IMG/VR virus record: IMGVR_UViG_3300030104_004642
Coordinates: 51,003 to 115,002 of that record
DNA from: a virus
Direction: 5' to 3' (one strand)
DNA length: 64,000 nucleotides
In this document: in pieces, positions 1 through 64,000 of the stretch
Layout: each line of letters begins with the position of its first letter
Position numbering within the stretch: the first letter of the stretch is position 1
Position numbers and translations under genes: made by a program
The notes under the pieces: model-generated
Seen by the model: only the letters and a program-made list of their open reading frames with translations
Database searches by the model: none
Told to the model about the DNA's origin: nothing

Positions 1-221
1 TTCAGGGGATTGAAGAATACCCTCTTTGCCCATTCCAGGGATTTAAAATCAATACCCTTACGAACATCAAAGGCATCACCCATGTGAATCACAGTGGTGA
101 TACCTTCCTCTTTTAGTGATGGAAAGAAGATGTCCTCAAAGAACTTTTCAAAGTAGTCATGAAACAACTTGGAACCTTTTCTTGCTCCAAAGTGTGTATC
201 AGTAATAACTGCTACTCGCAT
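1..221 (-). CDS. gp47: gp47 recombination endonuclease subunit (SbcD/Mre11 type), N-terminal part
   Basis: This is the first 73 codons of a protein that runs off the left edge. It begins MRVAVITDTHFGARKGSK. The DTHFG motif (residues 8-12) and a later HMGDAFDVRKG segment are the first two metal-binding motifs of calcineurin-like (Mre11/SbcD) nucleases. In T4, gp47 pairs with the gp46 ATPase to resect DNA ends in recombination-dependent replication. Its ATG shares one base with the stop of gp55 (TGATG), so the two are probably translationally coupled. The gp46 partner would lie outside the window. Confidence 0.92.
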   Translation of the reverse strand, partial: MRVAVITDTHFGARKGSKLFHDYFEKFFEDIFFPSLKEEGITTVIHMGDAFDVRKGIDFKSLEWAKRVFFNPL

Positions 222-727
222 CAGCTCCTCAACTTGCTATGGACAGCATCCTTGATAGAATTGTACTCGCTATAGTTGGTGCTGTCAAGGTCATTGGAAT
301 CAAAGACCTCATCAAAGTTGGTTTTCTCCAGAATCTTGTTCTTGATTTCCAGTTGCTTCTTCTCCTGCTGGATCCTTCTCAGGAATGCGTAGTAAATGAT
401 TTGGGTGAAATAGGCAAATGGATTCTTGGATTTCTCTGGATTAAAGTTATGGATATATCTTACACAGTTCTCAATACCATCACAGATCATATCATCCTTA
501 AACATGTAGTTCACAAAGTTAGGCTTATATGATAGGTGGTTAGCAATCTTCAGGAAGCACTCACCAATATATCTGGGGATCTGTGGTTTAGGATTACCCC
601 TCTCCTTTGCCCTTGCAACATCAATAGCATACTGTTCAAGGGCTGCTAAGAAGTCCTTATTGTTTACATAGTGTTCTGACTTCTTAGGTCTTGGCATAGT
701 CGTATAAGAGAAGGGCATAATAATCAT
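221..727 (-). CDS. gp55: gp55 late-transcription sigma factor
   Basis: A diverged sigma-70-family factor that directs host RNA polymerase to late phage promoters (NATAAATA), working with the sliding clamp. The segment YMFKDDMICDGIENCVRYIH followed by FNPEKSKNPFAYFTQIIYYAFLRRI is the region 2 core that T4-like gp55 proteins share, with aromatic residues that contact the -10 element. Three ATGs are possible at the N-terminus (727, 718, 697). The third, starting MPRPKKSEHYVNN, looks most like the conserved family start, but the promoter at 743-771 would place all three on the transcript. The gene is coupled to gp47 downstream. Late promoters found elsewhere in the window are its predicted targets. 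Confidence 0.9.
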   Translation of the reverse strand: MIIMPFSYTTMPRPKKSEHYVNNKDFLAALEQYAIDVARAKERGNPKPQIPRYIGECFLKIANHLSYKPNFVNYMFKDDMICDGIENCVRYIHNFNPEKSKNPFAYFTQIIYYAFLRRIQQEKKQLEIKNKILEKTNFDEVFDSNDLDSTNYSEYNSIKDAVHSKLRS

Positions 728-742
728 TTATCTACTGGAATT

Positions 743-771
743 ATTATAACAGGAAAACAAAACGTTGACAA
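743..771 (-). promoter_or_regulatory. Sigma-70-type promoter for gp55-gp47
   Basis: On the minus strand TTGTCA (766-771) and TATAAT (743-748) are separated by exactly 17 bp. This is one mismatch from the host consensus. Transcription would start roughly 10 bases before the first gp55 ATG. It suggests that gp55 is made early by unmodified host polymerase, as expected for the factor that switches on late genes. Confidence 0.75.
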
Positions 772-820
772 CTATACACTTTACCAGTAGACTAGGTTTG
801 TTGCCTTTGAAGGATCAGCC

Positions 821-1207
821 TTAGCTAGATTTATAGAGTTTCTCTAAGACCTCCTTAGCATCCTGAACAGATGAAAGATATCCCATCTTCCTATCTATCT
901 GAGCATGATTACCCTTATGCATCTTTCTGATGTAATCCTGATAATAAAGGATCATCTCAATATCCTCTGATTCAGACATTGTAAGAACATCATCCATATT
1001 GACCATAAACATATCATCCTTACTTGACTTAAGCCAGGGTTCAAACTTATGTCCTACAACTGTTCCCCTAACCTTAACCTCCTCTACAACAATAGGGTTA
1101 GAGATTAAAAGCATGGTCCTATCATCATCCACATCTGCTGCTACCTTGGCAAAGATCTCATCCCCACCCTTAAACTTGATTGTACAATAGAAATCATCTT
1201 CCAGCAT
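821..1207 (-). CDS. Conserved T4-like cyanophage protein of unknown function
   Basis: A 128-residue acidic protein. The first 45 residues (MLEDDFYCTIKFKGGDEIFA and on) read as consecutive short beta strands with an invariant-looking GGDEI turn. This could be a small Sm-like barrel, but that is only an impression. The C-terminal half is helical and charged. A very good Shine-Dalgarno (AGGAGGAG) precedes the ATG. The gene lies 9 bases after uvsW, so it is probably co-transcribed with it. I cannot assign a function; its place between uvsW and gp55 suggests a role in DNA replication, repair or late-gene control. Confidence 0.75.
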   Translation of the reverse strand: MLEDDFYCTIKFKGGDEIFAKVAADVDDDRTMLLISNPIVVEEVKVRGTVVGHKFEPWLKSSKDDMFMVNMDDVLTMSESEDIEMILYYQDYIRKMHKGNHAQIDRKMGYLSSVQDAKEVLEKLYKSS

Positions 1208-1216
1208 ACACTCCTC

Positions 1217-2680
1217 CTACTCTTTTATGTTGATTGATATGATGTCATAATTGAATTGCTCTTGAACATAAATCTTCACCCTCTCAATGAAATGATTCAG
1301 TGTATAATTCTTTCTTGATCCTAAGGTAAGATCATCAGCAATATCATATAGTTTTGCTTTCACCTTGTTTTTGCCTTTTCTAAGGACTCTACCAATGCTC
1401 TGTAAATTCCTAATACGAGACTTTGATGGAGAGGCAAAGATTACATTGTGTAGATTTTTAATATTAATTCCTGTACTGAATGTTCCATAAGAGGCAACAA
1501 TGATTGCATCATTCTGTTGCTCTGTGATTTCCCTTACCTGTTCCCTGTCTTCAGCATCTACACCGCCATGAACAAAGAAGACTTGTCTCCCTTCCCTGAC
1601 CTTGTTATTTATCATTTCGTAAAGTATGGCACCATGTGCCTCAACCCTACTGAATAGGATAAGACTGTTACCCTTCAGATCAACAGCAAGGTTGGTGATG
1701 AACCTGTTCCTTTTTTCATTACCAATCAGGAATTGAATCTCATCCTCATAGGTATCAAACTTCTTAGGTTTGTATTTTAGAACAAGGCATTGGATATCCA
1801 GTGTTGCAAGGTGACCCTCATCAATTAGTTTCTTGGTTTGGGTTACCTTGTATGATGGTCCAAACAATCCCTCTAAGACCCATTTATGGGTCTGTGTGCC
1901 ATCTAAAGTACCTGTAAACCCATATCTATACTTTGCATGGTGTAACTTGTCCATGATACAGATGAGGGACTTACTCTTAAAAAGGTGCGCCTCATCACCA
2001 ATGATGACATCATACTCCTCAAAGAATGACCTATCCAGTTGATAAACAGATTGCCAGGTGGTGATGGTCACCTCATTGGTATTGACCCTCTCCCTGCCAG
2101 CATAGATCCTGTGACAGTGATTCTCAGCATCCCAACCATAATCCTGAAAATCCTTAAACATCTGCTCCACAAGTGATGTGGTTGGAACCACAAGTAGGAT
2201 CTTCCTACCAGCATTCACATGGAACCTGACAATGGTGTAAATCATGAATGACTTACCAGATGCTGTTGGTGAGATCAACAACTTCCTGTTATATCTCAGG
2301 GCATCATGAACAGCATCAATCTGATAGTCCCTTGGTTTTATTGGTGTGATTGCTTTCATAAAGTCCTTCACACCCTCCTCTGAGATCATCTCATTGACCT
2401 CAAATGGTGGACCATAGAACTTATTGTCCACAAACTCATAGGTGTATCCTGATGTCTCACAGAACGCAACAACCTTATCAAGAAGACCCACATAGATCCT
2501 CTTGGTCTTCATGTTGAATAGATGTACATATCCATCCCAATACTTACTCCTGTATTGGGGCATGAATTTCTTATTTGGTACTTCAAAAGTGAATCTATCC
2601 CTTAACTCATATTCAATATGAGGTTCAGTTTTAACTTGCAGATAGACCTCGTTAATCTTCTGAATACTCAGATCTGCCAT
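1217..2680 (-). CDS. uvsW: UvsW RNA-DNA and DNA-DNA helicase
   Basis: A 487-residue superfamily 2 helicase. Visible motifs are the Walker A loop SPTASGKS (about 137-144), the DEAH box (about 229-232), FTGTLDG in the motif III region, and SIGRVLRKG (motif VI) with its arginine finger. The N-terminal 100 residues match the T4 UvsW accessory domain. T4 UvsW unwinds R-loops and recombination intermediates and drives the switch from origin-dependent to recombination-dependent replication late in infection. The start has an AGGTGAG Shine-Dalgarno, and a late promoter lies just upstream at 2701-2708. That agrees with T4, where uvsW is a late gene. Confidence 0.95.
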   Translation of the reverse strand: MADLSIQKINEVYLQVKTEPHIEYELRDRFTFEVPNKKFMPQYRSKYWDGYVHLFNMKTKRIYVGLLDKVVAFCETSGYTYEFVDNKFYGPPFEVNEMISEEGVKDFMKAITPIKPRDYQIDAVHDALRYNRKLLISPTASGKSFMIYTIVRFHVNAGRKILLVVPTTSLVEQMFKDFQDYGWDAENHCHRIYAGRERVNTNEVTITTWQSVYQLDRSFFEEYDVIIGDEAHLFKSKSLICIMDKLHHAKYRYGFTGTLDGTQTHKWVLEGLFGPSYKVTQTKKLIDEGHLATLDIQCLVLKYKPKKFDTYEDEIQFLIGNEKRNRFITNLAVDLKGNSLILFSRVEAHGAILYEMINNKVREGRQVFFVHGGVDAEDREQVREITEQQNDAIIVASYGTFSTGINIKNLHNVIFASPSKSRIRNLQSIGRVLRKGKNKVKAKLYDIADDLTLGSRKNYTLNHFIERVKIYVQEQFNYDIISINIKE

Positions 2681-2700
2681 AATGAAATCTCACCTGGCAC

Positions 2701-2708
2701 TATTTATT
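2701..2708 (-). promoter_or_regulatory. Late promoter (AATAAATA) before uvsW
   Basis: The minus strand reads AATAAATA about 20 bases upstream of the uvsW ATG, matching the NATAAATA late motif of cyanomyoviruses. It lies just past the end of the preceding 67-residue gene. Confidence 0.6.
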
Positions 2709-2910
2709 ACATGGTATTGAAGGTGTGCTCTAATAATATTTTCTTTGTCCAATCCCTTGCCTGCCAAAGATACTCCTGTTCTTCTGTTGGTCTAGCAGGT
2801 GCTCCTGGCCAGTTTTTAATTGCTTCACTTATTGCATAATGTAGTACCCTTACATCATTTATTCCAAGTGTAACATCATAAAAAATGTCCTGGTGCTCTT
2901 CTGAGTTCAT
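2707..2910 (-). CDS. Small conserved phage protein of unknown function
   Basis: A 67-residue protein beginning MNSEEHQDIFYDVTLGINDV and containing NWPGAPARPTEEQEYLWQARDW. It is acidic with two predicted helices around a proline-rich turn. The start overlaps the stop of uvsY by four bases, so it is probably translationally coupled. It sits between uvsY and uvsW in the recombination cluster, which is the only hint to its role. Confidence 0.7.
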   Translation of the reverse strand: MNSEEHQDIFYDVTLGINDVRVLHYAISEAIKNWPGAPARPTEEQEYLWQARDWTKKILLEHTFNTM

Positions 2911-3341
2911 CCTATTCCTGAGGTGAAACGTAAAAATTCTATTGAGTTTTTAATTTGATATGTTCTATTAGTTATCTGTTTAAGTATTTCTTCCAAATAC
3001 CTTAACATAGTTTCATAGTAGTCAATCTTTAGCGAAACTCCTGAGAGTTTCTCATCTGCATCCAAATATTTTTGCATAGTTTCCTTATCCCTAATTTTTT
3101 TAGGAAAGGGATTCTCAACATATACTTCTGGTTCAGCTTTACCAGAAAAATATTCATAGCGTTCGTGTCTGATGTTTTTTCTCTGTTGTTCTGCTTTCTT
3201 TCTCAGCAGATAAATGTTATTATATATCTCATAATATTTAGAGTGTAGAACTGGAATATTCAGGGACTCAGTATGAAGATTATCTGGGTCCATCTTTGCA
3301 TCCCTTTCCCACATCTCTTGAATCTTATCAAGAGTGATCAT
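2907..3341 (-). CDS. uvsY: UvsY recombination mediator
   Basis: A 144-residue protein, close to the 137 residues of T4 UvsY. It begins MITLDKIQEMWERDAKMDPD and is mostly helical and basic in the middle (RKKAEQQRKNIRHERYEYFSG). T4 UvsY forms hexamers that load the UvsX recombinase onto gp32-coated single-stranded DNA. The ATG overlaps the stop of the upstream tail gene by four bases (ATGA). Recognition rests on the N-terminal signature and its position before uvsW. Confidence 0.9.
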   Translation of the reverse strand: MITLDKIQEMWERDAKMDPDNLHTESLNIPVLHSKYYEIYNNIYLLRKKAEQQRKNIRHERYEYFSGKAEPEVYVENPFPKKIRDKETMQKYLDADEKLSGVSLKIDYYETMLRYLEEILKQITNRTYQIKNSIEFLRFTSGIG

Positions 3342-3934
3342 ACAAATCCACTTCCCTTAACAATAGTATAATTCAAATACTTAAATGAAACCTGAGCAGT
3401 AAAGTATTCTGTATCCTGCATTGTAGCATCAAATTGAATGGTTGACAAGGAAAATGGGAACATATCCTGAAACTTCACCTTGAAATTTTCATTCTGCATG
3501 GCATCAAGGATAGTCAATGTTCCATCTGAAAAGAGGTTCATTGTTCCACTATTATCCCTTACTGTACCAACCTTCTCATCCTGAAACTCGTATATTTCTT
3601 CAAGACTCTCAGGAAAACCTATACCCCTGATCCAATTCTGAATTTCAATATAGTTTTGAAGTTCTTCATCAACAAGAAAATTAAGTGTAAGATCCTCAAA
3701 ATCAATAATCTCACCAGGCACAGGAATATCCCTCAATCCAGCGGTTGGTTGAATTGTGGTTCTCAAAGTCATACCAGGTATATTCACAGCATTTCCAAAG
3801 AATGATACCTTTGGTGCCCTTGCTATTGAAAATCTAAACCCTTGTGGTTGTAAAAAGTTTCTATTTTGAATAGGGGGTACACCAACAACTGCTGGTGTGC
3901 TCTGGGTTGCTTGTCTTGTCCTTACATCAGCCAT
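3338..3934 (-). CDS. Tail completion / tail-tube terminator-like protein (gp3-like)
   Basis: A 198-residue virion protein. After a disordered N-terminus, FRFSIARAPKVSFFGNAVNI and LTLNFLVDEELQNYIEIQNW read as the beta-rich tail-tube fold. The C-terminal QFDATMQDTEYFTAQVSFKY also resembles the strand at the end of tube proteins such as gp19. In cyanomyoviruses this position, between gp23 and uvsY, is usually given to gp3, the protein that caps the tube. I favour gp3 but cannot exclude another tube paralogue such as gp54. A GATAAATA late promoter lies just upstream. Confidence 0.7.
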   Translation of the reverse strand: MADVRTRQATQSTPAVVGVPPIQNRNFLQPQGFRFSIARAPKVSFFGNAVNIPGMTLRTTIQPTAGLRDIPVPGEIIDFEDLTLNFLVDEELQNYIEIQNWIRGIGFPESLEEIYEFQDEKVGTVRDNSGTMNLFSDGTLTILDAMQNENFKVKFQDMFPFSLSTIQFDATMQDTEYFTAQVSFKYLNYTIVKGSGFV

Positions 3935-3947
3935 TATGTTTTTTGAT

Positions 3948-3955
3948 TATTTATC
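3948..3955 (-). promoter_or_regulatory. Late promoter (GATAAATA) before the gp3-like gene
   Basis: The minus strand reads GATAAATA 14 bases before the ATG at 3934 and just after the gp23 terminator. A terminator followed by a promoter would let the tail completion, uvsY and uvsW genes be expressed independently of the capsid gene. Confidence 0.65.
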
Positions 3956-3963
3956 CTCATAAC

Positions 3964-3988
3964 AAAAAAAGGCACCCCTGAGGGTGCC
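3964..3988 (-). terminator. Intrinsic terminator of gp23
   Basis: On the minus strand a perfect 7-bp GC-rich stem (GGCACCC with GGGTGCC, 4-base loop) is followed at once by seven T residues. It ends about 25 bases beyond the gp23 stop. This is the clearest rho-independent terminator in the window, and it insulates the highly expressed capsid gene. Confidence 0.9.
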
Positions 3989-4013
3989 TGTAAATCCCAG
4001 ATATGGGGAAGAA

Positions 4014-5465
4014 TCACATGAGGTTTTTGACCAGGACTCTTCTGTAGTATCTGTTGCTGTTGACTCTGAGTCTTCCCAGACCCTGAGTTGTGCCTTCTGC
4101 AAAGGGGTTGGCAACCAGACCATATCTGGTCTTGAAGCCAATCTTGGGTTGGAAGGTGTTCTCTCCAACTGCACGTACCATCTGCAGGGGTACATAGGGG
4201 CAGTAGAACAGACCTGCATCATAAGGGGAAGAACCCTTATAACCAACAACATAATACTGGTTACCAGAGTTGCTAGCAGAGTTGTTAGCAGCCAGGTTAG
4301 CAGAATAGGGGTCAATGTAAACTCTGAACTTACCATTGATGGTGCCAGCAAAGGTGTTGCCAGTGTCATCAACATTCAGGTTTGCATTCAGGGCAGGGGT
4401 ATAATCCAGGATACCAGCCATGGTCAGTGCAGATGCTACATCAGCAGAGCACATGACAATGTTGCCCTTTCCTCTTCTTGTTCTTTGAGCGATTGCATTA
4501 GCATCTCTCTCAATTTGGAACAGAAGACCCTTGAACTTCTCAACAGACCATCTGCCATTAGAGTCAACATCCAGGTCAAACTGACCAGCAGTTGCTACAT
4601 TAGAGGCAGCGCCTTGCTCAGCAGACTTGTAGATAGTTCTGATAACTTCTCTGTTGATCTCAGCAAGGATCTCAGTGGAGAGAATGTTAGCAAGTTCTGC
4701 TTCAGCATTCAGGCCATGAATTGCTTTCAGGTCCTGAGCAAGTTCAAGACTGTACTCAGCCTTCAGTGCTCTAGACTTAGCAGTAACAGTGACTTTCTCA
4801 ATAGAGAATGCCATCTCATTGAACTGATTGCCTGTGCCATTGCCCAGGTTCTCAGCATCACCAGTTGCCATGCCCTGACCAACTGTGTAACCAGTTGAAG
4901 AGGCAGAACCAACAGGGTTAAGTACAGAAGGATTATCACCATTCTGTGCAGTAGTACCAAGACCAGCAGCGACATCAGCCATGCCACCAGTCAGGTTGAA
5001 GCCATCATCCTGACCAGAGAAGGCAGAATCAACTTCATTGTAGAATGCTTCAGTACCAGATTGATCAGTGTATCTGGAACGCATTGCAAAGATCAGTCCA
5101 GTAGGACCAGACATTGGCTGAACACCAGCCAGATCATATGCAACCAGGTTAGGCATTGCACGTCTGATCAGGGAGATCAGAACAGGGTCAAAACCAGCAA
5201 CAGGACCAGCAGCGGTTGCATTAGCACCAAAGCCAGCAGTTGTAGCGGGGTTGCCAGTAGGTTGACCAGCAGCGTTACCACCCATGGTGGGCGTTTCCAT
5301 CAGGTTGATACCCTGACTAAACGCAGCTTCTTCTCTCAGAAACTTTTCTTGGTTTTCCAGCAGGACAGCAGTAACAGCTCTTCTATGGTTATCCTTGATA
5401 CCATCAAGACCTTCATAGTCTAGGAGAGGTGCCCACTTTTCCTGCAGATGTTCAGATTGAAACAT
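4014..5465 (-). CDS. gp23: gp23 major capsid protein precursor
   Basis: A 483-residue protein with the T4 gp23 signature: MFQSEHLQEKWAPLLDYEG at the N-terminus, then RRAVTAVLLENQEKFL, and a C-terminal region with KIGFKTRYGLVANPF. It forms the hexamers of the prohead shell. The N-terminal part should be a propeptide removed by gp21. NLME at about residue 57 fits the T4 LxE cleavage pattern, close to residue 65 used in T4. An AAGGA Shine-Dalgarno precedes the ATG. It follows the scaffold gene gp22 and ends at a strong terminator, as expected for the most abundant virion product. Confidence 0.97.
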   Translation of the reverse strand: MFQSEHLQEKWAPLLDYEGLDGIKDNHRRAVTAVLLENQEKFLREEAAFSQGINLMETPTMGGNAAGQPTGNPATTAGFGANATAAGPVAGFDPVLISLIRRAMPNLVAYDLAGVQPMSGPTGLIFAMRSRYTDQSGTEAFYNEVDSAFSGQDDGFNLTGGMADVAAGLGTTAQNGDNPSVLNPVGSASSTGYTVGQGMATGDAENLGNGTGNQFNEMAFSIEKVTVTAKSRALKAEYSLELAQDLKAIHGLNAEAELANILSTEILAEINREVIRTIYKSAEQGAASNVATAGQFDLDVDSNGRWSVEKFKGLLFQIERDANAIAQRTRRGKGNIVMCSADVASALTMAGILDYTPALNANLNVDDTGNTFAGTINGKFRVYIDPYSANLAANNSASNSGNQYYVVGYKGSSPYDAGLFYCPYVPLQMVRAVGENTFQPKIGFKTRYGLVANPFAEGTTQGLGRLRVNSNRYYRRVLVKNLM

Positions 5466-5510
5466 TTGCTTTTCCTTAAAATGGATTGTTTACAGTTTGA
5501 ATTAATTAAT

Positions 5511-6584
5511 TCAGTTTTGCTTGAAAGCACCCAGAGATCTCAGATAGGTCTCCATGGTGGAAGATGTGGCAGCAGTAGTGCTGTCTACACCCTCAGAAAG
5601 AGTCTGAGTTGAGGTTGCTTTAGCAGCAGGAGTTGATCTAGAGAAGTATGACTCCTTTAGAGTCTCCAACTTTTCACGATATTCGTCTTCACTTTCAAAC
5701 TCTACACTCTCAGCAAGTGAAGCGAGCTTTTCCTTCTGGGTCTCAGCAAGACCTGAGGAAACTTGAGTCAGAACGTCTTGAGCAGAGGACTCAGCGAGTC
5801 TCTTATTCAGACCAATGTTCTTATCAATTTGCTCATTGAGCTTGGTCTCCATGTCATCAAGTTTTTCTACCATGCTTTCCAGCACATCATATTTATCTTC
5901 AGGGATGGTTACATAATGTTCTTCAAAAAGTTCCTTCATGCCTGAGAGGAAACTCTCAGTCATTTCAGATTTAATACCATGTTCTACTGCCAGTTCATTC
6001 TCAGTCATCCACTCTTCGCAGACATACTCGAGATAGGCATCTACTCTTTCTTGAAGTGAGGTCTTGAGTTCTTCTCTTGCCTCATCAAGTTGAGCAGCAT
6101 ATTGTGTTTCCAGGGTTTCCTGGATTTCTTTTACTTTGGAATTTAGAGCAGCTTCAAAGACAACCTTTGCTTTTTCTCTAAACTCCTCAGAGAGTTCTTC
6201 ACCACCAAGGAGAGCATTGACATCTTCATCCATGTCATATGCTTCTGTTGTCTCTTCAGATTCAGCAACTACTTCCTCAGTAGTTACTTCCTCTTCTGCT
6301 ACAACTTCCTCAGTTGCTTCTGCTTCTTCTTTGGCCATTTTCTGCATACCATCAGCTTTTTTGGCACCCTTGTTGACTACATCAGCCACTGTCTTAATCT
6401 TGGGTTCTCTGAGTTTAGCAGAATCATCATCTGCCTTATAATTCTCAGGGGTAGGACCACCAAGATCCTCATAGGAACCTGCACCTGATGAATCCATAGG
6501 GTCTCCAGCCTTAGCACCAGAATTAACCGCAGTTTTGGATTGTGCTGTCTTTACTTCCATTTCTTGTAGATCTCCACGAGACAT
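5511..6584 (-). CDS. gp22: gp22 prohead scaffold core protein
   Basis: A 357-residue, very acidic protein, rich in Glu and Lys and largely helical. It contains a poly-Glu/Val/Thr tract (about residues 90-115) and long coiled-coil stretches (FEAALNSKVKEIQETLETQ). T4 gp22 forms the inner scaffold of the prohead and is degraded by gp21 before packaging. The gene sits in the conserved order gp21-gp22-gp23, and a doubled late promoter lies upstream at 6615-6626. Its composition makes homology searches weak, so the call rests mainly on order, size and charge. Confidence 0.88.
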   Translation of the reverse strand: MSRGDLQEMEVKTAQSKTAVNSGAKAGDPMDSSGAGSYEDLGGPTPENYKADDDSAKLREPKIKTVADVVNKGAKKADGMQKMAKEEAEATEEVVAEEEVTTEEVVAESEETTEAYDMDEDVNALLGGEELSEEFREKAKVVFEAALNSKVKEIQETLETQYAAQLDEAREELKTSLQERVDAYLEYVCEEWMTENELAVEHGIKSEMTESFLSGMKELFEEHYVTIPEDKYDVLESMVEKLDDMETKLNEQIDKNIGLNKRLAESSAQDVLTQVSSGLAETQKEKLASLAESVEFESEDEYREKLETLKESYFSRSTPAAKATSTQTLSEGVDSTTAATSSTMETYLRSLGAFKQN

Positions 6585-6614
6585 TTGAACTCTCCGATTG
6601 CCTTTTTTAAACTA

Positions 6615-6626
6615 TATTTATTTATA
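6615..6626 (-). promoter_or_regulatory. Overlapping late promoters before gp22
   Basis: The minus strand holds two overlapping NATAAATA motifs, TATAAATA (6619-6626) and AATAAATA (6615-6622), in the short gap between gp21 and gp22. They would raise scaffold and capsid expression over the upstream genes. Confidence 0.7.
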
Positions 6627-6643
6627 AATTAAAACCTTTGATA

Positions 6644-7294
6644 TCAAAGGTTATTCAGGAAATAATTAAATACTTCCAGTTTTTTCTCATCCAGTTGCTT
6701 TTGATCAACCAGAGTATTAATCTCTTTGTAGGTTTTGGCAGCAAGTTGTTCCCTAAGGACACCACCATCCCATACCCATTCCTTTCCTTCCATAATACCT
6801 TCAACAAAGGCATCAGGAGCAGAGGGATCAGCAACAATGTCAGCAGCAGTTGCCAACATGAAGTCATCACCTACAATGTTTACTCCCTCTCTGGTTGGTT
6901 TCAGTGAACCAATACCTCTGGATGAAACACCAAGTTTGACACCTTCTCCAATAAGTGAAGAGGCAATCTTACCCATAGGGGTGCTCAGGAGTTTTGCCTT
7001 ACCAATAAAGTTTGAACCACTCTCTTTGAGTGACACAATTTTATGGGATACCCTATCCAGGTTTACAGTTGGTCCTTCTGGATGACCCAGTTCTCCCAAT
7101 GCTCTACCTGCTTGTACGTGGTTTTCATTGTATCTTTGAACTTCCTTTCTCAGGACGCTCATAGGATACATTCTACCATTTCTGTTTTGAAGGTCTCCCT
7201 GTAGGAAGATTCCCTCAATAAACATTGACTTCTTTCCACCAACGCTTTCTACAATGAAGTCAACAGTTTCTATTTCTTCTCTGATTAGTTTCAT
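6644..7294 (-). CDS. gp21: gp21 prohead core protease
   Basis: A 216-residue serine protease of the herpesvirus-assemblin-like prohead protease family. The catalytic His is in LGELGHPEG (about residue 70), and the Ser is in LGVSSRGIG (about residues 141-145). T4 gp21 is assembled inside the prohead, activates itself and cleaves gp22, gp67, gp23 and other head proteins. The length matches T4 gp21 (212 residues). It sits between a structural gene and the scaffold gene, the usual place. Confidence 0.95.
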   Translation of the reverse strand: MKLIREEIETVDFIVESVGGKKSMFIEGIFLQGDLQNRNGRMYPMSVLRKEVQRYNENHVQAGRALGELGHPEGPTVNLDRVSHKIVSLKESGSNFIGKAKLLSTPMGKIASSLIGEGVKLGVSSRGIGSLKPTREGVNIVGDDFMLATAADIVADPSAPDAFVEGIMEGKEWVWDGGVLREQLAAKTYKEINTLVDQKQLDEKKLEVFNYFLNNL

Positions 7295-7302
7295 TTGTGA
7301 CC

Positions 7303-7857
7303 TCAGGAGACTTGAACTTGTTGGATGAATGCTTTGCCAGTGCTGGCATTTGTAATAACAGAAACTTTCAATGACCTTCTCAATTCAGCATATGGTGTGT
7401 TGAAGGTCTCAGAAACAGAAGAAGAGTTGTTATCAACAACAATCCTTGTACTGAAAAAACCACCAACATCAGAAGATGTATCAATGCTGGTAATTTCTTT
7501 ATGAGTAAAATTATATGTTGATGCAGTTCCCTGCACAGTTAGTGAAACAAAGTCACCAACAGCAAAGGGACAACCTGTTCCTTCAGGAAAATCAAGAGTT
7601 GTGGTAGCACCCTTGGTCAAACCAACAACCCTTTGAGCAGCAACAGGTCCCATACTGATTTCTTCAGAACCACCAGAAGTGCCAACATAAATGTTAGATG
7701 TGGTGGCAGTTGGATTACCTGCTACAGCAACATGACATCCAGCACCCTCAGCAACAACCCTTAGAGTATCAGACTGTTGATTAAATGCTGCTGATGATGC
7801 AGCAGATGTACTAGTTGCTAGGACCTGCCCAGTTCCAACTGCTTTTAGTGCGCTCAT
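7303..7857 (-). CDS. Probable head-associated structural protein
   Basis: A 184-residue, Ser/Thr/Ala-rich protein of predicted beta structure with no charge-rich segments (MSALKAVGTGQVLATSTSAA at the start). It occupies the place of T4 gp68 between gp67 and gp21, but its composition is unlike an acidic core protein and more like a capsid decoration or other outer structural protein. The call rests on context and composition only. It is nearly contiguous with gp21 (8 bases). Confidence 0.65.
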   Translation of the reverse strand: MSALKAVGTGQVLATSTSAASSAAFNQQSDTLRVVAEGAGCHVAVAGNPTATTSNIYVGTSGGSEEISMGPVAAQRVVGLTKGATTTLDFPEGTGCPFAVGDFVSLTVQGTASTYNFTHKEITSIDTSSDVGGFFSTRIVVDNNSSSVSETFNTPYAELRRSLKVSVITNASTGKAFIQQVQVS

Positions 7858-7892
7858 TTTCCTTGAATTACAATGTACCTGTTAATATGTAT

Positions 7893-8123
7893 TTAGACCT
7901 GTTCTTCTTCTGGTTCAACTTCTGGTTCAACCTCAGATTCAACTTCCTGTTCAACATCCACCTCAGCAGATGCCTCAGTTTCATTATCAAAAATTGATTG
8001 TGAAATGTGGGGTGTTACAGTAGAAACTTTTTCAGCTGTTTTAGCATATAGCAATTCCTTAATAGCATCACTAATTTGATTAGGTGATTCATCCTTCACC
8101 AAAAGATCCATTAATTCGTCCAT
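7893..8123 (-). CDS. gp67: gp67-like prohead core protein
   Basis: A 76-residue protein with a helical N-terminal half (MDELMDLLVKDESPNQISDA) and an extremely acidic C-terminus of repeated EVEPEVE-type units. T4 gp67 is an 80-residue core protein with the same design and the same place after the portal gene. It is needed for head shape and is cut up by gp21. Assignment is by composition, length and order. Confidence 0.75.
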   Translation of the reverse strand: MDELMDLLVKDESPNQISDAIKELLYAKTAEKVSTVTPHISQSIFDNETEASAEVDVEQEVESEVEPEVEPEEEQV

Positions 8124-8155
8124 ATTGTATAGATATTGTATAGGTTACAATGTTT

Positions 8156-8163
8156 TATTTATA
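8156..8163 (-). promoter_or_regulatory. Late promoter (TATAAATA) before the gp67-like gene
   Basis: The minus strand reads TATAAATA 33 bases upstream of the gp67-like start. It overlaps the last codons and stop of gp20. Confidence 0.65.
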
Positions 8164-9808
8164 TTTCCCCACCCTTGGGTGTTTCAAATTTGGTCTCATC
8201 AACCTCAGGTGCTTGGGGAGTAGCACCCAATAAACCACCTGTTGTATCACCAGGTGCAGGTGCGATTGGTTGTCCAGTAGCAGGATCAACATCCATCTGA
8301 CTTGGATCAGGGATTACACCATCCTTGATTTCCTTCTCAATCAGTGCGTCCTGTTCCTCAATCTCAATATCAGTCTGTCTCAGAATCTTACGTCTTACAA
8401 AATCATTAGAGTAATACTTACCAACATATGGTTCAGCAAGTGCTGCAAGATTGAGTCTTTCAGTGGTAAGTTCTGCCTCTTTGAGTTCAGCAAAGTGATT
8501 ATCATAGAGGAAGTCATACTGAATATGATCAGACATCTTCTCCCAATCTTCTGGGGTGCAGACATTTTTCAGAAGAAGTTGTGTTTTCAGAAGATCCTGG
8601 AACATATGAGAGAATCTCTTTCTCATTCTTCCAACAAACTTGGAGAACTTGATCTCATCCCTCAGGATCTCTGATGATCTGCCCAGTGAGAAACCACCCT
8701 CTCCCTGAATTCTTGTTTCAGGAACATTCAGGGATCTGTACAACTTCTGTTGAAAGTAGTTGATGTCAGTGATCTCTCCAAGATTCTGACCACCAGGAAG
8801 TGTGGTGATTTCAGTGCCCCTGCCACCCTCTCTTCTTGGCAACCAGAAGTCCTCCATCATGGACATATGCTTCTTATCATCCCTTATCTCACCAGTGTTG
8901 GAGTCATACACCAACTTGTTTCTATAACGCATCATCACATCACGCAGGTATTGCTCTGCTTTTACCTTGGGCAGGTTACCAACATCAATGTAGAAGATTC
9001 TTCTTTCTGGTGCCCTTGAAAGTCTGTAGATAACAAGAGAGTCCTCAATCATCATCAACTGATTAAGAGGTTTGATTGCTTTGTGCATCCAAGAGAGTGT
9101 TGCTCCCTTGTTTCTATCCACCAGTCCTGAGGTGCAATAGCAGATTGAATCCCTAGTAAGTTTTACACCACCTGCCCTTTGCTGTGTGCCATATCCAGTC
9201 TGCTTACCTCCATCAGTATAGACAAAGTATTCTTCAATAGGTGGGAATTGGAATCCATCATCACCTTGTTTGATGTATATTCCATCACCTTTCTTTTTGA
9301 CAATCTGTCTTACATAACGCATCTTAGATGCATCAATGTATCTCAGTTCTTGAATACCATCCTCTGGTTTCTTCTGATCAATGACCTTATTGTAGTACAG
9401 TCTTCCATCAATATACCAATTCCTGAAAATCTCATGTGCCTTGGTGTCAAAATCAAGGAGATCAAGAATATATCTAAACTCTTCTCTAATTTTTTTCTTG
9501 ATGCCATCACTAGCATTTAAATTTGATAGTTCAATCTCAACAGGTGAATCATTAGTATCAGAAACAATTGCTTCATTAACAATATCCTCAATAGCACTAT
9601 CACATTCAGGATACAATGACATGGACCTGTATCTTCTGATCAGATCATTCTCATTCTTATAGATTCCTTCAATATCTACATAAGAGCCAAAAAAACCAGA
9701 GCTAATATAGTTCTCTGACCCATCCTGATTATTGGGGGGTACAGGAGATACTAGCCCTGGTGGTTGCTTCTCAGAATCTTCAATTGAGAAACCAAATAAT
9801 CTTGCCAT
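8159..9808 (-). CDS. gp20: gp20 portal vertex protein
   Basis: A 549-residue portal protein (T4 gp20 is 524). Recognisable portions are IRRYRSMSLYPECDSAIEDI near residue 60, RNWYIDGRLYYNKVIDQKK, and the RAPERRIFYIDVGNLPK segment used widely as a cyanophage marker. It forms the 12-subunit ring at one head vertex, nucleates prohead assembly and is the channel for gp17-driven packaging. A proline- and glycine-rich tail ends the protein. The 5' leader contains a late promoter and a 9-bp hairpin (see separate entry). Confidence 0.97.
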   Translation of the reverse strand: MARLFGFSIEDSEKQPPGLVSPVPPNNQDGSENYISSGFFGSYVDIEGIYKNENDLIRRYRSMSLYPECDSAIEDIVNEAIVSDTNDSPVEIELSNLNASDGIKKKIREEFRYILDLLDFDTKAHEIFRNWYIDGRLYYNKVIDQKKPEDGIQELRYIDASKMRYVRQIVKKKGDGIYIKQGDDGFQFPPIEEYFVYTDGGKQTGYGTQQRAGGVKLTRDSICYCTSGLVDRNKGATLSWMHKAIKPLNQLMMIEDSLVIYRLSRAPERRIFYIDVGNLPKVKAEQYLRDVMMRYRNKLVYDSNTGEIRDDKKHMSMMEDFWLPRREGGRGTEITTLPGGQNLGEITDINYFQQKLYRSLNVPETRIQGEGGFSLGRSSEILRDEIKFSKFVGRMRKRFSHMFQDLLKTQLLLKNVCTPEDWEKMSDHIQYDFLYDNHFAELKEAELTTERLNLAALAEPYVGKYYSNDFVRRKILRQTDIEIEEQDALIEKEIKDGVIPDPSQMDVDPATGQPIAPAPGDTTGGLLGATPQAPEVDETKFETPKGGEI

Positions 9809-9815
9809 TATTATA

Positions 9816-9840
9816 TACTAGGAGTCTTGTGCTCCTAGTA
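9816..9840 (-). other. Inverted repeat in the gp20 leader
   Basis: TACTAGGAG (9816-9824) and CTCCTAGTA (9832-9840) are perfect 9-bp inverted arms around a 7-base loop. The arm at 9832-9840 runs into the AATAAATA late promoter. No T-run follows on either strand, so this is not an intrinsic terminator. Confidence 0.7.
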
Positions 9841-9846
9841 TTTATT
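9839..9846 (-). promoter_or_regulatory. Late promoter (AATAAATA) before gp20
   Basis: The minus strand reads AATAAATA about 31 bases before the gp20 ATG, in the gap between gp19 and gp20. Confidence 0.65.
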
Positions 9847-9857
9847 AACTTAAAATA

Positions 9858-10502
9858 TCATGCCAATGTGGGAGTAGCATTTCCATCATCTCTTCCCTGC
9901 TCATTCTTACCAATTCTGAAGTCCTGTACCTGGAAGGTTACAGTGAATTCTTCAATGGTATCAGTGGAATCATAACTCAGGTCAATGGCAGAAACTTCTG
10001 TTGGGAAGATGCCACTGAATTTATATGATCTCAGGATAATCTGCTCTTTGTTATCAGCAGGGTGCTTATCACCATTTCTGTTCTTACCTCTACCCAGTTG
10101 ACTTACATAAGCACTAGTCATGTAAGAACTGGGATTAGCAAGACCAGTGCCATGTGAAAGGTCACTGATGGTGTTCATCCAACCTTCAAAAGCAGATCTC
10201 AGGTTGAAATCCTCATCATTGATGATTGTAATGGTCCAAGGTTCAAATGTTCTGTCACCAGCAACTTTCAGGATTCTACCCCTGAAAGGAACTGGAATTT
10301 CAGCAACAGTTGAAGCAGGAAGCTGAGCAGCCTTGCAAAGGAATCTCAGATCATTCCGTGTTTCTTTTGACCACAAAGTTCCTTTATCTGAGATACCTGC
10401 AGGAAATGATGGAATAGAAACCTCAAATAGGTTGGGGCGGGCGCCCCCACCTTTTAGTCTATTCTTAAAACCTTCAATGTTCTTTGTGTTAATCTTTGAC
10501 AT
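9858..10502 (-). CDS. gp19: gp19 tail tube protein
   Basis: A 214-residue protein that stacks as hexameric rings to form the inner tail tube. The stretch ending in GDRTFEPWTITIINDEDFNL and the following FEGWMNTI match the T4 gp19 core (GDRTFDDWTVTVMNDE). The protein is longer than T4 gp19 (163 residues) because of extra loops and a C-terminal extension. It follows the sheath gene gp18, the usual pair. No late promoter is seen directly upstream, so it is likely read through from gp18. Confidence 0.95.
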   Translation of the reverse strand: MSKINTKNIEGFKNRLKGGGARPNLFEVSIPSFPAGISDKGTLWSKETRNDLRFLCKAAQLPASTVAEIPVPFRGRILKVAGDRTFEPWTITIINDEDFNLRSAFEGWMNTISDLSHGTGLANPSSYMTSAYVSQLGRGKNRNGDKHPADNKEQIILRSYKFSGIFPTEVSAIDLSYDSTDTIEEFTVTFQVQDFRIGKNEQGRDDGNATPTLA

Positions 10503-10539
10503 GTTTGTTTACCTCTTGGTGTTATTGCTAGAATTATGA

Positions 10540-12750
10540 TCAGGAACCAGTAACTTCAGAGAAGCTAATGCCACCTCTTGTAGCAACAAAGGTAAGAGTT
10601 ACAAAGTTGATTGATCTTGCAGGTTGAATGAAGATGTCAGCTCTAAACTCATTATTATCAACAATATCAGGTGTGTTGTTAGTATCATCACAAATAACTC
10701 TAAAGTCTTCAATACCTCTCTGTGCCTGAATATCAGTCAGGAAAGGTTCAACAATATTGATAAAGTTTGCTCTGGTTGCAGCATCATTGAGTTCAAACAG
10801 TTGATCATTAGCAGCATCTTCAAGCGCTTGTTCAACAACAAGGAACAGTCTTCTGACATTGATTCTGTCAAAAGCAGACTTGTAACTGAGAGCAGTTTTA
10901 TCACCAAACAGAATTGTGCCAGCAGCATTTTGATTTACAACTGGGTTAATTCTATTGCTATAAAGTTGATCTCTCTGTGCTTTGTTGGGGTTGTATGCCA
11001 ACTTGACAACATTATTCAGTGTTCCTCTTGCCTGACCAGCAGGTGAGAACCAGGGCAGGAATACAGAATTGTTTCTTGCCATGATACCAGCAATGTCACC
11101 ATTCAGAGGAATAAATCTGAACTCATTGTTGAATCTGTCAAAGACATACTTATAACCACTATCAAATACAGCAAAGGATGATCCTGTAAGTTGTCCATAA
11201 TACTTCAGGACATTATTAGTAGCAGTAGTGGAGTTAGTTACATTAACCACATTTGCTCTATGGGGGGAGATAACTGCCTGACAATCCTTTCTTTGATCAG
11301 CAATAGAAATCAGAAGATTTGCTTTTGCTTGAGTAGAAAGTTCATCATTCATTGAACCACCCATAAGCAGGAAGTCCAGTGCTACCTCATCCTTATTATC
11401 AAACAGGTTATATCCATTAAGGATGTCACCAAGGGCAGCTGCCATTCCACCAGTAGCAGAATAATCTTGACCACCAGTCAGTGAGTATGAGATATTACCA
11501 ATAAGGTTAAACTTGACATTCTGTGCATTTACACCCCATGCACCATCACCTGCTGTGACAGGAGCAAATCCAGAGGAGAAACCACCAGCAACAGCGTTTC
11601 TTCCATTAGGAACATCTGTGTTGTTACCAGCAGCAGCACCAGCAAAGATATACTGTGAGTTATTTGCCAAGAAGTTCTTATAGTAGTTCTTGACAGGTGC
11701 ATTTCCATCCTCTTCAGAATCCTTTGCCTTAGAAAGGAAGAAGTTAGTTTCAAGGATGTTTCCATTGACTCCTGTTACAGCACCCTCATCATCAACAACC
11801 ACTACGTGATAGGCATCACCAGTAGCGTTTCTGGTTGAAGCATAGTTGTTGTCAACAGGCTTGGGAGCAAGAGTCTTCCAGAAGATTGTGCTGTTATCCA
11901 GTGCCAGTTTCTGTTGATCATACCAGTCAACAGATGATACTGTTGTGATTTGAGCACCAACACCAGTGCTACCACCAGTGTTAATACCAGCACTATTAAC
12001 TAAGAAGATACCCTTTGAAGCACCAATGGATTTGAGATCACTTGAACTCTCATAGGTGCAAGCATATTCAGTTCCTGCATCTGTTGTAGCAGCAGAAACC
12101 TGAGAAATGATCCTAACATCAATTGTGCTCAGTGCATTGGAAGAGGAATCAGTTGAGACACCAGTGATTATTGCTTTCAGATGACCAGCAAATGCTGTTG
12201 TTGTACCAGCACCAGGGACTGCTCCACTGATTGCCATGGTAACACCATGACCAACAACTGCACCAAAGGCAGAAAGGTCAGTGGTGGTAATACCAATAGT
12301 TTGGTCTGCCTGGTTATCAATAGTACAGACTTTTAGTTTATTATTGATTTCTCCTGCCTCTCTTGAAGCAAAGAACCAATCAGAGGCACTGGAATGATTT
12401 GCCTCATAATCATCATAATTTTTAATTTTAACATCTGTTGCTGCAATTGCTACACCAGCATTTGCATTCTTCAGGTTTGTACCATCAATTCTAACCACCT
12501 GGAGTGATCCACCATAGGTGAGGAATTCAGATGCAACCATCCAATCCTCATATTGATTATCGTTGTCCTGAGGTCTACCAAAGATCTCAAGCAATTGACT
12601 CTGATTTGTAATCAGAACAGATTCTTCAATTGGTCCACTTTTAAATGGTGCAGCAATAGCACCAATATTATCAAGAACATTATCAGGTCTACCAACTGTA
12701 AGGTCTACTTCCCTGACCAATACACCTGGAGATAATTGAGGAGTTGCCAT
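10540..12750 (-). CDS. gp18: gp18 tail sheath protein
   Basis: A 736-residue contractile sheath protein (T4 gp18 is 659). The N-terminus MATPQLSPGVLVREVDLTV, then SQLLEIFGRPQDND, and the C-terminal FRVICDDTNNTPD and GGISFSEVTGS are characteristic of the sheath family. Residues of the C-terminal domain build the conserved inner layer. The middle is Thr/Ala/Gly-rich and probably forms the protruding variable domains. A clear AAGGAGAG Shine-Dalgarno precedes the ATG. It is followed at once by gp19. Confidence 0.96.
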   Translation of the reverse strand: MATPQLSPGVLVREVDLTVGRPDNVLDNIGAIAAPFKSGPIEESVLITNQSQLLEIFGRPQDNDNQYEDWMVASEFLTYGGSLQVVRIDGTNLKNANAGVAIAATDVKIKNYDDYEANHSSASDWFFASREAGEINNKLKVCTIDNQADQTIGITTTDLSAFGAVVGHGVTMAISGAVPGAGTTTAFAGHLKAIITGVSTDSSSNALSTIDVRIISQVSAATTDAGTEYACTYESSSDLKSIGASKGIFLVNSAGINTGGSTGVGAQITTVSSVDWYDQQKLALDNSTIFWKTLAPKPVDNNYASTRNATGDAYHVVVVDDEGAVTGVNGNILETNFFLSKAKDSEEDGNAPVKNYYKNFLANNSQYIFAGAAAGNNTDVPNGRNAVAGGFSSGFAPVTAGDGAWGVNAQNVKFNLIGNISYSLTGGQDYSATGGMAAALGDILNGYNLFDNKDEVALDFLLMGGSMNDELSTQAKANLLISIADQRKDCQAVISPHRANVVNVTNSTTATNNVLKYYGQLTGSSFAVFDSGYKYVFDRFNNEFRFIPLNGDIAGIMARNNSVFLPWFSPAGQARGTLNNVVKLAYNPNKAQRDQLYSNRINPVVNQNAAGTILFGDKTALSYKSAFDRINVRRLFLVVEQALEDAANDQLFELNDAATRANFINIVEPFLTDIQAQRGIEDFRVICDDTNNTPDIVDNNEFRADIFIQPARSINFVTLTFVATRGGISFSEVTGS

Positions 12751-12832
12751 TAAATTACTCTCCTTAAGTTCTCATTATTGACTGAAATTATTTAGATTTT
12801 TCGAGTGTTTCAGTGGGGAAATAGGAAGTGAA

Positions 12833-13063
12833 CTACCAATCTGGATACTGCCAATCAACAAATGGTGTCTTTTTCTTTCTTGACTCTATGATTCTATTAA
12901 TAGTACATCCCTTACATTCATAAGAATAGGAGGACGCCACAGGTCCTCTATCTTTTCTTGTCCTGTAAAAACTATCTACTAAATTCATCTCCTTCTCACA
13001 AACCCTACACACCCTTGTGTCAAGTAAGAGATGACCTAATTTTATCTGCTCGTCAAAATCCAT
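12833..13063 (-). CDS. Small zinc-ribbon protein of unknown function
   Basis: A 76-residue protein starting MDFDEQIKLGHLLLDTRV. I prefer this ATG because the upstream in-frame one lies deep in the preceding gene. Two CxxC pairs, CRVC and CKGC, about 30 residues apart, form a likely zinc ribbon. Conserved-looking FYRTRKDRG lies between them. Such knuckles occur in small phage nucleases and nucleic-acid-binding proteins, but no catalytic motif is visible. It overlaps the upstream gene by 11 bases. Confidence 0.65.
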   Translation of the reverse strand: MDFDEQIKLGHLLLDTRVCRVCEKEMNLVDSFYRTRKDRGPVASSYSYECKGCTINRIIESRKKKTPFVDWQYPDW

Positions 13064-13295
13064 ACTCTGGTTCTTCTTCCAATACTGTATGACTAAATTT
13101 TTCAACATCAAAATATGATGTACGATTCATCCTACCTTCCCTCTCATCCAGAACCTCATTAATGAGTATCTTCAACTCTTTAACAAGTTCAGGAGTTATG
13201 ACCCTTCTGGGGGTCACACTCATTGGATTAGTTCTACTTGCTTTCTTTGATTTTGTTCTGGAGATTCCCATCCCCTGTGTGTCAATCTTACTCAT
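13053..13295 (-). CDS. Small basic protein of unknown function
   Basis: An 80-residue protein with a basic, Ser/Thr/Arg-rich first 30 residues (MSKIDTQGMGISRTKSKKAS) and a predicted helix around LVKELKILINEVLDEREG. The basic tail followed by a helix could bind nucleic acid, but I see no family match. It overlaps purM by four bases (ATGA), which suggests coupling. Confidence 0.6.
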   Translation of the reverse strand: MSKIDTQGMGISRTKSKKASRTNPMSVTPRRVITPELVKELKILINEVLDEREGRMNRTSYFDVEKFSHTVLEEEPEYGF

Positions 13296-14224
13296 TTAAT
13301 CTCTCCAATTACCCAAGATCTCATTCCAAAGGGTGGTTCAGATATCAAGGTTTGAGTATCTATGACAGTTTCTTGCGGAACAATAACGCAGAATCCAATA
13401 CCAAGATTAAATACCTTTCTCATCTCTTTCTCCTCAATATCACCTGCTTCCTCAATCTTGTTGAATAACTCTGGACGTGGCCAAGACCAATAATCAACAT
13501 CAGCAGTCAAACCCTCAGGTAGACATCTGGGAAGATTTCCTGGAATACCACCACCAGTGATATGTGCCATACCTAAAATAGGAACCTCATCCAACAATGA
13601 TTGAATCAGTGGTGAATAGATTGTGGTTGGTTCTAGTAACTCTGGTATCTCCTTGTAGGTGATATAGTTTCTCCAGAGCATATCATTGATAAGAGAATAA
13701 CCATTGCTGTGAAGACCACTACTCTCAATGCCAATAATCTTATCACCAGGTCTGATATTAGATCCATTAACAATATCCCTTCTCTCAACTATCCCTGTGC
13801 AGAATCCACCAAGATCATATCCACTTGCAAACCTACCATGCTCAGCAGTTTCTCCTCCTAAGAGATCCATTTCTGCAATCTCACAACCCTTGATAATCCC
13901 AGAGATAATATCATCCACATTACTGTCTAGTTTTTTAGTGGATATGTAGTCAAGAAAATACAATGGTTTAGCACCACAGCAGATCACATCATTGACACAC
14001 ATAGCAACAAGATCCTGACCAATGGTGGTGTAATCAAAAGCAATTCTGCAGACATTGATTTTGGTTCCCACCCCATCAGCACCAGATACTAAAACAGGCT
14101 CCTCATATCCAGAGGGAACCTGAAACATACCATTAAATCCACCAATGGATGGAAGTTTTGTTTTGAGTCTATCCACAAAAGCATCACCTGCTTCTATGTC
14201 TACACCAGAAGATTTATAGTTCAT
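13292..14224 (-). CDS. purM: PurM, phosphoribosylformylglycinamidine cyclo-ligase (AIR synthetase)
   Basis: A 310-residue enzyme that uses ATP to close FGAM to aminoimidazole ribonucleotide, step five of purine synthesis. Family motifs are SGADGVGTKI (about 47-56), the GGETAEHG loop, GLHSNGYSL, and HITGGGIPGNLPR in the C-terminal ATP-grasping domain. It is shorter than bacterial PurM (about 345). purM is a known auxiliary metabolic gene of cyanomyoviruses, thought to boost purine supply for phage DNA synthesis. It lies in the accessory stretch between gp17 and gp18, overlapping both neighbours. Confidence 0.95.
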   Translation of the reverse strand: MNYKSSGVDIEAGDAFVDRLKTKLPSIGGFNGMFQVPSGYEEPVLVSGADGVGTKINVCRIAFDYTTIGQDLVAMCVNDVICCGAKPLYFLDYISTKKLDSNVDDIISGIIKGCEIAEMDLLGGETAEHGRFASGYDLGGFCTGIVERRDIVNGSNIRPGDKIIGIESSGLHSNGYSLINDMLWRNYITYKEIPELLEPTTIYSPLIQSLLDEVPILGMAHITGGGIPGNLPRCLPEGLTADVDYWSWPRPELFNKIEEAGDIEEKEMRKVFNLGIGFCVIVPQETVIDTQTLISEPPFGMRSWVIGEIK

Positions 14225-14489
14225 TGATGATACCCCTCCTTACAAGGTCAAGTCTTTCAAGTTTCCAAGCAATATAGTCAATGGTTGGAACACACTGTGT
14301 ATTCCAACCAACAAATCCATGTGTTTCACCTGATGGCATTACCCAACAAGGAGCATCATTATTTTCAAGATTTAATGACTCCCTGTATGCTTCATCACCC
14401 ATCATTATCACTGCTATTTCAGCCTCATTCAAGACACTGAAACAACTAAAACAACCTTCTTTAATGATATCAGGGATTTTCTGTTTCAT
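14214..14489 (-). CDS. Unknown protein beside purM
   Basis: A 91-residue protein, MKQKIPDIIKEGCFSCFSVL at the start, with CFSCF near residue 13 and a central WVMPSGETHGFVGWN segment. The start overlaps the end of the upstream secreted-protein gene by 20 bases and its end overlaps purM by 11 bases. It has no signal peptide or membrane segment. I do not recognise the family. Confidence 0.6.
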   Translation of the reverse strand: MKQKIPDIIKEGCFSCFSVLNEAEIAVIMMGDEAYRESLNLENNDAPCWVMPSGETHGFVGWNTQCVPTIDYIAWKLERLDLVRRGIINEL

Positions 14490-15033
14490 ATTTCAAGATA
14501 CATTCTTTCAATGATTTAATAGTCATGCCAGGTGTTGCTCCTGCCCATAGTGCCTCCCTTTCAATCCTTACAATTGTTGGATCTTTGAGTCCATACAGGT
14601 ATATTGCATTTTCTGTGTGTTCAGAGGGAACCACACCAGAATTCATATATATCCTTTCTAAACTTGTATTGTAAAGACCAGCCTTACAATCCTGAACCAC
14701 ATGCCAACCCTCATGTCTGAGCACATCAATAAGTGCTTCATCATCATTATCAATGTGACCCATATTTAAATAAATCACATTAGCATCTGAATAATATAGA
14801 CCACGATAGTTTTCCTTAAAGTAATAAGGGAATGCCTTATAAACTCCTATATGCAACTCTTCAAGATTAGTAAGGATATCCCTCACCTCACCCTCATAGT
14901 CCTCTGATTTTACCTCATAAACCTCGTAAACACAATCATTTCTTCTCATACATCCCCTACCATCATATTCAGATGACAATGCTGGTAATGTAATCAGTGA
15001 TGCTGTTGCTAATAACGTAAGTAGTTTTTTCAT
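14470..15033 (-). CDS. Putative secreted HExxH zinc metallopeptidase-like protein
   Basis: A 187-residue protein with a classic signal peptide (KKLLTLLATASLITLPALSS, cleavage probably near residue 20). HEGWH at about residues 107-111 fits the HExxH zinc site of gluzincin-like peptidases, preceded by an ALIDVLR helix as in those enzymes. A possible third ligand Glu lies in IEREALWAG near residue 160. Four cysteines could form disulphides. It could act on the host envelope or wall during lysis or entry, but the substrate is unknown. Its ATG overlaps the stop of gp17 by four bases. Confidence 0.6.
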   Translation of the reverse strand: MKKLLTLLATASLITLPALSSEYDGRGCMRRNDCVYEVYEVKSEDYEGEVRDILTNLEELHIGVYKAFPYYFKENYRGLYYSDANVIYLNMGHIDNDDEALIDVLRHEGWHVVQDCKAGLYNTSLERIYMNSGVVPSEHTENAIYLYGLKDPTIVRIEREALWAGATPGMTIKSLKECILKYETENP

Positions 15034-16685
15034 CTAAAATTCCACATGTAGTCCATTCCTCCACCCTTATCACCATATTCATCAGTGAACCATCTGTCAC
15101 CATCATCATCTACAAATGTAGAATCTTCTAGTCCATCATTGATGAAACCAAATGGTGCCATATCCTGCTCAATCTGATTCTTTTGTTCATCATACAATCT
15201 TTTTCTAACATCCTGATCAGTCAATTCCTTAAAGTAATCTTGTGCTACCAACCAGGCATAGATGACCAGACACATAGCAAGGTCATCATTACATCCTTCC
15301 TCTGCCTCAAAAGAATTGTGTTTAGATATAAAGGTGGTTAGTTCTGATATAATCTCATAATCATTGATAAAAAGTTTATCCTCTTCAATCAATGTCTTGA
15401 GGTTAAGGGAACCAACCTTCTTTACTGTCTTAGACATCTTCAATCCAAGTTGAGTTTTTTGTCCAGAGAATCCTTGTCCAACAGTTTGACCTGCTCTCCC
15501 CCTCATAGAGCACATTAGTAGGTTCTGATATTCTAAGTCATACTGTAGGATACTGGCAACCTGATCTCCAATATCATTTACCTCACATAACACAAAGGCT
15601 TCATTATATTTCCTTGCTAATTCCCAAATAATATTAGGGAATAGCATTGGTTTTATTGTGTTATTTCTATATTTTGCTACAACCTTATGAGGAAACTGTG
15701 TTATATCTGTGATGATAAAGGCAGAGTAATCATTACCCACTCCCCTTGCCACATCAACAGTCATCACATAATCATGTTTTCTCTTTGGAGGTTCATATAC
15801 ATCTAATCCAGCATTCCTTTGTATGGGGTTGTCATAAATTAGTGTTTTAAGTTTGCTTGGAGCAATCAGTGTATCAACAGATCCTAAGAACTCACACTCA
15901 AACTCAATCTTAAACTGCTGTTCAGAGGTGTTCTTGATTGTCTGTTTCTTCCACTTCTCATCCCTACCAGGAACCTCAGACCAGTGAACATCAGTTGGAA
16001 TATAATCATTACTCCCATTCTCAGCATCATGCCACATCCTGTAAAAGTGGTTCATGCCATGGGGCGTTGATACTATAATGACTTTTGTTGATTTACCAGA
16101 AGTAATAGTAGGATAAACAGATGCAAAGAAGGCATCAGCGATGTGATTTGGAACGAACGCGAACTCATCAAGGAAGAGGATATTGAACGACATGCCTCTG
16201 ACAGCACTTGCAGATGTAGAAGCTGCCAGTATCTTACTGCCATTCTCTAACTCCAATGATCCTTTGTTCCATGATAGAATACCCTGTTGCATCCATTTAG
16301 GCAAGTTCTCATATGCTACTTGCAACCTACTCAGAAGTTCTCTAGCAGTTGATGCTTTGTTAGCGAGGATGCCAATATTAACACTGTCATTAAAGACAAC
16401 ATGGTGAAGAAGAAAAGAAATAACAGTCGTGCTTTTGCCAGTCTGTCTTGGCATCTTGCAGATGTTAAATCTATTCTTGTAAAAGTTTTTAATAAGTTTT
16501 TCTTGGAAGTCATAGGTCTTAAATGGTTGTAGACCATGATCAAGAGTCACGATTTTAACATGATTCTGTGCAAAGTAGACAGGATCATCCTTACACTTCA
16601 AATACTCTTCAATATTTTCCTGTGTAAACTCAATTGGGGTATTAGCCTTCTTGAGATTAGGATTACCAAGATAAATTTCACTCAT
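15030..16685 (-). CDS. gp17: gp17 terminase large subunit
   Basis: A 551-residue packaging motor. The ATPase domain has Walker A PRQTGKST (about 79-86), Walker B ILFLDEF (about 169-175) and a coupling STPHGMN motif. The RNase H-like nuclease domain has acidic residues in TVDVARG (about 308), CEVNDIGD (about 365) and CNDDLAMCL (about 465). It docks on the gp20 portal, pumps DNA and cuts the concatemer at head-full. Unlike in T4, its small partner gp16 is not next to it; six appendage genes lie between them. Confidence 0.96.
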   Translation of the reverse strand: MSEIYLGNPNLKKANTPIEFTQENIEEYLKCKDDPVYFAQNHVKIVTLDHGLQPFKTYDFQEKLIKNFYKNRFNICKMPRQTGKSTTVISFLLHHVVFNDSVNIGILANKASTARELLSRLQVAYENLPKWMQQGILSWNKGSLELENGSKILAASTSASAVRGMSFNILFLDEFAFVPNHIADAFFASVYPTITSGKSTKVIIVSTPHGMNHFYRMWHDAENGSNDYIPTDVHWSEVPGRDEKWKKQTIKNTSEQQFKIEFECEFLGSVDTLIAPSKLKTLIYDNPIQRNAGLDVYEPPKRKHDYVMTVDVARGVGNDYSAFIITDITQFPHKVVAKYRNNTIKPMLFPNIIWELARKYNEAFVLCEVNDIGDQVASILQYDLEYQNLLMCSMRGRAGQTVGQGFSGQKTQLGLKMSKTVKKVGSLNLKTLIEEDKLFINDYEIISELTTFISKHNSFEAEEGCNDDLAMCLVIYAWLVAQDYFKELTDQDVRKRLYDEQKNQIEQDMAPFGFINDGLEDSTFVDDDGDRWFTDEYGDKGGGMDYMWNFR

Positions 16686-16691
16686 ATTTTT

Positions 16692-19600
16692 TTATACAGT
16701 TGTTGTTGTCAGTGCGATACCTACATCTCCACCACTGAAGAAGTCATCAACCAGTTGCTGTGAATTGTTTATAGCACCACCTGCTCCATGACTAATGAAG
16801 ATTGGGTTGCCATCACAAGCCGCATCCTTAGTAGCAATGACTTCACTATTTGATTCATCAAAGATATCAAGAGTATTGTTAGAGTGATATCTGATCGAGA
16901 ACTTAGTGCTTCCAGGATTAGGGTCAGTCCACTTGGTGGCAGAGTAGTTAGAATTACCAGTGTTGAAAGTCATTCCACCCAAATCCACTATCTCCTCAGA
17001 GGTATTCGTCTTATAACTCCAGTCCCAAAGTCCAGTACTATTCTCCACATTAGTAAGACCAGATGTAGCATTACCAGTTTTCCATTCTCCAATGCGAGTA
17101 TTGGTCTGAGTGAGAGGAAGTTGCCAGTGCATCTTATATCCTGCTGCTAAACCATCCTTGTGTCTCCATACTTGGTCTGCTGCATAAGCAAGTGGGTTAC
17201 CAGTGCTGTGAATACCTACACCACCAAGATCTTGGTTCTCGGGGAATCCACCAATCCTCCAGTTCTTCCAGGGGTTGTAGTAGTTGGGTGGTTCGTGAGC
17301 AATCTCCCATCCATATACTTCAACACCTGTGGTGGATGTAGGAATTCTGGTTGAGTCACCTCCCATAGAGATAAAGACAGGATTACCATCCAGTGCAGAG
17401 TTGGATACTGCCAGTGTCTCCCTTACACCTGCTCTAACTACATCAAGTTTCAGTTTATTATCACCAGCATCATACTTTAATCTACAACTTTGTCCCGCAG
17501 TGGTTGTTGTTATATTTGCCTGAACGGTGACTCCACCATCCTGATATGCCTGTGTTTTTAACTCACCATCTCTACGGAAACGGAATCCAACACTATATGA
17601 TCCATCAAAGTTAGAATCTAGAACACCAATAATCATATTGTGTTTGGTAGAACCATTATTATTGATGGATAGTTGAGTCCAGATAAATTCTTCTCCTGGT
17701 CTCAATTTCTCACCCCAAGTAACATTGAAAGCACTATTGGTAATAGTCTTAAAACCATTAGAAACATCTAGCGACTCTGATGCTGTCTTCAAAGGCATCG
17801 TGTTTTGTTTTAAATTTAATGCAGTATTTCGATTGCTACCAGATGACCAGTCACGGTACTCCATGAACCAGTTTGCTTCATTCCACTCCCACTCATACTG
17901 AACATAGTCTGACAATACGTCATCAGAGTTATTCACAGATAGGAGATATGGATACATGTCACCACCATCAAGTGAATCATCACCAGTAATAATTACCTCA
18001 TCAGTATCTTCATCAAAGATATCCCAGGTGTTATCAGAGTTATATCTCCAAGAACAATTTCTTCCTGGCATAGCAAGAGTGGTGGTGCTAGTATCCAAAG
18101 CAGTGTAATTTGCATTGACAGTAGCATCCTCATGAGCAGTGAACTTCTCCTGATTAGTAAGTCTCCAAGTCATCTCACCTGCCTGATAGGCATTGTTCTC
18201 ACCACTACCTAGGTCTTCTGTTCCCTCAAAGTTTGTTGACCAATACTGATTACCAGCAGTTGTTGGAACTGTAAACTTAACCTTCATTCCAGGTCTCAAT
18301 GATCTATTAGATTTCCATACATCATTAGTTTTGGTTCCATTGTAGAAACTATGACCAGGACGATCTGAATCAGTATAAGATTTAATAGTAAAATCTTGTG
18401 ATCTAATTTGTGATACTGATGGAAGATTTCCTGGTGTTGATGCTTGAGTACCCTCTTCAGATGAGAAGTAGATATAAGTTTCAGTTGCTCCTACTCCAAC
18501 ATTTGCTGAGGAGAGTAACCAGTCATATGCAGTGGTGATTTCCCAGAGTTGTAATTTCTCTGTTTGGTGGTCAAATCTAATAGCATATGTCCCATTTTCA
18601 ACAACAATATCTTTATTCAGTTCAACACCCGTTCCAGCATAAGTTCCATTTTTTGCATCCCAATCATCATCTGAGACATCATAATACCACTTGGTAGACC
18701 AGTTTGATTTATTATTTACATTTGTAACACCTGTTACACCAGTGCCACCATTCCAAATACCAACATGAAGATCTTCAGCAGGAATTGCAAAGAGCATTTC
18801 TTCTCCTCTTTTCAACTTAGTTCCATAGTAAACTACACCCTTATCCTTATCATGTTGATTATTTTCTAGGTAATCATTTGTGTTATGAAATTTGAAATTA
18901 GTTTGATTCTGGTAGTATCTAACTGTGCTAATACCAGGAACATGAATGTTATCTGAAATAGCAAAAGAAATAGTAATTGGACTACCATTCTCAGCAGTAG
19001 AAGCAGTTCCAACCACATGATTGTTATCATCTTGATTGATAAGTTTTAACTTATTATCATCACCATCATATCTCAATATGAGATGATCTCCAGCTTGAAG
19101 ACCCTCATATCTATTACTGGCATGTCCAGTGTGGGCAAAACCAATAGAGTCATATGCACTACTCTCAAAAGATACATGATGACCATTGCCTAATGACCTT
19201 CTTATACGAAGCATCTTTTCCCACAGGGATTGATGACCAGCATTTGAGGGATCATATGAGGTAGAACCTCCCCACTTACCAACAAACACTGATCCAGTAT
19301 CTTCTGCCACATGACCCCATTCCATCTGTTGGTATGGTTTCAGTTGAACACCATAGTAAAATGGGTTGTTAGCAGTTGGTGGGTTGGTGGTCGTAATACC
19401 AGGACCCTCAGTAGAGAAACCAGCACCAGGACTTAGATATTGCTGATACCATTCAAACTCATTGATTGTTGTGTTGTGTGTTGGAACACCTGTGAGACCA
19501 CTGTAAGGAAAATTGGTAGCATTTGTAAGATCAAATGCTGGTTGTGCAATTGAATCACCAAGAGTAAAGTTAACTCCACCAAGTCCAGTGATGTGTGGAG

Positions 19601-20210
19601 AGAGTTGAGTAGAATCAATCAGTCCTGTAATTTTAGATCCATCTATACTATCAACGTCTCCACCCTCAATAAAGATGGTTGCAACGCCTGCAGTTGGTGA
19701 AGTAATAGTAGATATACCGCTACCTCTAAAATCAAATAACGTAACACCTGTACCAACATATCCACCACTGGTTGTAATACCAACCTGGTCAATAGATATA
19801 TTTGCGACATCATTTTGTACCGTAATAAGGTCAATAGCACCCTTGAAGTTGAGGGTAGTGCCTCCACCAACTAGTGCTCCGTTATTCTGAATATTAATTT
19901 CGTTAGACTTCTTATTCGCCTGGTCATTGATATAGTCAATAACTTGTGCCAGACTAAAACCAAGATCACCTACAAGGAACTGTCCAGTTTTGTTCTTAAT
20001 TCTAGTGGGAAGGATTCTTTTAAAAAGTCTCCTTGGTGTTACTCCATCCCTACTAAACTGGTCACTTCTAGTAATCCTAATTTTTCCTGGACGGTTAGGG
20101 TTTTCAATTGCCACAACAACACCACCCAGAGGTGCAGAGGGAACTCTTGTTCCTTGAAAGAAGATGGCGCCTTGACTGACATCTCCATGAATTGTTACGT
20201 TTCTTGCCAT
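16692..20210 (-). CDS. Large virion appendage protein with five internal repeats
   Basis: A 1172-residue, beta-rich protein. The first 100 residues (MARNVTIHGDVSQGAIFFQG, later RRLFKRILPTRI) form a basic N-terminal piece likely used for attachment to the particle. From about residue 265 to the end I count five diverged copies of a 160-190-residue module. Each opens with a line such as LKRGEEMLF or LRPGEEFIW and closes with a line such as YHSNNTLDIFDESNSEVIAT followed by DGNPIFIS. This is the design of a receptor-binding or decorating fiber. No enzyme motif is visible. It lies in the cassette between gp17 and gp16. Confidence 0.75.
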   Translation of the reverse strand: MARNVTIHGDVSQGAIFFQGTRVPSAPLGGVVVAIENPNRPGKIRITRSDQFSRDGVTPRRLFKRILPTRIKNKTGQFLVGDLGFSLAQVIDYINDQANKKSNEINIQNNGALVGGGTTLNFKGAIDLITVQNDVANISIDQVGITTSGGYVGTGVTLFDFRGSGISTITSPTAGVATIFIEGGDVDSIDGSKITGLIDSTQLSPHITGLGGVNFTLGDSIAQPAFDLTNATNFPYSGLTGVPTHNTTINEFEWYQQYLSPGAGFSTEGPGITTTNPPTANNPFYYGVQLKPYQQMEWGHVAEDTGSVFVGKWGGSTSYDPSNAGHQSLWEKMLRIRRSLGNGHHVSFESSAYDSIGFAHTGHASNRYEGLQAGDHLILRYDGDDNKLKLINQDDNNHVVGTASTAENGSPITISFAISDNIHVPGISTVRYYQNQTNFKFHNTNDYLENNQHDKDKGVVYYGTKLKRGEEMLFAIPAEDLHVGIWNGGTGVTGVTNVNNKSNWSTKWYYDVSDDDWDAKNGTYAGTGVELNKDIVVENGTYAIRFDHQTEKLQLWEITTAYDWLLSSANVGVGATETYIYFSSEEGTQASTPGNLPSVSQIRSQDFTIKSYTDSDRPGHSFYNGTKTNDVWKSNRSLRPGMKVKFTVPTTAGNQYWSTNFEGTEDLGSGENNAYQAGEMTWRLTNQEKFTAHEDATVNANYTALDTSTTTLAMPGRNCSWRYNSDNTWDIFDEDTDEVIITGDDSLDGGDMYPYLLSVNNSDDVLSDYVQYEWEWNEANWFMEYRDWSSGSNRNTALNLKQNTMPLKTASESLDVSNGFKTITNSAFNVTWGEKLRPGEEFIWTQLSINNNGSTKHNMIIGVLDSNFDGSYSVGFRFRRDGELKTQAYQDGGVTVQANITTTTAGQSCRLKYDAGDNKLKLDVVRAGVRETLAVSNSALDGNPVFISMGGDSTRIPTSTTGVEVYGWEIAHEPPNYYNPWKNWRIGGFPENQDLGGVGIHSTGNPLAYAADQVWRHKDGLAAGYKMHWQLPLTQTNTRIGEWKTGNATSGLTNVENSTGLWDWSYKTNTSEEIVDLGGMTFNTGNSNYSATKWTDPNPGSTKFSIRYHSNNTLDIFDESNSEVIATKDAACDGNPIFISHGAGGAINNSQQLVDDFFSGGDVGIALTTTTV

Positions 20211-20211
20211 C

Positions 20212-21339
20212 TTATGTTACTACGTTTACTGTAAGGGCCAACATTTCAAAGTCACCTTCATCACTTGCCCTTGCAGATAGGTTAAAGGAACCGGCATCAG
20301 TTGTGGTGAGTCCAGCCAGAGAATTACCAACATAGAAGTTGATAAGTGTCTCACTTATATAGTTCTGGTCAGCACCCTCATTACAGATGACTGCCTGCTC
20401 CCTAATCACACTAAAATGTGTTGTTCCAAAGGATTGAGTTGTAGGATTTGTGGTGAAATTCAAAGCAAAGTCAAGGTTAGTATTGTCAATATCAGGGTTG
20501 AATTGAGCAGCAATTCTTACAATGACTGATGAACCTGCATCAGTACCAGCAAGTGAGAATTCTGTTTGACCCGTTCCAATTGTAGCACCAGCACCAATCC
20601 AGGGGTCATTGTTATTAACATTCAACATCTTCAGGGGCATGAAGTCAGTCTTGTTTGTTCTTACCTGTGGTTGAACTAGAACAAATTCATCAGCAGGAAG
20701 AGTCTGAACCGTATTTGCCACACCAGTAGTGTAGTAATCAGTTGTGTATCTATAATATCCCTGATGTAAATCATTAAAGTGTGTTCCTAGTCCTATTGAA
20801 CTTACACCAACATAATCACTACCATCATGTTGGAGAAGTTGACCTTCTGTTCCAGAGTAGGATCCTCCTCCACCACCAGTTGCACCTACAAACTTACCTG
20901 ATGCTGCATCATACTTGAGGAACTTACCATCTACCTTTGCAGAGTCCCTATCTACATCATCCAGGAACTCAAGTCTTACCTCACCACCCCCACCAAGGGA
21001 TCCAAGTTGAACTTGTAATCTATTAATTAAAAGTTTTTGATTCTCCTGTAACTTAGCAAGTGAATCAATTTTGTCAGATAGAAGAGGGTCCTCTGTTCTC
21101 TCAGGGAGTAACTCAACAGATGATTCAATCAGAGTTTTCTTTTCTAATTTTGCTTTTTCAGCAGCAATCTTCTCTTGATTTAACCTAATCTCTTCATAGA
21201 GATTTTTTACATTCTCCTGTACTTCACGAACCCCATCCTCAACCAAAGTTTTGTATTCTGGTTGTTTGATAGGAACGTCTTCATTGTTGTCTAATGACTC
21301 TACAAGAACCTTGAGGTCATCAAGAGTTATCTCCTTCAT
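20212..21339 (-). CDS. Fiber-like structural protein with coiled-coil stem
   Basis: A 375-residue protein. Residues 1-110 are a charged coiled coil (NLYEEIRLNQEKIAAEKAKL) ending in LINRLQVQLGSLGGGGE. Then comes a module LDDVDRDSAKVDGKFLKYDA, a Gly-rich linker, and a beta-rich C-terminal head of about 200 residues. The stem-end motif recurs in the 1307-residue protein at 23347-27270, so the two probably share a docking site or partner. A late promoter is found upstream at 21369-21376. Confidence 0.7.
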   Translation of the reverse strand: MKEITLDDLKVLVESLDNNEDVPIKQPEYKTLVEDGVREVQENVKNLYEEIRLNQEKIAAEKAKLEKKTLIESSVELLPERTEDPLLSDKIDSLAKLQENQKLLINRLQVQLGSLGGGGEVRLEFLDDVDRDSAKVDGKFLKYDAASGKFVGATGGGGGSYSGTEGQLLQHDGSDYVGVSSIGLGTHFNDLHQGYYRYTTDYYTTGVANTVQTLPADEFVLVQPQVRTNKTDFMPLKMLNVNNNDPWIGAGATIGTGQTEFSLAGTDAGSSVIVRIAAQFNPDIDNTNLDFALNFTTNPTTQSFGTTHFSVIREQAVICNEGADQNYISETLINFYVGNSLAGLTTTDAGSFNLSARASDEGDFEMLALTVNVVT

Positions 21340-21342
21340 TGA

Positions 21343-22815
21343 TCAACAGTTCCATGCTCTTAATGACTTATTTATCCTGCTATCAGGATCACTTGCTGTC
21401 TTCTTAGAGGTCAACTTTTTCTTCATACCCTTCATTCTTGCGCAAAAAGACGCTCTACGCTTGTTGCCAACTTTCTTTGAAGGTCTTTTAAGATCGCTTC
21501 CTGGGTTTTCTTGTTCATACGACTTTCTACCTTTTTCATTCAAACCTCCTTCTTTGTTTTTACCAGACTTTTTTGTCCATGCTGCTGCCTCCTCTACTTC
21601 TGTAGATTCAGTTTCTTCACCCATCTGTATTAGGGGTTCACCAGGTTGATAATCAGTCTTATCATATCTCTTAAGATGACAACCAGGATATACCTTATCA
21701 AGTGCAGCCTGAACTTCTGCCCTTGTGGGTGCTCCTACCTCAGGGAAGAAGATCTTCATCATCATGTATTTACCCCTCATGGTGAATGCCACAAGATAGA
21801 TATTGCCAGTCTTGGCAGGAACTCTTACTGCTTCAGTAACTGCCTCACATTTCATTTCATTTTCAATATCAGGACAATCTTTCATCCCATGAACAGGACA
21901 GAACAACCCTTTATGGTTATGGGCACATTTTTTCTTTTCTTCACTGATGCCTGCCTTTCTCAGTCTACTTGCCTGACTAGTATGCATCTTTACAGCAGCA
22001 TCTAGTTCTTTAGCAATCTTCTTTACATTTTTAGGAACTTCTTTTTTCTCATTTACAACTTCAACCTCAAATCCTGCCCTTCTCATGGCATCAATCTGGA
22101 TCTGAGAGAACTCAGGGAGTGCAAGAAACTCCTCTTTCTTTGTAGATTTACCATAGTTCTTAGCACCCTTCTTACGGCACTGAACCAATCTTCCAGAGGC
22201 ATATGCAGAAGGCCAGACACTGGCAGATGCTTTCACCTTATGATAACAAGCATCCTTCTTACCTTCCTTTTCAAGGATGGTCTCTTCCTTTTGGGTTTTC
22301 TTCTTGGTGTTCACGTGAATTGCACTCCCTTTTCTGTCTGGATTAGGATCATTTGCTCTCTTGCGTCTTACAGAAGCACCCCTTTCTGCCTTAGACATGC
22401 TTGCTGCCTTATCTTTTGATAAGCACTTTGGTTTGGGACCATCACCTTTTCCATCACCATCTTTATCATCACGAGCACATTTACCAACCCTTTCACCCTT
22501 GGTGTTATAGCGGTCCCATCCACCACCACCTGCTCCACCACCACCTCCTTTACCAAACCATGCTCTTAGATCCTCACTTACGGATCCACCATTGCCACTC
22601 CCAGACCCATTACCACCATTGCCATTACCATTGCCATTAGAAACATTACCATTTTTCTTACCATTCTTTTTAGTGGTACTATCATCATCCTCAGTGTGTC
22701 CATTCTCCTTACGAAGCATACCAGCAGGTCCAACCATCTTGAACCCTTTTGGAATGTCTTTGCACACCTTGTCAGTGTAACAATAATATTTGCCGTCTGG
22801 ACACTTCTTTTTCAT
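21343..22815 (-). CDS. Modular Lys/Gly-rich cyanophage protein with Cys-containing domains
   Basis: A 490-residue, strongly basic protein. Segments in order: a Cys-bearing start (KKKCPDGKYYCYTDKVCKDI); a long Asn/Gly/Ser linker; SEDLRAWFGKG followed by a Gly run and a KCARDDKDGDGK segment; a KDACYHKVKASASVWPSAYA module; a KCAHNHKGLFCPVHGMKDC segment that could bind zinc; and a C-terminal AAAWTKKSGKNKEGGLNEKG-type module ending in RINKSLRAWNC. The modules resemble small domains of unknown function found in cyanophage and algal-virus proteins (I recall DUF5872- and DUF6321-like families; not checked). Function unknown. Confidence 0.7.
   Translation of the reverse strand: MKKKCPDGKYYCYTDKVCKDIPKGFKMVGPAGMLRKENGHTEDDDSTTKKNGKKNGNVSNGNGNGNGGNGSGSGNGGSVSEDLRAWFGKGGGGGAGGGGWDRYNTKGERVGKCARDDKDGDGKGDGPKPKCLSKDKAASMSKAERGASVRRKRANDPNPDRKGSAIHVNTKKKTQKEETILEKEGKKDACYHKVKASASVWPSAYASGRLVQCRKKGAKNYGKSTKKEEFLALPEFSQIQIDAMRRAGFEVEVVNEKKEVPKNVKKIAKELDAAVKMHTSQASRLRKAGISEEKKKCAHNHKGLFCPVHGMKDCPDIENEMKCEAVTEAVRVPAKTGNIYLVAFTMRGKYMMMKIFFPEVGAPTRAEVQAALDKVYPGCHLKRYDKTDYQPGEPLIQMGEETESTEVEEAAAWTKKSGKNKEGGLNEKGRKSYEQENPGSDLKRPSKKVGNKRRASFCARMKGMKKKLTSKKTASDPDSRINKSLRAWNC
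21369..21376 (-). promoter_or_regulatory. Late promoter (GATAAATA) before the 375-residue fiber gene
   Basis: The minus strand reads GATAAATA about 30 bases before the start at 21339, inside the last codons of the upstream gene. Confidence 0.55.
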
Positions 22816-22837
22816 TTTATATAAAAAGGTCTCTTAG

Positions 22838-22846
22838 TATTTATAG
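22838..22846 (-). promoter_or_regulatory. Late promoter (CTATAAATA) before the modular Lys/Gly-rich gene
   Basis: The minus strand reads CTATAAATA about 23 bases before the ATG at 22815. It includes the TAA stop of the 57-residue gene upstream. Confidence 0.7.
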
Positions 22847-23014
22847 ACCAATGATTGTAAGGGGATTAGACATCACAGTTGCAACCCCAGATGTATTATC
22901 AAATTCTATCCTGTTACTCTCATAATCAAGTTTTTTCATATTTCCTAAATCTACACCATCACTTGCAATACCAACACTTCCTCCTCCATTTACCTCGCTT
23001 ATAAGTCTAGGCAT
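22841..23014 (-). CDS. Short fiber-type structural protein (57 residues)
   Basis: A 57-codon frame starting MPRLISEVNGGGSVGIASDG and ending LTIIGL. Its ATG shares one base with the TAA stop of the upstream gene (TAATG), a typical coupled arrangement, and it fills an otherwise empty 200-base gap. The Gly/Asp/Asn-rich composition is that of the neighbouring fiber proteins. It could be a short adaptor or a remnant of a longer fiber; the intact frame and coupling favour a real gene. Confidence 0.6.
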   Translation of the reverse strand: MPRLISEVNGGGSVGIASDGVDLGNMKKLDYESNRIEFDNTSGVATVMSNPLTIIGL

Positions 23015-23346
23015 TAGTTAGCAGTCTCCAACACTGATAGAAGAACTTTGAGAGATGAATTAGCACCAGCACTTGCCTTAATGGAGTCATTGGTTTGAAG
23101 AACCAATTTACCATCAAGGGGCACATAAGCATCACTCACAGGCACAGAAGCATCTTTAATAATCTCAGTGGTTGTGCTACTTCTCACATGAGACATGGTG
23201 AATGTGGTTGCTGATGAAGCAACATTGGTTACATGAGCATATAATACAATCCCTGTATAACCTGTGGGTGCTGTATATACTGTTTGATCTGAGGTTGTTA
23301 AAACAATAGTCTCTGTCTTAAACCTATTGAGTGCTAATTGTGCCAT
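23014..23346 (-). CDS. Small beta-rich virion structural protein
   Basis: A 110-residue protein beginning MAQLALNRFKTETIVLTTSD and containing QTVYTAPTGYTGIVLYAHVT. The alternation of short hydrophobic strands suggests a single beta sandwich. Proteins with this start are common beside fiber genes in cyanomyoviruses, where they are listed as structural. It follows directly on the stop of the 1307-residue fiber gene. Confidence 0.7.
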   Translation of the reverse strand: MAQLALNRFKTETIVLTTSDQTVYTAPTGYTGIVLYAHVTNVASSATTFTMSHVRSSTTTEIIKDASVPVSDAYVPLDGKLVLQTNDSIKASAGANSSLKVLLSVLETAN

Positions 23347-26300
23347 TTAACTAAGTGCTAGAATGAAGGGGGTCATTTCTGAGAACAAACTCTTAGAGAA
23401 TGCTCTACCACTGATTGTTCCTGTTGCCTGATTGATTTGCAAATCATCACCAATTCTGAAGTTACCAGACTGGTCTGTGCTGGTATATATCACTCTGCCT
23501 CCATTTTGACTGACTGCTTCATTTGCCTGGATTGTTACTCCTCCTCTCTTTGGAGTAGCACCAGTGATTGTATTTCCAGAACCAATATATTCAAATGTGT
23601 GGGAACTAGCAACAATCTTACTTTGTTGGAAGAAGAAAGCAGTGGACCCCACTCCAACAGTGTTGAATAAGTTTTCAGCAAGGGTTAATGTAGTAATTCC
23701 AGAGGATATGGGTGTAGCACTATTTATTGTGAAGTAGGTATCTGACATCACTGCTGTTGCAGTGGCAGTTGTTCCTGAATCAGGGGCAGAAATGGTGATT
23801 GTGGCAGTGCCTGTGTACTGACTTCCACTACTAATAATATCAATTGATGTAACATTACCACCCTCTATGGTTGCAAAGGCAGTTGCAACCTCTCCATTTG
23901 GTCCTGAGGGGGTTGAAACAGTGACTGAGGGTGTGGAAGTATATCCACTTCCCCCATTAGTGATTGTAATTGATTCTACTGACTTAAAGAGAGTATCAAA
24001 GAAGACAACCTGACCATCATATGGTCTTGTGGTAACAGCACCAACATTAACAATCACTGTATCCTGACCAGCAGCAGCAGAGGTGGTAACTATACCTGTG
24101 AACTGTTGATCACTTACACCATCAGCAATAAGACCAAATGTACCAAAACTACAATTACTATTGGCAACATCAGCCTGACCACCTTTGTGAACAGTGATTG
24201 CTTTATCACAGCAAATTGTAAACACTGAGACTAATTGAGCATAACCCTCATTAGTTACAGCAACACCAACACCACCCTGATTATATTGGGTGAAAGCATC
24301 AACATTCATTGACTTAGTTTTTTCTGCCTTATCACCATCAATTAAAACACCAATACCTGTGGTTGTGTCACTTGTGCAGTTTTGAATATATGGTCCTTTC
24401 CATTTACCACCACCAACATTAGTAGCACCACCAGTTGGGAAAGCAACAGCAGCTGCTGGATGAACATGACCAGAGAAGGTCATATTTGCTAACTTGCAAC
24501 CCTTCTTGACATGGAATATATCCTGTGTTGTGTTGTTTGGGAGAACCTTTACAGTCCTTAGATCATCACCAACAACAGCACTAAATGCTGGAAGTTCTAT
24601 TGGATTATTTTCCACATAGTTTCCAGACAATACCTTAATTACAGATCCAGTATTTGCAATACTTACTGCACCAGCAATGGTCAATTTAGCATTATCAATT
24701 GATGTTCCATTATTGGTATCATCACCATCCTTGGCAACATAGAAAACATTAGGAGCAGAGTTGATACCAGTGGCACCAGCATCAAGTGTGACATTCTCAC
24801 CCAGGATGATTGTGGAGTTTGTAACAGTAACAAGACCAACACTGACTGTATTGTTGTCACCATCAATCACAACAGATGCTGAACCAACAGTTAGGATGCC
24901 AAGTATTCTGGCATCACCATCAACCAGCAATGCTGTATTACCAGAACCAATATGTACTGTTCCAACACCAGTGTTAAAGGTTGATATACCAGTTACACCA
25001 AAACTACCAGAACCAGTGATGTTTTTGCTATTAAGATCAAGATTGCCACCAAGTTGTGGTGTTGTGTCCTCTACAACATTGGTAAGCAGAGTTCCAGAAT
25101 CTGATGGTAGGGTGAGGGTGATATTACCAGAGAAGTCAGAATGTGCTGGTGCCTGAATCCTGGCATAGTGAGCATTACTTGCCTCACAATACAGGTCAAT
25201 CCTACCAGGAGATCCATCGTCACTAAAAAGTTTAATTTGGTTTGTCAGTGTGGATACACCAGTAACATTTAATGAATCAGATTCAATGTTACCTGTAATA
25301 TTGATACCACCACTGGTTGTCTCAAACTTCTCAACATCATTGAAGTAAAGTCTTACACCCTCATCATCCTGAAATACAGCAGATGACTTACCAGACTTTG
25401 CCTGAATGATGATGTTACCACCATCGTCATCATCTACATTGTTCCTGATGAATAATGGACCTGTGTTATTATCAATGAATGATTGATTACTATCATGGTA
25501 TAGTTGTAAATCAGCACTAGCACCAATCTGCAACTTCTTACCATCAGTAATAATTTCAATATTATCCCTACCAGTAATAATACCAAGGGAATCTACATTC
25601 TTTACATCCTCATATGTGACTGTTCCACCAACTGTTACATTTCCTGTTGCCTCAATATCTCCAATAACATGAAGTGAAACTCCTGCCTTTGCAGTTGTTG
25701 TTCCAATACCAACACTCTTTACAGTGTGAATACCAACATTATCAACACCCCAAGTACCAGCAGCACCAACAGATCCTTGAATTGCAGTGCTGGCAATACC
25801 AACCCATTTTGAGGTGGTAGAATTATAAATTAGTAGTTGATTATCTGTTCCATCAAATGTTACATCATCAAGGTCTTTGATGAATCCTGCTCCACCACCA
25901 CCCATGGTGGATAGTTGTGTCTGAATTCTACTAATGAACAACCTGTAGTGTTTTGACAGGTCATCAAGAGTGGCAAATTTTTGGTCAAGAGGTGTCAGTG
26001 GGTCAGTTTGTTTACCAGCAGTTTCTTTCTCGTTGGGAGGTTCATCAAGCAGACCCTCAGTAAGAGTTTTTTGCTGCTTTTTAATGACATTTGCAATTTT
26101 GTAGAGTTCAGTGATCAGACCTTTGATGTTGGTCTTTACATTTTTGACCTCAACTTGCAGTTTTTTTATGTCTTTGTCATAATATTTGACCTCTGGAAGA
26201 GAATTGAACTTTTGCTCTACTTCTTCTTTTAAATCAGTGTAAAAAGAGATGATTTTCTCATCTGTCTTGATACTTTCATTCTCAATAGACTTAATTTGTT

Positions 26301-27270
26301 CCTTTAAAGTCTGTTTGAGTTTGTTTTGCTCACCTAATATTGATTTTTTTAGTTTTCTATCATCATCTTTGAATTCTTTGTGATGATCATAAACCCTGAG
26401 GGTCATTTCCCTCAGTTCTTTGTAGATTTTTTCCTTAGATTCAGTTAATCTGATGTTTGTGGAGTCTAAATTCTCAGAAAGATTCTTTGAATCTACTCTT
26501 TGTTCAAAATCTTTGGTTTCAATAACCTCATTTAACTCAGAAACCCTTGAATCTATTTTTTCCTTGATAATATCAAGGTGCCCCTGTACCTTTTTGAAGT
26601 CATCATCAATAATTCCAAAGGTTTTACCAATCCATGAGAAATCTGGAACCTCATTTACCTTCTGAACCCAGTCAGGGAAGGTTGGAATACTCTCATTGAC
26701 CTGTTCAATCCTTGATTTAAGGGCATCAAGGTCATTTTCATAGTATTTTACCTCTGGAAGGGACTCAATTTCTTCCTTAATTCTTGATATTTTACCATAA
26801 ATGAGTTCAATATCACCCTCATAGTACCTGACCTCAGGAACTTCTGGGATTTTTTGCTCAATTTCAGTTAATTTTTCTTCAAATTCCTCATTTTTTGATT
26901 TTAAATCAAAGATTTTATCACTTTTGAGATCATAAATTGAAAAATTCTCTTGAATTTCAGCAATTTTTTCACTTATCTGACCAATCTCTTCATCATATGA
27001 CTTGATCTCAGGTATTTCAGGTATTTCTTTTCTTACATCATTAACTAATTTGACCAGTTCTTGCCATTCTGGTGCTTTTACTACGTCAATAACCTCTGCA
27101 AATGTATTTCCATCTGCATCTTCAATGGTTTGATCCTCTTCAAGAGGGTAAGTCTTATATTCTTCTACTGATGGTAATTCTTCTTTCTCTTCAATGAAGT
27201 CCTTATAAGAGGGAAGATTGCTCTCCTCTAGATAATCATTTATTGACGGCAAGTCCTCTTTATTAGACAT
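23347..27270 (-). CDS. Long tail fiber with coiled-coil stem and pectin-lyase-like region
   Basis: A 1307-residue protein. Residues 1-400 are a long charged coiled coil with repeated PEVKYYE/PEVRYYEGD units spaced about 40-60 residues apart. Next come LFISRIQTQLSTMGGGGAGF and LDDVTFDGTDNQLLIYNSTT, a docking module shared with the 375-residue protein. Then there are fiber shaft repeats (LYHDSNQSFIDNNTGPLFIR), and a right-handed beta-helix stretch that begins NVFYVAKDGDDTNNGTS at about 845. Two GSGY-type repeats lie near the end. It probably forms a trimeric host-contact fiber. Confidence 0.8.
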   Translation of the reverse strand: MSNKEDLPSINDYLEESNLPSYKDFIEEKEELPSVEEYKTYPLEEDQTIEDADGNTFAEVIDVVKAPEWQELVKLVNDVRKEIPEIPEIKSYDEEIGQISEKIAEIQENFSIYDLKSDKIFDLKSKNEEFEEKLTEIEQKIPEVPEVRYYEGDIELIYGKISRIKEEIESLPEVKYYENDLDALKSRIEQVNESIPTFPDWVQKVNEVPDFSWIGKTFGIIDDDFKKVQGHLDIIKEKIDSRVSELNEVIETKDFEQRVDSKNLSENLDSTNIRLTESKEKIYKELREMTLRVYDHHKEFKDDDRKLKKSILGEQNKLKQTLKEQIKSIENESIKTDEKIISFYTDLKEEVEQKFNSLPEVKYYDKDIKKLQVEVKNVKTNIKGLITELYKIANVIKKQQKTLTEGLLDEPPNEKETAGKQTDPLTPLDQKFATLDDLSKHYRLFISRIQTQLSTMGGGGAGFIKDLDDVTFDGTDNQLLIYNSTTSKWVGIASTAIQGSVGAAGTWGVDNVGIHTVKSVGIGTTTAKAGVSLHVIGDIEATGNVTVGGTVTYEDVKNVDSLGIITGRDNIEIITDGKKLQIGASADLQLYHDSNQSFIDNNTGPLFIRNNVDDDDGGNIIIQAKSGKSSAVFQDDEGVRLYFNDVEKFETTSGGINITGNIESDSLNVTGVSTLTNQIKLFSDDGSPGRIDLYCEASNAHYARIQAPAHSDFSGNITLTLPSDSGTLLTNVVEDTTPQLGGNLDLNSKNITGSGSFGVTGISTFNTGVGTVHIGSGNTALLVDGDARILGILTVGSASVVIDGDNNTVSVGLVTVTNSTIILGENVTLDAGATGINSAPNVFYVAKDGDDTNNGTSIDNAKLTIAGAVSIANTGSVIKVLSGNYVENNPIELPAFSAVVGDDLRTVKVLPNNTTQDIFHVKKGCKLANMTFSGHVHPAAAVAFPTGGATNVGGGKWKGPYIQNCTSDTTTGIGVLIDGDKAEKTKSMNVDAFTQYNQGGVGVAVTNEGYAQLVSVFTICCDKAITVHKGGQADVANSNCSFGTFGLIADGVSDQQFTGIVTTSAAAGQDTVIVNVGAVTTRPYDGQVVFFDTLFKSVESITITNGGSGYTSTPSVTVSTPSGPNGEVATAFATIEGGNVTSIDIISSGSQYTGTATITISAPDSGTTATATAVMSDTYFTINSATPISSGITTLTLAENLFNTVGVGSTAFFFQQSKIVASSHTFEYIGSGNTITGATPKRGGVTIQANEAVSQNGGRVIYTSTDQSGNFRIGDDLQINQATGTISGRAFSKSLFSEMTPFILALS

Positions 27271-27312
27271 TCTATTAGTAATAATACTTTGGGATTTCTC
27301 TCCCTTGATGTA

Positions 27313-27687
27313 TTATTTATCAGGATTATTATTCTTCAATAACTTTTGCAATTCTGCTGTTGAACCAACAAATAAGGCATTGTTAACTGTGGTTGGACCC
27401 TTGCTTACTCTTTCTTCTTCTACATCTTTTAACTTCTGTTGTAAGGTCATCAGTTTATCAGTTGCATCAGCAACATTCTTGATCAACTGACCAGCAACCT
27501 CATATGCCCTTGGCATCTCACTCTCCTGTGCAAGTTCTAAGATACCATTAATTGCTTCCTGACCCTTTTCAATGATTGAATATAGGTTACCCCTGGTGTA
27601 TTCATAATCTTTTTCTACATCATCCTTTGTCAGATGAGCAGGTTTTTCTTTACCAGGAGTCACATCTATAATATTATCTTCTGTCAT
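27313..27687 (-). CDS. gp16: gp16 terminase small subunit
   Basis: A 124-residue helical protein (T4 gp16 is 164). The central segment EYTRGNLYSIIEKGQEAING and the later KLMTLQQKLKDVEEERV match the small terminase coiled-coil core. The ring-forming subunit recognises DNA and stimulates the gp17 ATPase. The ATG overlaps the stop of gp15 by one base. A late promoter for the fiber gene lies in its 3' end (27314-27321). Confidence 0.88.
   Translation of the reverse strand: MTEDNIIDVTPGKEKPAHLTKDDVEKDYEYTRGNLYSIIEKGQEAINGILELAQESEMPRAYEVAGQLIKNVADATDKLMTLQQKLKDVEEERVSKGPTTVNNALFVGSTAELQKLLKNNNPDK
27314..27321 (-). promoter_or_regulatory. Late promoter (GATAAATA) before the long tail fiber gene
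   Basis: The minus strand reads GATAAATA at the very end of gp16, 44 bases before the fiber ATG at 27270. Confidence 0.6.
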
Positions 27688-28694
27688 CAGAAGGTGCTCC
27701 CATCAAAACCAAAGTTATCTCCAATATCAATGAAGTTAGCATCTGCTGCCTCAATACCAAGGACAGATGCTCCCAGAACATGACTGGCAGCAGTGGTTTT
27801 ATCTTGACCCCTCTTAACTGTGAGTTTGTTTCCATTAATTTTGTCAACAAACATCTCCTCCTCACCAACAGTAACATATTGCTTGACAGTAACTGCTGAT
27901 CCATCATCAACAGTGATGACAGTTTCTGTGGTATCAACATCCTCCGCAAGTTGGGTCAAAACATTGCCATTGTAATCTTTGGTTGCTCTTGGAACAACAC
28001 TATATGTGACATCCCTTTGATATGATTGACCAGAGGATGTTCTCTGACCAGCAACATATCCAACTTGTACCTTCTTAATGACATCACTGGATACATCAGA
28101 GATAGGACCATAAAGATTGGTCTTAGCAACAAATCTGAGTGTATAGACAAGTGCTCTTCTTGTATCAAAATTACCCTCATAATCATCCTCCATTGAAACA
28201 CTTTCCAACTGGACAGGAACATTGACTACCTCTTTCAGACTACCAAGTAATTTGATAGGAAGGGTATATGATGGTTGAAAGTATGGGAGGATCTGTTCAA
28301 TAGTTTGAAGTGCATCATCATTTAACTTAGTCATAATTGACAATTCAAAACCCATATTGTATGGGACAGGCATAAAGACCTTCTTGGTCTTTGTGCCATT
28401 ATCAGTTACAGGATGAAATGCTTGTGTTTGAGTTGCCTTTCTTGTTGGGTCATATTGAAGATCAGTAAATTCAAATGACATCCTTGGTAGAGTCATTTGA
28501 ACTGGTTTATTCAGATCTGCTTCCTGCTGCAATCTGGCGAGGAACTTCTGGGTAGGACCATATGCAAGAGGAACCTTAATGACACTATAAGTATCATTAT
28601 TTGCATCCTTCTTATGGATCTCAATCCCATTGAAGAGAGATCCAAATGCTATGATTACTGATCTGAAGATCTCATTGTAAAAATGCTCAAACAT
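27687..28694 (-). CDS. gp15: gp15 tail sheath stabiliser and terminator
   Basis: A 335-residue protein (T4 gp15 is 272). It starts MFEHFYNEIFRSVIIAFGSL, followed by KVPLAYGPTQKFLARLQQEA and MTLPRMSFEFTDLQYDPTRK, all characteristic of gp15. Rings of gp15 cap the finished tail and join it to the neck. The C-terminal 90 residues, with a VTVKQYVTVGEEEMFVDKIN segment, look like an added beta domain absent from T4. Confidence 0.93.
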   Translation of the reverse strand: MFEHFYNEIFRSVIIAFGSLFNGIEIHKKDANNDTYSVIKVPLAYGPTQKFLARLQQEADLNKPVQMTLPRMSFEFTDLQYDPTRKATQTQAFHPVTDNGTKTKKVFMPVPYNMGFELSIMTKLNDDALQTIEQILPYFQPSYTLPIKLLGSLKEVVNVPVQLESVSMEDDYEGNFDTRRALVYTLRFVAKTNLYGPISDVSSDVIKKVQVGYVAGQRTSSGQSYQRDVTYSVVPRATKDYNGNVLTQLAEDVDTTETVITVDDGSAVTVKQYVTVGEEEMFVDKINGNKLTVKRGQDKTTAASHVLGASVLGIEAADANFIDIGDNFGFDGSTF

Positions 28695-28712
28695 TTTATT
28701 ACTACTTTTTAT

Positions 28713-28720
28713 TATTTATT
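28713..28720 (-). promoter_or_regulatory. Late promoter (AATAAATA) before gp15
   Basis: The minus strand reads AATAAATA 19 bases before the gp15 ATG, at the end of gp14. Confidence 0.65.
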
Positions 28721-30101
28721 AGGGCATACCAAAGGGGTTAGTTTTGGTGAAGTCAATTATGTCATCTGCCAATATTTCAATGTTGTCATTGTCAGCAAAT
28801 CCACTAACCACATCATCCTTGTTGAGGACTCTAAGAGCAAATGATGCTCCAGAATCTTGACCAATAATATTCTCTCCAACAAGGAATGAACCATCAACAA
28901 TTGATACCTGAAGGGTGTTATTGACAGCATCCCATTCTTTAACCCTAGCAGTGGTTCCAGATACAGATCCTGTTACAATCTCATTAAAGACATAACTTCC
29001 AGTGGCAGCACTGGCAGGAGGAGAATCAAATGTGATTGTTGGATTGGTTGTATATCCACTTCCAGGATTTGTAATATATGCTGCTATGACAGTGCCAGCA
29101 GCATTGATTCTTGCAACACCAGAGGCAGTCACTCCTACACCTGGTGATGAGAATGTAATGTCTGGATGTGATGTATAACCAGAACCAGCATTGGTAATAG
29201 TAATAGAAGCAGCACTAACATCAGTTGACAGTCCAGTGGTTGCTGCTGCCCCACCACCTCCACCACCAGTGAAGACAATTGATGGAGCAACTGTATAACC
29301 AGCACCAGCATTAGACAGTAATACTGCCATCACAGAACCATTCTTGCTTCCAGTGCAGTTAACAAAATCTGTTGATAGTGAGGCAATACCAACAGCAGTG
29401 ACACCACCTGAGGGGGCAGATGAGAATCCAACTGTTGGTGCAGTGGCATAACCACCACCCATATTGGTTATATTGACAGAGGTAATAGTACCAGTTGCTG
29501 TTGATGCTGTTCCTGCTGCTGTTATAGACTGTCCAATCAGGGTAAGGGTCTGTATATAACCAATCTGCTCAATCTCATCATCAATGGTCTCTACACCAGT
29601 ATCAATAACCTCATCCTCATATCTGTAAAGTTGAAGACTCAGTGTGTAGACATAATTCTTTTGTAGTTGATAGAATGGTTGCTCATGCTCAACATAGTTA
29701 ATCTCAAACAATCTATCACCAAGTGGGAAGTAGACCAGATCACCCTCCTTTGGTCTGGTTGCTAACTCAATGTTGGGAATATTTTTGATTAGTGGTGTAA
29801 TATATCTTTCATATCTGTCCCTTGATATAACCAGTTTAAGATCATCCTGATTTTCAATACCAAACTTGGATAACAAGGTTCCTTGTCCACCATATCCCTC
29901 ATAACTATCAAGATATGCTTCTAATGGATAAGCATTATCAAATTCTGATTGAATAACTTCCCTTATGACAGTATTTTTTGTCACATACCTTCTGGGGATA
30001 TAGTAAATCTCAATACCATACATCTTCAACTGTTCGTTGACTAAACTCTGTATGAGATTTTGCTCTGACTTTTGACTATTGAGAAAGTATGGATTTAACA
30101 T
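28719..30101 (-). CDS. gp14: gp14 neck protein with inserted GSGY repeats
   Basis: A 460-residue protein against 256 in T4. The first 190 residues are a normal gp14 (MLNPYFLNSQKSEQNLIQSL, then YIPRRYVTKNTVIREVIQSE and FPLGDRLFEINYVEHEQPFY). After IEQIGYIQTL there is an insertion of about 170 residues made of four tandem repeats with the pattern (A/S)GYTxxPxIxF, and then a short closing domain. gp14 joins the head completion ring to the tail. The insertion probably decorates the outside of the neck. Confidence 0.92.
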   Translation of the reverse strand: MLNPYFLNSQKSEQNLIQSLVNEQLKMYGIEIYYIPRRYVTKNTVIREVIQSEFDNAYPLEAYLDSYEGYGGQGTLLSKFGIENQDDLKLVISRDRYERYITPLIKNIPNIELATRPKEGDLVYFPLGDRLFEINYVEHEQPFYQLQKNYVYTLSLQLYRYEDEVIDTGVETIDDEIEQIGYIQTLTLIGQSITAAGTASTATGTITSVNITNMGGGYATAPTVGFSSAPSGGVTAVGIASLSTDFVNCTGSKNGSVMAVLLSNAGAGYTVAPSIVFTGGGGGGAAATTGLSTDVSAASITITNAGSGYTSHPDITFSSPGVGVTASGVARINAAGTVIAAYITNPGSGYTTNPTITFDSPPASAATGSYVFNEIVTGSVSGTTARVKEWDAVNNTLQVSIVDGSFLVGENIIGQDSGASFALRVLNKDDVVSGFADNDNIEILADDIIDFTKTNPFGMP

Positions 30102-30102
30102 A

Positions 30103-30966
30103 TCAACCTATCAGATCCAGTGGTGGGAGTTCATATCTACTCAACATCTCAACCTTGATTTCATCAAGTTCCCTTTGAGCATCATCATAAAGTTGTCTGC
30201 CATTAAACTCAACACCACCAGGCAATTTCACACCTGTAAATTTGATCAAGTTTTGACCCCACTGCCTCTTGATTAGTGAAGTGAGATATCTCTTGAGAAA
30301 TACATCATTATAAACCTTCGTATAATCATTTGGATTGAGTGCCCTGTAAGCCTCAATGATAATAAACTCATCCTCCTTTATGTTATCCCAATCTACATCA
30401 AGATACAATCTATCCTGTCTGATGTTATATCTAATTCTTTTATGAGTATTCAGCAGGAAGTCCATTGTCTCAAGATAACTCATGGACATGGAGTATGAGA
30501 GCAAATCAGTGCTTCCAAAGTAGTAAATATCATTCAAGAACAATTGGTACTTGAAACTAAACATATTAGAACTACTTGCTGCCTGAGCATCATCATATTT
30601 AAATATTCTCTCAATGCCTATGACTTGAGGTGGAACTTGAATGTAGTTACTATTTTCATAAAAAGCAAAATCTGTAGAATCCCCTCCTATTGTGGTGCTT
30701 ACTGTAGTTGAAGTAATACCAGTTTGAGTGGTGGCACTTGATGCTCCTGGTGGTCTTGCTTTTCCCCTTTCTACATCAGCAGCAGTAATTTGATATTTAA
30801 GAAATGTCTTTTCTACACCATCATAATGTCTCTCATTATAAAACTGAATGGCATCATCCATCAAGTCTTGAACTTGTTCTTCTGCGACATTAATTTCTAA
30901 GACAGGGGCACCCAACTGTCTTAAACAATAATCTATCAATTCTTGTCTTGAGGAAGGTTGTGCCAT
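30103..30966 (-). CDS. gp13: gp13 neck protein
   Basis: A 287-residue protein (T4 gp13 is 309). Diagnostic stretches are ELIDYCLRQLGAPVLEINVA at the start, DDAIQFYNERHYDGVEKTFL, and the C-terminal YLTSLIKRQWGQNLIKFTGV. gp13 binds the portal after packaging and provides the platform for tail attachment with gp14. A Thr/Ser-rich loop (residues 75-100) replaces part of the T4 sequence. Confidence 0.94.
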   Translation of the reverse strand: MAQPSSRQELIDYCLRQLGAPVLEINVAEEQVQDLMDDAIQFYNERHYDGVEKTFLKYQITAADVERGKARPPGASSATTQTGITSTTVSTTIGGDSTDFAFYENSNYIQVPPQVIGIERIFKYDDAQAASSSNMFSFKYQLFLNDIYYFGSTDLLSYSMSMSYLETMDFLLNTHKRIRYNIRQDRLYLDVDWDNIKEDEFIIIEAYRALNPNDYTKVYNDVFLKRYLTSLIKRQWGQNLIKFTGVKLPGGVEFNGRQLYDDAQRELDEIKVEMLSRYELPPLDLIG

Positions 30967-30994
30967 TATACACTATATCCTTTTCTATATTTAG

Positions 30995-31378
30995 TTAGAT
31001 GGAGAGACCTCCTTCCACCACTACATTTCCAGATGCCAATTTGAAAACAGTTCCTGCTGAACCTACAGCATTGATGTCAAAATAATATCTACCTGGATTT
31101 AAAGAAGAAGTAATAGTATCAGTAAGGGAGATATTAAATTCACCATTAGCAGCAGATGTGATACCACTTGTGAATTCTGTGATTCCTCCACTTGATGCCC
31201 CTATTGCTACTGATTTTTTGATACCTGCCTTAATTGTGAAAACAGACAGGTCAAAAACTGCTTTACTTTCTTGCTTTACTGCAAATGTTGTCTTAAAATC
31301 AGCACCCTGTAAAATGGTAAGATTCACGCCATAAGCAGTTTGTGAATCAGGGTTAAAAGTGATTGTGTTGTTAGCCAT
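30995..31378 (-). CDS. Small beta-sandwich structural protein
   Basis: A 127-residue protein, MANNTITFNPDSQTAYGVNL at the start. Short strands such as FKTTFAVKQESKAVFDLSVF and a closing GRYYFDINAVGSAGT resemble Ig-like N-terminal domains of phage baseplate and fiber proteins. It lies at the end of the baseplate operon, overlapping the next small gene by eight bases. Structural role inferred from context. Confidence 0.65.
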   Translation of the reverse strand: MANNTITFNPDSQTAYGVNLTILQGADFKTTFAVKQESKAVFDLSVFTIKAGIKKSVAIGASSGGITEFTSGITSAANGEFNISLTDTITSSLNPGRYYFDINAVGSAGTVFKLASGNVVVEGGLSI

Positions 31379-31592
31379 TGATTACTGCTTTTAACATTGA
31401 TTTGATTTCATCTAAATCACCCTTTAAATCATCTACTTTTTTTTCAAGGGAGTCAACTCTTTCCTTATCAGATAATTGTTTCTCCCTATTTTTTATGTAT
31501 GCTTCAAACTCATTTTTATCTGTGTTGATAATAGCATTATTGCTTTTATCCCTTGATAAATTTTTGTTTCCATTAACAGGTACAAATGTCAT
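31371..31592 (-). CDS. Small coiled-coil protein of the baseplate operon
   Basis: A 73-residue protein. The second half (KERVDSLEKKVDDLKGDLDE) is a clear heptad coiled coil of about five heptads. The first half is polar and probably disordered. The ATG overlaps the stop of the 2529-residue gene by four bases. It may be a trimerising or chaperone-type accessory of the fiber or wedge proteins; this is inference from context. Confidence 0.6.
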   Translation of the reverse strand: MTFVPVNGNKNLSRDKSNNAIINTDKNEFEAYIKNREKQLSDKERVDSLEKKVDDLKGDLDEIKSMLKAVING

Positions 31593-34500
31593 GCCAGTGC
31601 TATTGCTCTTAGGTTTCTAAATTGAGGAACAATTGCCTGGTTGGTTGAAGTACCAATCAATTTAAGTCTGAAAGACTTAAATGGTGGCAGACTGTCCATG
31701 GTAAATTTATATTCAGTGAAATCATTAATAGCAGGTGTTTGAGTCAGATTGTCATTCTTCTCCTTAGGAAGATCTGGTGTTCCATTAGAGGCAGCAGGAT
31801 TAATAACCCTGCCAAACTGATCAATATTATTAATACCAGGGAATGGAATAAATTTAGTTTCAGCAGCACTTACATCCTGATCAAGGGCATAGAACATTCT
31901 GACATCACTTGATGTTGAAATATAACCATCAATGAACACTTTCAATGATGTTGCTGGATTTTCAAGTGTAATGTTCTTGGTAACATAGATCATGCTGTTT
32001 GGATCATTTGGAATTCCAACAACCCTTGGATCAGTAGCAAAGTTAGTGATAGGTCCATCAACCCTGTTAGACACAAAGATAACAGAGGAGTGGTTCAAAT
32101 CAATCATTGGAGAAATTCTCTTATCATATGTAAGCATATCAAGGTTAAGAGTAAATGACTTACCACCTGGAAGTGTTGTAAGATAGTTTTGTTGATTTAC
32201 CTCAGAGGCAACCATCCTTTGTGTGGTAAAGTAGTTCTTCTTATTGAACTGAACATCCTCAAATCCCTGATCAACATAGGATACCTCTCTACCACTTACA
32301 GAAGTTTCAGAAACTGTTCTTGCAGAGGCAAGGACAAATGATCCCTCTGGTGATGTTGATGTGACACTGGGAACAATCAGTGAGTAGGGGATATTATATG
32401 TTCCCTTAGCACCTCTTGCTGAGGCACCATCAAGGACAAAGTTCTCAACAGGAATAAATGTGCCACCAATACTTGTTCTATTGGTCCCATTGCCATTATC
32501 AGACATATCAAGCTTGATATGATAGTGATCAATGCCAATTGGATCAGCTTTGGTAACCAAAGAAAGATCATGAACTGTATTGATTCTTCTCAGAGAGACA
32601 TTAGAAAATTCATACTTTCTAACAACCTCATTAGTTCCATAAGTGGCAGCATTTCCTTCTACTGCCCTGGCAATTCCTGTAAGTGAACCAGATGTACCAG
32701 ATCCAGGTGTAACTCCATCATAAGAAATAATCTCAGTACCAATTTGAACATATCCAGGGTTAGTATTTGAAACACCCACATTTTCAAATGTATCAAATCC
32801 AGCAGTGTTAGCAATAGAAATTGCTCCTGTGCTTGATTTTGGATAATCAGTAAGGAGGAGGGTTGGTTCCTCAACTGATTTTAGACCAGACAGTTTTACT
32901 CTATTAGTATTAGAGTACATTCCATGATTTCTTTGATAGATCTTGAGGTGTAGACCATCCTCAAGAATAGTGGTATCAGTAGGAATAACAGCACCCCCAA
33001 CACCAGCATTAAGAGCTACCCTTGTGCCACCAGTTGAATCATATTCCAGGAAATCATTAGCATTAGTGCTAAACTCACCTTGAACATTACTAACAATCAA
33101 TCTATTATTTGCTGTGATGATGCCAACTGTCAACTTCATTCCATCACCAAGTTCCTCTGTTCCAAATGCAAGAGGAGCAAAGACATCACCTAAAACAACA
33201 TTGGTTCCACCAGCATTAATGGTTGCTCCAATGGCAATACCATCCTTAATATGAAGATCAGCAGTTACATCTGACCCTCTTCCTGTCAGGGCAGTTAAAG
33301 CAACACCAGTAAATGTTAGTTCACCAGATTGTGGTGTAAATCCAATACCAGGATTAGTGATTGTAAGATCACCAGTTGCAATACCTGTAAACTGCTCAAG
33401 AATACCAGTAGCACCAGTGTTCTGTTGAGTGACCCTATTGCCAGGTACTAATGGGTAGGATACACTGATTTGATTTACAGTTGTACCAATACCAACACTT
33501 GCAGTTCTTGAAAGTGCCTGAACACCACCAGAACGAATTTGCTCATTCTTCTTATCAAGATTGGGGTTATAGAACTGAACATTACCAGATCCAACAAAGT
33601 CTGCTCTGTGAAGAACAAACTTCATATCTTCATACTGACTTGGAGTCCATACAGTTGCATTCTGTGACTTGAACAATGAACCCAAAAGTGGTTGCTCAGT
33701 AACCAGAACTCTACCTTGCTCAGTAGCAAGAGTTGTCACATCTGCTTCACCAAGTCTGGAGATCCAAAGGTTGTAAGTAGTGGTATCAGCCATAACAACC
33801 AAAGCATAATCACGACCAGAGGAAAGATAAACAGGTGACTCAAATCTGAATGTTGTAACAGCAGTTCCATCATCAGATACATTTACATCATCAGGATCCA
33901 AGGTTACTTCAGAGAAAGCCAAGATCTTTTGATTTGGTGTGCCAAGGGTGGTCTCCCTAATTTCAATTGAGACTGGAAGTTGAGTATCCTTAGTTTGGAA
34001 GAACAGATCAATCTTAGTAGCATAAATTCCTTTCTTAGAGTCAATCTTGAAAGTTTGTGCTAAGGGGTCACCTCTCCAAACTGGCGCTGGTGGTGGTGGA
34101 GGGGGAGGAGTTGGTCTAAGTGTTCTACTATTGATAATATCAAAGTTGACATCAGAATCTAATTCTTGCTGCTCAGCATCCACATCTGAAGTGGTTACCC
34201 TGGCATTTCTAAGTGAAAGGGTAACCTCTTCTGTTGTATCAATATCACCCTGTGAGAAGAAGATTTCTTGAGCAGAGGTTGTAGTTGTGCCTTGAATCAG
34301 GTTATTAACACTACTACTTGACAGTTTAAATACGTTTCTTCCAGTATTAAACTCAGCAAAATCTTCTTCCTCAGGACCAGGAACATTGAAGGAACCAATT
34401 AGAGTACCAACCCTATCAGTTTGTAAATTGATGCCCTGAACACTTGCCTCAGCACCACTTGATTGACCCCTGAGGATCATACCAGTCTCAATATTTCCAG

Positions 34501-37500
34501 AGAACTCAGGATTTTCCTCTGAGGCAAGACTTGCAGTATCAATATTCAATATAGAGGATTCAGTTCCGTATGTAGAAGCAACATTTGTGCCTCTAAGATA
34601 TGGATTGCTATCATAGAAGTCAGTGGGATTGTTATAAGCACCATACTTATGATTTGCCTGAGCAACTCTTGCTGTAAATGTTACATCTGACTGACCAACT
34701 GGTGTCCCTTGGATAGTTTCACCAACAATGAAAGTGCCACTGTTCATTGTGATTTGAGTTAGTTTGGGAGTACATCTCAAAGTAACAGGACTGTTATCAA
34801 AGAAAGCAAATACTGTTGTATTTGGTTTCATTCTTGTGGCAGTAAATTCAATATTTCTCTCCCTCATCTTATTAGCAATTGCTCTGCTAATAACCCTGGA
34901 TCCAAGAGAAGCAGCCTCAGTTAATACCTCATTAATGGTTTGTTGAGTACCAGTTCTATTCTGCTCAATAGTAACTGAACCTTCAATGGTTGTTGAATTG
35001 ATAGTTGATAGTTGAGCATTTCTTCCACTAAGACCTAAATCAGCAGTGGATCTACCAGTTCTAGCTGCTGCAGCAGCAAATGTTTCATTCTGAGTGGATC
35101 CAGTTAGATCAAAATTGATTCCAGTAGTTTCCCAGGAGTCCCAAAGAACAGGTGATACACCAGTTCTAAGTCCATCATCACCATCTTGGGTTTCTATATT
35201 CAGAGCCTGAGCAATACTTTCAAAATTACCCTCAATTACAACATCACCAACTCCTTCATTAACCTCTGGTTCTTTGGTGCTTACCCAAACATCAGTGGTT
35301 GGATTAAGTTTTACAGAACCCTCATAGAAATCAATCAGGAAGGGAGTTACATTCTCAACTCTTGTTCCATAAGGTTGAGTAATTTCAGCAACCTCAGAGT
35401 AGTTTAGACTGATAACATCACCAGTTCTCCTTACACCCTGTCCTGAAAGGGCAGCAAACCTGGAGTCAGTGTTAGCATCTGTTTCAGTCCCTATACCAGC
35501 AATGGTGCTATTACCAACTTGAAGATTAACTGCTGTTGAGTAGTGAGCAGGTCTAAGAACCTTGTTCTTTGGATCAATACTATTTCTAATACCAATAGAA
35601 ACATCCTGAGGTGTGAATGATGAGAAGTTGTCAATGAAAATGCCAGACTTAAATCTATTAAGACCATTGACATCAGAGACAAAAGTATTGAGAGTATTCT
35701 GCTCAAGCATATTCAATGATGTATAATATTCAAGGTTCTTGATTCTGGTATCAAGTTTTGCGATATCAGTCATCTGATATCTCTTATGCTGAATAAACTT
35801 AACCTTTGAATCTTTTACAGAGAACAGATATGGTGGACTGTAAATATTTGCAATGTTCAAAGAACCTGGAAGAACATCAGGCAGTTCTGGAATATCTGCT
35901 GGAGCACCAAGGGTAACTTGAATATCACCATCCCTGGTCAAATAAACCCTGTCTGCTCTTCCTAAGTAATAATCATACTTGAGGATAGTATTCTGATCAC
36001 TTGAAATGATGTGCTTAGAACTATGATTTCCATTATTAAAAGTTCTACCATCAAATTCAAATGGAGATGCAGCACCAGCAGTCACTGAATAATCACTTAC
36101 CCTTGGTCTAACATCAATGAGGTCAGAATTTCTAAATCCATTAACAGATTGAACATCATTACCATAATCACAATTAATGTAAGAAGCTGCTGTTGTAAAA
36201 TCTCCAGTATCATTTGGATCATAATCCAGATTTCCATAGTAAACAAGAAGTTTCTTAGATGGTGTTGCTACACCACTATGTCTAACAATTCTTGACAGAT
36301 CATATATTGTCTTTCTTTGACCATTATCAAAACTATAATTCTTTGTGATATTAGGAGAACCAACTGTTAGATCAGATACATTTGCTTGTACTCCTGATTT
36401 GGCAAAGATAATGATTTCATTGTCCCTGAAAACTTTATTGTTCAGGTAAGCAAATTTAATTTGAGTTGTGCCTGGTTTTTCAAGAATGATTGCCTTTGCC
36501 TGTGACAGATTACCAGTAATTGTATCACCAATCACAACATCAGTTGTGTTAGCATTTGGACCTGTCATATTAGAACAGGTCATCATTGGAGGTAGTGGTT
36601 GATTTACATCAACTGATTCAAATACTGCATGAACCCTGTAAACATCAGGAACATTCAGTGAGATAATTTCATCCTGCACCCTTGTTCCAAATGGGAATGA
36701 TCCATATGTAAGACCATCATTCAATGTTGTACCTGCTAAACCAACAGCATCAGTACCTGATGCTGGATCATTTGATTTGTCAACAATTATAGCCTTAACA
36801 ATATTCTTTCTCTTAATTTTAGAGGTAATTTTGTTCTGAATAACCTCACCAATCAGAATTGCTTTACCATCATTACTGTGACTCAATCCTTGAATATTGA
36901 GAGTTGTTCTATCAGAGTTAAATGTGAACTTGTCAGCAGTAAGATTTTGTGTTACACCATCATCACTCTGAAGTGAATATCTTTCTGGGTCAAATGATGC
37001 CCAGGTCTGAGTCAATACATCATCAACAGGAATAGTTCCAATATCACCATTAGTGCTGATTGTTACTTCTCTTGTAATTCTAAAACTGGATACTGAATTG
37101 AGTGTATCTACACTTCTTACATTATTATGTGGAAGGACACTAAACAGGGTATCATTTCCAGCAATGTTGCCACTGTTTGAGGTTGTTTGAAGTTTTGTAG
37201 TTACAATCCTCAGATCATTTACATCAAAGTTTGCTGTTGGGAGTTCACCATCAACCACACCAGTGATGGTTGTAACACCAGAGATAGCAAAACTAGTTGC
37301 TCCAACAGAGACAATCCTTGCCATTGATGGATCAAGTTTACCAGGTCTCTCAAAAGTGATGAGATTACCAGCTGTGACAACACCTACAAATGAATTTCCT
37401 GATAGTGCTGCTGAGGTAACTGTTGAAACACCAGCACTGTCAGCAGAGATTTTTGCATTATCAAGAGTGAAAGATTTCTGTTGTTTTATGTCAGCAGAAA

Positions 37501-39178
37501 ATGTTTTTGAGATGCCAACATTACCAAATACTGATTTTACATCACCAAGAGAATATTTTTTATGATCAACAAGTGTTCTACTAATTGTAGGATAACCATT
37601 AAATATGAGTTGCTCACCTCTTCTAAATTCACCCTGCACACTCATAAGGGTGTGACCTGCACCAGTAGTGGCAAACTTAGTAAAACCAGTTGCACCACTT
37701 TCCTGACCCTCAACTAATGTTGACTTAACAAGTGTAGCATCAATGTTTAGGGTTATTTCTTCTTTTAGTTCAATATCAAATAAGGAAAGATCCCAGGTGT
37801 TTAACGCTGAATTAGCAACATCATAGGCACCCTGTTCCAGGGCAAAATCATAAATCCTTGCTTGACCAATTTCTGCTCCATCAGCAGTGAATTTATTTTC
37901 TCCAACCCTTTGATCCCTTAGAGAAAGGGTATTAGTAGTGTTAAATCCAATAGGAGCACTACCAGTTACATTATTGACTGCTAATGTGGGTGCAAAATCA
38001 AAACTTACACCAGTATTACCAACTGATCTTGTTGTTCTTGGTTTTGGAACATCAATAAATTGGGGTGATTTAATTTCAGCTTCATAACCCCTTACATATG
38101 CTCTACCAGGAGATACTTGAACAATCATCAAGTCATCTGAGGGAACATTACCACTTTGAGTTGTCTGACCAGTTGTATAAACACCCCTATTACCCTCCAG
38201 ATTGTTTAAACTCTCTTTGAGTTTAGTCTGCATCTCAGTAATATAGTAGTGACCAGATTCTTCAAATGTTCTTTTTGCTAATTCATTACCAAGTACATTA
38301 TACTTGGTCTGATTATTGATAGCATTCTTCAGTTTACCATTGAAGACCTCAGCAATTTGCACAAATCCCTGAGTGTCAAAGTCACCAACTGGTTTCTTTG
38401 CTAATGTGGCAGTAATTTTAAGCCTATCAGCACCTGGTGCTGTAAAATTATTAAAACCACTGGCATTATCATACAGTGACCTATCATCATCTGCTGTAAC
38501 AATCTTTTCTTCAATTTGGAAACCTATTCTATAACTAGAATTGGTCAGATATTGATCAAGAATCAGAATTTGACTATCAACAGTGACAAAATTTCCTCTC
38601 AGGTAGAAAATACCTGGACTTTGGATAAATGCAGTTCCAGTAGAGGCAGAACCAGAAGTAACTGTATTGGCAAAACCCTCACCAGCAGCAATAAATGAAC
38701 TTCCAAATGCTAATGCACTTTCTGATGTAAGAATCTCATCATCAAAGAAAGTTTCACTTGAATTTCCATCACTACTTGAATCTTCATAGTTCAGATAAAG
38801 GGTATAGTTACCCAATTCAGACTCTTGATTAGTAATAAATGTTACTACTCTTGCTGAAACACCAGATGTTCTTCCTGTGATCTTTTTTCCAATAAGATCA
38901 CTGAGATAAAGATTTACAGGAACACCCAAGAACTCAGGTTGAATCTGAATGCTTTGGAATTTTGATTTGTATGATGAATTTCCAGGAATGACAACACTAC
39001 CCTCTTTAAAAAGGTTATCACCCATTGCTTCAATCTGCCCTTGTAGGATAGATTGTATATTGTTTAACTCTCTTGCCTGAATTGGGTAGGCAGGTTTGAA
39101 CAGTACCTTATTAAAATTTTTAGTTGCGTCAAAATCATCAAAATAAGGAGCAACATTGAGATTAGTTTCCTGTGGCAT
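31589..39178 (-). CDS. Giant baseplate-associated protein, DUF4815 type (2529 residues)
   Basis: The first 800 residues carry the DUF4815 signature: MPQETNLNVAPYFDDFDATK, NFNKVLFKPAYPIQARELNN, SVVIPGNSSYKSKFQSIQIQ. This domain is widespread in cyanomyovirus baseplate-region proteins, sometimes labelled gp10-like. A PPPPPPPAP hinge near residue 1690 precedes a jelly-roll-like unit (PLAQTFKIDSKKGIYATKID) of the kind used for carbohydrate binding. The end of the protein (FTMDSLPPFKSFRLKLIGTS) is another sandwich. It probably forms a baseplate wedge extension or fiber. It sits between gp8 and the small structural genes. Confidence 0.8.
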   Translation of the reverse strand: MPQETNLNVAPYFDDFDATKNFNKVLFKPAYPIQARELNNIQSILQGQIEAMGDNLFKEGSVVIPGNSSYKSKFQSIQIQPEFLGVPVNLYLSDLIGKKITGRTSGVSARVVTFITNQESELGNYTLYLNYEDSSSDGNSSETFFDDEILTSESALAFGSSFIAAGEGFANTVTSGSASTGTAFIQSPGIFYLRGNFVTVDSQILILDQYLTNSSYRIGFQIEEKIVTADDDRSLYDNASGFNNFTAPGADRLKITATLAKKPVGDFDTQGFVQIAEVFNGKLKNAINNQTKYNVLGNELAKRTFEESGHYYITEMQTKLKESLNNLEGNRGVYTTGQTTQSGNVPSDDLMIVQVSPGRAYVRGYEAEIKSPQFIDVPKPRTTRSVGNTGVSFDFAPTLAVNNVTGSAPIGFNTTNTLSLRDQRVGENKFTADGAEIGQARIYDFALEQGAYDVANSALNTWDLSLFDIELKEEITLNIDATLVKSTLVEGQESGATGFTKFATTGAGHTLMSVQGEFRRGEQLIFNGYPTISRTLVDHKKYSLGDVKSVFGNVGISKTFSADIKQQKSFTLDNAKISADSAGVSTVTSAALSGNSFVGVVTAGNLITFERPGKLDPSMARIVSVGATSFAISGVTTITGVVDGELPTANFDVNDLRIVTTKLQTTSNSGNIAGNDTLFSVLPHNNVRSVDTLNSVSSFRITREVTISTNGDIGTIPVDDVLTQTWASFDPERYSLQSDDGVTQNLTADKFTFNSDRTTLNIQGLSHSNDGKAILIGEVIQNKITSKIKRKNIVKAIIVDKSNDPASGTDAVGLAGTTLNDGLTYGSFPFGTRVQDEIISLNVPDVYRVHAVFESVDVNQPLPPMMTCSNMTGPNANTTDVVIGDTITGNLSQAKAIILEKPGTTQIKFAYLNNKVFRDNEIIIFAKSGVQANVSDLTVGSPNITKNYSFDNGQRKTIYDLSRIVRHSGVATPSKKLLVYYGNLDYDPNDTGDFTTAASYINCDYGNDVQSVNGFRNSDLIDVRPRVSDYSVTAGAASPFEFDGRTFNNGNHSSKHIISSDQNTILKYDYYLGRADRVYLTRDGDIQVTLGAPADIPELPDVLPGSLNIANIYSPPYLFSVKDSKVKFIQHKRYQMTDIAKLDTRIKNLEYYTSLNMLEQNTLNTFVSDVNGLNRFKSGIFIDNFSSFTPQDVSIGIRNSIDPKNKVLRPAHYSTAVNLQVGNSTIAGIGTETDANTDSRFAALSGQGVRRTGDVISLNYSEVAEITQPYGTRVENVTPFLIDFYEGSVKLNPTTDVWVSTKEPEVNEGVGDVVIEGNFESIAQALNIETQDGDDGLRTGVSPVLWDSWETTGINFDLTGSTQNETFAAAAARTGRSTADLGLSGRNAQLSTINSTTIEGSVTIEQNRTGTQQTINEVLTEAASLGSRVISRAIANKMRERNIEFTATRMKPNTTVFAFFDNSPVTLRCTPKLTQITMNSGTFIVGETIQGTPVGQSDVTFTARVAQANHKYGAYNNPTDFYDSNPYLRGTNVASTYGTESSILNIDTASLASEENPEFSGNIETGMILRGQSSGAEASVQGINLQTDRVGTLIGSFNVPGPEEEDFAEFNTGRNVFKLSSSSVNNLIQGTTTTSAQEIFFSQGDIDTTEEVTLSLRNARVTTSDVDAEQQELDSDVNFDIINSRTLRPTPPPPPPPAPVWRGDPLAQTFKIDSKKGIYATKIDLFFQTKDTQLPVSIEIRETTLGTPNQKILAFSEVTLDPDDVNVSDDGTAVTTFRFESPVYLSSGRDYALVVMADTTTYNLWISRLGEADVTTLATEQGRVLVTEQPLLGSLFKSQNATVWTPSQYEDMKFVLHRADFVGSGNVQFYNPNLDKKNEQIRSGGVQALSRTASVGIGTTVNQISVSYPLVPGNRVTQQNTGATGILEQFTGIATGDLTITNPGIGFTPQSGELTFTGVALTALTGRGSDVTADLHIKDGIAIGATINAGGTNVVLGDVFAPLAFGTEELGDGMKLTVGIITANNRLIVSNVQGEFSTNANDFLEYDSTGGTRVALNAGVGGAVIPTDTTILEDGLHLKIYQRNHGMYSNTNRVKLSGLKSVEEPTLLLTDYPKSSTGAISIANTAGFDTFENVGVSNTNPGYVQIGTEIISYDGVTPGSGTSGSLTGIARAVEGNAATYGTNEVVRKYEFSNVSLRRINTVHDLSLVTKADPIGIDHYHIKLDMSDNGNGTNRTSIGGTFIPVENFVLDGASARGAKGTYNIPYSLIVPSVTSTSPEGSFVLASARTVSETSVSGREVSYVDQGFEDVQFNKKNYFTTQRMVASEVNQQNYLTTLPGGKSFTLNLDMLTYDKRISPMIDLNHSSVIFVSNRVDGPITNFATDPRVVGIPNDPNSMIYVTKNITLENPATSLKVFIDGYISTSSDVRMFYALDQDVSAAETKFIPFPGINNIDQFGRVINPAASNGTPDLPKEKNDNLTQTPAINDFTEYKFTMDSLPPFKSFRLKLIGTSTNQAIVPQFRNLRAIALA

Positions 39179-39184
39179 GATTTC

Positions 39185-40741
39185 TTAGAATTGCAAAATG
39201 ATTTTGACGTCTTCTTTCTGGGTTGTAGACCTTGTTACTGGTGGTCTATTGTCAACATATATGATATTGCCAGAATATTTTTTGGACTCAGGATTCGCAA
39301 CTCCCATTGTAAATTCCTGACCCAGATTATATGTCTTACTATTTATTACAGTGCTTATACCTGTAAATGAAGTGCTGATCTGTAAAGTGGCAGACCCACC
39401 AATAATGTCTACACCTCCTCCTGTGTTAGTCTTAGCATCTCCATCAAATAGTATGTTATTGAAACCATATTCTGGACTTACATTTTGTGTTCCATCAGAG
39501 TTAAAACCTACATTCGTCCTATCCTGCCAATATTTCAATACTCCTGTTGTCTGGTCATATGAAACAACTCTACCAACAGCAGTTGACCCAACTCCAATTG
39601 TTTGAGTGATTTCAGAGTCAGGACTATACACAACAGAACTATAACCTGTTCCTGTCAACCTAAGGGCATAAGTTGCTGCTGCCTTGTCTGATGATAAAAG
39701 ACTGGTTGAACCAAACTGTTGTGGATTCTCCACAAGTCCAACCCTGGCAAATTGATTACCAGTGATAAAATCTGGATTATCAATATCATTATCATATCTT
39801 GCATAAGTAAGAACATTAAATGCTCCTAACTCAGTGTAAATATCATGACCATGACCACCTGGTGGGGGAATAATCACATTAAAAACTGGTGCTGTTGTAC
39901 CAGTCAAACCTTTCTCTGAAAGATCAATTGTTCCAAAAGTATAACCTGAACCACCTTGAGTAACCACAACTGATTGAACCTTACTGTCAGCATTAATGAC
40001 AACAGTTGCTTTACCATCAGATCCATCACCTTTAATTGACACATTAGTGTAGGTATTGGCATTACCCAATCCAGCACCTCTGTTTCTGATTGTGATAACT
40101 TTGAGTTGTCCACTGGAAGCAGCATTAGCTTTTACAGTGCTTGTATCAGTTGTATTGCCCCAATCATTTGGGACTGGGATGTAATTAGTTGAATCAAATT
40201 TTATGGCATCACTTGGTTTGATAGTATAGAGATACTTCCAAATATATCCATCACCACTGGAACCTGCTGCTCTGGGTTCTAAATCAGTAAATGTTGGTTC
40301 ATCAAGTGAGGGACTTCCTTTAAAATTGTTTTCTGGAAGGGCATTATTATAAAGACAAATATAAACTCTAAAATCACTATTCATTACAAAGAAATTTGCT
40401 GAATAGATGTTAAATGAACCAGATGGTTGTGAGGGGTTTGCCCTTGTAATATCATTTCTCCACATATCATAGATGTTGCCAGAAGACCAAGTATTCTTGG
40501 TAACAACCTGTGCCACATCACCAGAATTTACCTTTTTCAAGGCAATCATTGTGTCCCAATAATCATTGGTTTGATCTAAACTATCTTTGGGGGATGGGGG
40601 AGAAGCCTCCCAAGTAGATGAATAATCAGTCGCATTGGGAAGACCAATGAATGTATAATAAGAATTTGAGGAGGATTGAACTCCTGCCACAAAGTTCTTA
40701 GCATTCAAAATACGAAGCTGATCAGTTATAATCGCAGCCAT
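39185..40741 (-). CDS. gp8: gp8 baseplate wedge protein
   Basis: A 518-residue protein (T4 gp8 is 334). The start MAAIITDQLRILNAKNFVAG, YYTFIGLPNATDYSSTW, FRVYICLYNNALPENNF and DGYIWKYLYTIKPSDAIKFD are the gp8 core. The second half has an insertion with one GSGY-type unit (VVVTQGGSGYTFG) and a closing beta domain. gp8 is a dimer in each wedge and joins gp7 to gp10 in T4. A late promoter precedes it. Confidence 0.94.
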   Translation of the reverse strand: MAAIITDQLRILNAKNFVAGVQSSSNSYYTFIGLPNATDYSSTWEASPPSPKDSLDQTNDYWDTMIALKKVNSGDVAQVVTKNTWSSGNIYDMWRNDITRANPSQPSGSFNIYSANFFVMNSDFRVYICLYNNALPENNFKGSPSLDEPTFTDLEPRAAGSSGDGYIWKYLYTIKPSDAIKFDSTNYIPVPNDWGNTTDTSTVKANAASSGQLKVITIRNRGAGLGNANTYTNVSIKGDGSDGKATVVINADSKVQSVVVTQGGSGYTFGTIDLSEKGLTGTTAPVFNVIIPPPGGHGHDIYTELGAFNVLTYARYDNDIDNPDFITGNQFARVGLVENPQQFGSTSLLSSDKAAATYALRLTGTGYSSVVYSPDSEITQTIGVGSTAVGRVVSYDQTTGVLKYWQDRTNVGFNSDGTQNVSPEYGFNNILFDGDAKTNTGGGVDIIGGSATLQISTSFTGISTVINSKTYNLGQEFTMGVANPESKKYSGNIIYVDNRPPVTRSTTQKEDVKIILQF

Positions 40742-40761
40742 TTTATTAGGACTTTTTTGTT

Positions 40762-40770
40762 TATTTATAG
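40762..40770 (-). promoter_or_regulatory. Late promoter (CTATAAATA) before gp8
   Basis: The minus strand reads CTATAAATA in the short gap between the gp7-type gene and gp8, 21 bases before the gp8 ATG. Confidence 0.75.
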
Positions 40771-40774
40771 GGGA

Positions 40775-43700
40775 TTAGATATAGTTTTTAAATTTCAGTG
40801 ATTCAGTTCTATTGACAAGAGCAGATGTGGATATACCACTTACACCATCCTGACCATAGAAGTCAAAAGTTTGTGGATTCACTCTTTCAGCAAATTCAAT
40901 CTTACCCCAACTAAAACTTCCTTCATCAAAACTTGTAGTGTGAGCAATACCTGGACCAAATGTGTCAACATTACAAACAATTCTTCTAACTGATGTCACA
41001 ACACCAACATTGGTTTCATGAACAACTTCAACTCTCTCTGTTGTTGCTGTGGCAACCTGATAAACACAATCTAAGAATGTTGTAGCAACAGAAACAGGTG
41101 AAGCAAATGTACTACCTATTGATACATGAGTATTTTGAATTACAACATAGTCACCAGCAGACAGGGTGCTTACTGTGATAGCAGTTCCTACAAGAGAGGC
41201 ATCTCTCATAATGGAATTGATTGGAATATAGGTGTCAAAGAACAATTGTGGGTTGGAACTACTACCAGTGCTACCAAGACCAACTATGACTCCACTATCA
41301 CCAGTGTAGGAATTGACATTAATTGTTTCATGAGTTAATTTTGGTTCCTCAATCAATACAAGTGGAGCAGCAGAATAACCTGCACCACCATCAGTTACAG
41401 TCAGTGAGGTAACAGATCCATTAGTAATTGTTGCTATACCAGTTGCTCTTGTGGTGGTTCCAGCAATTGAAACCTCAGGAGCAGCAGCATATCCTTGACC
41501 AGCATTTGTAATAGTAAGGGCAGTGATAGTTCCTGCTGTGCTTACTGTGGCAGTTGCTGTAGCACCTTCAACTGTATTTTGTGAAGTAAGAGTAATATTG
41601 TCTTGGAATGCCCTATCATTTGTTTCATTATTGCCATCAAACAAGGGTCTTACAGAATCAACATAAGCAACTGTTGAACCAATGCCTACTGATGATGTAA
41701 GGAATGAGGTTGGGAAGATATTAGGTTCATACTTGACCCTATCCTTACCAACAAATTTACCATTAATTTTTCTATCAATGGTCTGCTTACACCATTTCAC
41801 TGGTCTGTTGATGGTCTTATCAATTGCTAAACCAGGACCATCATAGAAGTTGGTTTTAGATGCATCAACTGTTGTGATACCAGTGATTACTCTCTCATTC
41901 TGATTAAGATTGGGTGTTTGATCATTTTCAACATCAGCAGATAGTTCAACAGAGTCACCAATCTTAATAGTTTCAAGAACATCTCTGAAAACAACATCAG
42001 TTGCACCAGCACCCTTGTAAAATAGGATTCTTGATGTATCACCCTCTGGAATACCTGATCCTGGACCCTTAGGTGCTTCATTGAATGTGATCAGACTTCC
42101 ACCCTCAAATGTGTAGGATACACCAGGTACTTGAAGAATATCATTGATAAACACCAAGATTGTTTGATTAACTTCAATATTTGAATCTCTTGCTGCCACA
42201 ATTGAAACTGGTTCACCTTGTAATGTGAGTGGGAATACTCTATTGATTCCATTAAAATTATCATCAATTCTGTCAAGAACTTGGAACTCACCTGGTGAGA
42301 AAGCATTAAATGAATCACTGTAAATATCTTGAATAGTGATTTGGAATTCATTAAATGAAATTGAGGAATCAAGAGGAATACCTGTAGTGCCACCAGTGGG
42401 AACAGTCAGTATTTCATTTTTTCCAAATCCAAAACCAAAGTTATTAATTTCAAATTCAATTACATTTGAACCCTGACCAACCTTTATATCAACAGTAGCA
42501 CTTTGACCAACACCTGTTGTGGAACTTGATGAGTATTCAAGAGGGATACCTTTATAACTCAGTGGTTGATCAATAACAACAATTGGAGGATTAGTAGTTG
42601 TATATCCAGATCCAGGATTTGTTATGTTAATGCTTGTAATATTACCATTAGTCACAACTGCCTCACCAACATGGGTGAGAACAGGAATAACACCATCATA
42701 TGTCTGTACACCCACATTGTAAGCAGTAACAACACCAGTCCTATAACCAGAACCACTGTTTCCAATACTGACTGATTGAATAGATCCAGTGAGTGAGACA
42801 ACAGCAGTACCACCAGCACCAACAAGGGGTTGATATCCAGATCCTTCTGAGGAACCAACTGAAACAATCATTCCACCAATAGGAAGATTGCCAAGGTTTT
42901 GATCATAACCAGTAGCAGTGCCAATATTACTTCCAGTAAATTGAGCAGTTGTTACACCAGCACTTTCAAAGTTCTGGTATTCTCCTTCCTCAAGAACCTG
43001 AACACCCTGTGGTGATTGGAATATATTATTGACAAGAACAATTGTATTTGATGTAATACCAGTTACATCTGCCCCATTGTTCTTCAGAATAAATTCACTT
43101 GTAATACCTGTGAACTGTTCAGATACATCATCAAAGACAAAGTTATCATTATATGTCTCAACAGTTCCACCTGTTGCACCTCTCTTGGTGAATACTCTTC
43201 CACTAAATGTAGATTTGGTAGAAATGTCAGTATAATCCCTTTCATCAGGTGCTGCTGTGGTTGTTGAAAGTGGAACATTTCCAAATGGAGCACTTACAAA
43301 ATTAATTGTATTACCACTGATGTTGAAATTACCAACAAACTTCTCAATAGTTGCTCCCCCTGAGTGAGGGGCAATTGTAGAACCAAGGATGGGTCTCTCA
43401 ACAAAAATAGTTGTACCAGTTCCAGTAGAGCTGGTAACCCTCATAAATTCATCATCTATCTTAATGATGTCATTTGCTGAAATTGTAGTAATTCCACTTG
43501 TTTTGAAGTCAGTGTCAAATACAATACCATTAGTGAGAGATGCAGTAATTCCAGTTCTTGTAAGAGGTGCCTGAATCATGTTATCAACAGAAACAAGCAT
43601 TTTAGTATTCTGTTTAGTGGCAGTAATGAAATGTGAATTTCCAACACCTACACCAGAGAACACAATTCTATTAGGATTAACCTGTAAAGCATCAGCAGCA

Positions 43701-46700
43701 GAGGTGCAGAATCCAATTTTAAAATCATTGACCTTACTTACAAAAAGATCTGTGGGCAACAGGGTTGTTGAACCAACACTTCCACCAAAATCTGTTGAAA
43801 CAATCTCTATTCTTTGATCAGTGCCAGTAACTGTGTACTTGACTGCCTCACCACTCTGGAAGAAGTGATTGGAAGATATAATTACATTATCATCAGTATT
43901 AACACCAGTAACACCATTAAACTGTCTTGTAAAGATTGGATCACCTTTGTGCAACAGATTGAAATTTGTTCTTATATCAGATTTTGTACCAAAATAGTTA
44001 CCAACTTGTGTCTTAAAGAGACCATCATTGTAATCAATTTGTGACAAGGTATTAGATGGCTGAATTTCTCTTAGATCAACAAAGAAGTTCTTAACTTCAA
44101 CAGCAATACCTGGATTAGGTGTATAAACAACATTTACAAAGTTACCAGATGTTGTAACACCAACAGTTCCAAGACCAGCATTTGTAGCAACATTGGCAAA
44201 TTCAACATATTGTTGAGTTGGTATGGTAAGTGCATTCAATACACCAAGTTCAAATATTTCATGATGATTGTTTGATGTATCCTCAACAGTTATTACCTGA
44301 TAAGAAGCAGCATACTTCTCATCAACAGATGCTGTGTCATAACTGCTTATAATATGAGCAGTTGGTGATCCAGAGGAGGCAATTGATGTATATCCACTAC
44401 CAACCCTGGCAGTGGTCATTGAGGTAAATCCAGTGAATGAAGTACCCCTAACAGCAGAGACAACCTGACTATATGATGTTGCTGCAATCCCTGCACTTGG
44501 ATGGAATTTGAGAACTACATTGACACCACTTATCTCAGCACTGTAGGTTCCAATACCACCAAGATACAATGAAGAGTTAGTTTCATCAATATTGTTATAT
44601 TCAACAATTGAACAATCAGTATCATTATGAATGATATTCAGTTCAGCAAAATGATGATCATCACCATGGGTAAGAAGGTTTAGAACCTTCATTGATCTAT
44701 AACTGGTTCCCACAGAAACAATGTTAGTGATAGTGCCAGTTGGTACATTGACCTCCTGGGTTTCAAATTCAATGATATCACCAAATGATGATGTACCAGC
44801 ACCTACCAACTCAGGACCAATGGCAAAGGCAAAGGATGAAACAAAGTAATTATTAACTGTAAATTTGACTGGATGGAACTCAAAATCAAATTCACCTGTA
44901 CCTGCTGTAATATCAAAGAATCCCAGATCTGGATGTGTGTGTAACTTGGCATAACTGGTCATGTATGCCAATTCATCATCAACAACAGCAGTTGATACCT
45001 GGAATTGTCTTTCATCAGTAAATGTTGTATCCTGAACAAGGAAAAGACTCTTTACAAATTTAACTGTTGGATCAAATGTTGATACGTTTGCAAAAGCCTC
45101 AGATCTCTCATTACTATTGAATTCAACACTTACATCATCAACACTCAGAACCCTATTTCCCTGTGACTCAAAGTAATCTGTTAGGATTATGTTATCAAAG
45201 AAAACATTATCTGATGCTCTGTTGCCATTTACAGTGAAAATATTCTCCCTTGCTTTATCAACATCATTCCAACAATGAATATTACCCTCACCAATACAAT
45301 CTACAATAAATGACATTTCAGTATCATTTACTGCTGGTGTGAGTTTAGTATTTGAAGTGCTTTCTACTTGCAAATCAGAGAACTTCTTAAATCCTGCTGT
45401 GTGATTTAAAGCACCAACAGTATTATCCCAAGTGGTTAGAGAAATGGGTGATTTCAGTGAATAAGAGAATCTCTGGTAGTAATCATTATCAGGTAACCTT
45501 TGAAGTGAATCATTAAGCATACCAGTTTCTCTCTGCCAACCATAATTAATGGTTGTTCCAGCACCAGTTGTAATATCACCCTTGAAGTCCCATCTTCTTA
45601 CCACCTGTCCTCTTGTTCTTGAGGCATCACCTACAATGATTGTACCAATGGGCATGTCAAACTGTGACTTGACCTTCAAAATGCCAGTATCCTTGTTATA
45701 ACTATCCACCCTTCCTGTTTTACCATCCCAAGTAACAATCTCATCATCAAGGAAATCGTTAGAAGCAAGTGTGGTTTCAAATATTGGAAGATAATTACCA
45801 GGAACAACTGATGCAGAATTAAGTGAAATAACATTACCAGGTATTTCAGTAGAAGTCAGATAATCCTTCAAGGTGTATTCAACATAGGCACCAGATCCAC
45901 CAGGATTTGTATTTACACCAACAACATCAAACAGGTTATTACTGTATTGACTTGAATTGTAACCCCTTCCAGTTGTGCCAACACCAATATTAACATTCTC
46001 AACATAAACAGTTCCACCAATTGCAAATGGATACTCATCATCACTGTTGAATTGATTTGTAAGATTCAACCTTACAGTCTTACCAGTCACATTGATTGAT
46101 CCAATCTCAAAACCATTTGAATTATTAACTGCAATAATTCTTGGAGTGACAGGATACATCCCTCTGGTATTAGTGGTAATAGTTACCTCTGGATCACCCA
46201 ACTCATAGGAGATGACACAATCAACAATCTCATCAGTAAAACCATCCCTCACAATAAGTTGTGGTGCAACCAAATAATCAATACCAGATGATGAAATTCC
46301 AATCCTATCAAAAGAGGCAAGGGGATTTATCTCAACAATCTCAGGAAGATTTGCAGTTGGTTTCAGGGTTTTATCAGTTGGATAATTCCATCCAATATTG
46401 TTAGATGCAAATTTCTGATTTCTAATTTGACCAATTGATTCTGATTCTGCATAAATGATTGCCCCTGTTCCTAATACAGTCTTAATTGAAGAGACACCAG
46501 GAATTTTTGTATATCCATAGTTGTTGTCAACAAGGTTTACATGCTCAATAGGACCCTGTGCATTTACTGATGTTGTTGTATAATCAGCATCAGCAGTAGT
46601 TCTATCATATGAAACAATAGCAGATGAATTATCAAGATCAAATACAAATGTTGTAGATCCAATTCCCACCAAACTATAAGCACCATCAAGAACAGACAAT

Positions 46701-49700
46701 GATTTGTAAATTGTGTTATAGGAGAACACATTTTCATCAATTACAAGTTTCTTTTCTTCTGTAACAAATGACTCATTTTGATTACTAAACTTATAATAGA
46801 GAGAAGGAGGAATATCTTTTATTTCAAGTGTTAATTCACCATCAACACCAACTACACCTGAAGTCTTGACATTGAAATCTTGATCTCCATCTGTTGTTAG
46901 ATATTGATTCACAAACAGAGAATCTGTAAAGATCTCCATTTTAAATGCTGGATACTGAATAGAGTTTGAAACAAATGCCAGTGATGGATCAGATAAATCA
47001 AATTTAAGATTTGTTACAGCATCTATACTTGGATTGATCTTAGATAATGTTCCAATACCAGCAGATGTAATGTCAATGAAGTTTGGAGAGATTTTATTCA
47101 ATTCAAACTTTTCATCAACAAGTTTGATTGAAGTTTCTGTATCAACATAGACATAATACATTTTTTCATCTACCAATCCACCAGATGGTGAGCTAGATTG
47201 GTGAATTACTTTATCACCAGTTTTAAATGTATTAGTTGCCACACCAATAGCATTTGATACAATATCAACATCAGATGCTGTGAAACCCTGTGGGTTGAAT
47301 ACTATTCTTCTATTGAAGTTGTTATACTTAACTGAGATGGTTTCCTCATTTTTTGGATTCAAATTAAATTTGATCTTATCATTGACAAACAAACCATGTG
47401 TGCTTGCAGTAGATACAGTTACTTTTGTTCTTCTTGCTTCACCAGTGATTATATCATCAAAATTAGTTTTCAATCCATGGAAAACACCAGTTCCTAAATC
47501 TGTAAAGAACAATAATCCAACTGTTGGATCATTAATCTCAACATATTGAGCAATGTCACCAGTTGATCCTACACCAACCTTATTAGATGATAATCCAATA
47601 AAGTCATCAGAAACAGGAGCAACAAACAATTGGGTAAATGAATCAAGGGTTGTATAAGCAACTCCTGTTTTTCCATTCCACACCTCAATTGTGTCACCAT
47701 TTGGTGTGTATGTTAAAACATCATTTATTTTTAGATTGTGACCTGGAATATAAATGGTCTGCTCAGGTGCAAAAATGTTAGTGATACCAGCACCAGGATT
47801 CTTAAAGTTTAGTGTGATACCAGCACCCACAATGCCATCAGTGGTTGAAGTGCCAATACCAACTGACTCACTTGGTTCAAAGTAAAATTCAGTATTTGAT
47901 CTCAGCAGTTTAGTAGTTTTTAAAGTTCCAACATTAATATTGAACTGTCTGGAATCCTGGAATAGGGGAAGATTGCCAGTATGAGCAAAACCAGGAGTTG
48001 AATCCTGTGTTCTTATAACCCTGATTCTATTGTTGAGAGGATCACTATTGAGAACTTTTAACCTCTCAGATTCAATTGTAATAATATCATTTGGTCTTAT
48101 GAAAGGATATTGGAAAGCACCACCAACAGTTAAGAATGTAACAATACCAGTGTTTGCTACAACATCAATATTTTCAAGAAGGACATATGAACCACTATTG
48201 ATACCAACATTGTAATTGCCATCAAAACCATCAAAGTATTGTGACAGACCACCAATTCTCAACATTGTATTATTAATAATGTTGTGAGGTTGTGTCATAA
48301 TTCCAACAAACCTGTCAGATCTACCAACATTGATAAATTCAATATTTGTGAATAAAGTAGTATCAATGTCAACATTATTAACCTGTCTTCCTTTCAGGGT
48401 ATCAACAACACCCCTTGCTGCCTTACCAAATGTATCACCCTTGAATTCAATCCTATCATTAACTTTATAATTATCACCACCAGTAAAGATACCAACCGTA
48501 TTAACACTTCCTTGTGATACACCTGTTACTTCAATTACCTGTTCTCTCTCTTTATTTGAATTGAAGATATAATCATAACCACCAAAGGGTGTGTTAATCT
48601 TGTAAGGAGTTGTAATTCTTCTCCAATTATTTTCAACCAGGTCATAATCAACATGATTGGATAATTTTTTGAAGTTAAATGTATTAGGTTTATGTTGGAA
48701 ACTATCACCAATCAGGTATGGGAAAATTGGTTTTTTAAGATTCTTAAATGGACCACCACTTTCTGTAATGTCATTGATGGTAGAAAAATAGCAATATGTT
48801 CCATCAGGATAATCAGGTGTTACACAGAATCTACCATTACTTCTGTTAAGATCACCAGTTCCCAAGTATTCATAATCCTCCACAAAGAAACCAAGAGGAT
48901 ATGTGTTAAGTGGGGGTCTATCAGATTTTGCAGATGCCTCATAACCAGAGATCATCCTCCTTACACCACCACCATCTTGTCTATCATATCCATATGGTCC
49001 ATAGATTGGGCAACCATCATATGCCCAACCAATAATTGGAGAGTGATACTTAGATCTTACTTCCTGTCCATTTAATTTTTTTAAATCAGGATGTTGATAT
49101 TGAATTTCACCATTTGATTTTCTACCATATACTACTGTTCTTAGATTTCTTGGAGCATAGAGATGAGCAAGTTGAAGACTATTGCTAATTGATCCCTCAG
49201 CAACAATGCAGTCATCATCAGTCAGTTTGCTTAACTTCTGCTCAAACTTGTTAATTGTCCATTGATTAATATTAGCAGATACACTACCCTCAGCACCTGA
49301 GGGTTCAATGATGATCTGTGAATCAGACCTGTAATTTATTCCACCTGAAACAACAATTACAGATTTGATTACACCATTCTCAGTAATTGGTGTAAGTTTA
49401 CAATATGAACCAAGAGTTGTAGTAAGATGTGGGGGTGAATTATAACCACTACCACCATTGTTTACAATAACCTGTTTGATGGTTCCATTCTCAATAATTG
49501 GTGTCAACTGACCACCAGATCCACTCTTAAGGATTGTGGTTGGTTTTCTATCAAAGTTAAAGATCTCTGATGATCCATAACCAACACCAGATGTACTTAC
49601 ATCAGCAGCACTGATCTGACCCCTGAAAAGTGGTTGAACAGTGGCATTGAATTCCTGTCCAAAATTGGTGTCCAGACCAACCCTTCCTTCAATGGTGACA

Positions 49701-52700
49701 GTGATTGGTTTGTAATTAAAACAACCATCACCCTGACCAGTAATATCAAGTACAATGTTATTATCAATGTAATATCTTCTATCAACAGATCCAGTTCCCA
49801 CCTCATAAAGTTTGAAATTATTATCATCAATCTTACCAACAAAGTAATCTGTATTGGTGCTAATACCACCAACTGGTGTGGTCTTCTCCTCATAGCAGAT
49901 TATATCATTAGTATTGTATCCATGGTTCTTAATGGTAAAAATATCCAATGCTGTGCTTATACCAGCAGAGATGATTGCCCTTTCCTGATTTTTATAACCA
50001 GATCCAGGATTTGCAATATTGATGGAACTGATTATCTTTTTCTTTTCAATTGTAGCAATTGATTGCAATCCATTTCCCAGACCATTTAAACTAATAGTGT
50101 TAATACCAGCATCAGCTTCATCAAAACTACCAAAGAGTTTAATTTTTGTACCATCAACAACCTTTGAAAAATACACTGCGTCAGTGGTCAAACCAACAAC
50201 AGGATTTCTCTTTGAGATGTATTGTACCTGTTCAATGTTTCTCAGGTTGTGGAATGTTGTAAATCCAATAATGTCATTTGTAATATCAACACCACCATCA
50301 ATATTATTAAGTGCAATACCTGCTTGGAATGGTATTACATGATCAGTCTTGATTAAGTTTATGAATGCCTGAGCATGAGTTGTTGGATTACCACCAGTGA
50401 TTTTGACAGTTGGAGTATCAATGTAATCAAATCCAGGATTAATAATATTCAGTTCTGACAGGGAACCCTCTACACTTATGGTGCCAGATGCTCCACTTCC
50501 AAAACCATCAGTAATTTCAAGCAAAGGTGGATTGATCACATCATAATCATTACCACCACTTGATACATCAAATGAGTCAATTCCACCATAGAAGATGACA
50601 TCAGATGATTTGTAATTATCAATTTCTACACCATTAATCAGAACACCAGTTTTTCCAGGTTTTGTTGTGAAAGTCCCTGCTTCCTGTGTTGGTTCATCAA
50701 TCTCCCTAAAAATCTTCTGTCCTATCAGATTCTTTTCATAGAATGGGTAGTATGTGAATTTGTTATTAGTAACAGATCCAGCAGGAGTAATGTATTTTTT
50801 ATTCAGTAAATCTGCCCTACTCATTGCCAATCTGATACTGAAGGCATCTATCCTTTGAATAAAATATACACCCTCTTCTACATTAGTGAACTTACTTAAT
50901 TTTGTATCAACAATATCAGGACCACCATCTCCAGATTCAGTGATGGTTGTTACTGTGTTAGCACTATAATAAACAGCATCACCACTGAAGAAACCATGAT
51001 CTCCACTGGATGACAGTGTAATGATATCAAAGTTTGCTGCACCTGTAAAAGAAATTATTTTATCATCACATCTTATCTCATCATCATAATTTGGAATACT
51101 ATCAGATGCTAAGAGATACTTATCTTCCTTGAGATAAACATTTTGAACATTAGCATTGTAATTTCTAATAGAAAGTTTTGTTGAATTACCTTTCAATAAT
51201 TGATTCTCAATAGAGAAACTCTGTGATAATGTTGATGCTGGGATTGTATTACCCAACTCAACATTTATTGATTTACTTGAAACAATGGATGTTACTTCAC
51301 AATTAAAATTAGTGGAAGAATCCTTGTTGGTAAGGACAAGTTTATATCCAGTTTTTAGATGATGATTCTCAAGGCAATCAATCTGATAGATGTTGTTAGA
51401 ACTATTGACAAGTGTGATGTCTGATACTTCTAACTTAAATTTAATATTATAGAACCAATCATTCTTAGAATCATCAACACCAAGGGTTTTTAGACTAATC
51501 CTATCACCCTTACTAAGACCAAAGTTCTTATCAACATACTCAACCTCTTTCAGAGTTGAGAGCAGTCTGAATCTAATCTGACTTTCAGTACCAACACCTG
51601 TGTTAGCATAAGTATAGTCATATTTTCTTACATCAATGGCCTTATCAAAACTATTAGTGGTTGTGGTAACACCAAGAAATTGTGTAAGGTTCTTGTCAGT
51701 GTAGGAAAGGATATTCTCATTTCCAGATGAATCATCAACTGATAACTGACCTGATGTGGGAAAATCAATGGTTGAATCAACATCAAGGAAGGTAGCACCA
51801 ATAGCTACTGTATTCAGAAGTTTTGTTTTTGAGTTAGGTTCAAACTTGCCACGGATTGTTCCATCTACATCAATGTCCCTTTGATACCCAGTATCAATTG
51901 ACATTTGATAGAAATCACCCTCTGCATTTATCTTCTCAACTTTTGTGCAAGTTCCCCTCGCATTAGTTGAATCCTGATAGATGGTACGATTTACAACCTC
52001 TAAGGGATCACCAACATATGCCTCAACAACATAATCCTGACTGACCTTGTATTCAGCATCAGAGGGTCTAATCAGTTGATTGTTGGGTTTTAGTATTTCT
52101 ACATCAACACCATAAATTGCTTTGAAAAGGATCTTGAATGATTCATCAGTTCCTTTTGCCTTATAGAAACTATCTGATCCCTTTACAAAGTTTCTCTGAT
52201 CAAGACCAGTGGCAAGGGTTCTACTCTCAAAACCAGGTGCAATCTGTGTCTTTAACTTATTAAAGAACTCCTGTAAGAACAGGACGTTCAAATTCTTTAC
52301 AACAGCACCCTTCTTGTGTGCTGCTGCCAGTGATGTCTTGAATACCTGTTTATCAGGGATAAGGGTATTAGTGTACTCAGTTACACCACTAAATCCCCTC
52401 TTACAGTTCTCAAAGGTGGTAGCAGTCTTATTTCCGTACTTAATTATCTCATCATCAATCTGAATGATACCATTAGTCTCAGGAAACTCATATGTAAAGT
52501 TGGTATCAGCACTAAGCGTGATGGTATTGCCAATAATTCCTAAGTCAGCACCTAACCTACTCTCTGTTTTAATGGCAGCAAGTTCATCAACCTTGACATA
52601 TTGATCAAGGTTTTCAATCAGATCAAGAGTACCACCCTGTACCTCTTGAGAGATATAATATTCTTGTAAGAAACTAACCAGTAGTGGAAAGTCATCCCTA

Positions 52701-52759
52701 ATATATGCTGGGATCTGGGATGCTATGACATCCTGTATCTGTACTCTATCTACCGCCAT
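40775..52759 (-). CDS. gp7: Giant gp7-type baseplate wedge protein (3994 residues)
   Basis: An uninterrupted frame of nearly 12 kb. The N-terminus (MAVDRVQIQDVIASQIPAYI, then FPLLVSFLQEYYISQEVQGG) and the place between gp6 and gp8 mark it as the gp7 wedge protein of cyanomyoviruses; T4 gp7 has 1032 residues. Near residues 1215-1310 is a YHYH-type domain (SPIIGWAYDGCPIYGPYGYD). At least six GSGY-type repeats are spread through the protein, two of them in tandem near residues 3760-3800. gp7 links wedge parts and fiber sockets; the extra length probably forms external arms. Confidence 0.85.
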   Translation of the reverse strand: MAVDRVQIQDVIASQIPAYIRDDFPLLVSFLQEYYISQEVQGGTLDLIENLDQYVKVDELAAIKTESRLGADLGIIGNTITLSADTNFTYEFPETNGIIQIDDEIIKYGNKTATTFENCKRGFSGVTEYTNTLIPDKQVFKTSLAAAHKKGAVVKNLNVLFLQEFFNKLKTQIAPGFESRTLATGLDQRNFVKGSDSFYKAKGTDESFKILFKAIYGVDVEILKPNNQLIRPSDAEYKVSQDYVVEAYVGDPLEVVNRTIYQDSTNARGTCTKVEKINAEGDFYQMSIDTGYQRDIDVDGTIRGKFEPNSKTKLLNTVAIGATFLDVDSTIDFPTSGQLSVDDSSGNENILSYTDKNLTQFLGVTTTTNSFDKAIDVRKYDYTYANTGVGTESQIRFRLLSTLKEVEYVDKNFGLSKGDRISLKTLGVDDSKNDWFYNIKFKLEVSDITLVNSSNNIYQIDCLENHHLKTGYKLVLTNKDSSTNFNCEVTSIVSSKSINVELGNTIPASTLSQSFSIENQLLKGNSTKLSIRNYNANVQNVYLKEDKYLLASDSIPNYDDEIRCDDKIISFTGAANFDIITLSSSGDHGFFSGDAVYYSANTVTTITESGDGGPDIVDTKLSKFTNVEEGVYFIQRIDAFSIRLAMSRADLLNKKYITPAGSVTNNKFTYYPFYEKNLIGQKIFREIDEPTQEAGTFTTKPGKTGVLINGVEIDNYKSSDVIFYGGIDSFDVSSGGNDYDVINPPLLEITDGFGSGASGTISVEGSLSELNIINPGFDYIDTPTVKITGGNPTTHAQAFINLIKTDHVIPFQAGIALNNIDGGVDITNDIIGFTTFHNLRNIEQVQYISKRNPVVGLTTDAVYFSKVVDGTKIKLFGSFDEADAGINTISLNGLGNGLQSIATIEKKKIISSINIANPGSGYKNQERAIISAGISTALDIFTIKNHGYNTNDIICYEEKTTPVGGISTNTDYFVGKIDDNNFKLYEVGTGSVDRRYYIDNNIVLDITGQGDGCFNYKPITVTIEGRVGLDTNFGQEFNATVQPLFRGQISAADVSTSGVGYGSSEIFNFDRKPTTILKSGSGGQLTPIIENGTIKQVIVNNGGSGYNSPPHLTTTLGSYCKLTPITENGVIKSVIVVSGGINYRSDSQIIIEPSGAEGSVSANINQWTINKFEQKLSKLTDDDCIVAEGSISNSLQLAHLYAPRNLRTVVYGRKSNGEIQYQHPDLKKLNGQEVRSKYHSPIIGWAYDGCPIYGPYGYDRQDGGGVRRMISGYEASAKSDRPPLNTYPLGFFVEDYEYLGTGDLNRSNGRFCVTPDYPDGTYCYFSTINDITESGGPFKNLKKPIFPYLIGDSFQHKPNTFNFKKLSNHVDYDLVENNWRRITTPYKINTPFGGYDYIFNSNKEREQVIEVTGVSQGSVNTVGIFTGGDNYKVNDRIEFKGDTFGKAARGVVDTLKGRQVNNVDIDTTLFTNIEFINVGRSDRFVGIMTQPHNIINNTMLRIGGLSQYFDGFDGNYNVGINSGSYVLLENIDVVANTGIVTFLTVGGAFQYPFIRPNDIITIESERLKVLNSDPLNNRIRVIRTQDSTPGFAHTGNLPLFQDSRQFNINVGTLKTTKLLRSNTEFYFEPSESVGIGTSTTDGIVGAGITLNFKNPGAGITNIFAPEQTIYIPGHNLKINDVLTYTPNGDTIEVWNGKTGVAYTTLDSFTQLFVAPVSDDFIGLSSNKVGVGSTGDIAQYVEINDPTVGLLFFTDLGTGVFHGLKTNFDDIITGEARRTKVTVSTASTHGLFVNDKIKFNLNPKNEETISVKYNNFNRRIVFNPQGFTASDVDIVSNAIGVATNTFKTGDKVIHQSSSPSGGLVDEKMYYVYVDTETSIKLVDEKFELNKISPNFIDITSAGIGTLSKINPSIDAVTNLKFDLSDPSLAFVSNSIQYPAFKMEIFTDSLFVNQYLTTDGDQDFNVKTSGVVGVDGELTLEIKDIPPSLYYKFSNQNESFVTEEKKLVIDENVFSYNTIYKSLSVLDGAYSLVGIGSTTFVFDLDNSSAIVSYDRTTADADYTTTSVNAQGPIEHVNLVDNNYGYTKIPGVSSIKTVLGTGAIIYAESESIGQIRNQKFASNNIGWNYPTDKTLKPTANLPEIVEINPLASFDRIGISSSGIDYLVAPQLIVRDGFTDEIVDCVISYELGDPEVTITTNTRGMYPVTPRIIAVNNSNGFEIGSINVTGKTVRLNLTNQFNSDDEYPFAIGGTVYVENVNIGVGTTGRGYNSSQYSNNLFDVVGVNTNPGGSGAYVEYTLKDYLTSTEIPGNVISLNSASVVPGNYLPIFETTLASNDFLDDEIVTWDGKTGRVDSYNKDTGILKVKSQFDMPIGTIIVGDASRTRGQVVRRWDFKGDITTGAGTTINYGWQRETGMLNDSLQRLPDNDYYQRFSYSLKSPISLTTWDNTVGALNHTAGFKKFSDLQVESTSNTKLTPAVNDTEMSFIVDCIGEGNIHCWNDVDKARENIFTVNGNRASDNVFFDNIILTDYFESQGNRVLSVDDVSVEFNSNERSEAFANVSTFDPTVKFVKSLFLVQDTTFTDERQFQVSTAVVDDELAYMTSYAKLHTHPDLGFFDITAGTGEFDFEFHPVKFTVNNYFVSSFAFAIGPELVGAGTSSFGDIIEFETQEVNVPTGTITNIVSVGTSYRSMKVLNLLTHGDDHHFAELNIIHNDTDCSIVEYNNIDETNSSLYLGGIGTYSAEISGVNVVLKFHPSAGIAATSYSQVVSAVRGTSFTGFTSMTTARVGSGYTSIASSGSPTAHIISSYDTASVDEKYAASYQVITVEDTSNNHHEIFELGVLNALTIPTQQYVEFANVATNAGLGTVGVTTSGNFVNVVYTPNPGIAVEVKNFFVDLREIQPSNTLSQIDYNDGLFKTQVGNYFGTKSDIRTNFNLLHKGDPIFTRQFNGVTGVNTDDNVIISSNHFFQSGEAVKYTVTGTDQRIEIVSTDFGGSVGSTTLLPTDLFVSKVNDFKIGFCTSAADALQVNPNRIVFSGVGVGNSHFITATKQNTKMLVSVDNMIQAPLTRTGITASLTNGIVFDTDFKTSGITTISANDIIKIDDEFMRVTSSTGTGTTIFVERPILGSTIAPHSGGATIEKFVGNFNISGNTINFVSAPFGNVPLSTTTAAPDERDYTDISTKSTFSGRVFTKRGATGGTVETYNDNFVFDDVSEQFTGITSEFILKNNGADVTGITSNTIVLVNNIFQSPQGVQVLEEGEYQNFESAGVTTAQFTGSNIGTATGYDQNLGNLPIGGMIVSVGSSEGSGYQPLVGAGGTAVVSLTGSIQSVSIGNSGSGYRTGVVTAYNVGVQTYDGVIPVLTHVGEAVVTNGNITSINITNPGSGYTTTNPPIVVIDQPLSYKGIPLEYSSSSTTGVGQSATVDIKVGQGSNVIEFEINNFGFGFGKNEILTVPTGGTTGIPLDSSISFNEFQITIQDIYSDSFNAFSPGEFQVLDRIDDNFNGINRVFPLTLQGEPVSIVAARDSNIEVNQTILVFINDILQVPGVSYTFEGGSLITFNEAPKGPGSGIPEGDTSRILFYKGAGATDVVFRDVLETIKIGDSVELSADVENDQTPNLNQNERVITGITTVDASKTNFYDGPGLAIDKTINRPVKWCKQTIDRKINGKFVGKDRVKYEPNIFPTSFLTSSVGIGSTVAYVDSVRPLFDGNNETNDRAFQDNITLTSQNTVEGATATATVSTAGTITALTITNAGQGYAAAPEVSIAGTTTRATGIATITNGSVTSLTVTDGGAGYSAAPLVLIEEPKLTHETINVNSYTGDSGVIVGLGSTGSSSNPQLFFDTYIPINSIMRDASLVGTAITVSTLSAGDYVVIQNTHVSIGSTFASPVSVATTFLDCVYQVATATTERVEVVHETNVGVVTSVRRIVCNVDTFGPGIAHTTSFDEGSFSWGKIEFAERVNPQTFDFYGQDGVSGISTSALVNRTESLKFKNYI

Positions 52760-52762
52760 TTC

Positions 52763-54847
52763 TTAGTAAGAATATGTTGTTGTACTTGTGGACCCATTCA
52801 TACCAGTTGTAACAGTCACTGTTTGTTGTGTAGAAACCACTGGTTGTGTTCCAGTTGTTGATTGTGACAAGGTATCTGTTGTTGCTGATGTTTGTGGTGT
52901 TGGTGCTGCTAATACTGGTTTACCCCTTACAAGAACCCCATTAGAGTAGGAAGAGGAAACAATATAGTTACTACCAGATATATCATCACCAGAGGCAATC
53001 TCATCACTTACAGCATTAATTGATACCCTGGATTGATCAAGTTGAAGATATAGGTCTTGCTTTCCAATAACATCATTTGAGTATGGGACAGCAGATATCT
53101 CAATCAGTGGTTCACCTCTATTTACTACAGTAGAAATAATGTTTATTGGTGAAATCATCAGTTCACCCTTGACATAATCAATTGATCCCACATTTCTCCT
53201 TACAATAACAAACTCAGTATCAGAATTCAATTTAAAGAGGAATAATGAACCCTTCTTCAATGTTGAATCAGGTGTGTCACCAAGATATAGGGTTTCAGAT
53301 ATTCCTGCTACCTTGAATCCAGAGGACTTGATATTGAATCCAATCTCACCACCATGTGTTCCATGGCCATGATTCTTAACATAGAACCTATTACCAAAAC
53401 AAATCTCATACTCAGCAAAGGTATTCAATACACAATTAAGATCCCTGCGCATTGTCACAGTGGTTATGTTTGATGTGATTGATTGATGACTATTATCAAT
53501 CACATTCTGATACTTACTATATTTAAATCTTGCACCAAACTTATTCAACTCTGTTGAACCAGAATACTGATTAATATTATTCCTAACAAGACCAACTACA
53601 GCAGCAGATCCTGGTGCCTTATTCTCATTATAGTAAACAAATGAATTGGTCTCAATAAACAGGTATTTCAGGTCCACAATCTCTGGGATGATACCAGCAA
53701 CAGAATATTTCTTTAACTGTCTGGATACATCCTCCTTTATTGCTGATGATAGGAATACACCATTGATTGGTTTTACAGCAATCATCACCCTACCATACTT
53801 GGGTGGTGTTAATTCCTCACCACCAAATGCAGAAACTGATTCTGCCTCTGGATAAATCTTAGGAATCATTGTCTCATAATCAACTGCTGTAACAGCACGA
53901 TTCTGTGAGGCATAGATCTGGGTGGAGAACTTCTTGATTGACTCCACATCCTCAATATCAGCACCACCAAAACTCTGCTGATCAACAAACATTGTTGTGA
54001 TGTTGTTGGTCAATGCACCACCATTATTATTAACCAACTGACCAGCATAGGTCAATCTTGCTATATTATTACCCTCAATACCATTTGATACAATATAACC
54101 AACCTCAATCACATTTGGTTCTGTTACTGGTAGACCAAAGATGCCATCACCAAACAATATCTCATATCGCTCATTCTCCACCTCCTGCAGGAAGTAGATT
54201 GGTGAATCTGCACCAATCTCAAATAAACCCTTTGATTCCTTGTATTCCCTCAGTATATTGGAACCAGATGACTCCCTTACACTAACCCTGATCAGGTTGG
54301 TATCAATCCCACTATTGGGTAGGATATATTTCTGATTGGGTGTCCTTGAACTAACATTAAAACTCTGTGTGAGGTATGATCCCTCATACACCGTGATCCC
54401 ATCAAACAATGCCAACCCATCATCATTCACACCAACAGTGATGTCCTCTGGTATGGAGAAGGTCAATGACTGTGGACCAAAGGTTGATGCTGATACAGCA
54501 ACTATACCCCTTTTCAGGGTGACTGCAACAGTTGTTGTACCACTGACATCAACAGCAAATGATACCTTTGCAGTTGCTGATCTCCTTGGTCTTGGGGTAT
54601 ATCCAATATTCTTTGCCAATGATACCACATTCTCCCTCAATGTGGCACTATCAATGAAGACCTCATTGGTCACCATATTGGCATTATAAGAATTGATGTA
54701 TGTATTATATGCTAACAGATCAATGATGGTGGAAAGGTTAGAACCCTCAAAATCATAATCAGTGAAGTTTGAATTCGCACGAAGGTAATCCTTTAAGGAT
54801 GTTTTGATCTGATTAAAATCTAGATTGCTGAAATTTACTAAAGGCAT
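52763..54847 (-). CDS. gp6: gp6 baseplate wedge protein
   Basis: A 694-residue protein (T4 gp6 is 660), of the Mu gp47/T4 gp6 family that forms the inner ring of contractile baseplates. Signatures are MPLVNFSNLDFNQIKTSLKD, NLSTIIDLLAYNTYINSYNA and LAKNIGYTPRPRRSATAKVS at the start, and NRAVTAVDYETMIPKIYPEA in the middle. The last 60 residues are Thr/Ser/Gln-rich and probably disordered. It abuts gp25, with which it interacts in the wedge. Confidence 0.96.
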   Translation of the reverse strand: MPLVNFSNLDFNQIKTSLKDYLRANSNFTDYDFEGSNLSTIIDLLAYNTYINSYNANMVTNEVFIDSATLRENVVSLAKNIGYTPRPRRSATAKVSFAVDVSGTTTVAVTLKRGIVAVSASTFGPQSLTFSIPEDITVGVNDDGLALFDGITVYEGSYLTQSFNVSSRTPNQKYILPNSGIDTNLIRVSVRESSGSNILREYKESKGLFEIGADSPIYFLQEVENERYEILFGDGIFGLPVTEPNVIEVGYIVSNGIEGNNIARLTYAGQLVNNNGGALTNNITTMFVDQQSFGGADIEDVESIKKFSTQIYASQNRAVTAVDYETMIPKIYPEAESVSAFGGEELTPPKYGRVMIAVKPINGVFLSSAIKEDVSRQLKKYSVAGIIPEIVDLKYLFIETNSFVYYNENKAPGSAAVVGLVRNNINQYSGSTELNKFGARFKYSKYQNVIDNSHQSITSNITTVTMRRDLNCVLNTFAEYEICFGNRFYVKNHGHGTHGGEIGFNIKSSGFKVAGISETLYLGDTPDSTLKKGSLFLFKLNSDTEFVIVRRNVGSIDYVKGELMISPINIISTVVNRGEPLIEISAVPYSNDVIGKQDLYLQLDQSRVSINAVSDEIASGDDISGSNYIVSSSYSNGVLVRGKPVLAAPTPQTSATTDTLSQSTTGTQPVVSTQQTVTVTTGMNGSTSTTTYSY

Positions 54848-55249
54848 TTACCTGGTCTGCTCTAAGGCGAATGAAATTTGTTGTGGTGCTGCATCAATAC
54901 CAACAATAGTATAATTGATCCTAACATCAAAGGAATTATTTGGTATATTAGGACTCACCCTTACATCATTTAACCTCACCCTAGGTTCGTACTTGATAAT
55001 TGTGGTTTCAACCTGCTGTTGGATATTAGATGCTGTAATCTGATCCAATGTTTCAAATAGTGATTCATAAACATCAGAACCAAGATCAGGTTGAAATGGT
55101 CTGTCACCAGGTACTGTTAATATTAAATTACGTATTGCCCTTGAGATAGCATTTTCATTCTTCAAACCAATCAGATCCTTATTCAAAGGATTGGACTGAA
55201 ACGTCGCACTGATATCTTTAAATGGTTTATTTACCCTTTGGACAGGCAT
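54848..55249 (-). CDS. gp25: gp25 baseplate wedge protein
   Basis: A 133-residue protein (T4 gp25 is 132) of the gp25/lysozyme-like wedge family. NENAISRAIRNLILTVPGDR and FQPDLGSDVYESLFETLD, with the EPRV motif in YEPRVRLNDVRV, are conserved in all contractile injection systems. It nucleates sheath polymerisation on the wedge. It is preceded by a late promoter and is the first gene of the baseplate operon that runs to about 30995. Confidence 0.96.
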   Translation of the reverse strand: MPVQRVNKPFKDISATFQSNPLNKDLIGLKNENAISRAIRNLILTVPGDRPFQPDLGSDVYESLFETLDQITASNIQQQVETTIIKYEPRVRLNDVRVSPNIPNNSFDVRINYTIVGIDAAPQQISFALEQTR

Positions 55250-55276
55250 TAAGATAACGACACTAGGATATGTCTT

Positions 55277-55285
55277 TATTTATAG
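55277..55285 (-). promoter_or_regulatory. Late promoter (CTATAAATA) before gp25
   Basis: The minus strand reads CTATAAATA 28 bases before the gp25 ATG. It appears to start the long baseplate transcript gp25-gp6-gp7. Confidence 0.75.
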
Positions 55286-55298
55286 GGGTAATTCAGGA

Positions 55299-56018
55299 TT
55301 ATTGAACATCCTCATATCTGCCATCCTGTGAATGATATGTATCAATGGGATCCTCCAGGGGTTCAATATCCTCCCTCTCCTTGGATGTCTTCCAGAAGTA
55401 TGAATCCTCATCACCAAGTCCCATCCTGTCATGACCATTCTCCACCTGATAGAACTCCGTTGATACCTTAAAGTCAGGCATCTTGGGATTATCAGGTGTC
55501 AGGCTGTTATCATAGATCCTGGTCCTATTATTAGGATACAGGCAATACTGACCGTTATTGAGTTGGATAAGGTTATGTGACTTATGCTCAGAAGGCAACT
55601 CAGAGGTGCTGTAATCAACAATATCAGGGTCCTGGTGGTAGTTGTCTATCGTGCACACATAGGTGCCCTTCTGGATGCCATGGTCCCTTGTGTACACCTC
55701 AAAGTCCATTGACCCAATGAATGCCTTATTAATGGCAACAAGACCATAATCCATACAGTTCCAGAACTGTAGGTTGAACAGGTTCATATCAGGATCAGGT
55801 GTCCTGGGTGATGATACAAATGCACTGATTGGTAATTTATCATACATCGCAGCATACTCAGGAAGGTAGGTCTCAAAATAGAATGCCCTACCAGGTATGC
55901 TCTTTGCTGATACCCACCAACCCCTAACAAACTCACCCCAACCAGAGGTATGGTCAGTGAGATATTCTTTTCTTACATAAACCTCTACATTAGGAAGGTT
56001 ACATATTAAACATGCCAT
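55299..56018 (-). CDS. Unknown protein next to the baseplate operon
   Basis: A 239-residue protein from the ATG at 56018 (MACLICNLPNVEVYVRKEYL); a GTG start at 56057 would add 13 residues but has no better ribosome site. The sequence is rich in aromatic and acidic residues (GWGEFVRGWWVSAKSIPGRA, FYFETYLPEYAAMYDKLPIS). A histidine- and proline-containing C-terminal part follows. I believe such proteins are conserved in cyanomyoviruses but I know no function for them. It lies between the glycosyltransferase cluster and gp25. Confidence 0.7.
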   Translation of the reverse strand: MACLICNLPNVEVYVRKEYLTDHTSGWGEFVRGWWVSAKSIPGRAFYFETYLPEYAAMYDKLPISAFVSSPRTPDPDMNLFNLQFWNCMDYGLVAINKAFIGSMDFEVYTRDHGIQKGTYVCTIDNYHQDPDIVDYSTSELPSEHKSHNLIQLNNGQYCLYPNNRTRIYDNSLTPDNPKMPDFKVSTEFYQVENGHDRMGLGDEDSYFWKTSKEREDIEPLEDPIDTYHSQDGRYEDVQ

Positions 56019-56069
56019 AGAGAACAGAGATTTTTCCGCGCTGTTGTATCTATACACATAAATTCATAA

Positions 56070-56098
56070 AAAAATACCCCTCAGAGCATTCCAAGGAG
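56070..56098 (-). terminator. Possible intrinsic terminator
   Basis: On the minus strand CTCCTT and GAGGGG can pair (with two G-U pairs) around a 10-base loop and are followed by TATTTTTTTA. The stem is weak. It would end transcripts of the small genes at 56081-56345. Confidence 0.35.
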
Positions 56099-56215
56099 CA
56101 TTATTAAAAAACAACATATGGTGAAGGATACTATAACAGAACAACTGATGATCAGTTGTTTGAGGGTGAATGATGAACCATTACCCCCATGATGTTCACC
56201 CCCTGCCTTGTCCAC
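56081..56215 (-). CDS. Possible small membrane protein overlapping the 49-residue gene
   Basis: An open frame whose last 30 residues (TLKQLIISCSVIVSFTICCF and LIMLLGML) form a clear transmembrane helix. The start is uncertain. A GTG at 56215 (giving MDKAGGEHHGG) would overlap the end of the basic 49-residue gene by 20 bases in another frame, and an ATG at 56254 is also possible. Small one-helix proteins are common in cyanophages, which supports it, but no ribosome site is convincing. Confidence 0.4.
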   Translation of the reverse strand: MDKAGGEHHGGNGSSFTLKQLIISCSVIVSFTICCFLIMLLGML

Positions 56216-56345
56216 GATCACGCTTCTTAGCAGGTCCCCTGCTGGATGCAGCATACTTTGTGTGCTTCCCCTGTCCCTGTCGTGTCTTCTTGGGTTGGGA
56301 TTCAATGAATACTGCACCCAACAGTGATTTCTTTACCTTTGCCAT
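56196..56345 (-). CDS. Small basic protein (49 residues)
   Basis: An intact frame MAKVKKSLLGAVFIESQPKK and on, containing KHTKYAASSRGPAKKRDRGQ. About a third of its residues are Lys or Arg. The ATG has a near-perfect Shine-Dalgarno (AGGAGGTAA, 4 bases spacing), the strongest in this region. Short proteins with the KYAA(S/T)SR..AKK pattern recur in cyanomyoviruses. The charge suggests nucleic acid binding or a head-internal protein, but this is inference. Confidence 0.75.
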   Translation of the reverse strand: MAKVKKSLLGAVFIESQPKKTRQGQGKHTKYAASSRGPAKKRDRGQGRG

Positions 56346-56374
56346 AATTTACCTCCTGTTTCGTATACTCAACC

Positions 56375-57151
56375 TCAGATAACCCTTGTCTTCTCATGTC
56401 CAACCCTGATGCGTGGATCACACCAGATCTCAAATCCTGCCTCAATAGCATCTAAGCAGAATGATACATCCTCCCCACACATATCCTGTACAGCACCAGA
56501 TTCAAAGACCTGCATCTTGGGTGCAAACCATGGATACTTCATCTTCTCATCCTCAAATACACCATTCTGGATCATCACCCATCCAAATCCTGTATAATCA
56601 ACAGTGAATGGTTTCTTCCTATTCTGGATGCTATCAACCATCTCATGATTCATCACACCACCATTATTCCTGAAATCATTCTCCTCCAACCAATGCGCCA
56701 CTGATGTGGTCTTTCCATCCTCTGTACTATACCAACCAGCAGTGATCTCCTTCTCCTCTCCCTCAGCATTCAATGATAGATCACATAACTGCCAGAACTT
56801 CTCAGTGCTGAATACAATGTCACTATCAATCCATAACTGATAATCATACTTCAACTTACCATCCCATGGCACCTGATCTGGTCCACGCAATACATTTGCT
56901 CCCAGACACTTACAACGTGCAAAGTTAACCATGGATGAGTAATCCTGACTGATCTGAATACTCATACCATTCTGTACCATATCAAAGCACAGTTGCACAA
57001 AGTTCTTTAAAAATGTATATGATACACCACGCCCAGGTAGACAGAATACAACAGTCTTACCCTTCATCCTTGCCTTGATGGCATCATAATCCCATTCTGG
57101 TTCCTTCTTCTTTGGGGGCGCTGATGCCTTTACAGTAAATCCTTTTGCCAT
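56375..57151 (-). CDS. Glycosyltransferase-like protein (GT-A fold)
   Basis: A 258-residue protein. YQLWIDSDIVF (DxD motif near residues 108-110) is the metal/nucleotide-sugar site of GT-A enzymes. MCGEDVSFCLDAIEAGFEIW near the C-terminus matches the acceptor-side ED motif of family 2-like transferases, followed by DPRIRVGHEKT. A Lys/Pro-rich N-terminal tail precedes it. It could glycosylate virion proteins or modify host surface sugars; the substrate cannot be read from the sequence. A TTGACA promoter lies upstream. Confidence 0.7.
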   Translation of the reverse strand: MAKGFTVKASAPPKKKEPEWDYDAIKARMKGKTVVFCLPGRGVSYTFLKNFVQLCFDMVQNGMSIQISQDYSSMVNFARCKCLGANVLRGPDQVPWDGKLKYDYQLWIDSDIVFSTEKFWQLCDLSLNAEGEEKEITAGWYSTEDGKTTSVAHWLEENDFRNNGGVMNHEMVDSIQNRKKPFTVDYTGFGWVMIQNGVFEDEKMKYPWFAPKMQVFESGAVQDMCGEDVSFCLDAIEAGFEIWCDPRIRVGHEKTRVI

Positions 57152-57174
57152 GATTGATAATTCACTACAATGTC

Positions 57175-57203
57175 AGTTTAGCAGTTTATATAGTCCCTGT
57201 CAA
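57175..57203 (-). promoter_or_regulatory. Sigma-70-type promoter for the glycosyltransferase gene
   Basis: A perfect TTGACA (57198-57203) is 17 bp from TAAACT (57175-57180) on the minus strand, 24 bases before the ATG. The -10 context TAAACTGAC resembles the AAACTGTCC block of the seven-copy early element. Confidence 0.6.
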
Positions 57204-57240
57204 CTCAGACCTTTGGTCTTCACTAGTGAGGTAAACCTCC

Positions 57241-57444
57241 CTAGTAGGAACTCTCCTCCCTGGTCCTTAGGGTCTCCACCACCTCATAGGTGATGTCATC
57301 CACATCATACTTAGTATCCAATAACTTCACCATCTCCCTTAATGTATTATACGTATCAGTAAACTTATTCTCATCTAAACAATTATAAACACATTCTCCC
57401 CTCAGGTAAATATGGTAAAATTTTTCTGTGGGAATTTTTTTCAT
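57241..57444 (-). CDS. Small acidic protein of unknown function
   Basis: A 67-residue protein from the ATG at 57444 (MKKIPTEKFYHIYLRGECVY). The frame is open upstream, but the terminator and promoter at 57466-57505 rule out the longer start. The pattern KxYHIYLRGxC...TLxEMVKLL...DDITYEVVE is a small alpha/beta unit that I recall from other cyanomyovirus genomes without known function. Confidence 0.7.
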   Translation of the reverse strand: MKKIPTEKFYHIYLRGECVYNCLDENKFTDTYNTLREMVKLLDTKYDVDDITYEVVETLRTREESSY

Positions 57445-57465
57445 ATAAATCGTTTCTATTTTTGA

Positions 57466-57495
57466 ATTATATAGAGGTATAAAAAAAGAGACCAA
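57466..57495 (-). promoter_or_regulatory. Sigma-70-type promoter before the 67-residue gene
   Basis: TTGGTC (57490-57495) and a perfect TATAAT (57466-57471) are 18 bp apart on the minus strand. The predicted start is about 15 bases before the ATG at 57444. The -35 box lies inside the terminator stem. Confidence 0.55.
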
Positions 57496-57505
57496 TATAA
57501 GTCTC
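57481..57505 (-). terminator. Intrinsic terminator upstream of the 67-residue gene
   Basis: On the minus strand GAGAC and GTCTC (57488-57492 and 57501-57505) pair around an 8-base loop, and seven T follow at once (57481-57487). It would end transcripts coming from 57950 and shares bases with the next promoter. Confidence 0.6.
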
Positions 57506-57675
57506 AGGGGTATATACTTTTGTAGGTTGCCATAGACCGGTCTTTTTCGTAGGGGGGGGGTCATAATCCTTAGGGTTTACTACGCCCCCCAGGGCACCAA
57601 CGCTTACCCCCATAAACACTGTCATTTTGGATAACACTGTCAGTCTACCACATGTGCCCCCTATGTGTCAACCTG

Positions 57676-57786
57676 TGTGGTCCACATAGTAATACTGTGT
57701 GTTACACATAGGTTTGATAAGTATTACTTACTGTGGGCCACATAGATTATATGGGCCACAATAAGTTTTCCTTATTGTGTAACACA
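57676..57786. repeat. Palindrome cluster 1: five TGTG...CACA sites
   Basis: Sites with an 11-bp core are TGTGGTCCACA (57676), TGTGTTACACA (57698), TGTGGGCCACA (57732), TATGGGCCACA (57750, one mismatch) and TGTGTAACACA (57776). Four are perfect odd-centred palindromes. Two larger inverted repeats enclose some of them: AGTAATACT/AGTATTACT (57688-57696 with 57720-57728) and CACAATAAG/CTTATTGTG (57757-57765 with 57771-57779). Confidence 0.85.
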
Positions 57787-57806
57787 TAGGGGTCACACAG
57801 TAGGTA

Positions 57807-57950
57807 TCAGAATTCCAGTGTAATACTGGTGTCATTCTCCACAAGATTCACACCATTATCTGCGTCTGCCTGAATAACATCCAGGATCTGCAAGATCTCT
57901 GACCCAGTGTTACCCTGTGCCAGCATTCCAAGAGCAAGAGTGCGTGTCAT
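57807..57950 (-). CDS. Small protein between palindrome clusters
   Basis: A 47-residue frame from the ATG at 57950 (MTRTLALGMLAQGNTGSEIL). The open frame extends 17 codons further up but the family-like start is here. The GNTGxEILxIL pattern is one I associate with short cyanophage proteins of unknown function. It is acidic and helical. It has its own promoter (58050-58078) and lies between the two palindrome arrays, so it is a candidate partner of them, though a 47-residue helix is small for a DNA-binding protein. Confidence 0.65.
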   Translation of the reverse strand: MTRTLALGMLAQGNTGSEILQILDVIQADADNGVNLVENDTSITLEF

Positions 57951-58049
57951 GATGAAGTAGTTTGTGTTACTTAGTGTGAAATGTGGGCAGTTTATAGTCA
58001 TACCAAGGACTGTTAAAGTTTAAGAGTTATCTGTGTCCTTCACCCTTAT

Positions 58050-58078
58050 ATTATATGACCCCTTGGTGTATCTGTAAA
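58050..58078 (-). promoter_or_regulatory. Sigma-70-type promoter for the 47-residue gene
   Basis: TTTACA (58073-58078) and a perfect TATAAT (58050-58055) lie exactly 17 bp apart on the minus strand, about 100 bases before the ATG at 57950. TTTACA is also the T4 early promoter -35 form. Confidence 0.7.
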
Positions 58079-58195
58079 GGGGCATTGTGCAGGTTCTGAG
58101 AGTGTCTGAGAGGGGTTGACATAACTGGGAGTTGATGATAGACTGCACGCTAAAATAACAACACCCAGGTACATTTATTGGACCAATAAAAACCA

Positions 58196-58356
58196 TGTGT
58201 TACACATACTTTTCATGTGTTACATATGCCCCCTATGTGTTACAAATACAGGGGTTCTCATGTGTTACACATAGGATGGATTTATGTGGTCCACATATAT
58301 CTGTGTGGGACACATATGTGTAACACATACATTTAGTGTGGTCCATGTGTAACACA
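58196..58356. repeat. Palindrome cluster 2: nine TGTG...CACA sites
   Basis: Core starts are 58196, 58216, 58236, 58261, 58285, 58304, 58317, 58337 and 58346. Perfect palindromes are TGTGTTACACA (58196, 58261), TGTGGTCCACA (58285) and TGTGTAACACA (58317, 58346); the other four have one or two changes in the second half. Several extend to 15 bp (TATGTG...CACATA). Centre spacings are 20, 20, 25, 24, 19, 13, 20 and 9 bp, so many lie near two helical turns. Confidence 0.88.
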
Positions 58357-58360
58357 TAGA

Positions 58361-58543
58361 TTAGGTGATATTTTCCAGACTATTCTCTAGATTCCTCTGC
58401 ATTTGGTCAAGGAAATCTAATCCTTTCACAGTTGCAATCCTCTCATACTCATCAACAATCATTTTGAGATTATCCCTACAAGATGTTGGAAACCTCATCA
58501 GTTCTGTCTTACCTAACTTGGGATACTTTGAGGAGAAAGGCAT
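58361..58543 (-). CDS. Small protein downstream of an operator-like promoter
   Basis: A 60-residue helical protein, MPFSSKYPKLGKTELMRFPT at the start, ending in a KGLDFLDQMQRNLENSLENI helix. It is bounded by palindrome cluster 2 after its stop and by two palindromes in its promoter (58562-58602). The TELMRFPTSCRDNLKMIVDE segment could pass for a short helix-turn-helix-like pair, which would fit self-regulation, but this is speculative. I know no function for it. Confidence 0.65.
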   Translation of the reverse strand: MPFSSKYPKLGKTELMRFPTSCRDNLKMIVDEYERIATVKGLDFLDQMQRNLENSLENIT

Positions 58544-58561
58544 TACTCAGGGGGTCAAACA

Positions 58562-58595
58562 TGTGTTACACATATTATAGTCTATGCGTAACACA
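58562..58595. repeat. Palindrome cluster 3: two operator-like sites in a promoter
   Basis: TGTGTTACACA (58562-58572) lies just after the -10 box, and TGCGTAACACA (58585-58595, one mismatch) lies between the -35 and -10 boxes of the promoter at 58574-58602. Confidence 0.8.
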
Positions 58596-58602
58596 TAGTC
58601 AA
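58574..58602 (-). promoter_or_regulatory. Sigma-70-type promoter overlapped by palindromes
   Basis: TTGACT (58597-58602) and TATAAT (58574-58579) are exactly 17 bp apart on the minus strand, about 30 bases before the ATG at 58543. Palindrome cluster 3 covers the spacer and the start point, as a repressor operator would. Confidence 0.7.
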
Positions 58603-58616
58603 CAGGGTGATAAGAA

Positions 58617-58865
58617 TTAGGGCGTAACCTCTCTCAGTAGGATATTGTATTCCTCTGAATTATCATTGAAATAGGATGTTATTTCATCCTGCATATCTGT
58701 CTCATCATACTGATCATAACTCTGAAAGAGTTGATCATATACAATCTCACATAGGGTATCAAGATCCATGGAATCAACAACCCTCTCACAGAAGACTTGT
58801 TTGAGTTTGTTTAGTTGTTCTGAGGTCATCTTATTAGAAAAATGAAGTGAACCTGGCGTAATCAT
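58617..58865 (-). CDS. Small acidic protein of unknown function
   Basis: An 82-residue protein if it starts at 58865, where the ATG overlaps the preceding stop (ATGA) as in the rest of this gene chain. The family-like start MTSEQLNKLKQVFCERVVDS at 58829 would give 70 residues. It is acidic and helical (CEIVYDQLFQSYDQYDETDM). Proteins of the form MTxEQLxKL...ERVVDxMDxxTL are common in cyanomyovirus early regions; function unknown. It is the last gene of the chain from 59761. Confidence 0.7.
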   Translation of the reverse strand: MITPGSLHFSNKMTSEQLNKLKQVFCERVVDSMDLDTLCEIVYDQLFQSYDQYDETDMQDEITSYFNDNSEEYNILLREVTP

Positions 58866-59128
58866 TGTGTCCATTGGTTTGTTTTTACAAGATACTTTTT
58901 AATCTCAGTATAAAGGAATTTTTGTAGTTTGGGGTCAGTTGTTTTATCAAGGGCATCATATAACCTTGCTATGTAATCCTTCTCCCTCACCACATTGATG
59001 TTATCCTTGGTTGAGAATCCTAGGTCTTTCAGATTACTTCCTGCCTTTACTTTTGTCTTTCCAAAGTTACCAGTAATGTTGCCTGTGGTTCTGAACTTTG
59101 GTTTGATTTTGGAGAGGTTTGATGTCAT
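58862..59128 (-). CDS. Small basic protein of unknown function
   Basis: An 88-residue protein with a basic, Gly/Lys-rich first half (MTSNLSKIKPKFRTTGNITG) and a helical second half (REKDYIARLYDALDKTTDPK). The ATG overlaps the stop of the gene before it by four bases. A basic tail plus helical bundle could bind nucleic acid; no family is recognised. Confidence 0.68.
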   Translation of the reverse strand: MTSNLSKIKPKFRTTGNITGNFGKTKVKAGSNLKDLGFSTKDNINVVREKDYIARLYDALDKTTDPKLQKFLYTEIKKYLVKTNQWTQ

Positions 59129-59274
59129 TTAGTGATGATGTTTGAGGGTGGGTTTGTGAGTCTTTCCAGTGCTTCATTCCTCTCCTGAATCTTCTGGGTC
59201 ATATCAGAATTCAGCATACTAATCATTAGATTAGCACCTAGGATTGTGAAGATAACAAGTAGACAGATCCTCAT
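59125..59274 (-). CDS. Small one-helix membrane protein (49 residues)
   Basis: A 49-codon frame starting MRICLLVIFTILGANLMISM, a hydrophobic helix with a basic second residue, followed by a charged helix (MTQKIQERNEALERL). Both ends overlap neighbours by four bases (ATGA), which is strong support for a real gene. It probably sits in the host inner membrane. Confidence 0.65.
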   Translation of the reverse strand: MRICLLVIFTILGANLMISMLNSDMTQKIQERNEALERLTNPPSNIITK

Positions 59275-59405
59275 AATTTAATCCTGATTTGTGTTTCTGG
59301 TTTGATGAAATCTGATGCCTCTTGTAACTTATCAGAGGTGAATTGTCTTGCATCATTACTATTCCACAACAGGGCAGCAATGATAACTAGGAGGATGATT
59401 TTCAT
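59271..59405 (-). CDS. Small membrane or secreted protein (44 residues)
   Basis: A 44-codon frame starting MKIILLVIIAALLWNSNDAR, a signal-anchor-like hydrophobic stretch, and then DKLQEASDFIKPETQIRIKL. ATGA overlaps link it to both neighbours. Short proteins with this layout recur in cyanomyoviruses. It may act with the 49-residue membrane protein made from the next gene. Confidence 0.65.
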   Translation of the reverse strand: MKIILLVIIAALLWNSNDARQFTSDKLQEASDFIKPETQIRIKL

Positions 59406-59761
59406 GAGAAGACATATCCATTGGTGAATTCTTTGGTGGTGAATACACTCTTACCATTGATTGCACCAGTGAAAAGTCTCACATACCACTGATAGTTCTT
59501 CTGGAATACTCCCTCACCAGTGATGCAAAATTCAGAACAGAGTGCATTTAGTCTGGATTTTGTGGTGTTTGATTGATACCCACCATCAAAGATCATCACA
59601 GAATCATCCTGAATTTCAGCAATCAAGTTATCATGCAGAAAAACAGAAGTAACAACAACCTCTTTACCATCATTATAGAAATTGATGACTTTAGTGTTGC
59701 CTGATTTCCAGTCAGTTTCTGATTTGATGGCATCAATCATCTGGGTTTCAATCTTTCTCAT
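59402..59761 (-). CDS. Conserved phage protein of unknown function (119 residues)
   Basis: Starts MRKIETQMIDAIKSETDWKS and contains FLHDNLIAEI, GGYQSNTTKSRLNALCSEFC and FQKNYQWYVRLFTG. The SNTTKSRLNAL segment with an FQKNYxW core is a family I recognise from many cyanophages and other phages, as a hypothetical protein. A compact alpha/beta fold is likely. First gene of a five-gene chain joined by ATGA overlaps, driven by element copy 1 just upstream. The leader AACAAACCAACC has no Shine-Dalgarno. Confidence 0.8.
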   Translation of the reverse strand: MRKIETQMIDAIKSETDWKSGNTKVINFYNDGKEVVVTSVFLHDNLIAEIQDDSVMIFDGGYQSNTTKSRLNALCSEFCITGEGVFQKNYQWYVRLFTGAINGKSVFTTKEFTNGYVFS

Positions 59762-59776
59762 GGTTGGTTTGTTGCT

Positions 59777-59815
59777 TATACTATGGGGACAGTTTGGGGG
59801 TAACTAATAATCTAC
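59777..59815 (-). promoter_or_regulatory. Early element copy 1
   Basis: Seven-copy intergenic element (see findings). Minus strand: AGTTAC, 16 bp, TAGTAT, with AAACTGTCC between them. It lies between the 40-residue gene and the 59402-59761 gene. Confidence 0.7.
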
Positions 59816-59819
59816 TTAA

Positions 59820-59942
59820 TTACTTTGTGTAATGAAGTGATGCCTTTGCTGGTCTTTTTGCCTTCAATCTGATAACCTTTGGTTGCAATCCTTCTGCCTT
59901 AAGTGAATCAATTGTGTCAAGCAGTTTGGAATAGGAATTCAT
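59820..59942 (-). CDS. Very small basic protein (40 residues)
   Basis: A 40-codon frame MNSYSKLLDTIDSLKAEGLQ and on, ending in KAKRPAKASLHYTK. It fills the space between element copies 1 and 2 in the same way as its neighbours, and the basic C-terminus is not random-looking. No Shine-Dalgarno precedes it. Its leader of about 90 bases holds a large inverted repeat (59964-60027). Confidence 0.5.
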   Translation of the reverse strand: MNSYSKLLDTIDSLKAEGLQPKVIRLKAKRPAKASLHYTK

Positions 59943-59963
59943 TTTGAGGAGGGAATGTTTTGT

Positions 59964-60027
59964 GGTTCAGTGAAGCAAACCCCCAGAAACAATACTAGGA
60001 GAGAAGTGGGGGGGAGAAGACTGAACC
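59964..60027 (-). other. Candidate structured leader RNA
   Basis: On the minus strand perfect 8-bp outer arms GGTTCAGT/ACTGAACC (60020-60027 with 59964-59971) enclose an inner pairing of a C7 run (60008-60014) with G5 (59980-59984). It lies directly downstream of element copy 2 and upstream of the 40-residue gene. Confidence 0.5.
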
Positions 60028-60028
60028 C

Positions 60029-60068
60029 TTATACTATAAGGACACTTTGGGGGTAACTAACAATCTAT
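60029..60068 (-). promoter_or_regulatory. Early element copy 2
   Basis: Same element, with AGTTAC, 16 bp, TAGTAT and the variant AAAGTGTCC. Here the TAGTAT part is the centre of a perfect 15-bp palindrome, CCTTATA-C-TATAAGG (60027-60041). Confidence 0.7.
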
Positions 60069-60277
60069 GGAAGAAGTTTTGTGGATGATATTATTAACAG
60101 GAATGTGAGCATGATAACAACATCCCATGATTTTGTCCTGATGAAGAATGGCACAGAGATAAAATCACCAATAAATTGCATGATCACACCCATTGATAGA
60201 TTAACATGAAGGATGATAAAATATGCTGTGACCACAAGGAATGACCCTATGATTCTTCCAATAGTATCAACCCTCAT
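60065..60277 (-). CDS. Small integral membrane protein (70 residues)
   Basis: Two or three hydrophobic helices: GSFLVVTAYFIILHVNLSMG, VIMQFIGDFISVPFF and VVIMLTFLLIISS, separated by RTKSWD. The LGRIIGS...YFIILHV...QFIGDFISIPFFIRTKxWD layout is one I know from several cyanomyoviruses, with similarity in shape to small transporter-type half-units. The ATG overlaps the upstream stop by four bases. It probably acts in the host membrane; function unknown. Confidence 0.75.
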   Translation of the reverse strand: MRVDTIGRIIGSFLVVTAYFIILHVNLSMGVIMQFIGDFISVPFFIRTKSWDVVIMLTFLLIISSTKLLP

Positions 60278-60516
60278 CCAAACATCTGCTCAAATAGGTT
60301 ATCACAATTATCTGCCTGTTCCCTGCGATCACACTCATAATCAATGGCATCCCTCATTGATACCAACTCAATCTGTTTTTGTTTGAGTTTATCCATCTCC
60401 ACATTCAGATCATGGAGTCTGTTGTTAATATCAATCCTGTCCAATCCATTGACAGCAGTTACAGTGTGAACCATGCCATTGATTGTTACTTTTTTGTCTG
60501 AGATGATGTTTGTCAT
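60274..60516 (-). CDS. Small coiled-coil protein of unknown function
   Basis: An 80-residue protein. A beta-like start (MTNIISDKKVTINGMVHTVT) is followed by a long heptad helix (LHDLNVEMDKLKQKQIELVS) and a Cys-containing end (ADNCDNLFEQMFG). It is coupled (ATGA) to the membrane protein downstream. The leader ACAAAAAAACAAAACATT lacks a ribosome site. Confidence 0.65.
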   Translation of the reverse strand: MTNIISDKKVTINGMVHTVTAVNGLDRIDINNRLHDLNVEMDKLKQKQIELVSMRDAIDYECDRREQADNCDNLFEQMFG

Positions 60517-60545
60517 AATGTTTTGTTTTTTTGTGATTTTGTGGT

Positions 60546-60710
60546 TTAGAGTGATGCTATGATCCAGCGTCTTGCCTCATAAGCAAGGAATTCATTCCTG
60601 AAAGTTGCTATCTTTTGCATATCTTCCTTCCAATACAATGCCCACTTATGTGAACCCCACACCCCCTTGATTAGGATGGGGTTGTCAATACCAAGGGGAT
60701 AGGGTTTCAT
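60546..60710 (-). CDS. Small unknown protein (54 residues)
   Basis: A 54-codon frame, MKPYPLGIDNPILIKGVWGS and then HKWALYWKEDMQKIATFRNE, ending near ARRWIIASL. Aromatic-rich with a likely C-terminal helix. It is first after element copy 3, and the leader ACACACACCAAACC matches the style of the other early genes. I do not recognise it. Confidence 0.6.
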   Translation of the reverse strand: MKPYPLGIDNPILIKGVWGSHKWALYWKEDMQKIATFRNEFLAYEARRWIIASL

Positions 60711-60723
60711 GGTTTGGTGTGTG

Positions 60724-60760
60724 TTATACTATGGGGACAGTTTGGGGGTAACTAACAATA
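60724..60760 (-). promoter_or_regulatory. Early element copy 3
   Basis: AGTTAC, 16 bp, TAGTAT with AAACTGTCC between, on the minus strand, immediately before the 54-residue gene. Confidence 0.7.
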
Positions 60761-60761
60761 A

Positions 60762-61037
60762 TCACAACTCACTTAGCATCTCATTCAGTTCAATGATGTT
60801 GAGAGAATCATCATCCCACTTAACACCATCAGGGGTAGCAGGAGTTAACTCAATCAACATATGAGAGAGTGACTTATATCCATGCTCTGCCCATTCCCTT
60901 GCTATGTTATACAAACCCTCATCATTACCTAACCAGAGTGCTACATTCCAGGTTTCATAGTTTGTCCAACCATTGTAGGATTGGTCTGTAAGTTGTGTCT
61001 GATAGGTTGTTTGAGTCATGCTTTGAGTGGTATCCAT
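60762..61037 (-). CDS. Conserved NGWTNYETWNVALW-type protein
   Basis: A 91-residue protein; from the ATG at 61019 it would be 85. The NGWTNYETWNVALWLGNDEG core defines a family found in cyanobacteria, their phages and other viruses (I recall it as DUF7249, not checked). The rest is helical and acidic. Function unknown. The first ATG overlaps element copy 4, so which start is used depends on where transcription begins. Confidence 0.8.
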   Translation of the reverse strand: MDTTQSMTQTTYQTQLTDQSYNGWTNYETWNVALWLGNDEGLYNIAREWAEHGYKSLSHMLIELTPATPDGVKWDDDSLNIIELNEMLSEL

Positions 61038-61073
61038 ACCATAGGGACAGTTTAGGGGTAACTAACAATCTAC
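61035..61073 (-). promoter_or_regulatory. Early element copy 4
   Basis: AGTTAC, 16 bp, TGGTAT with TAAACTGTCC between. The last bases (GTATGG) contain the first ATG of the next gene. Confidence 0.7.
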
Positions 61074-61339
61074 TCAAAAGGTTTCACCAATCCAGCAGCA
61101 TAAAACTCACCAATTAACCCCTCATAATCATCAGCAAGGGACCTATATGACATATCATTCTCATACACCTCAAACCCACAATCATCATCAAAGTGTTCAA
61201 TCAGTGCCATCAATTCATCATGATTGTAACCCTCATCATCCTCCTCTGGATTCATAAAATAACCTGCCTTAATATGCTCCACAATGTGAGGATAAAGGAT
61301 GCTCAGAAAATCATCCTTAGTCATTTTAGTTTGTGTCAT
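61070..61339 (-). CDS. Acidic small protein of unknown function
   Basis: An 89-residue protein from the first ATG (MTQTKMTKDDFLSILYPHIV); a second ATG at 61324 is possible. It is strongly acidic (NPEEDDEGYNHDELMALIEH), with helices and a conserved-looking CGFEVYENDMSYRSL turn. DNA-mimic or anti-host proteins are often of this size and charge, but nothing specific supports that. The leader is CA-rich. Confidence 0.65.
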   Translation of the reverse strand: MTQTKMTKDDFLSILYPHIVEHIKAGYFMNPEEDDEGYNHDELMALIEHFDDDCGFEVYENDMSYRSLADDYEGLIGEFYAAGLVKPFE

Positions 61340-61374
61340 TTTGTTGGAAATGTGTGTGTGATGGTGTGTTAGAC

Positions 61375-61656
61375 TCAGACTAATTCTACCTGATATTGTA
61401 TCCTTGCCTCCTCATACATCTCATCCACTGTCTCCTGAATCACCTGATAAATGTAATCAGAATTACCAACTAAATTATAGGTTTGTTCAATAATATTAGG
61501 ATTGTCCTCACTTAAATCCCAATCAACATCACCATTTTCACCCCTGGGATGAATATCTTCCTTGGTATAAATCCATGCTCCACAGTAAGCATCTCCACCC
61601 TGTTGTTCAACCAGTTTGTTGACCCTTTCTTGCAGTTGTTTGAGTGTGTAATTCAT
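61375..61656 (-). CDS. Acidic small protein of unknown function
   Basis: A 93-residue protein beginning MNYTLKQLQERVNKLVEQQG, then DAYCGAWIYTKEDIHPRGEN and a helical acidic end (DYIYQVIQETVDEMYEEARI). The leader is ACTCACACACACTAAA with no ribosome site. Family not recognised. Confidence 0.65.
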   Translation of the reverse strand: MNYTLKQLQERVNKLVEQQGGDAYCGAWIYTKEDIHPRGENGDVDWDLSEDNPNIIEQTYNLVGNSDYIYQVIQETVDEMYEEARIQYQVELV

Positions 61657-61690
61657 TTTAGTGTGTGTGAGTTAGTGTTAGTTAGTGGGG

Positions 61691-61861
61691 TTAATTCCAA
61701 CCTGTGGATTCATCTGGTTCATCAAAATCATCCTCATCAGGTAATACAAAAGAGTATGTAACTTGCTCTTCTGTTAGTTCATCCCTGAACCATATGAGGG
61801 GACATTGATTTAACCAATCATTAAAATCAATGTGGGATGATGTAGTGTTTGGAATACACAT
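61691..61861 (-). CDS. Small unknown protein (56 residues)
   Basis: From the ATG at 61861 it reads MCIPNTTSSHIDFNDWLNQC and ends with an acidic tail DEDDFDEPDESTGWN. The longer frame to 61936 would overlap the neighbour heavily and is less likely. Family not recognised. Confidence 0.6.
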   Translation of the reverse strand: MCIPNTTSSHIDFNDWLNQCPLIWFRDELTEEQVTYSFVLPDEDDFDEPDESTGWN

Positions 61862-61865
61862 GATG

Positions 61866-62078
61866 TTAGTTAGTGGGGAAGTTGGCACAGACAGCATCAC
61901 ATAGTGTGCCAAATAAATCATCCTGAGCCTCATCAATATTACTCATCTCACCCATCTCAGTACACTCATTCCTGATACTTTGGAAATACTCATCAACAAT
62001 GCAGTTAATGTCCTCCATTAGTTGTTCCCTTTGGGTCAACATTTCCAGTTTGTTGAGATCCATTGTTGTGGTGTTCAT
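61866..62078 (-). CDS. Small acidic helical protein of unknown function
   Basis: A 70-residue protein, MNTTTMDLNKLEMLTQREQL at the start, with ATGs at codons 1 and 6. Three Cys are present (INCIVDEYF, RNECTEM, DAVCANFPTN). Its ATG shares one base with the TGA of the gene before it. Confidence 0.65.
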   Translation of the reverse strand: MNTTTMDLNKLEMLTQREQLMEDINCIVDEYFQSIRNECTEMGEMSNIDEAQDDLFGTLCDAVCANFPTN

Positions 62079-62299
62079 CAGTTGGAATAGATTGGTGAGA
62101 CAGTGAACCTTTTGTGTGGAATGTTTCTGAGTTGGATGATAGTCTCATCCACAACCCTTTCCATTTGATTGTGTAGACCATTGAATGTGGTGCAGGGTCT
62201 CTTCTTTACCTGATAGACTTTGGTGGGTTGATCAACATAATCAACCTCAATTTTGTAGAATCCTGAATGTTTTTGTGGCATGGTTGAAGTGTTTCTCAT
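62078..62299 (-). CDS. Small basic protein of unknown function
   Basis: A 73-residue frame; from the ATG at 62281 (MPQKHSGFYKIEVDYVDQPT) it would be 67. The segment QVKKRPCTTFNGLHNQMERV and a basic end (NIPHKRFTVSPIYSN) suggest a small alpha/beta fold. The first ATG lies inside element copy 5. Confidence 0.65.
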   Translation of the reverse strand: MRNTSTMPQKHSGFYKIEVDYVDQPTKVYQVKKRPCTTFNGLHNQMERVVDETIIQLRNIPHKRFTVSPIYSN

Positions 62300-62335
62300 A
62301 CTATGGGTACAGTTTAGGGGTAACTAACAATCTAT
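62297..62335 (-). promoter_or_regulatory. Early element copy 5
   Basis: AGTTAC, 16 bp, TAGTAT with TAAACTGTAC between. The ending GTATGA contains an in-frame ATG of the downstream gene. Confidence 0.7.
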
Positions 62336-62505
62336 CAATAGATGTTAGTCCATCTTTTGTGTTGTTTTGCAGTGATTTTTCCGTCTTTAAGTAGACCATC
62401 ACACACTAAAAGGAAGGTTTGAAACTTAAACTCCCTGTCTGAATCATAGGGTGTTGATTTACACTCCCTAATGATTTTTTTGAGTTGATTGAGTGTAATA
62501 GTCAT
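62335..62505 (-). CDS. Small basic protein (56 residues)
   Basis: A 56-codon frame starting MTITLNQLKKIIRECKSTPY and continuing DSDREFKFQTFLLVCDGLLK. Two amphipathic helices and a Lys/His-rich end (KITAKQHKRWTNIY) are visible. It lies directly after the 59-residue gene with a 2-base gap and before element copy 5. Confidence 0.65.
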   Translation of the reverse strand: MTITLNQLKKIIRECKSTPYDSDREFKFQTFLLVCDGLLKDGKITAKQHKRWTNIY

Positions 62506-62507
62506 GA

Positions 62508-62687
62508 TCACATTCCATTCATAAAGTCATGAATTGCAGCATGATATTCTTCCTCTGTATTGTATGTTCTACCATACATTGTCAGAGGAAACTCTTTCTT
62601 TTGAAACATTGTTGATGCTACCTGAACATCAGTTTTGTCATAACCCATCTCAACTAGGGTTTGAATGTAAGGATTGTTGTTTGTCAT
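62508..62687 (-). CDS. Small unknown protein (59 residues)
   Basis: A 59-codon frame, MTNNNPYIQTLVEMGYDKTD at the start, then MFQKKEFPLTMYGRTYNTEE. The TLVEMGYDKTDVQVASTMF segment resembles a small UBA-like three-helix unit. Its first ATG overlaps element copy 6; a later ATG (MGYDKTD) at 62648 is the alternative. It pairs with the 56-residue gene downstream. Confidence 0.65.
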   Translation of the reverse strand: MTNNNPYIQTLVEMGYDKTDVQVASTMFQKKEFPLTMYGRTYNTEEEYHAAIHDFMNGM

Positions 62688-62723
62688 ACCATAGGGACAC
62701 TTTACAGGTAACTAACAATCTAT
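62685..62723 (-). promoter_or_regulatory. Early element copy 6
   Basis: AGTTAC, 16 bp, TGGTAT, with the variant GTAAAGTGTCC between. GTATGA at the end holds the ATG of the 59-residue gene. Confidence 0.7.
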
Positions 62724-62738
62724 TTCAAAAGTTTGCCA

Positions 62739-63452
62739 CTAACATACACCACCCCAGATTTCTTGCAGTGCATAAACATCAGCAGGCATCAGGGGGTTTT
62801 TGATACCCCAGTCCAAAAAGTTGTAGGACATTGCAGTATCCCTATTGGTATAATCTGGATTTGCACCATCACCAAAGGGATGAGATAATCCTAATGTGTG
62901 AAGAATCTCATGGGTGATTAACCTCCTATTGTAATATGAAACCCTCTCCTTTCCCCTCCTGTTTGTGTTAGTCTCATTCCAACTTGTCAACCAGGTTGCA
63001 TATATTTTATCACCTTCATTATATGCTAAACCATTTGCCTGAGAAAACTGTTCACCAAACTTGTCATAGTTATCAACATCATCCACAATAACATCAGCAA
63101 GGTTTATATCATGCTGCATCTGCATCTTTGTATTAGTTACCCTGTCAATCTTTCTTATCATCCTCCTGGTATATCTTCTCTGCTTTTTTGGAATACTTAA
63201 ATCCACATAAAAATCAACCTTGTTATCATCCAGGAACCCCCAGTTTTCCTTCATCCATGGACCCCAAGTTTCAGAGATAAGTCCATTTACCAGTGGATCT
63301 GTCACAGTTGTGTTACAATCTTTATCCCAAGGTTTGGGAGGTTCTACCACTTCAGGTTCAAGAACATGTTCAGTTATTGTACCAAGATTCAAGGGATTTG
63401 TGTCTGTTTCAGTTGATTGGTGGAATCCACCATTAAGACAGGCAACACACAT
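62739..63452 (-). CDS. Metzincin-type zinc metalloprotease
   Basis: A 237-residue protein from the ATG at 63452 (MCVACLNGGFHQSTETDTNP). HEILHTLGLSH (about residues 183-193) is a complete HExxHxxGxxH zinc site, and DTAMSYN about 25 residues later is the Met-turn that defines metzincins. The catalytic part (IYATWLTSWNETNTN before, NPLMPADVYALQEIWGG after) is of matrixin/serralysin size. The N-terminal 60 residues are Pro/Glu/Thr-rich, with no strong signal peptide. The target is unknown. Element copy 7 lies upstream, so it is probably made early. Confidence 0.8.
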   Translation of the reverse strand: MCVACLNGGFHQSTETDTNPLNLGTITEHVLEPEVVEPPKPWDKDCNTTVTDPLVNGLISETWGPWMKENWGFLDDNKVDFYVDLSIPKKQRRYTRRMIRKIDRVTNTKMQMQHDINLADVIVDDVDNYDKFGEQFSQANGLAYNEGDKIYATWLTSWNETNTNRRGKERVSYYNRRLITHEILHTLGLSHPFGDGANPDYTNRDTAMSYNFLDWGIKNPLMPADVYALQEIWGGVC

Positions 63453-63467
63453 AATTGATTGATTGTG

Positions 63468-63505
63468 ATAATAAAAGGACAGTTTAGAGGTAACTAACAA
63501 TCATA
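63468..63505 (-). promoter_or_regulatory. Early element copy 7
   Basis: AGTTAC, 16 bp, TATTAT with TAAACTGTCC between. This copy has the most consensus-like -10, and the metalloprotease gene follows 16 bases on. Confidence 0.7.
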
Positions 63506-63740
63506 CCAAACTTAATTGCTCTCTGAGAACAGTATCAACACGATCTAACTCCTTCCAAATATATTCTTCCTCTGCTAAACAGGACAGAAAATCTACCTCA
63601 ATCCAGGTATCTTCATCATCATCATAACTATCATCCGTGAACATTGGAGTCATAAAGAGATCATCACCTATAATAGTGAAGGCAGCACCTAACACCTCAG
63701 ATTCAAGAATTGGATTGTTTGAGACTTTTGAAATGATCAT
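63501..63740 (-). CDS. Acidic protein of unknown function
   Basis: A 79-residue protein, MIISKVSNNPILESEVLGAA at the start, with an acidic centre (TDDSYDDDEDTWIEVDFLSC) and a helical end (YIWKELDRVDTVLREQLSLV). The leader ACACACACAAATC has no ribosome site. Its stop lies inside element copy 7. Family not recognised. Confidence 0.65.
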   Translation of the reverse strand: MIISKVSNNPILESEVLGAAFTIIGDDLFMTPMFTDDSYDDDEDTWIEVDFLSCLAEEEYIWKELDRVDTVLREQLSLV

Positions 63741-63766
63741 GATTTGTGTGTGTTGATGTAATTAAA

Positions 63767-64000
63767 TTAGAGTTTTCCACCTACAAAACTATCACCAATC
63801 ACCCTTGTATATTGCTCCAATGTGCCATCCTGCTCACATTTTAGATGCCATCTGGTCATCTTAACTGCCTCATCCTTTTCAAGGGCTGTCAACATTTTCC
63901 TGCCCTCCTTTGTCATTGTTGAGTGTAATCCATATCTAGTTTCCCAGACATAAAATGTATCATCTATAAGGATTGACCCCTCTGGGATCTCAACAATTTG
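63767..64000 (-). CDS. Unknown protein, C-terminal part (runs off the right edge)
   Basis: The last 77 codons of a gene that enters from beyond 64000. The readable part includes ILIDDTFYVWETRYGLHSTM, TKEGRKMLTALEKDEAVKMT and a closing VIGDSFVGGKL. A mixed strand-helix layout is suggested. It is not recognised, and its start cannot be seen. Confidence 0.65.
   Translation of the reverse strand, partial: QIVEIPEGSILIDDTFYVWETRYGLHSTMTKEGRKMLTALEKDEAVKMTRWHLKCEQDGTLEQYTRVIGDSFVGGKL

Follow-up and report, generated by a model that had tools for sequence, protein, structure and literature searches.

The closest described systems to the locus reported here are the autoregulatory ribbon-helix-helix (RHH) repressors Arc of phage P22, RelB and MobC of RA3, very small proteins whose palindromic sites overlap their own sigma-70 promoter. 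In Arc, the bases are contacted by Gln9, Asn11 and Arg13, and the strand of the RHH fold forms in the dimer. The fold of plant TCP dimers is also of the RHH type, and these dimers bind GGNCCCAC / GGGNCCAC (PMC10049435). Two arrangements of T4-like genomes have to be compared as well: T4 oriE with repEA/repEB, where evenly spaced direct 12-mer repeats are clustered near a strand switch and beside small early ORFs, and the PeSL cassettes, where an early sigma-70 promoter lies next to inverted repeats and small variable ORFs. T4-type phages have been described as carrying PeSLs (cited in PMC4503421). Cyanomyoviruses lack the motA and asi genes of T4 and are thought to use the host sigma-70 for their early genes (PMC2984593), and for this reason a dedicated regulator of 60 aa would be meaningful in them. 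No dedicated early repressor of cyanomyoviruses was found in the literature searched.

We have analyzed a window of 64,000 nucleotides (bases 51003-115002 of the 115,002-base viral contig IMGVR_UViG_3300030104_004642) that contains an array of short palindromes surrounding a 60-aa ORF. Judged by its genes, the source contig is a cyanomyovirus, i.e., a T4-like virus of marine cyanobacteria, since its gp25-like and gp6-like baseplate genes are syntenic with those of annotated Synechococcus phages and it has a Kyanoviridae Gp96. It is likely, in our view, that the palindromes serve as operators for the 60-aa protein whose gene they surround; this protein would be an autoregulatory RHH-like repressor with predicted DNA binding, repression, dimerization and fold. 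The array, the promoter/operator geometry, the co-occurrence with the ORF and the co-inheritance of site type and protein type were computed directly.

Like Arc, RelB and MobC, the 60-aa protein is very small, has palindromic sites over its own sigma-70 promoter, and would have the strand-helix-helix order with a T-x-x-x-R-x-P strand. It differs from them in having no detectable sequence or fold match, in a first helix longer than that of Arc, and in the up to 15 sites, which extend past the end of the gene and into the gene itself. Near the ORF, neither a partner toxin gene nor a relaxase gene was seen. The TCP sites resemble the TGTGGNCCACA form of the array, but the TCP domain is eukaryotic and its profile similarity to the 60-aa protein (E = 0.25, over the strand and the first helix) is not significant and serves as a lead only; the resemblance is probably a coincidence or a convergence.

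Palindrome array and promoter geometry

The TGTGNNNCACA pattern has 12 exact matches in the window, compared with 2.95 +/- 1.72 in shuffled sequences (maximum 7). Eleven of them are located at 57676-58572, and the remaining one is a TGTGAATCACA at position 83. The stricter TGTGKNMCACA pattern has 11 exact sites in the whole 115-kb record, every one inside the array: seven TGTGTWACACA, three TGTGGNCCACA and one TGTGGGACACA at 58304. With near copies at 57750, 58216, 58236 and 58585, the array comprises 15 non-overlapping sites with at most one mismatch inside 920 bp. The earlier note had described about 16 palindromes in three clusters, with none noticed elsewhere; the array, the clusters, the seven and three perfect palindromes and their confinement were all reproduced. 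One further imperfect palindrome, TGTGGTCCATG, was spotted by eye near 58337. The features of the locus are collected in Table 1.

Table 1. Features of the array locus (window coordinates)
Feature	Position	Strand	Remarks
Promoter TTGACA-18-TAGACT, directly after cluster 1	57642..57671	-	10/12 consensus matches
Cluster 1	57676-57786	none	five putative operators: 57776, 57750, 57732, 57698, 57676
47-aa ORF between clusters 1 and 2	57807..57950	-	64 aa (57807-58001) in the ORF list, where an earlier start is used
Promoter of the 47-aa ORF	58078-58050	-	spacer without palindrome
Cluster 2	58196-58356	none	eight putative operators: 58346, 58317, 58304, 58285, 58261, 58236, 58216, 58196
60-aa ORF, proposed repressor, type A (MPFSSKYPKLGKTELMRFP...)	58361..58543	-	60 codons
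Cluster 3	58562-58595	none	two putative operators, 58562-58572 and 58585-58595
Putative operator adjoining the -10 box; in gene sense, TGTGTAACACA	58562..58572		begins one base past the -10 box
Sigma-70 promoter of the 60-aa ORF, TTGACT-17-TATAAT	58574..58602	-	11/12 consensus matches
Putative operator inside the promoter spacer, gene sense TGTGTTACGCA	58585..58595		position kept in 14/14 type A-C representatives

All the genes near the array are encoded on the minus strand, in the order 85-aa ORF, cluster 3, 60-aa ORF, cluster 2, a promoter free of sites, 47-aa ORF, cluster 1, a second promoter, 107-aa ORF, a glycosyltransferase-like gene and gp25. In gene sense, cluster 3 reads TTGACT-aTGTGTTACGCAtagac-TATAAT-aTGTGTAACACA, that is, the 17-nt spacer of the promoter of the 60-aa ORF is filled by one palindrome. 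This geometry recurs among the relatives, which we have grouped into protein types A to E: for types A, B and C, all 14 representatives have a palindrome within the spacer of the best sigma-70 match that lies 5' of the ORF. The overlap of operators with the promoter of the proposed repressor gene is weaker in type D, where the L128 promoter spacer holds a decayed site with another site at the start point and no strong promoter was recognised upstream of the ORF in L177, and it takes a different form in type E. In one type C contig (L172, 4918-4994) the promoter-operator unit is tandemly duplicated before the gene (TTGACT-TATGTGGGACACATGAGG-TATACT, repeated).

Cluster 2 begins 4 nt past the stop codon of the 60-aa ORF and has counterparts in types A and B. 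Its spacings are 29, 13, 19, 24, 25, 20 and 20, and the spacings of the whole family peak at 13, 20, 22-23, 33-34 and 43-44, which form two phase groups. The helical phasing previously proposed holds only in part: it is not simply one of two turns, and a simple 10.5-bp phasing of the sites gave a mixed result. A sequence similar to the promoter that follows cluster 1 is present in L005, L009 and L012, and this promoter, which points at the 107-aa ORF and the glycosyltransferase-like gene, is a possible second target.

The slot between clusters 1 and 2 is taken by alternative tiny ORFs, either the 47-aa ORF or one of 30 aa (MSNTQIFDALEAAENGSDLLMVLEAIAALY; L005 1286-1375), in a similar pattern. 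Two other perfect inverted repeats, TTTATTGGACCAATAAA and CACAATAAGTTTTCCTTATTGTG, are found at the cluster edges (58174-58190 and 57757-57779) and were not seen in L005 or L012. It was also observed that contigs often end within or beside the array (L007, L009, L011, L012, L016, L099 and L146), which may hinder assembly or vary among co-occurring strains.

Co-occurrence and co-inheritance of sites and gene

The retrieval led by gp25 yielded 80 loci, of which we considered the 34 that contain the beginning of the glycosyltransferase gene together with 1 kb or more of the sequence upstream. Thirty-two of these have neither the ORF nor a single site, L015 has both the array and the ORF, and L016 has the array on a contig that ends before the place of the ORF. 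A search of viral contigs led by the protein found homologs on 18 contigs, all 18 with palindromes, and 17 of them were also found independently by the DNA pattern search. A second protein-led scan added L177-L179, which the DNA pattern had missed and which contain numerous sites, often with a single mismatch. Type E consists of distant relatives of 54-56 aa encoded at other genome places, next to a DNA helicase gene in L203; of the 17 type E loci considered, 12 carry a single site whose end lies 9 nt upstream of the ATG, another carries a modified version of it, and in four no site is present.

All the carriers of the array are metagenomic contigs, and no carrier was found among named phage records. 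At the sensitivity used, the 60-aa family was not found in 50,697 phage records (one chance-level match only) nor in the bacterial and archaeal genome collection, and the DNA at 57200-59200 showed no similarity to phage records. The phages S-B43, Bellamy, S-T4, S-8S55, SynMITS9220M01 and AG-345-F15 have long intergenic gaps at the same place and no palindrome family there. An array at the syntenic place is conserved only in the phages with the 60-aa ORF; the first five of these named phages and most metagenomic relatives lack both array and ORF. Among 79 glycosyltransferase loci, no palindrome was enriched besides TGTG-N3-CACA, which is confined to the array loci.

The outer TGTG/CACA is nearly constant across the family, and the centre varies with the protein type: mostly TWA in type A (L15), mostly GGG in type B (K15), TCC/GGA in types C and D (R15) and mostly TCC in type E (H15), so that R15 and H15 proteins have a common centre. 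In the glycosyltransferase tree, L005 (A) groups with L127 (B), and L009 (B) with type D, whereas the repressor tree separates A and B. Since, where the two trees conflict, the site type agrees with that of the repressor, the operator type follows the repressor gene, suggesting that operator specificity is inherited with the repressor, a pattern that comprises about four lineages only. Because of this number of lineages, a code read by residue 15 is put forward as a hypothesis. L009 is a mosaic, with clusters 2 and 3 of type B and a cluster 1 of type A, unlike its repressor. As the earlier note had suggested, one protein might have a relaxed centre specificity, which is plausible because TGTGTWACACA and TGTGGNCCACA both surround a single protein type.

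In types C and D, sites are also found inside the coding sequence of the ORF. The site at codons 37-40 (Cys-Gly-Thr-His) is TGTGGGACACA in the six sequences compared, with invariant third positions in 5/5 cases versus 11/55 elsewhere. The other intragenic site occupies codons 22-25 in type C, and in L128 it is displaced to a position three codons further on.

Two other palindromic elements were set apart from this family. A TGTGTTACACA pair in L010 (8704-8753), in an apparently unrelated phage and beside a gene reading like a CI/LexA-type repressor, is probably an unrelated operator of the same sequence. At least 11 other viral contigs (L104, L106, L109, L113, L114, L126, L139, L147, L148, L151 and L160) have a TGTGGMGCACA / TGTGCTACACA-type palindrome pair 25 bp apart, which is a separate recurrent element.

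The 60-aa protein and alternative explanations of the sites

The predicted product of the 60-aa ORF is a tiny, previously undescribed phage protein, for which Pfam, PHROG and NCBIfam have no family. The ORFs of the window and L005 differ at 9, 10 and 28 first, second and third codon positions, i.e., mainly at third positions. T13, R17 and P19 are nearly constant across the family, and position 15 varies with the operator centre. The sequence pattern (a basic N-terminus, T-x-x-x-R-x-P and two helices) suggests a ribbon-helix-helix protein, and T13/x15/R17 would fit positions 9/11/13 of Arc if the R-x-P motifs are aligned. The AlphaFold monomer (15 sequences, pLDDT 77) has helices at 20-40 and 42-57, with no strand and low confidence at residues 1-19. 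No RHH family was matched in Pfam or NCBIfam, a comparison by hhalign with five RHH proteins aligned by hand gave a 6-10% probability (with low power, given the few sequences), Foldseek against the PDB gave no match for the model, and a weak similarity to SopB is a lead only. Because neither the profile comparison nor Foldseek detects an RHH match, we call the predicted protein RHH-like and do not file it as an RHH member.

The earlier note had read the array as a replication origin, a master early operator or an array for a dimeric DNA-binding protein. The second reading is not supported, since the 115 kb contain no exact TGTGKNMCACA site outside the array. As an origin, the array would consist of palindromic iterons with an initiator, as in T4 oriE, and the 60-aa protein would be a RepEA/RepEB-like factor; the dense repeats do adjoin small ORFs and an early promoter. 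We regard this as very unlikely because the GC skew is uniform over the window, without any signal at the array (the contig ends 5.4 kb beyond it), the genes nearby show no strand switch, and the array is missing from most relatives. Furthermore, the sites are palindromes with spacings of 13-44 in several groups instead of evenly spaced direct repeats, the promoter accounts for their positions, and type E has only one site.

The third reading is supported, and the likely binder is the protein encoded within the array, whose own promoter is built around two of the sites. The DNA binding of this protein is predicted, and neither the profile nor the fold comparisons matched it to a DNA-binding family, so that the sites might bind another protein, of the host or the phage, with the 60-aa ORF as merely one target. 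This is unlikely, given that the sites are absent without the ORF and present with it, even in relatives located by the protein only, and that the type of the sites stays matched to that of the ORF despite recombination; with a host factor, the centre would not vary along with the 60-aa ORF. Least probable of all, in our estimation, is that the palindromes act as RNA hairpins or as recombination or terminator cassettes of the PeSL kind and not as protein-bound DNA, even if a hairpin with a 7-bp stem and a 3-nt loop can arise from CTATGTGNNNCACATAG, the type E palindrome lies over the ribosome-binding region and the L009 mosaic lies at the array. No site matches a terminator, the two terminator-like sites found being outside the array, and the spacer site is upstream of the start of its own transcript. 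Unlike those of PeSL cassettes, the inverted repeats overlap the promoter instead of ending the transcript, and they are specific to carriers of one gene. Asymmetric centres are found in both orientations, and the mismatches (27 in the 5' arm and 26 in the 3' arm) cluster at the symmetric positions 2 and 10, do not favour a pairing-preserving arm and break pairing in 40 of 53 cases. This is as expected if a symmetric dimer reads the site as a dyad in double-stranded DNA.

Proposed regulation of the locus

If the 60-aa protein does use the palindromes as its operators, its gene would be transcribed after infection by the host sigma-70 RNA polymerase from the near-consensus promoter, and the product would dimerize, with an expected RHH-like fold made of an N-terminal strand around T13-x15-R17 followed by two helices. 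The dimer would bind the TGTGNNNCACA dyad, and by occupying the -35/-10 spacer and the start point it would shut its own promoter early in infection. Repression should be reinforced through cooperative binding, roadblock or titration by the many sites downstream and, for types C and D, by those within the gene, and cluster 1 may widen the control to the promoter that reads in the direction of the 107-aa ORF and the glycosyltransferase-like gene. What counts against the operator reading is that clusters 1 and 2 lie off the promoter of the ORF, where their role is a guess, together with the four siteless type E loci, the discordant cluster 1 of L009, and an AlphaFold monomer of two helices without a strand or any DNA-binding family match.

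The predicted repressor would be a concrete early regulator of these viruses, and its family would offer a natural recognition-code series, relating residue 15 to the operator centre, that includes operators written into the codons of the repressor itself. It is conceivable, although rather unlikely, that T4-like cyanophages, which have no lysogeny, use the module as a switch for superinfection immunity or copy sensing. In that case, the TWA, GGG and TCC/GGA centres would define immunity groups, in which the early promoter of a co-infecting phage of the same type is silenced and a phage of another type escapes, and this would explain the specificity differences among phages with very similar neighbourhoods.

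Two further observations concern repeated sequences outside the array. Phage S-8S55 has, near the same locus, a perfect 300-bp direct repeat (L096 7311-7610 and 7654-7953). Moreover, a conserved cassette, approximately GTTACCTCTAAAGTGNNCCTATAGTNTAA, precedes small ORFs in several cyanomyoviruses (60029-60057 and 62684-62712 on the minus strand of the window; L092 5372-6837), with none expected by calculation, and probably represents an early promoter preceded by an unusual element.
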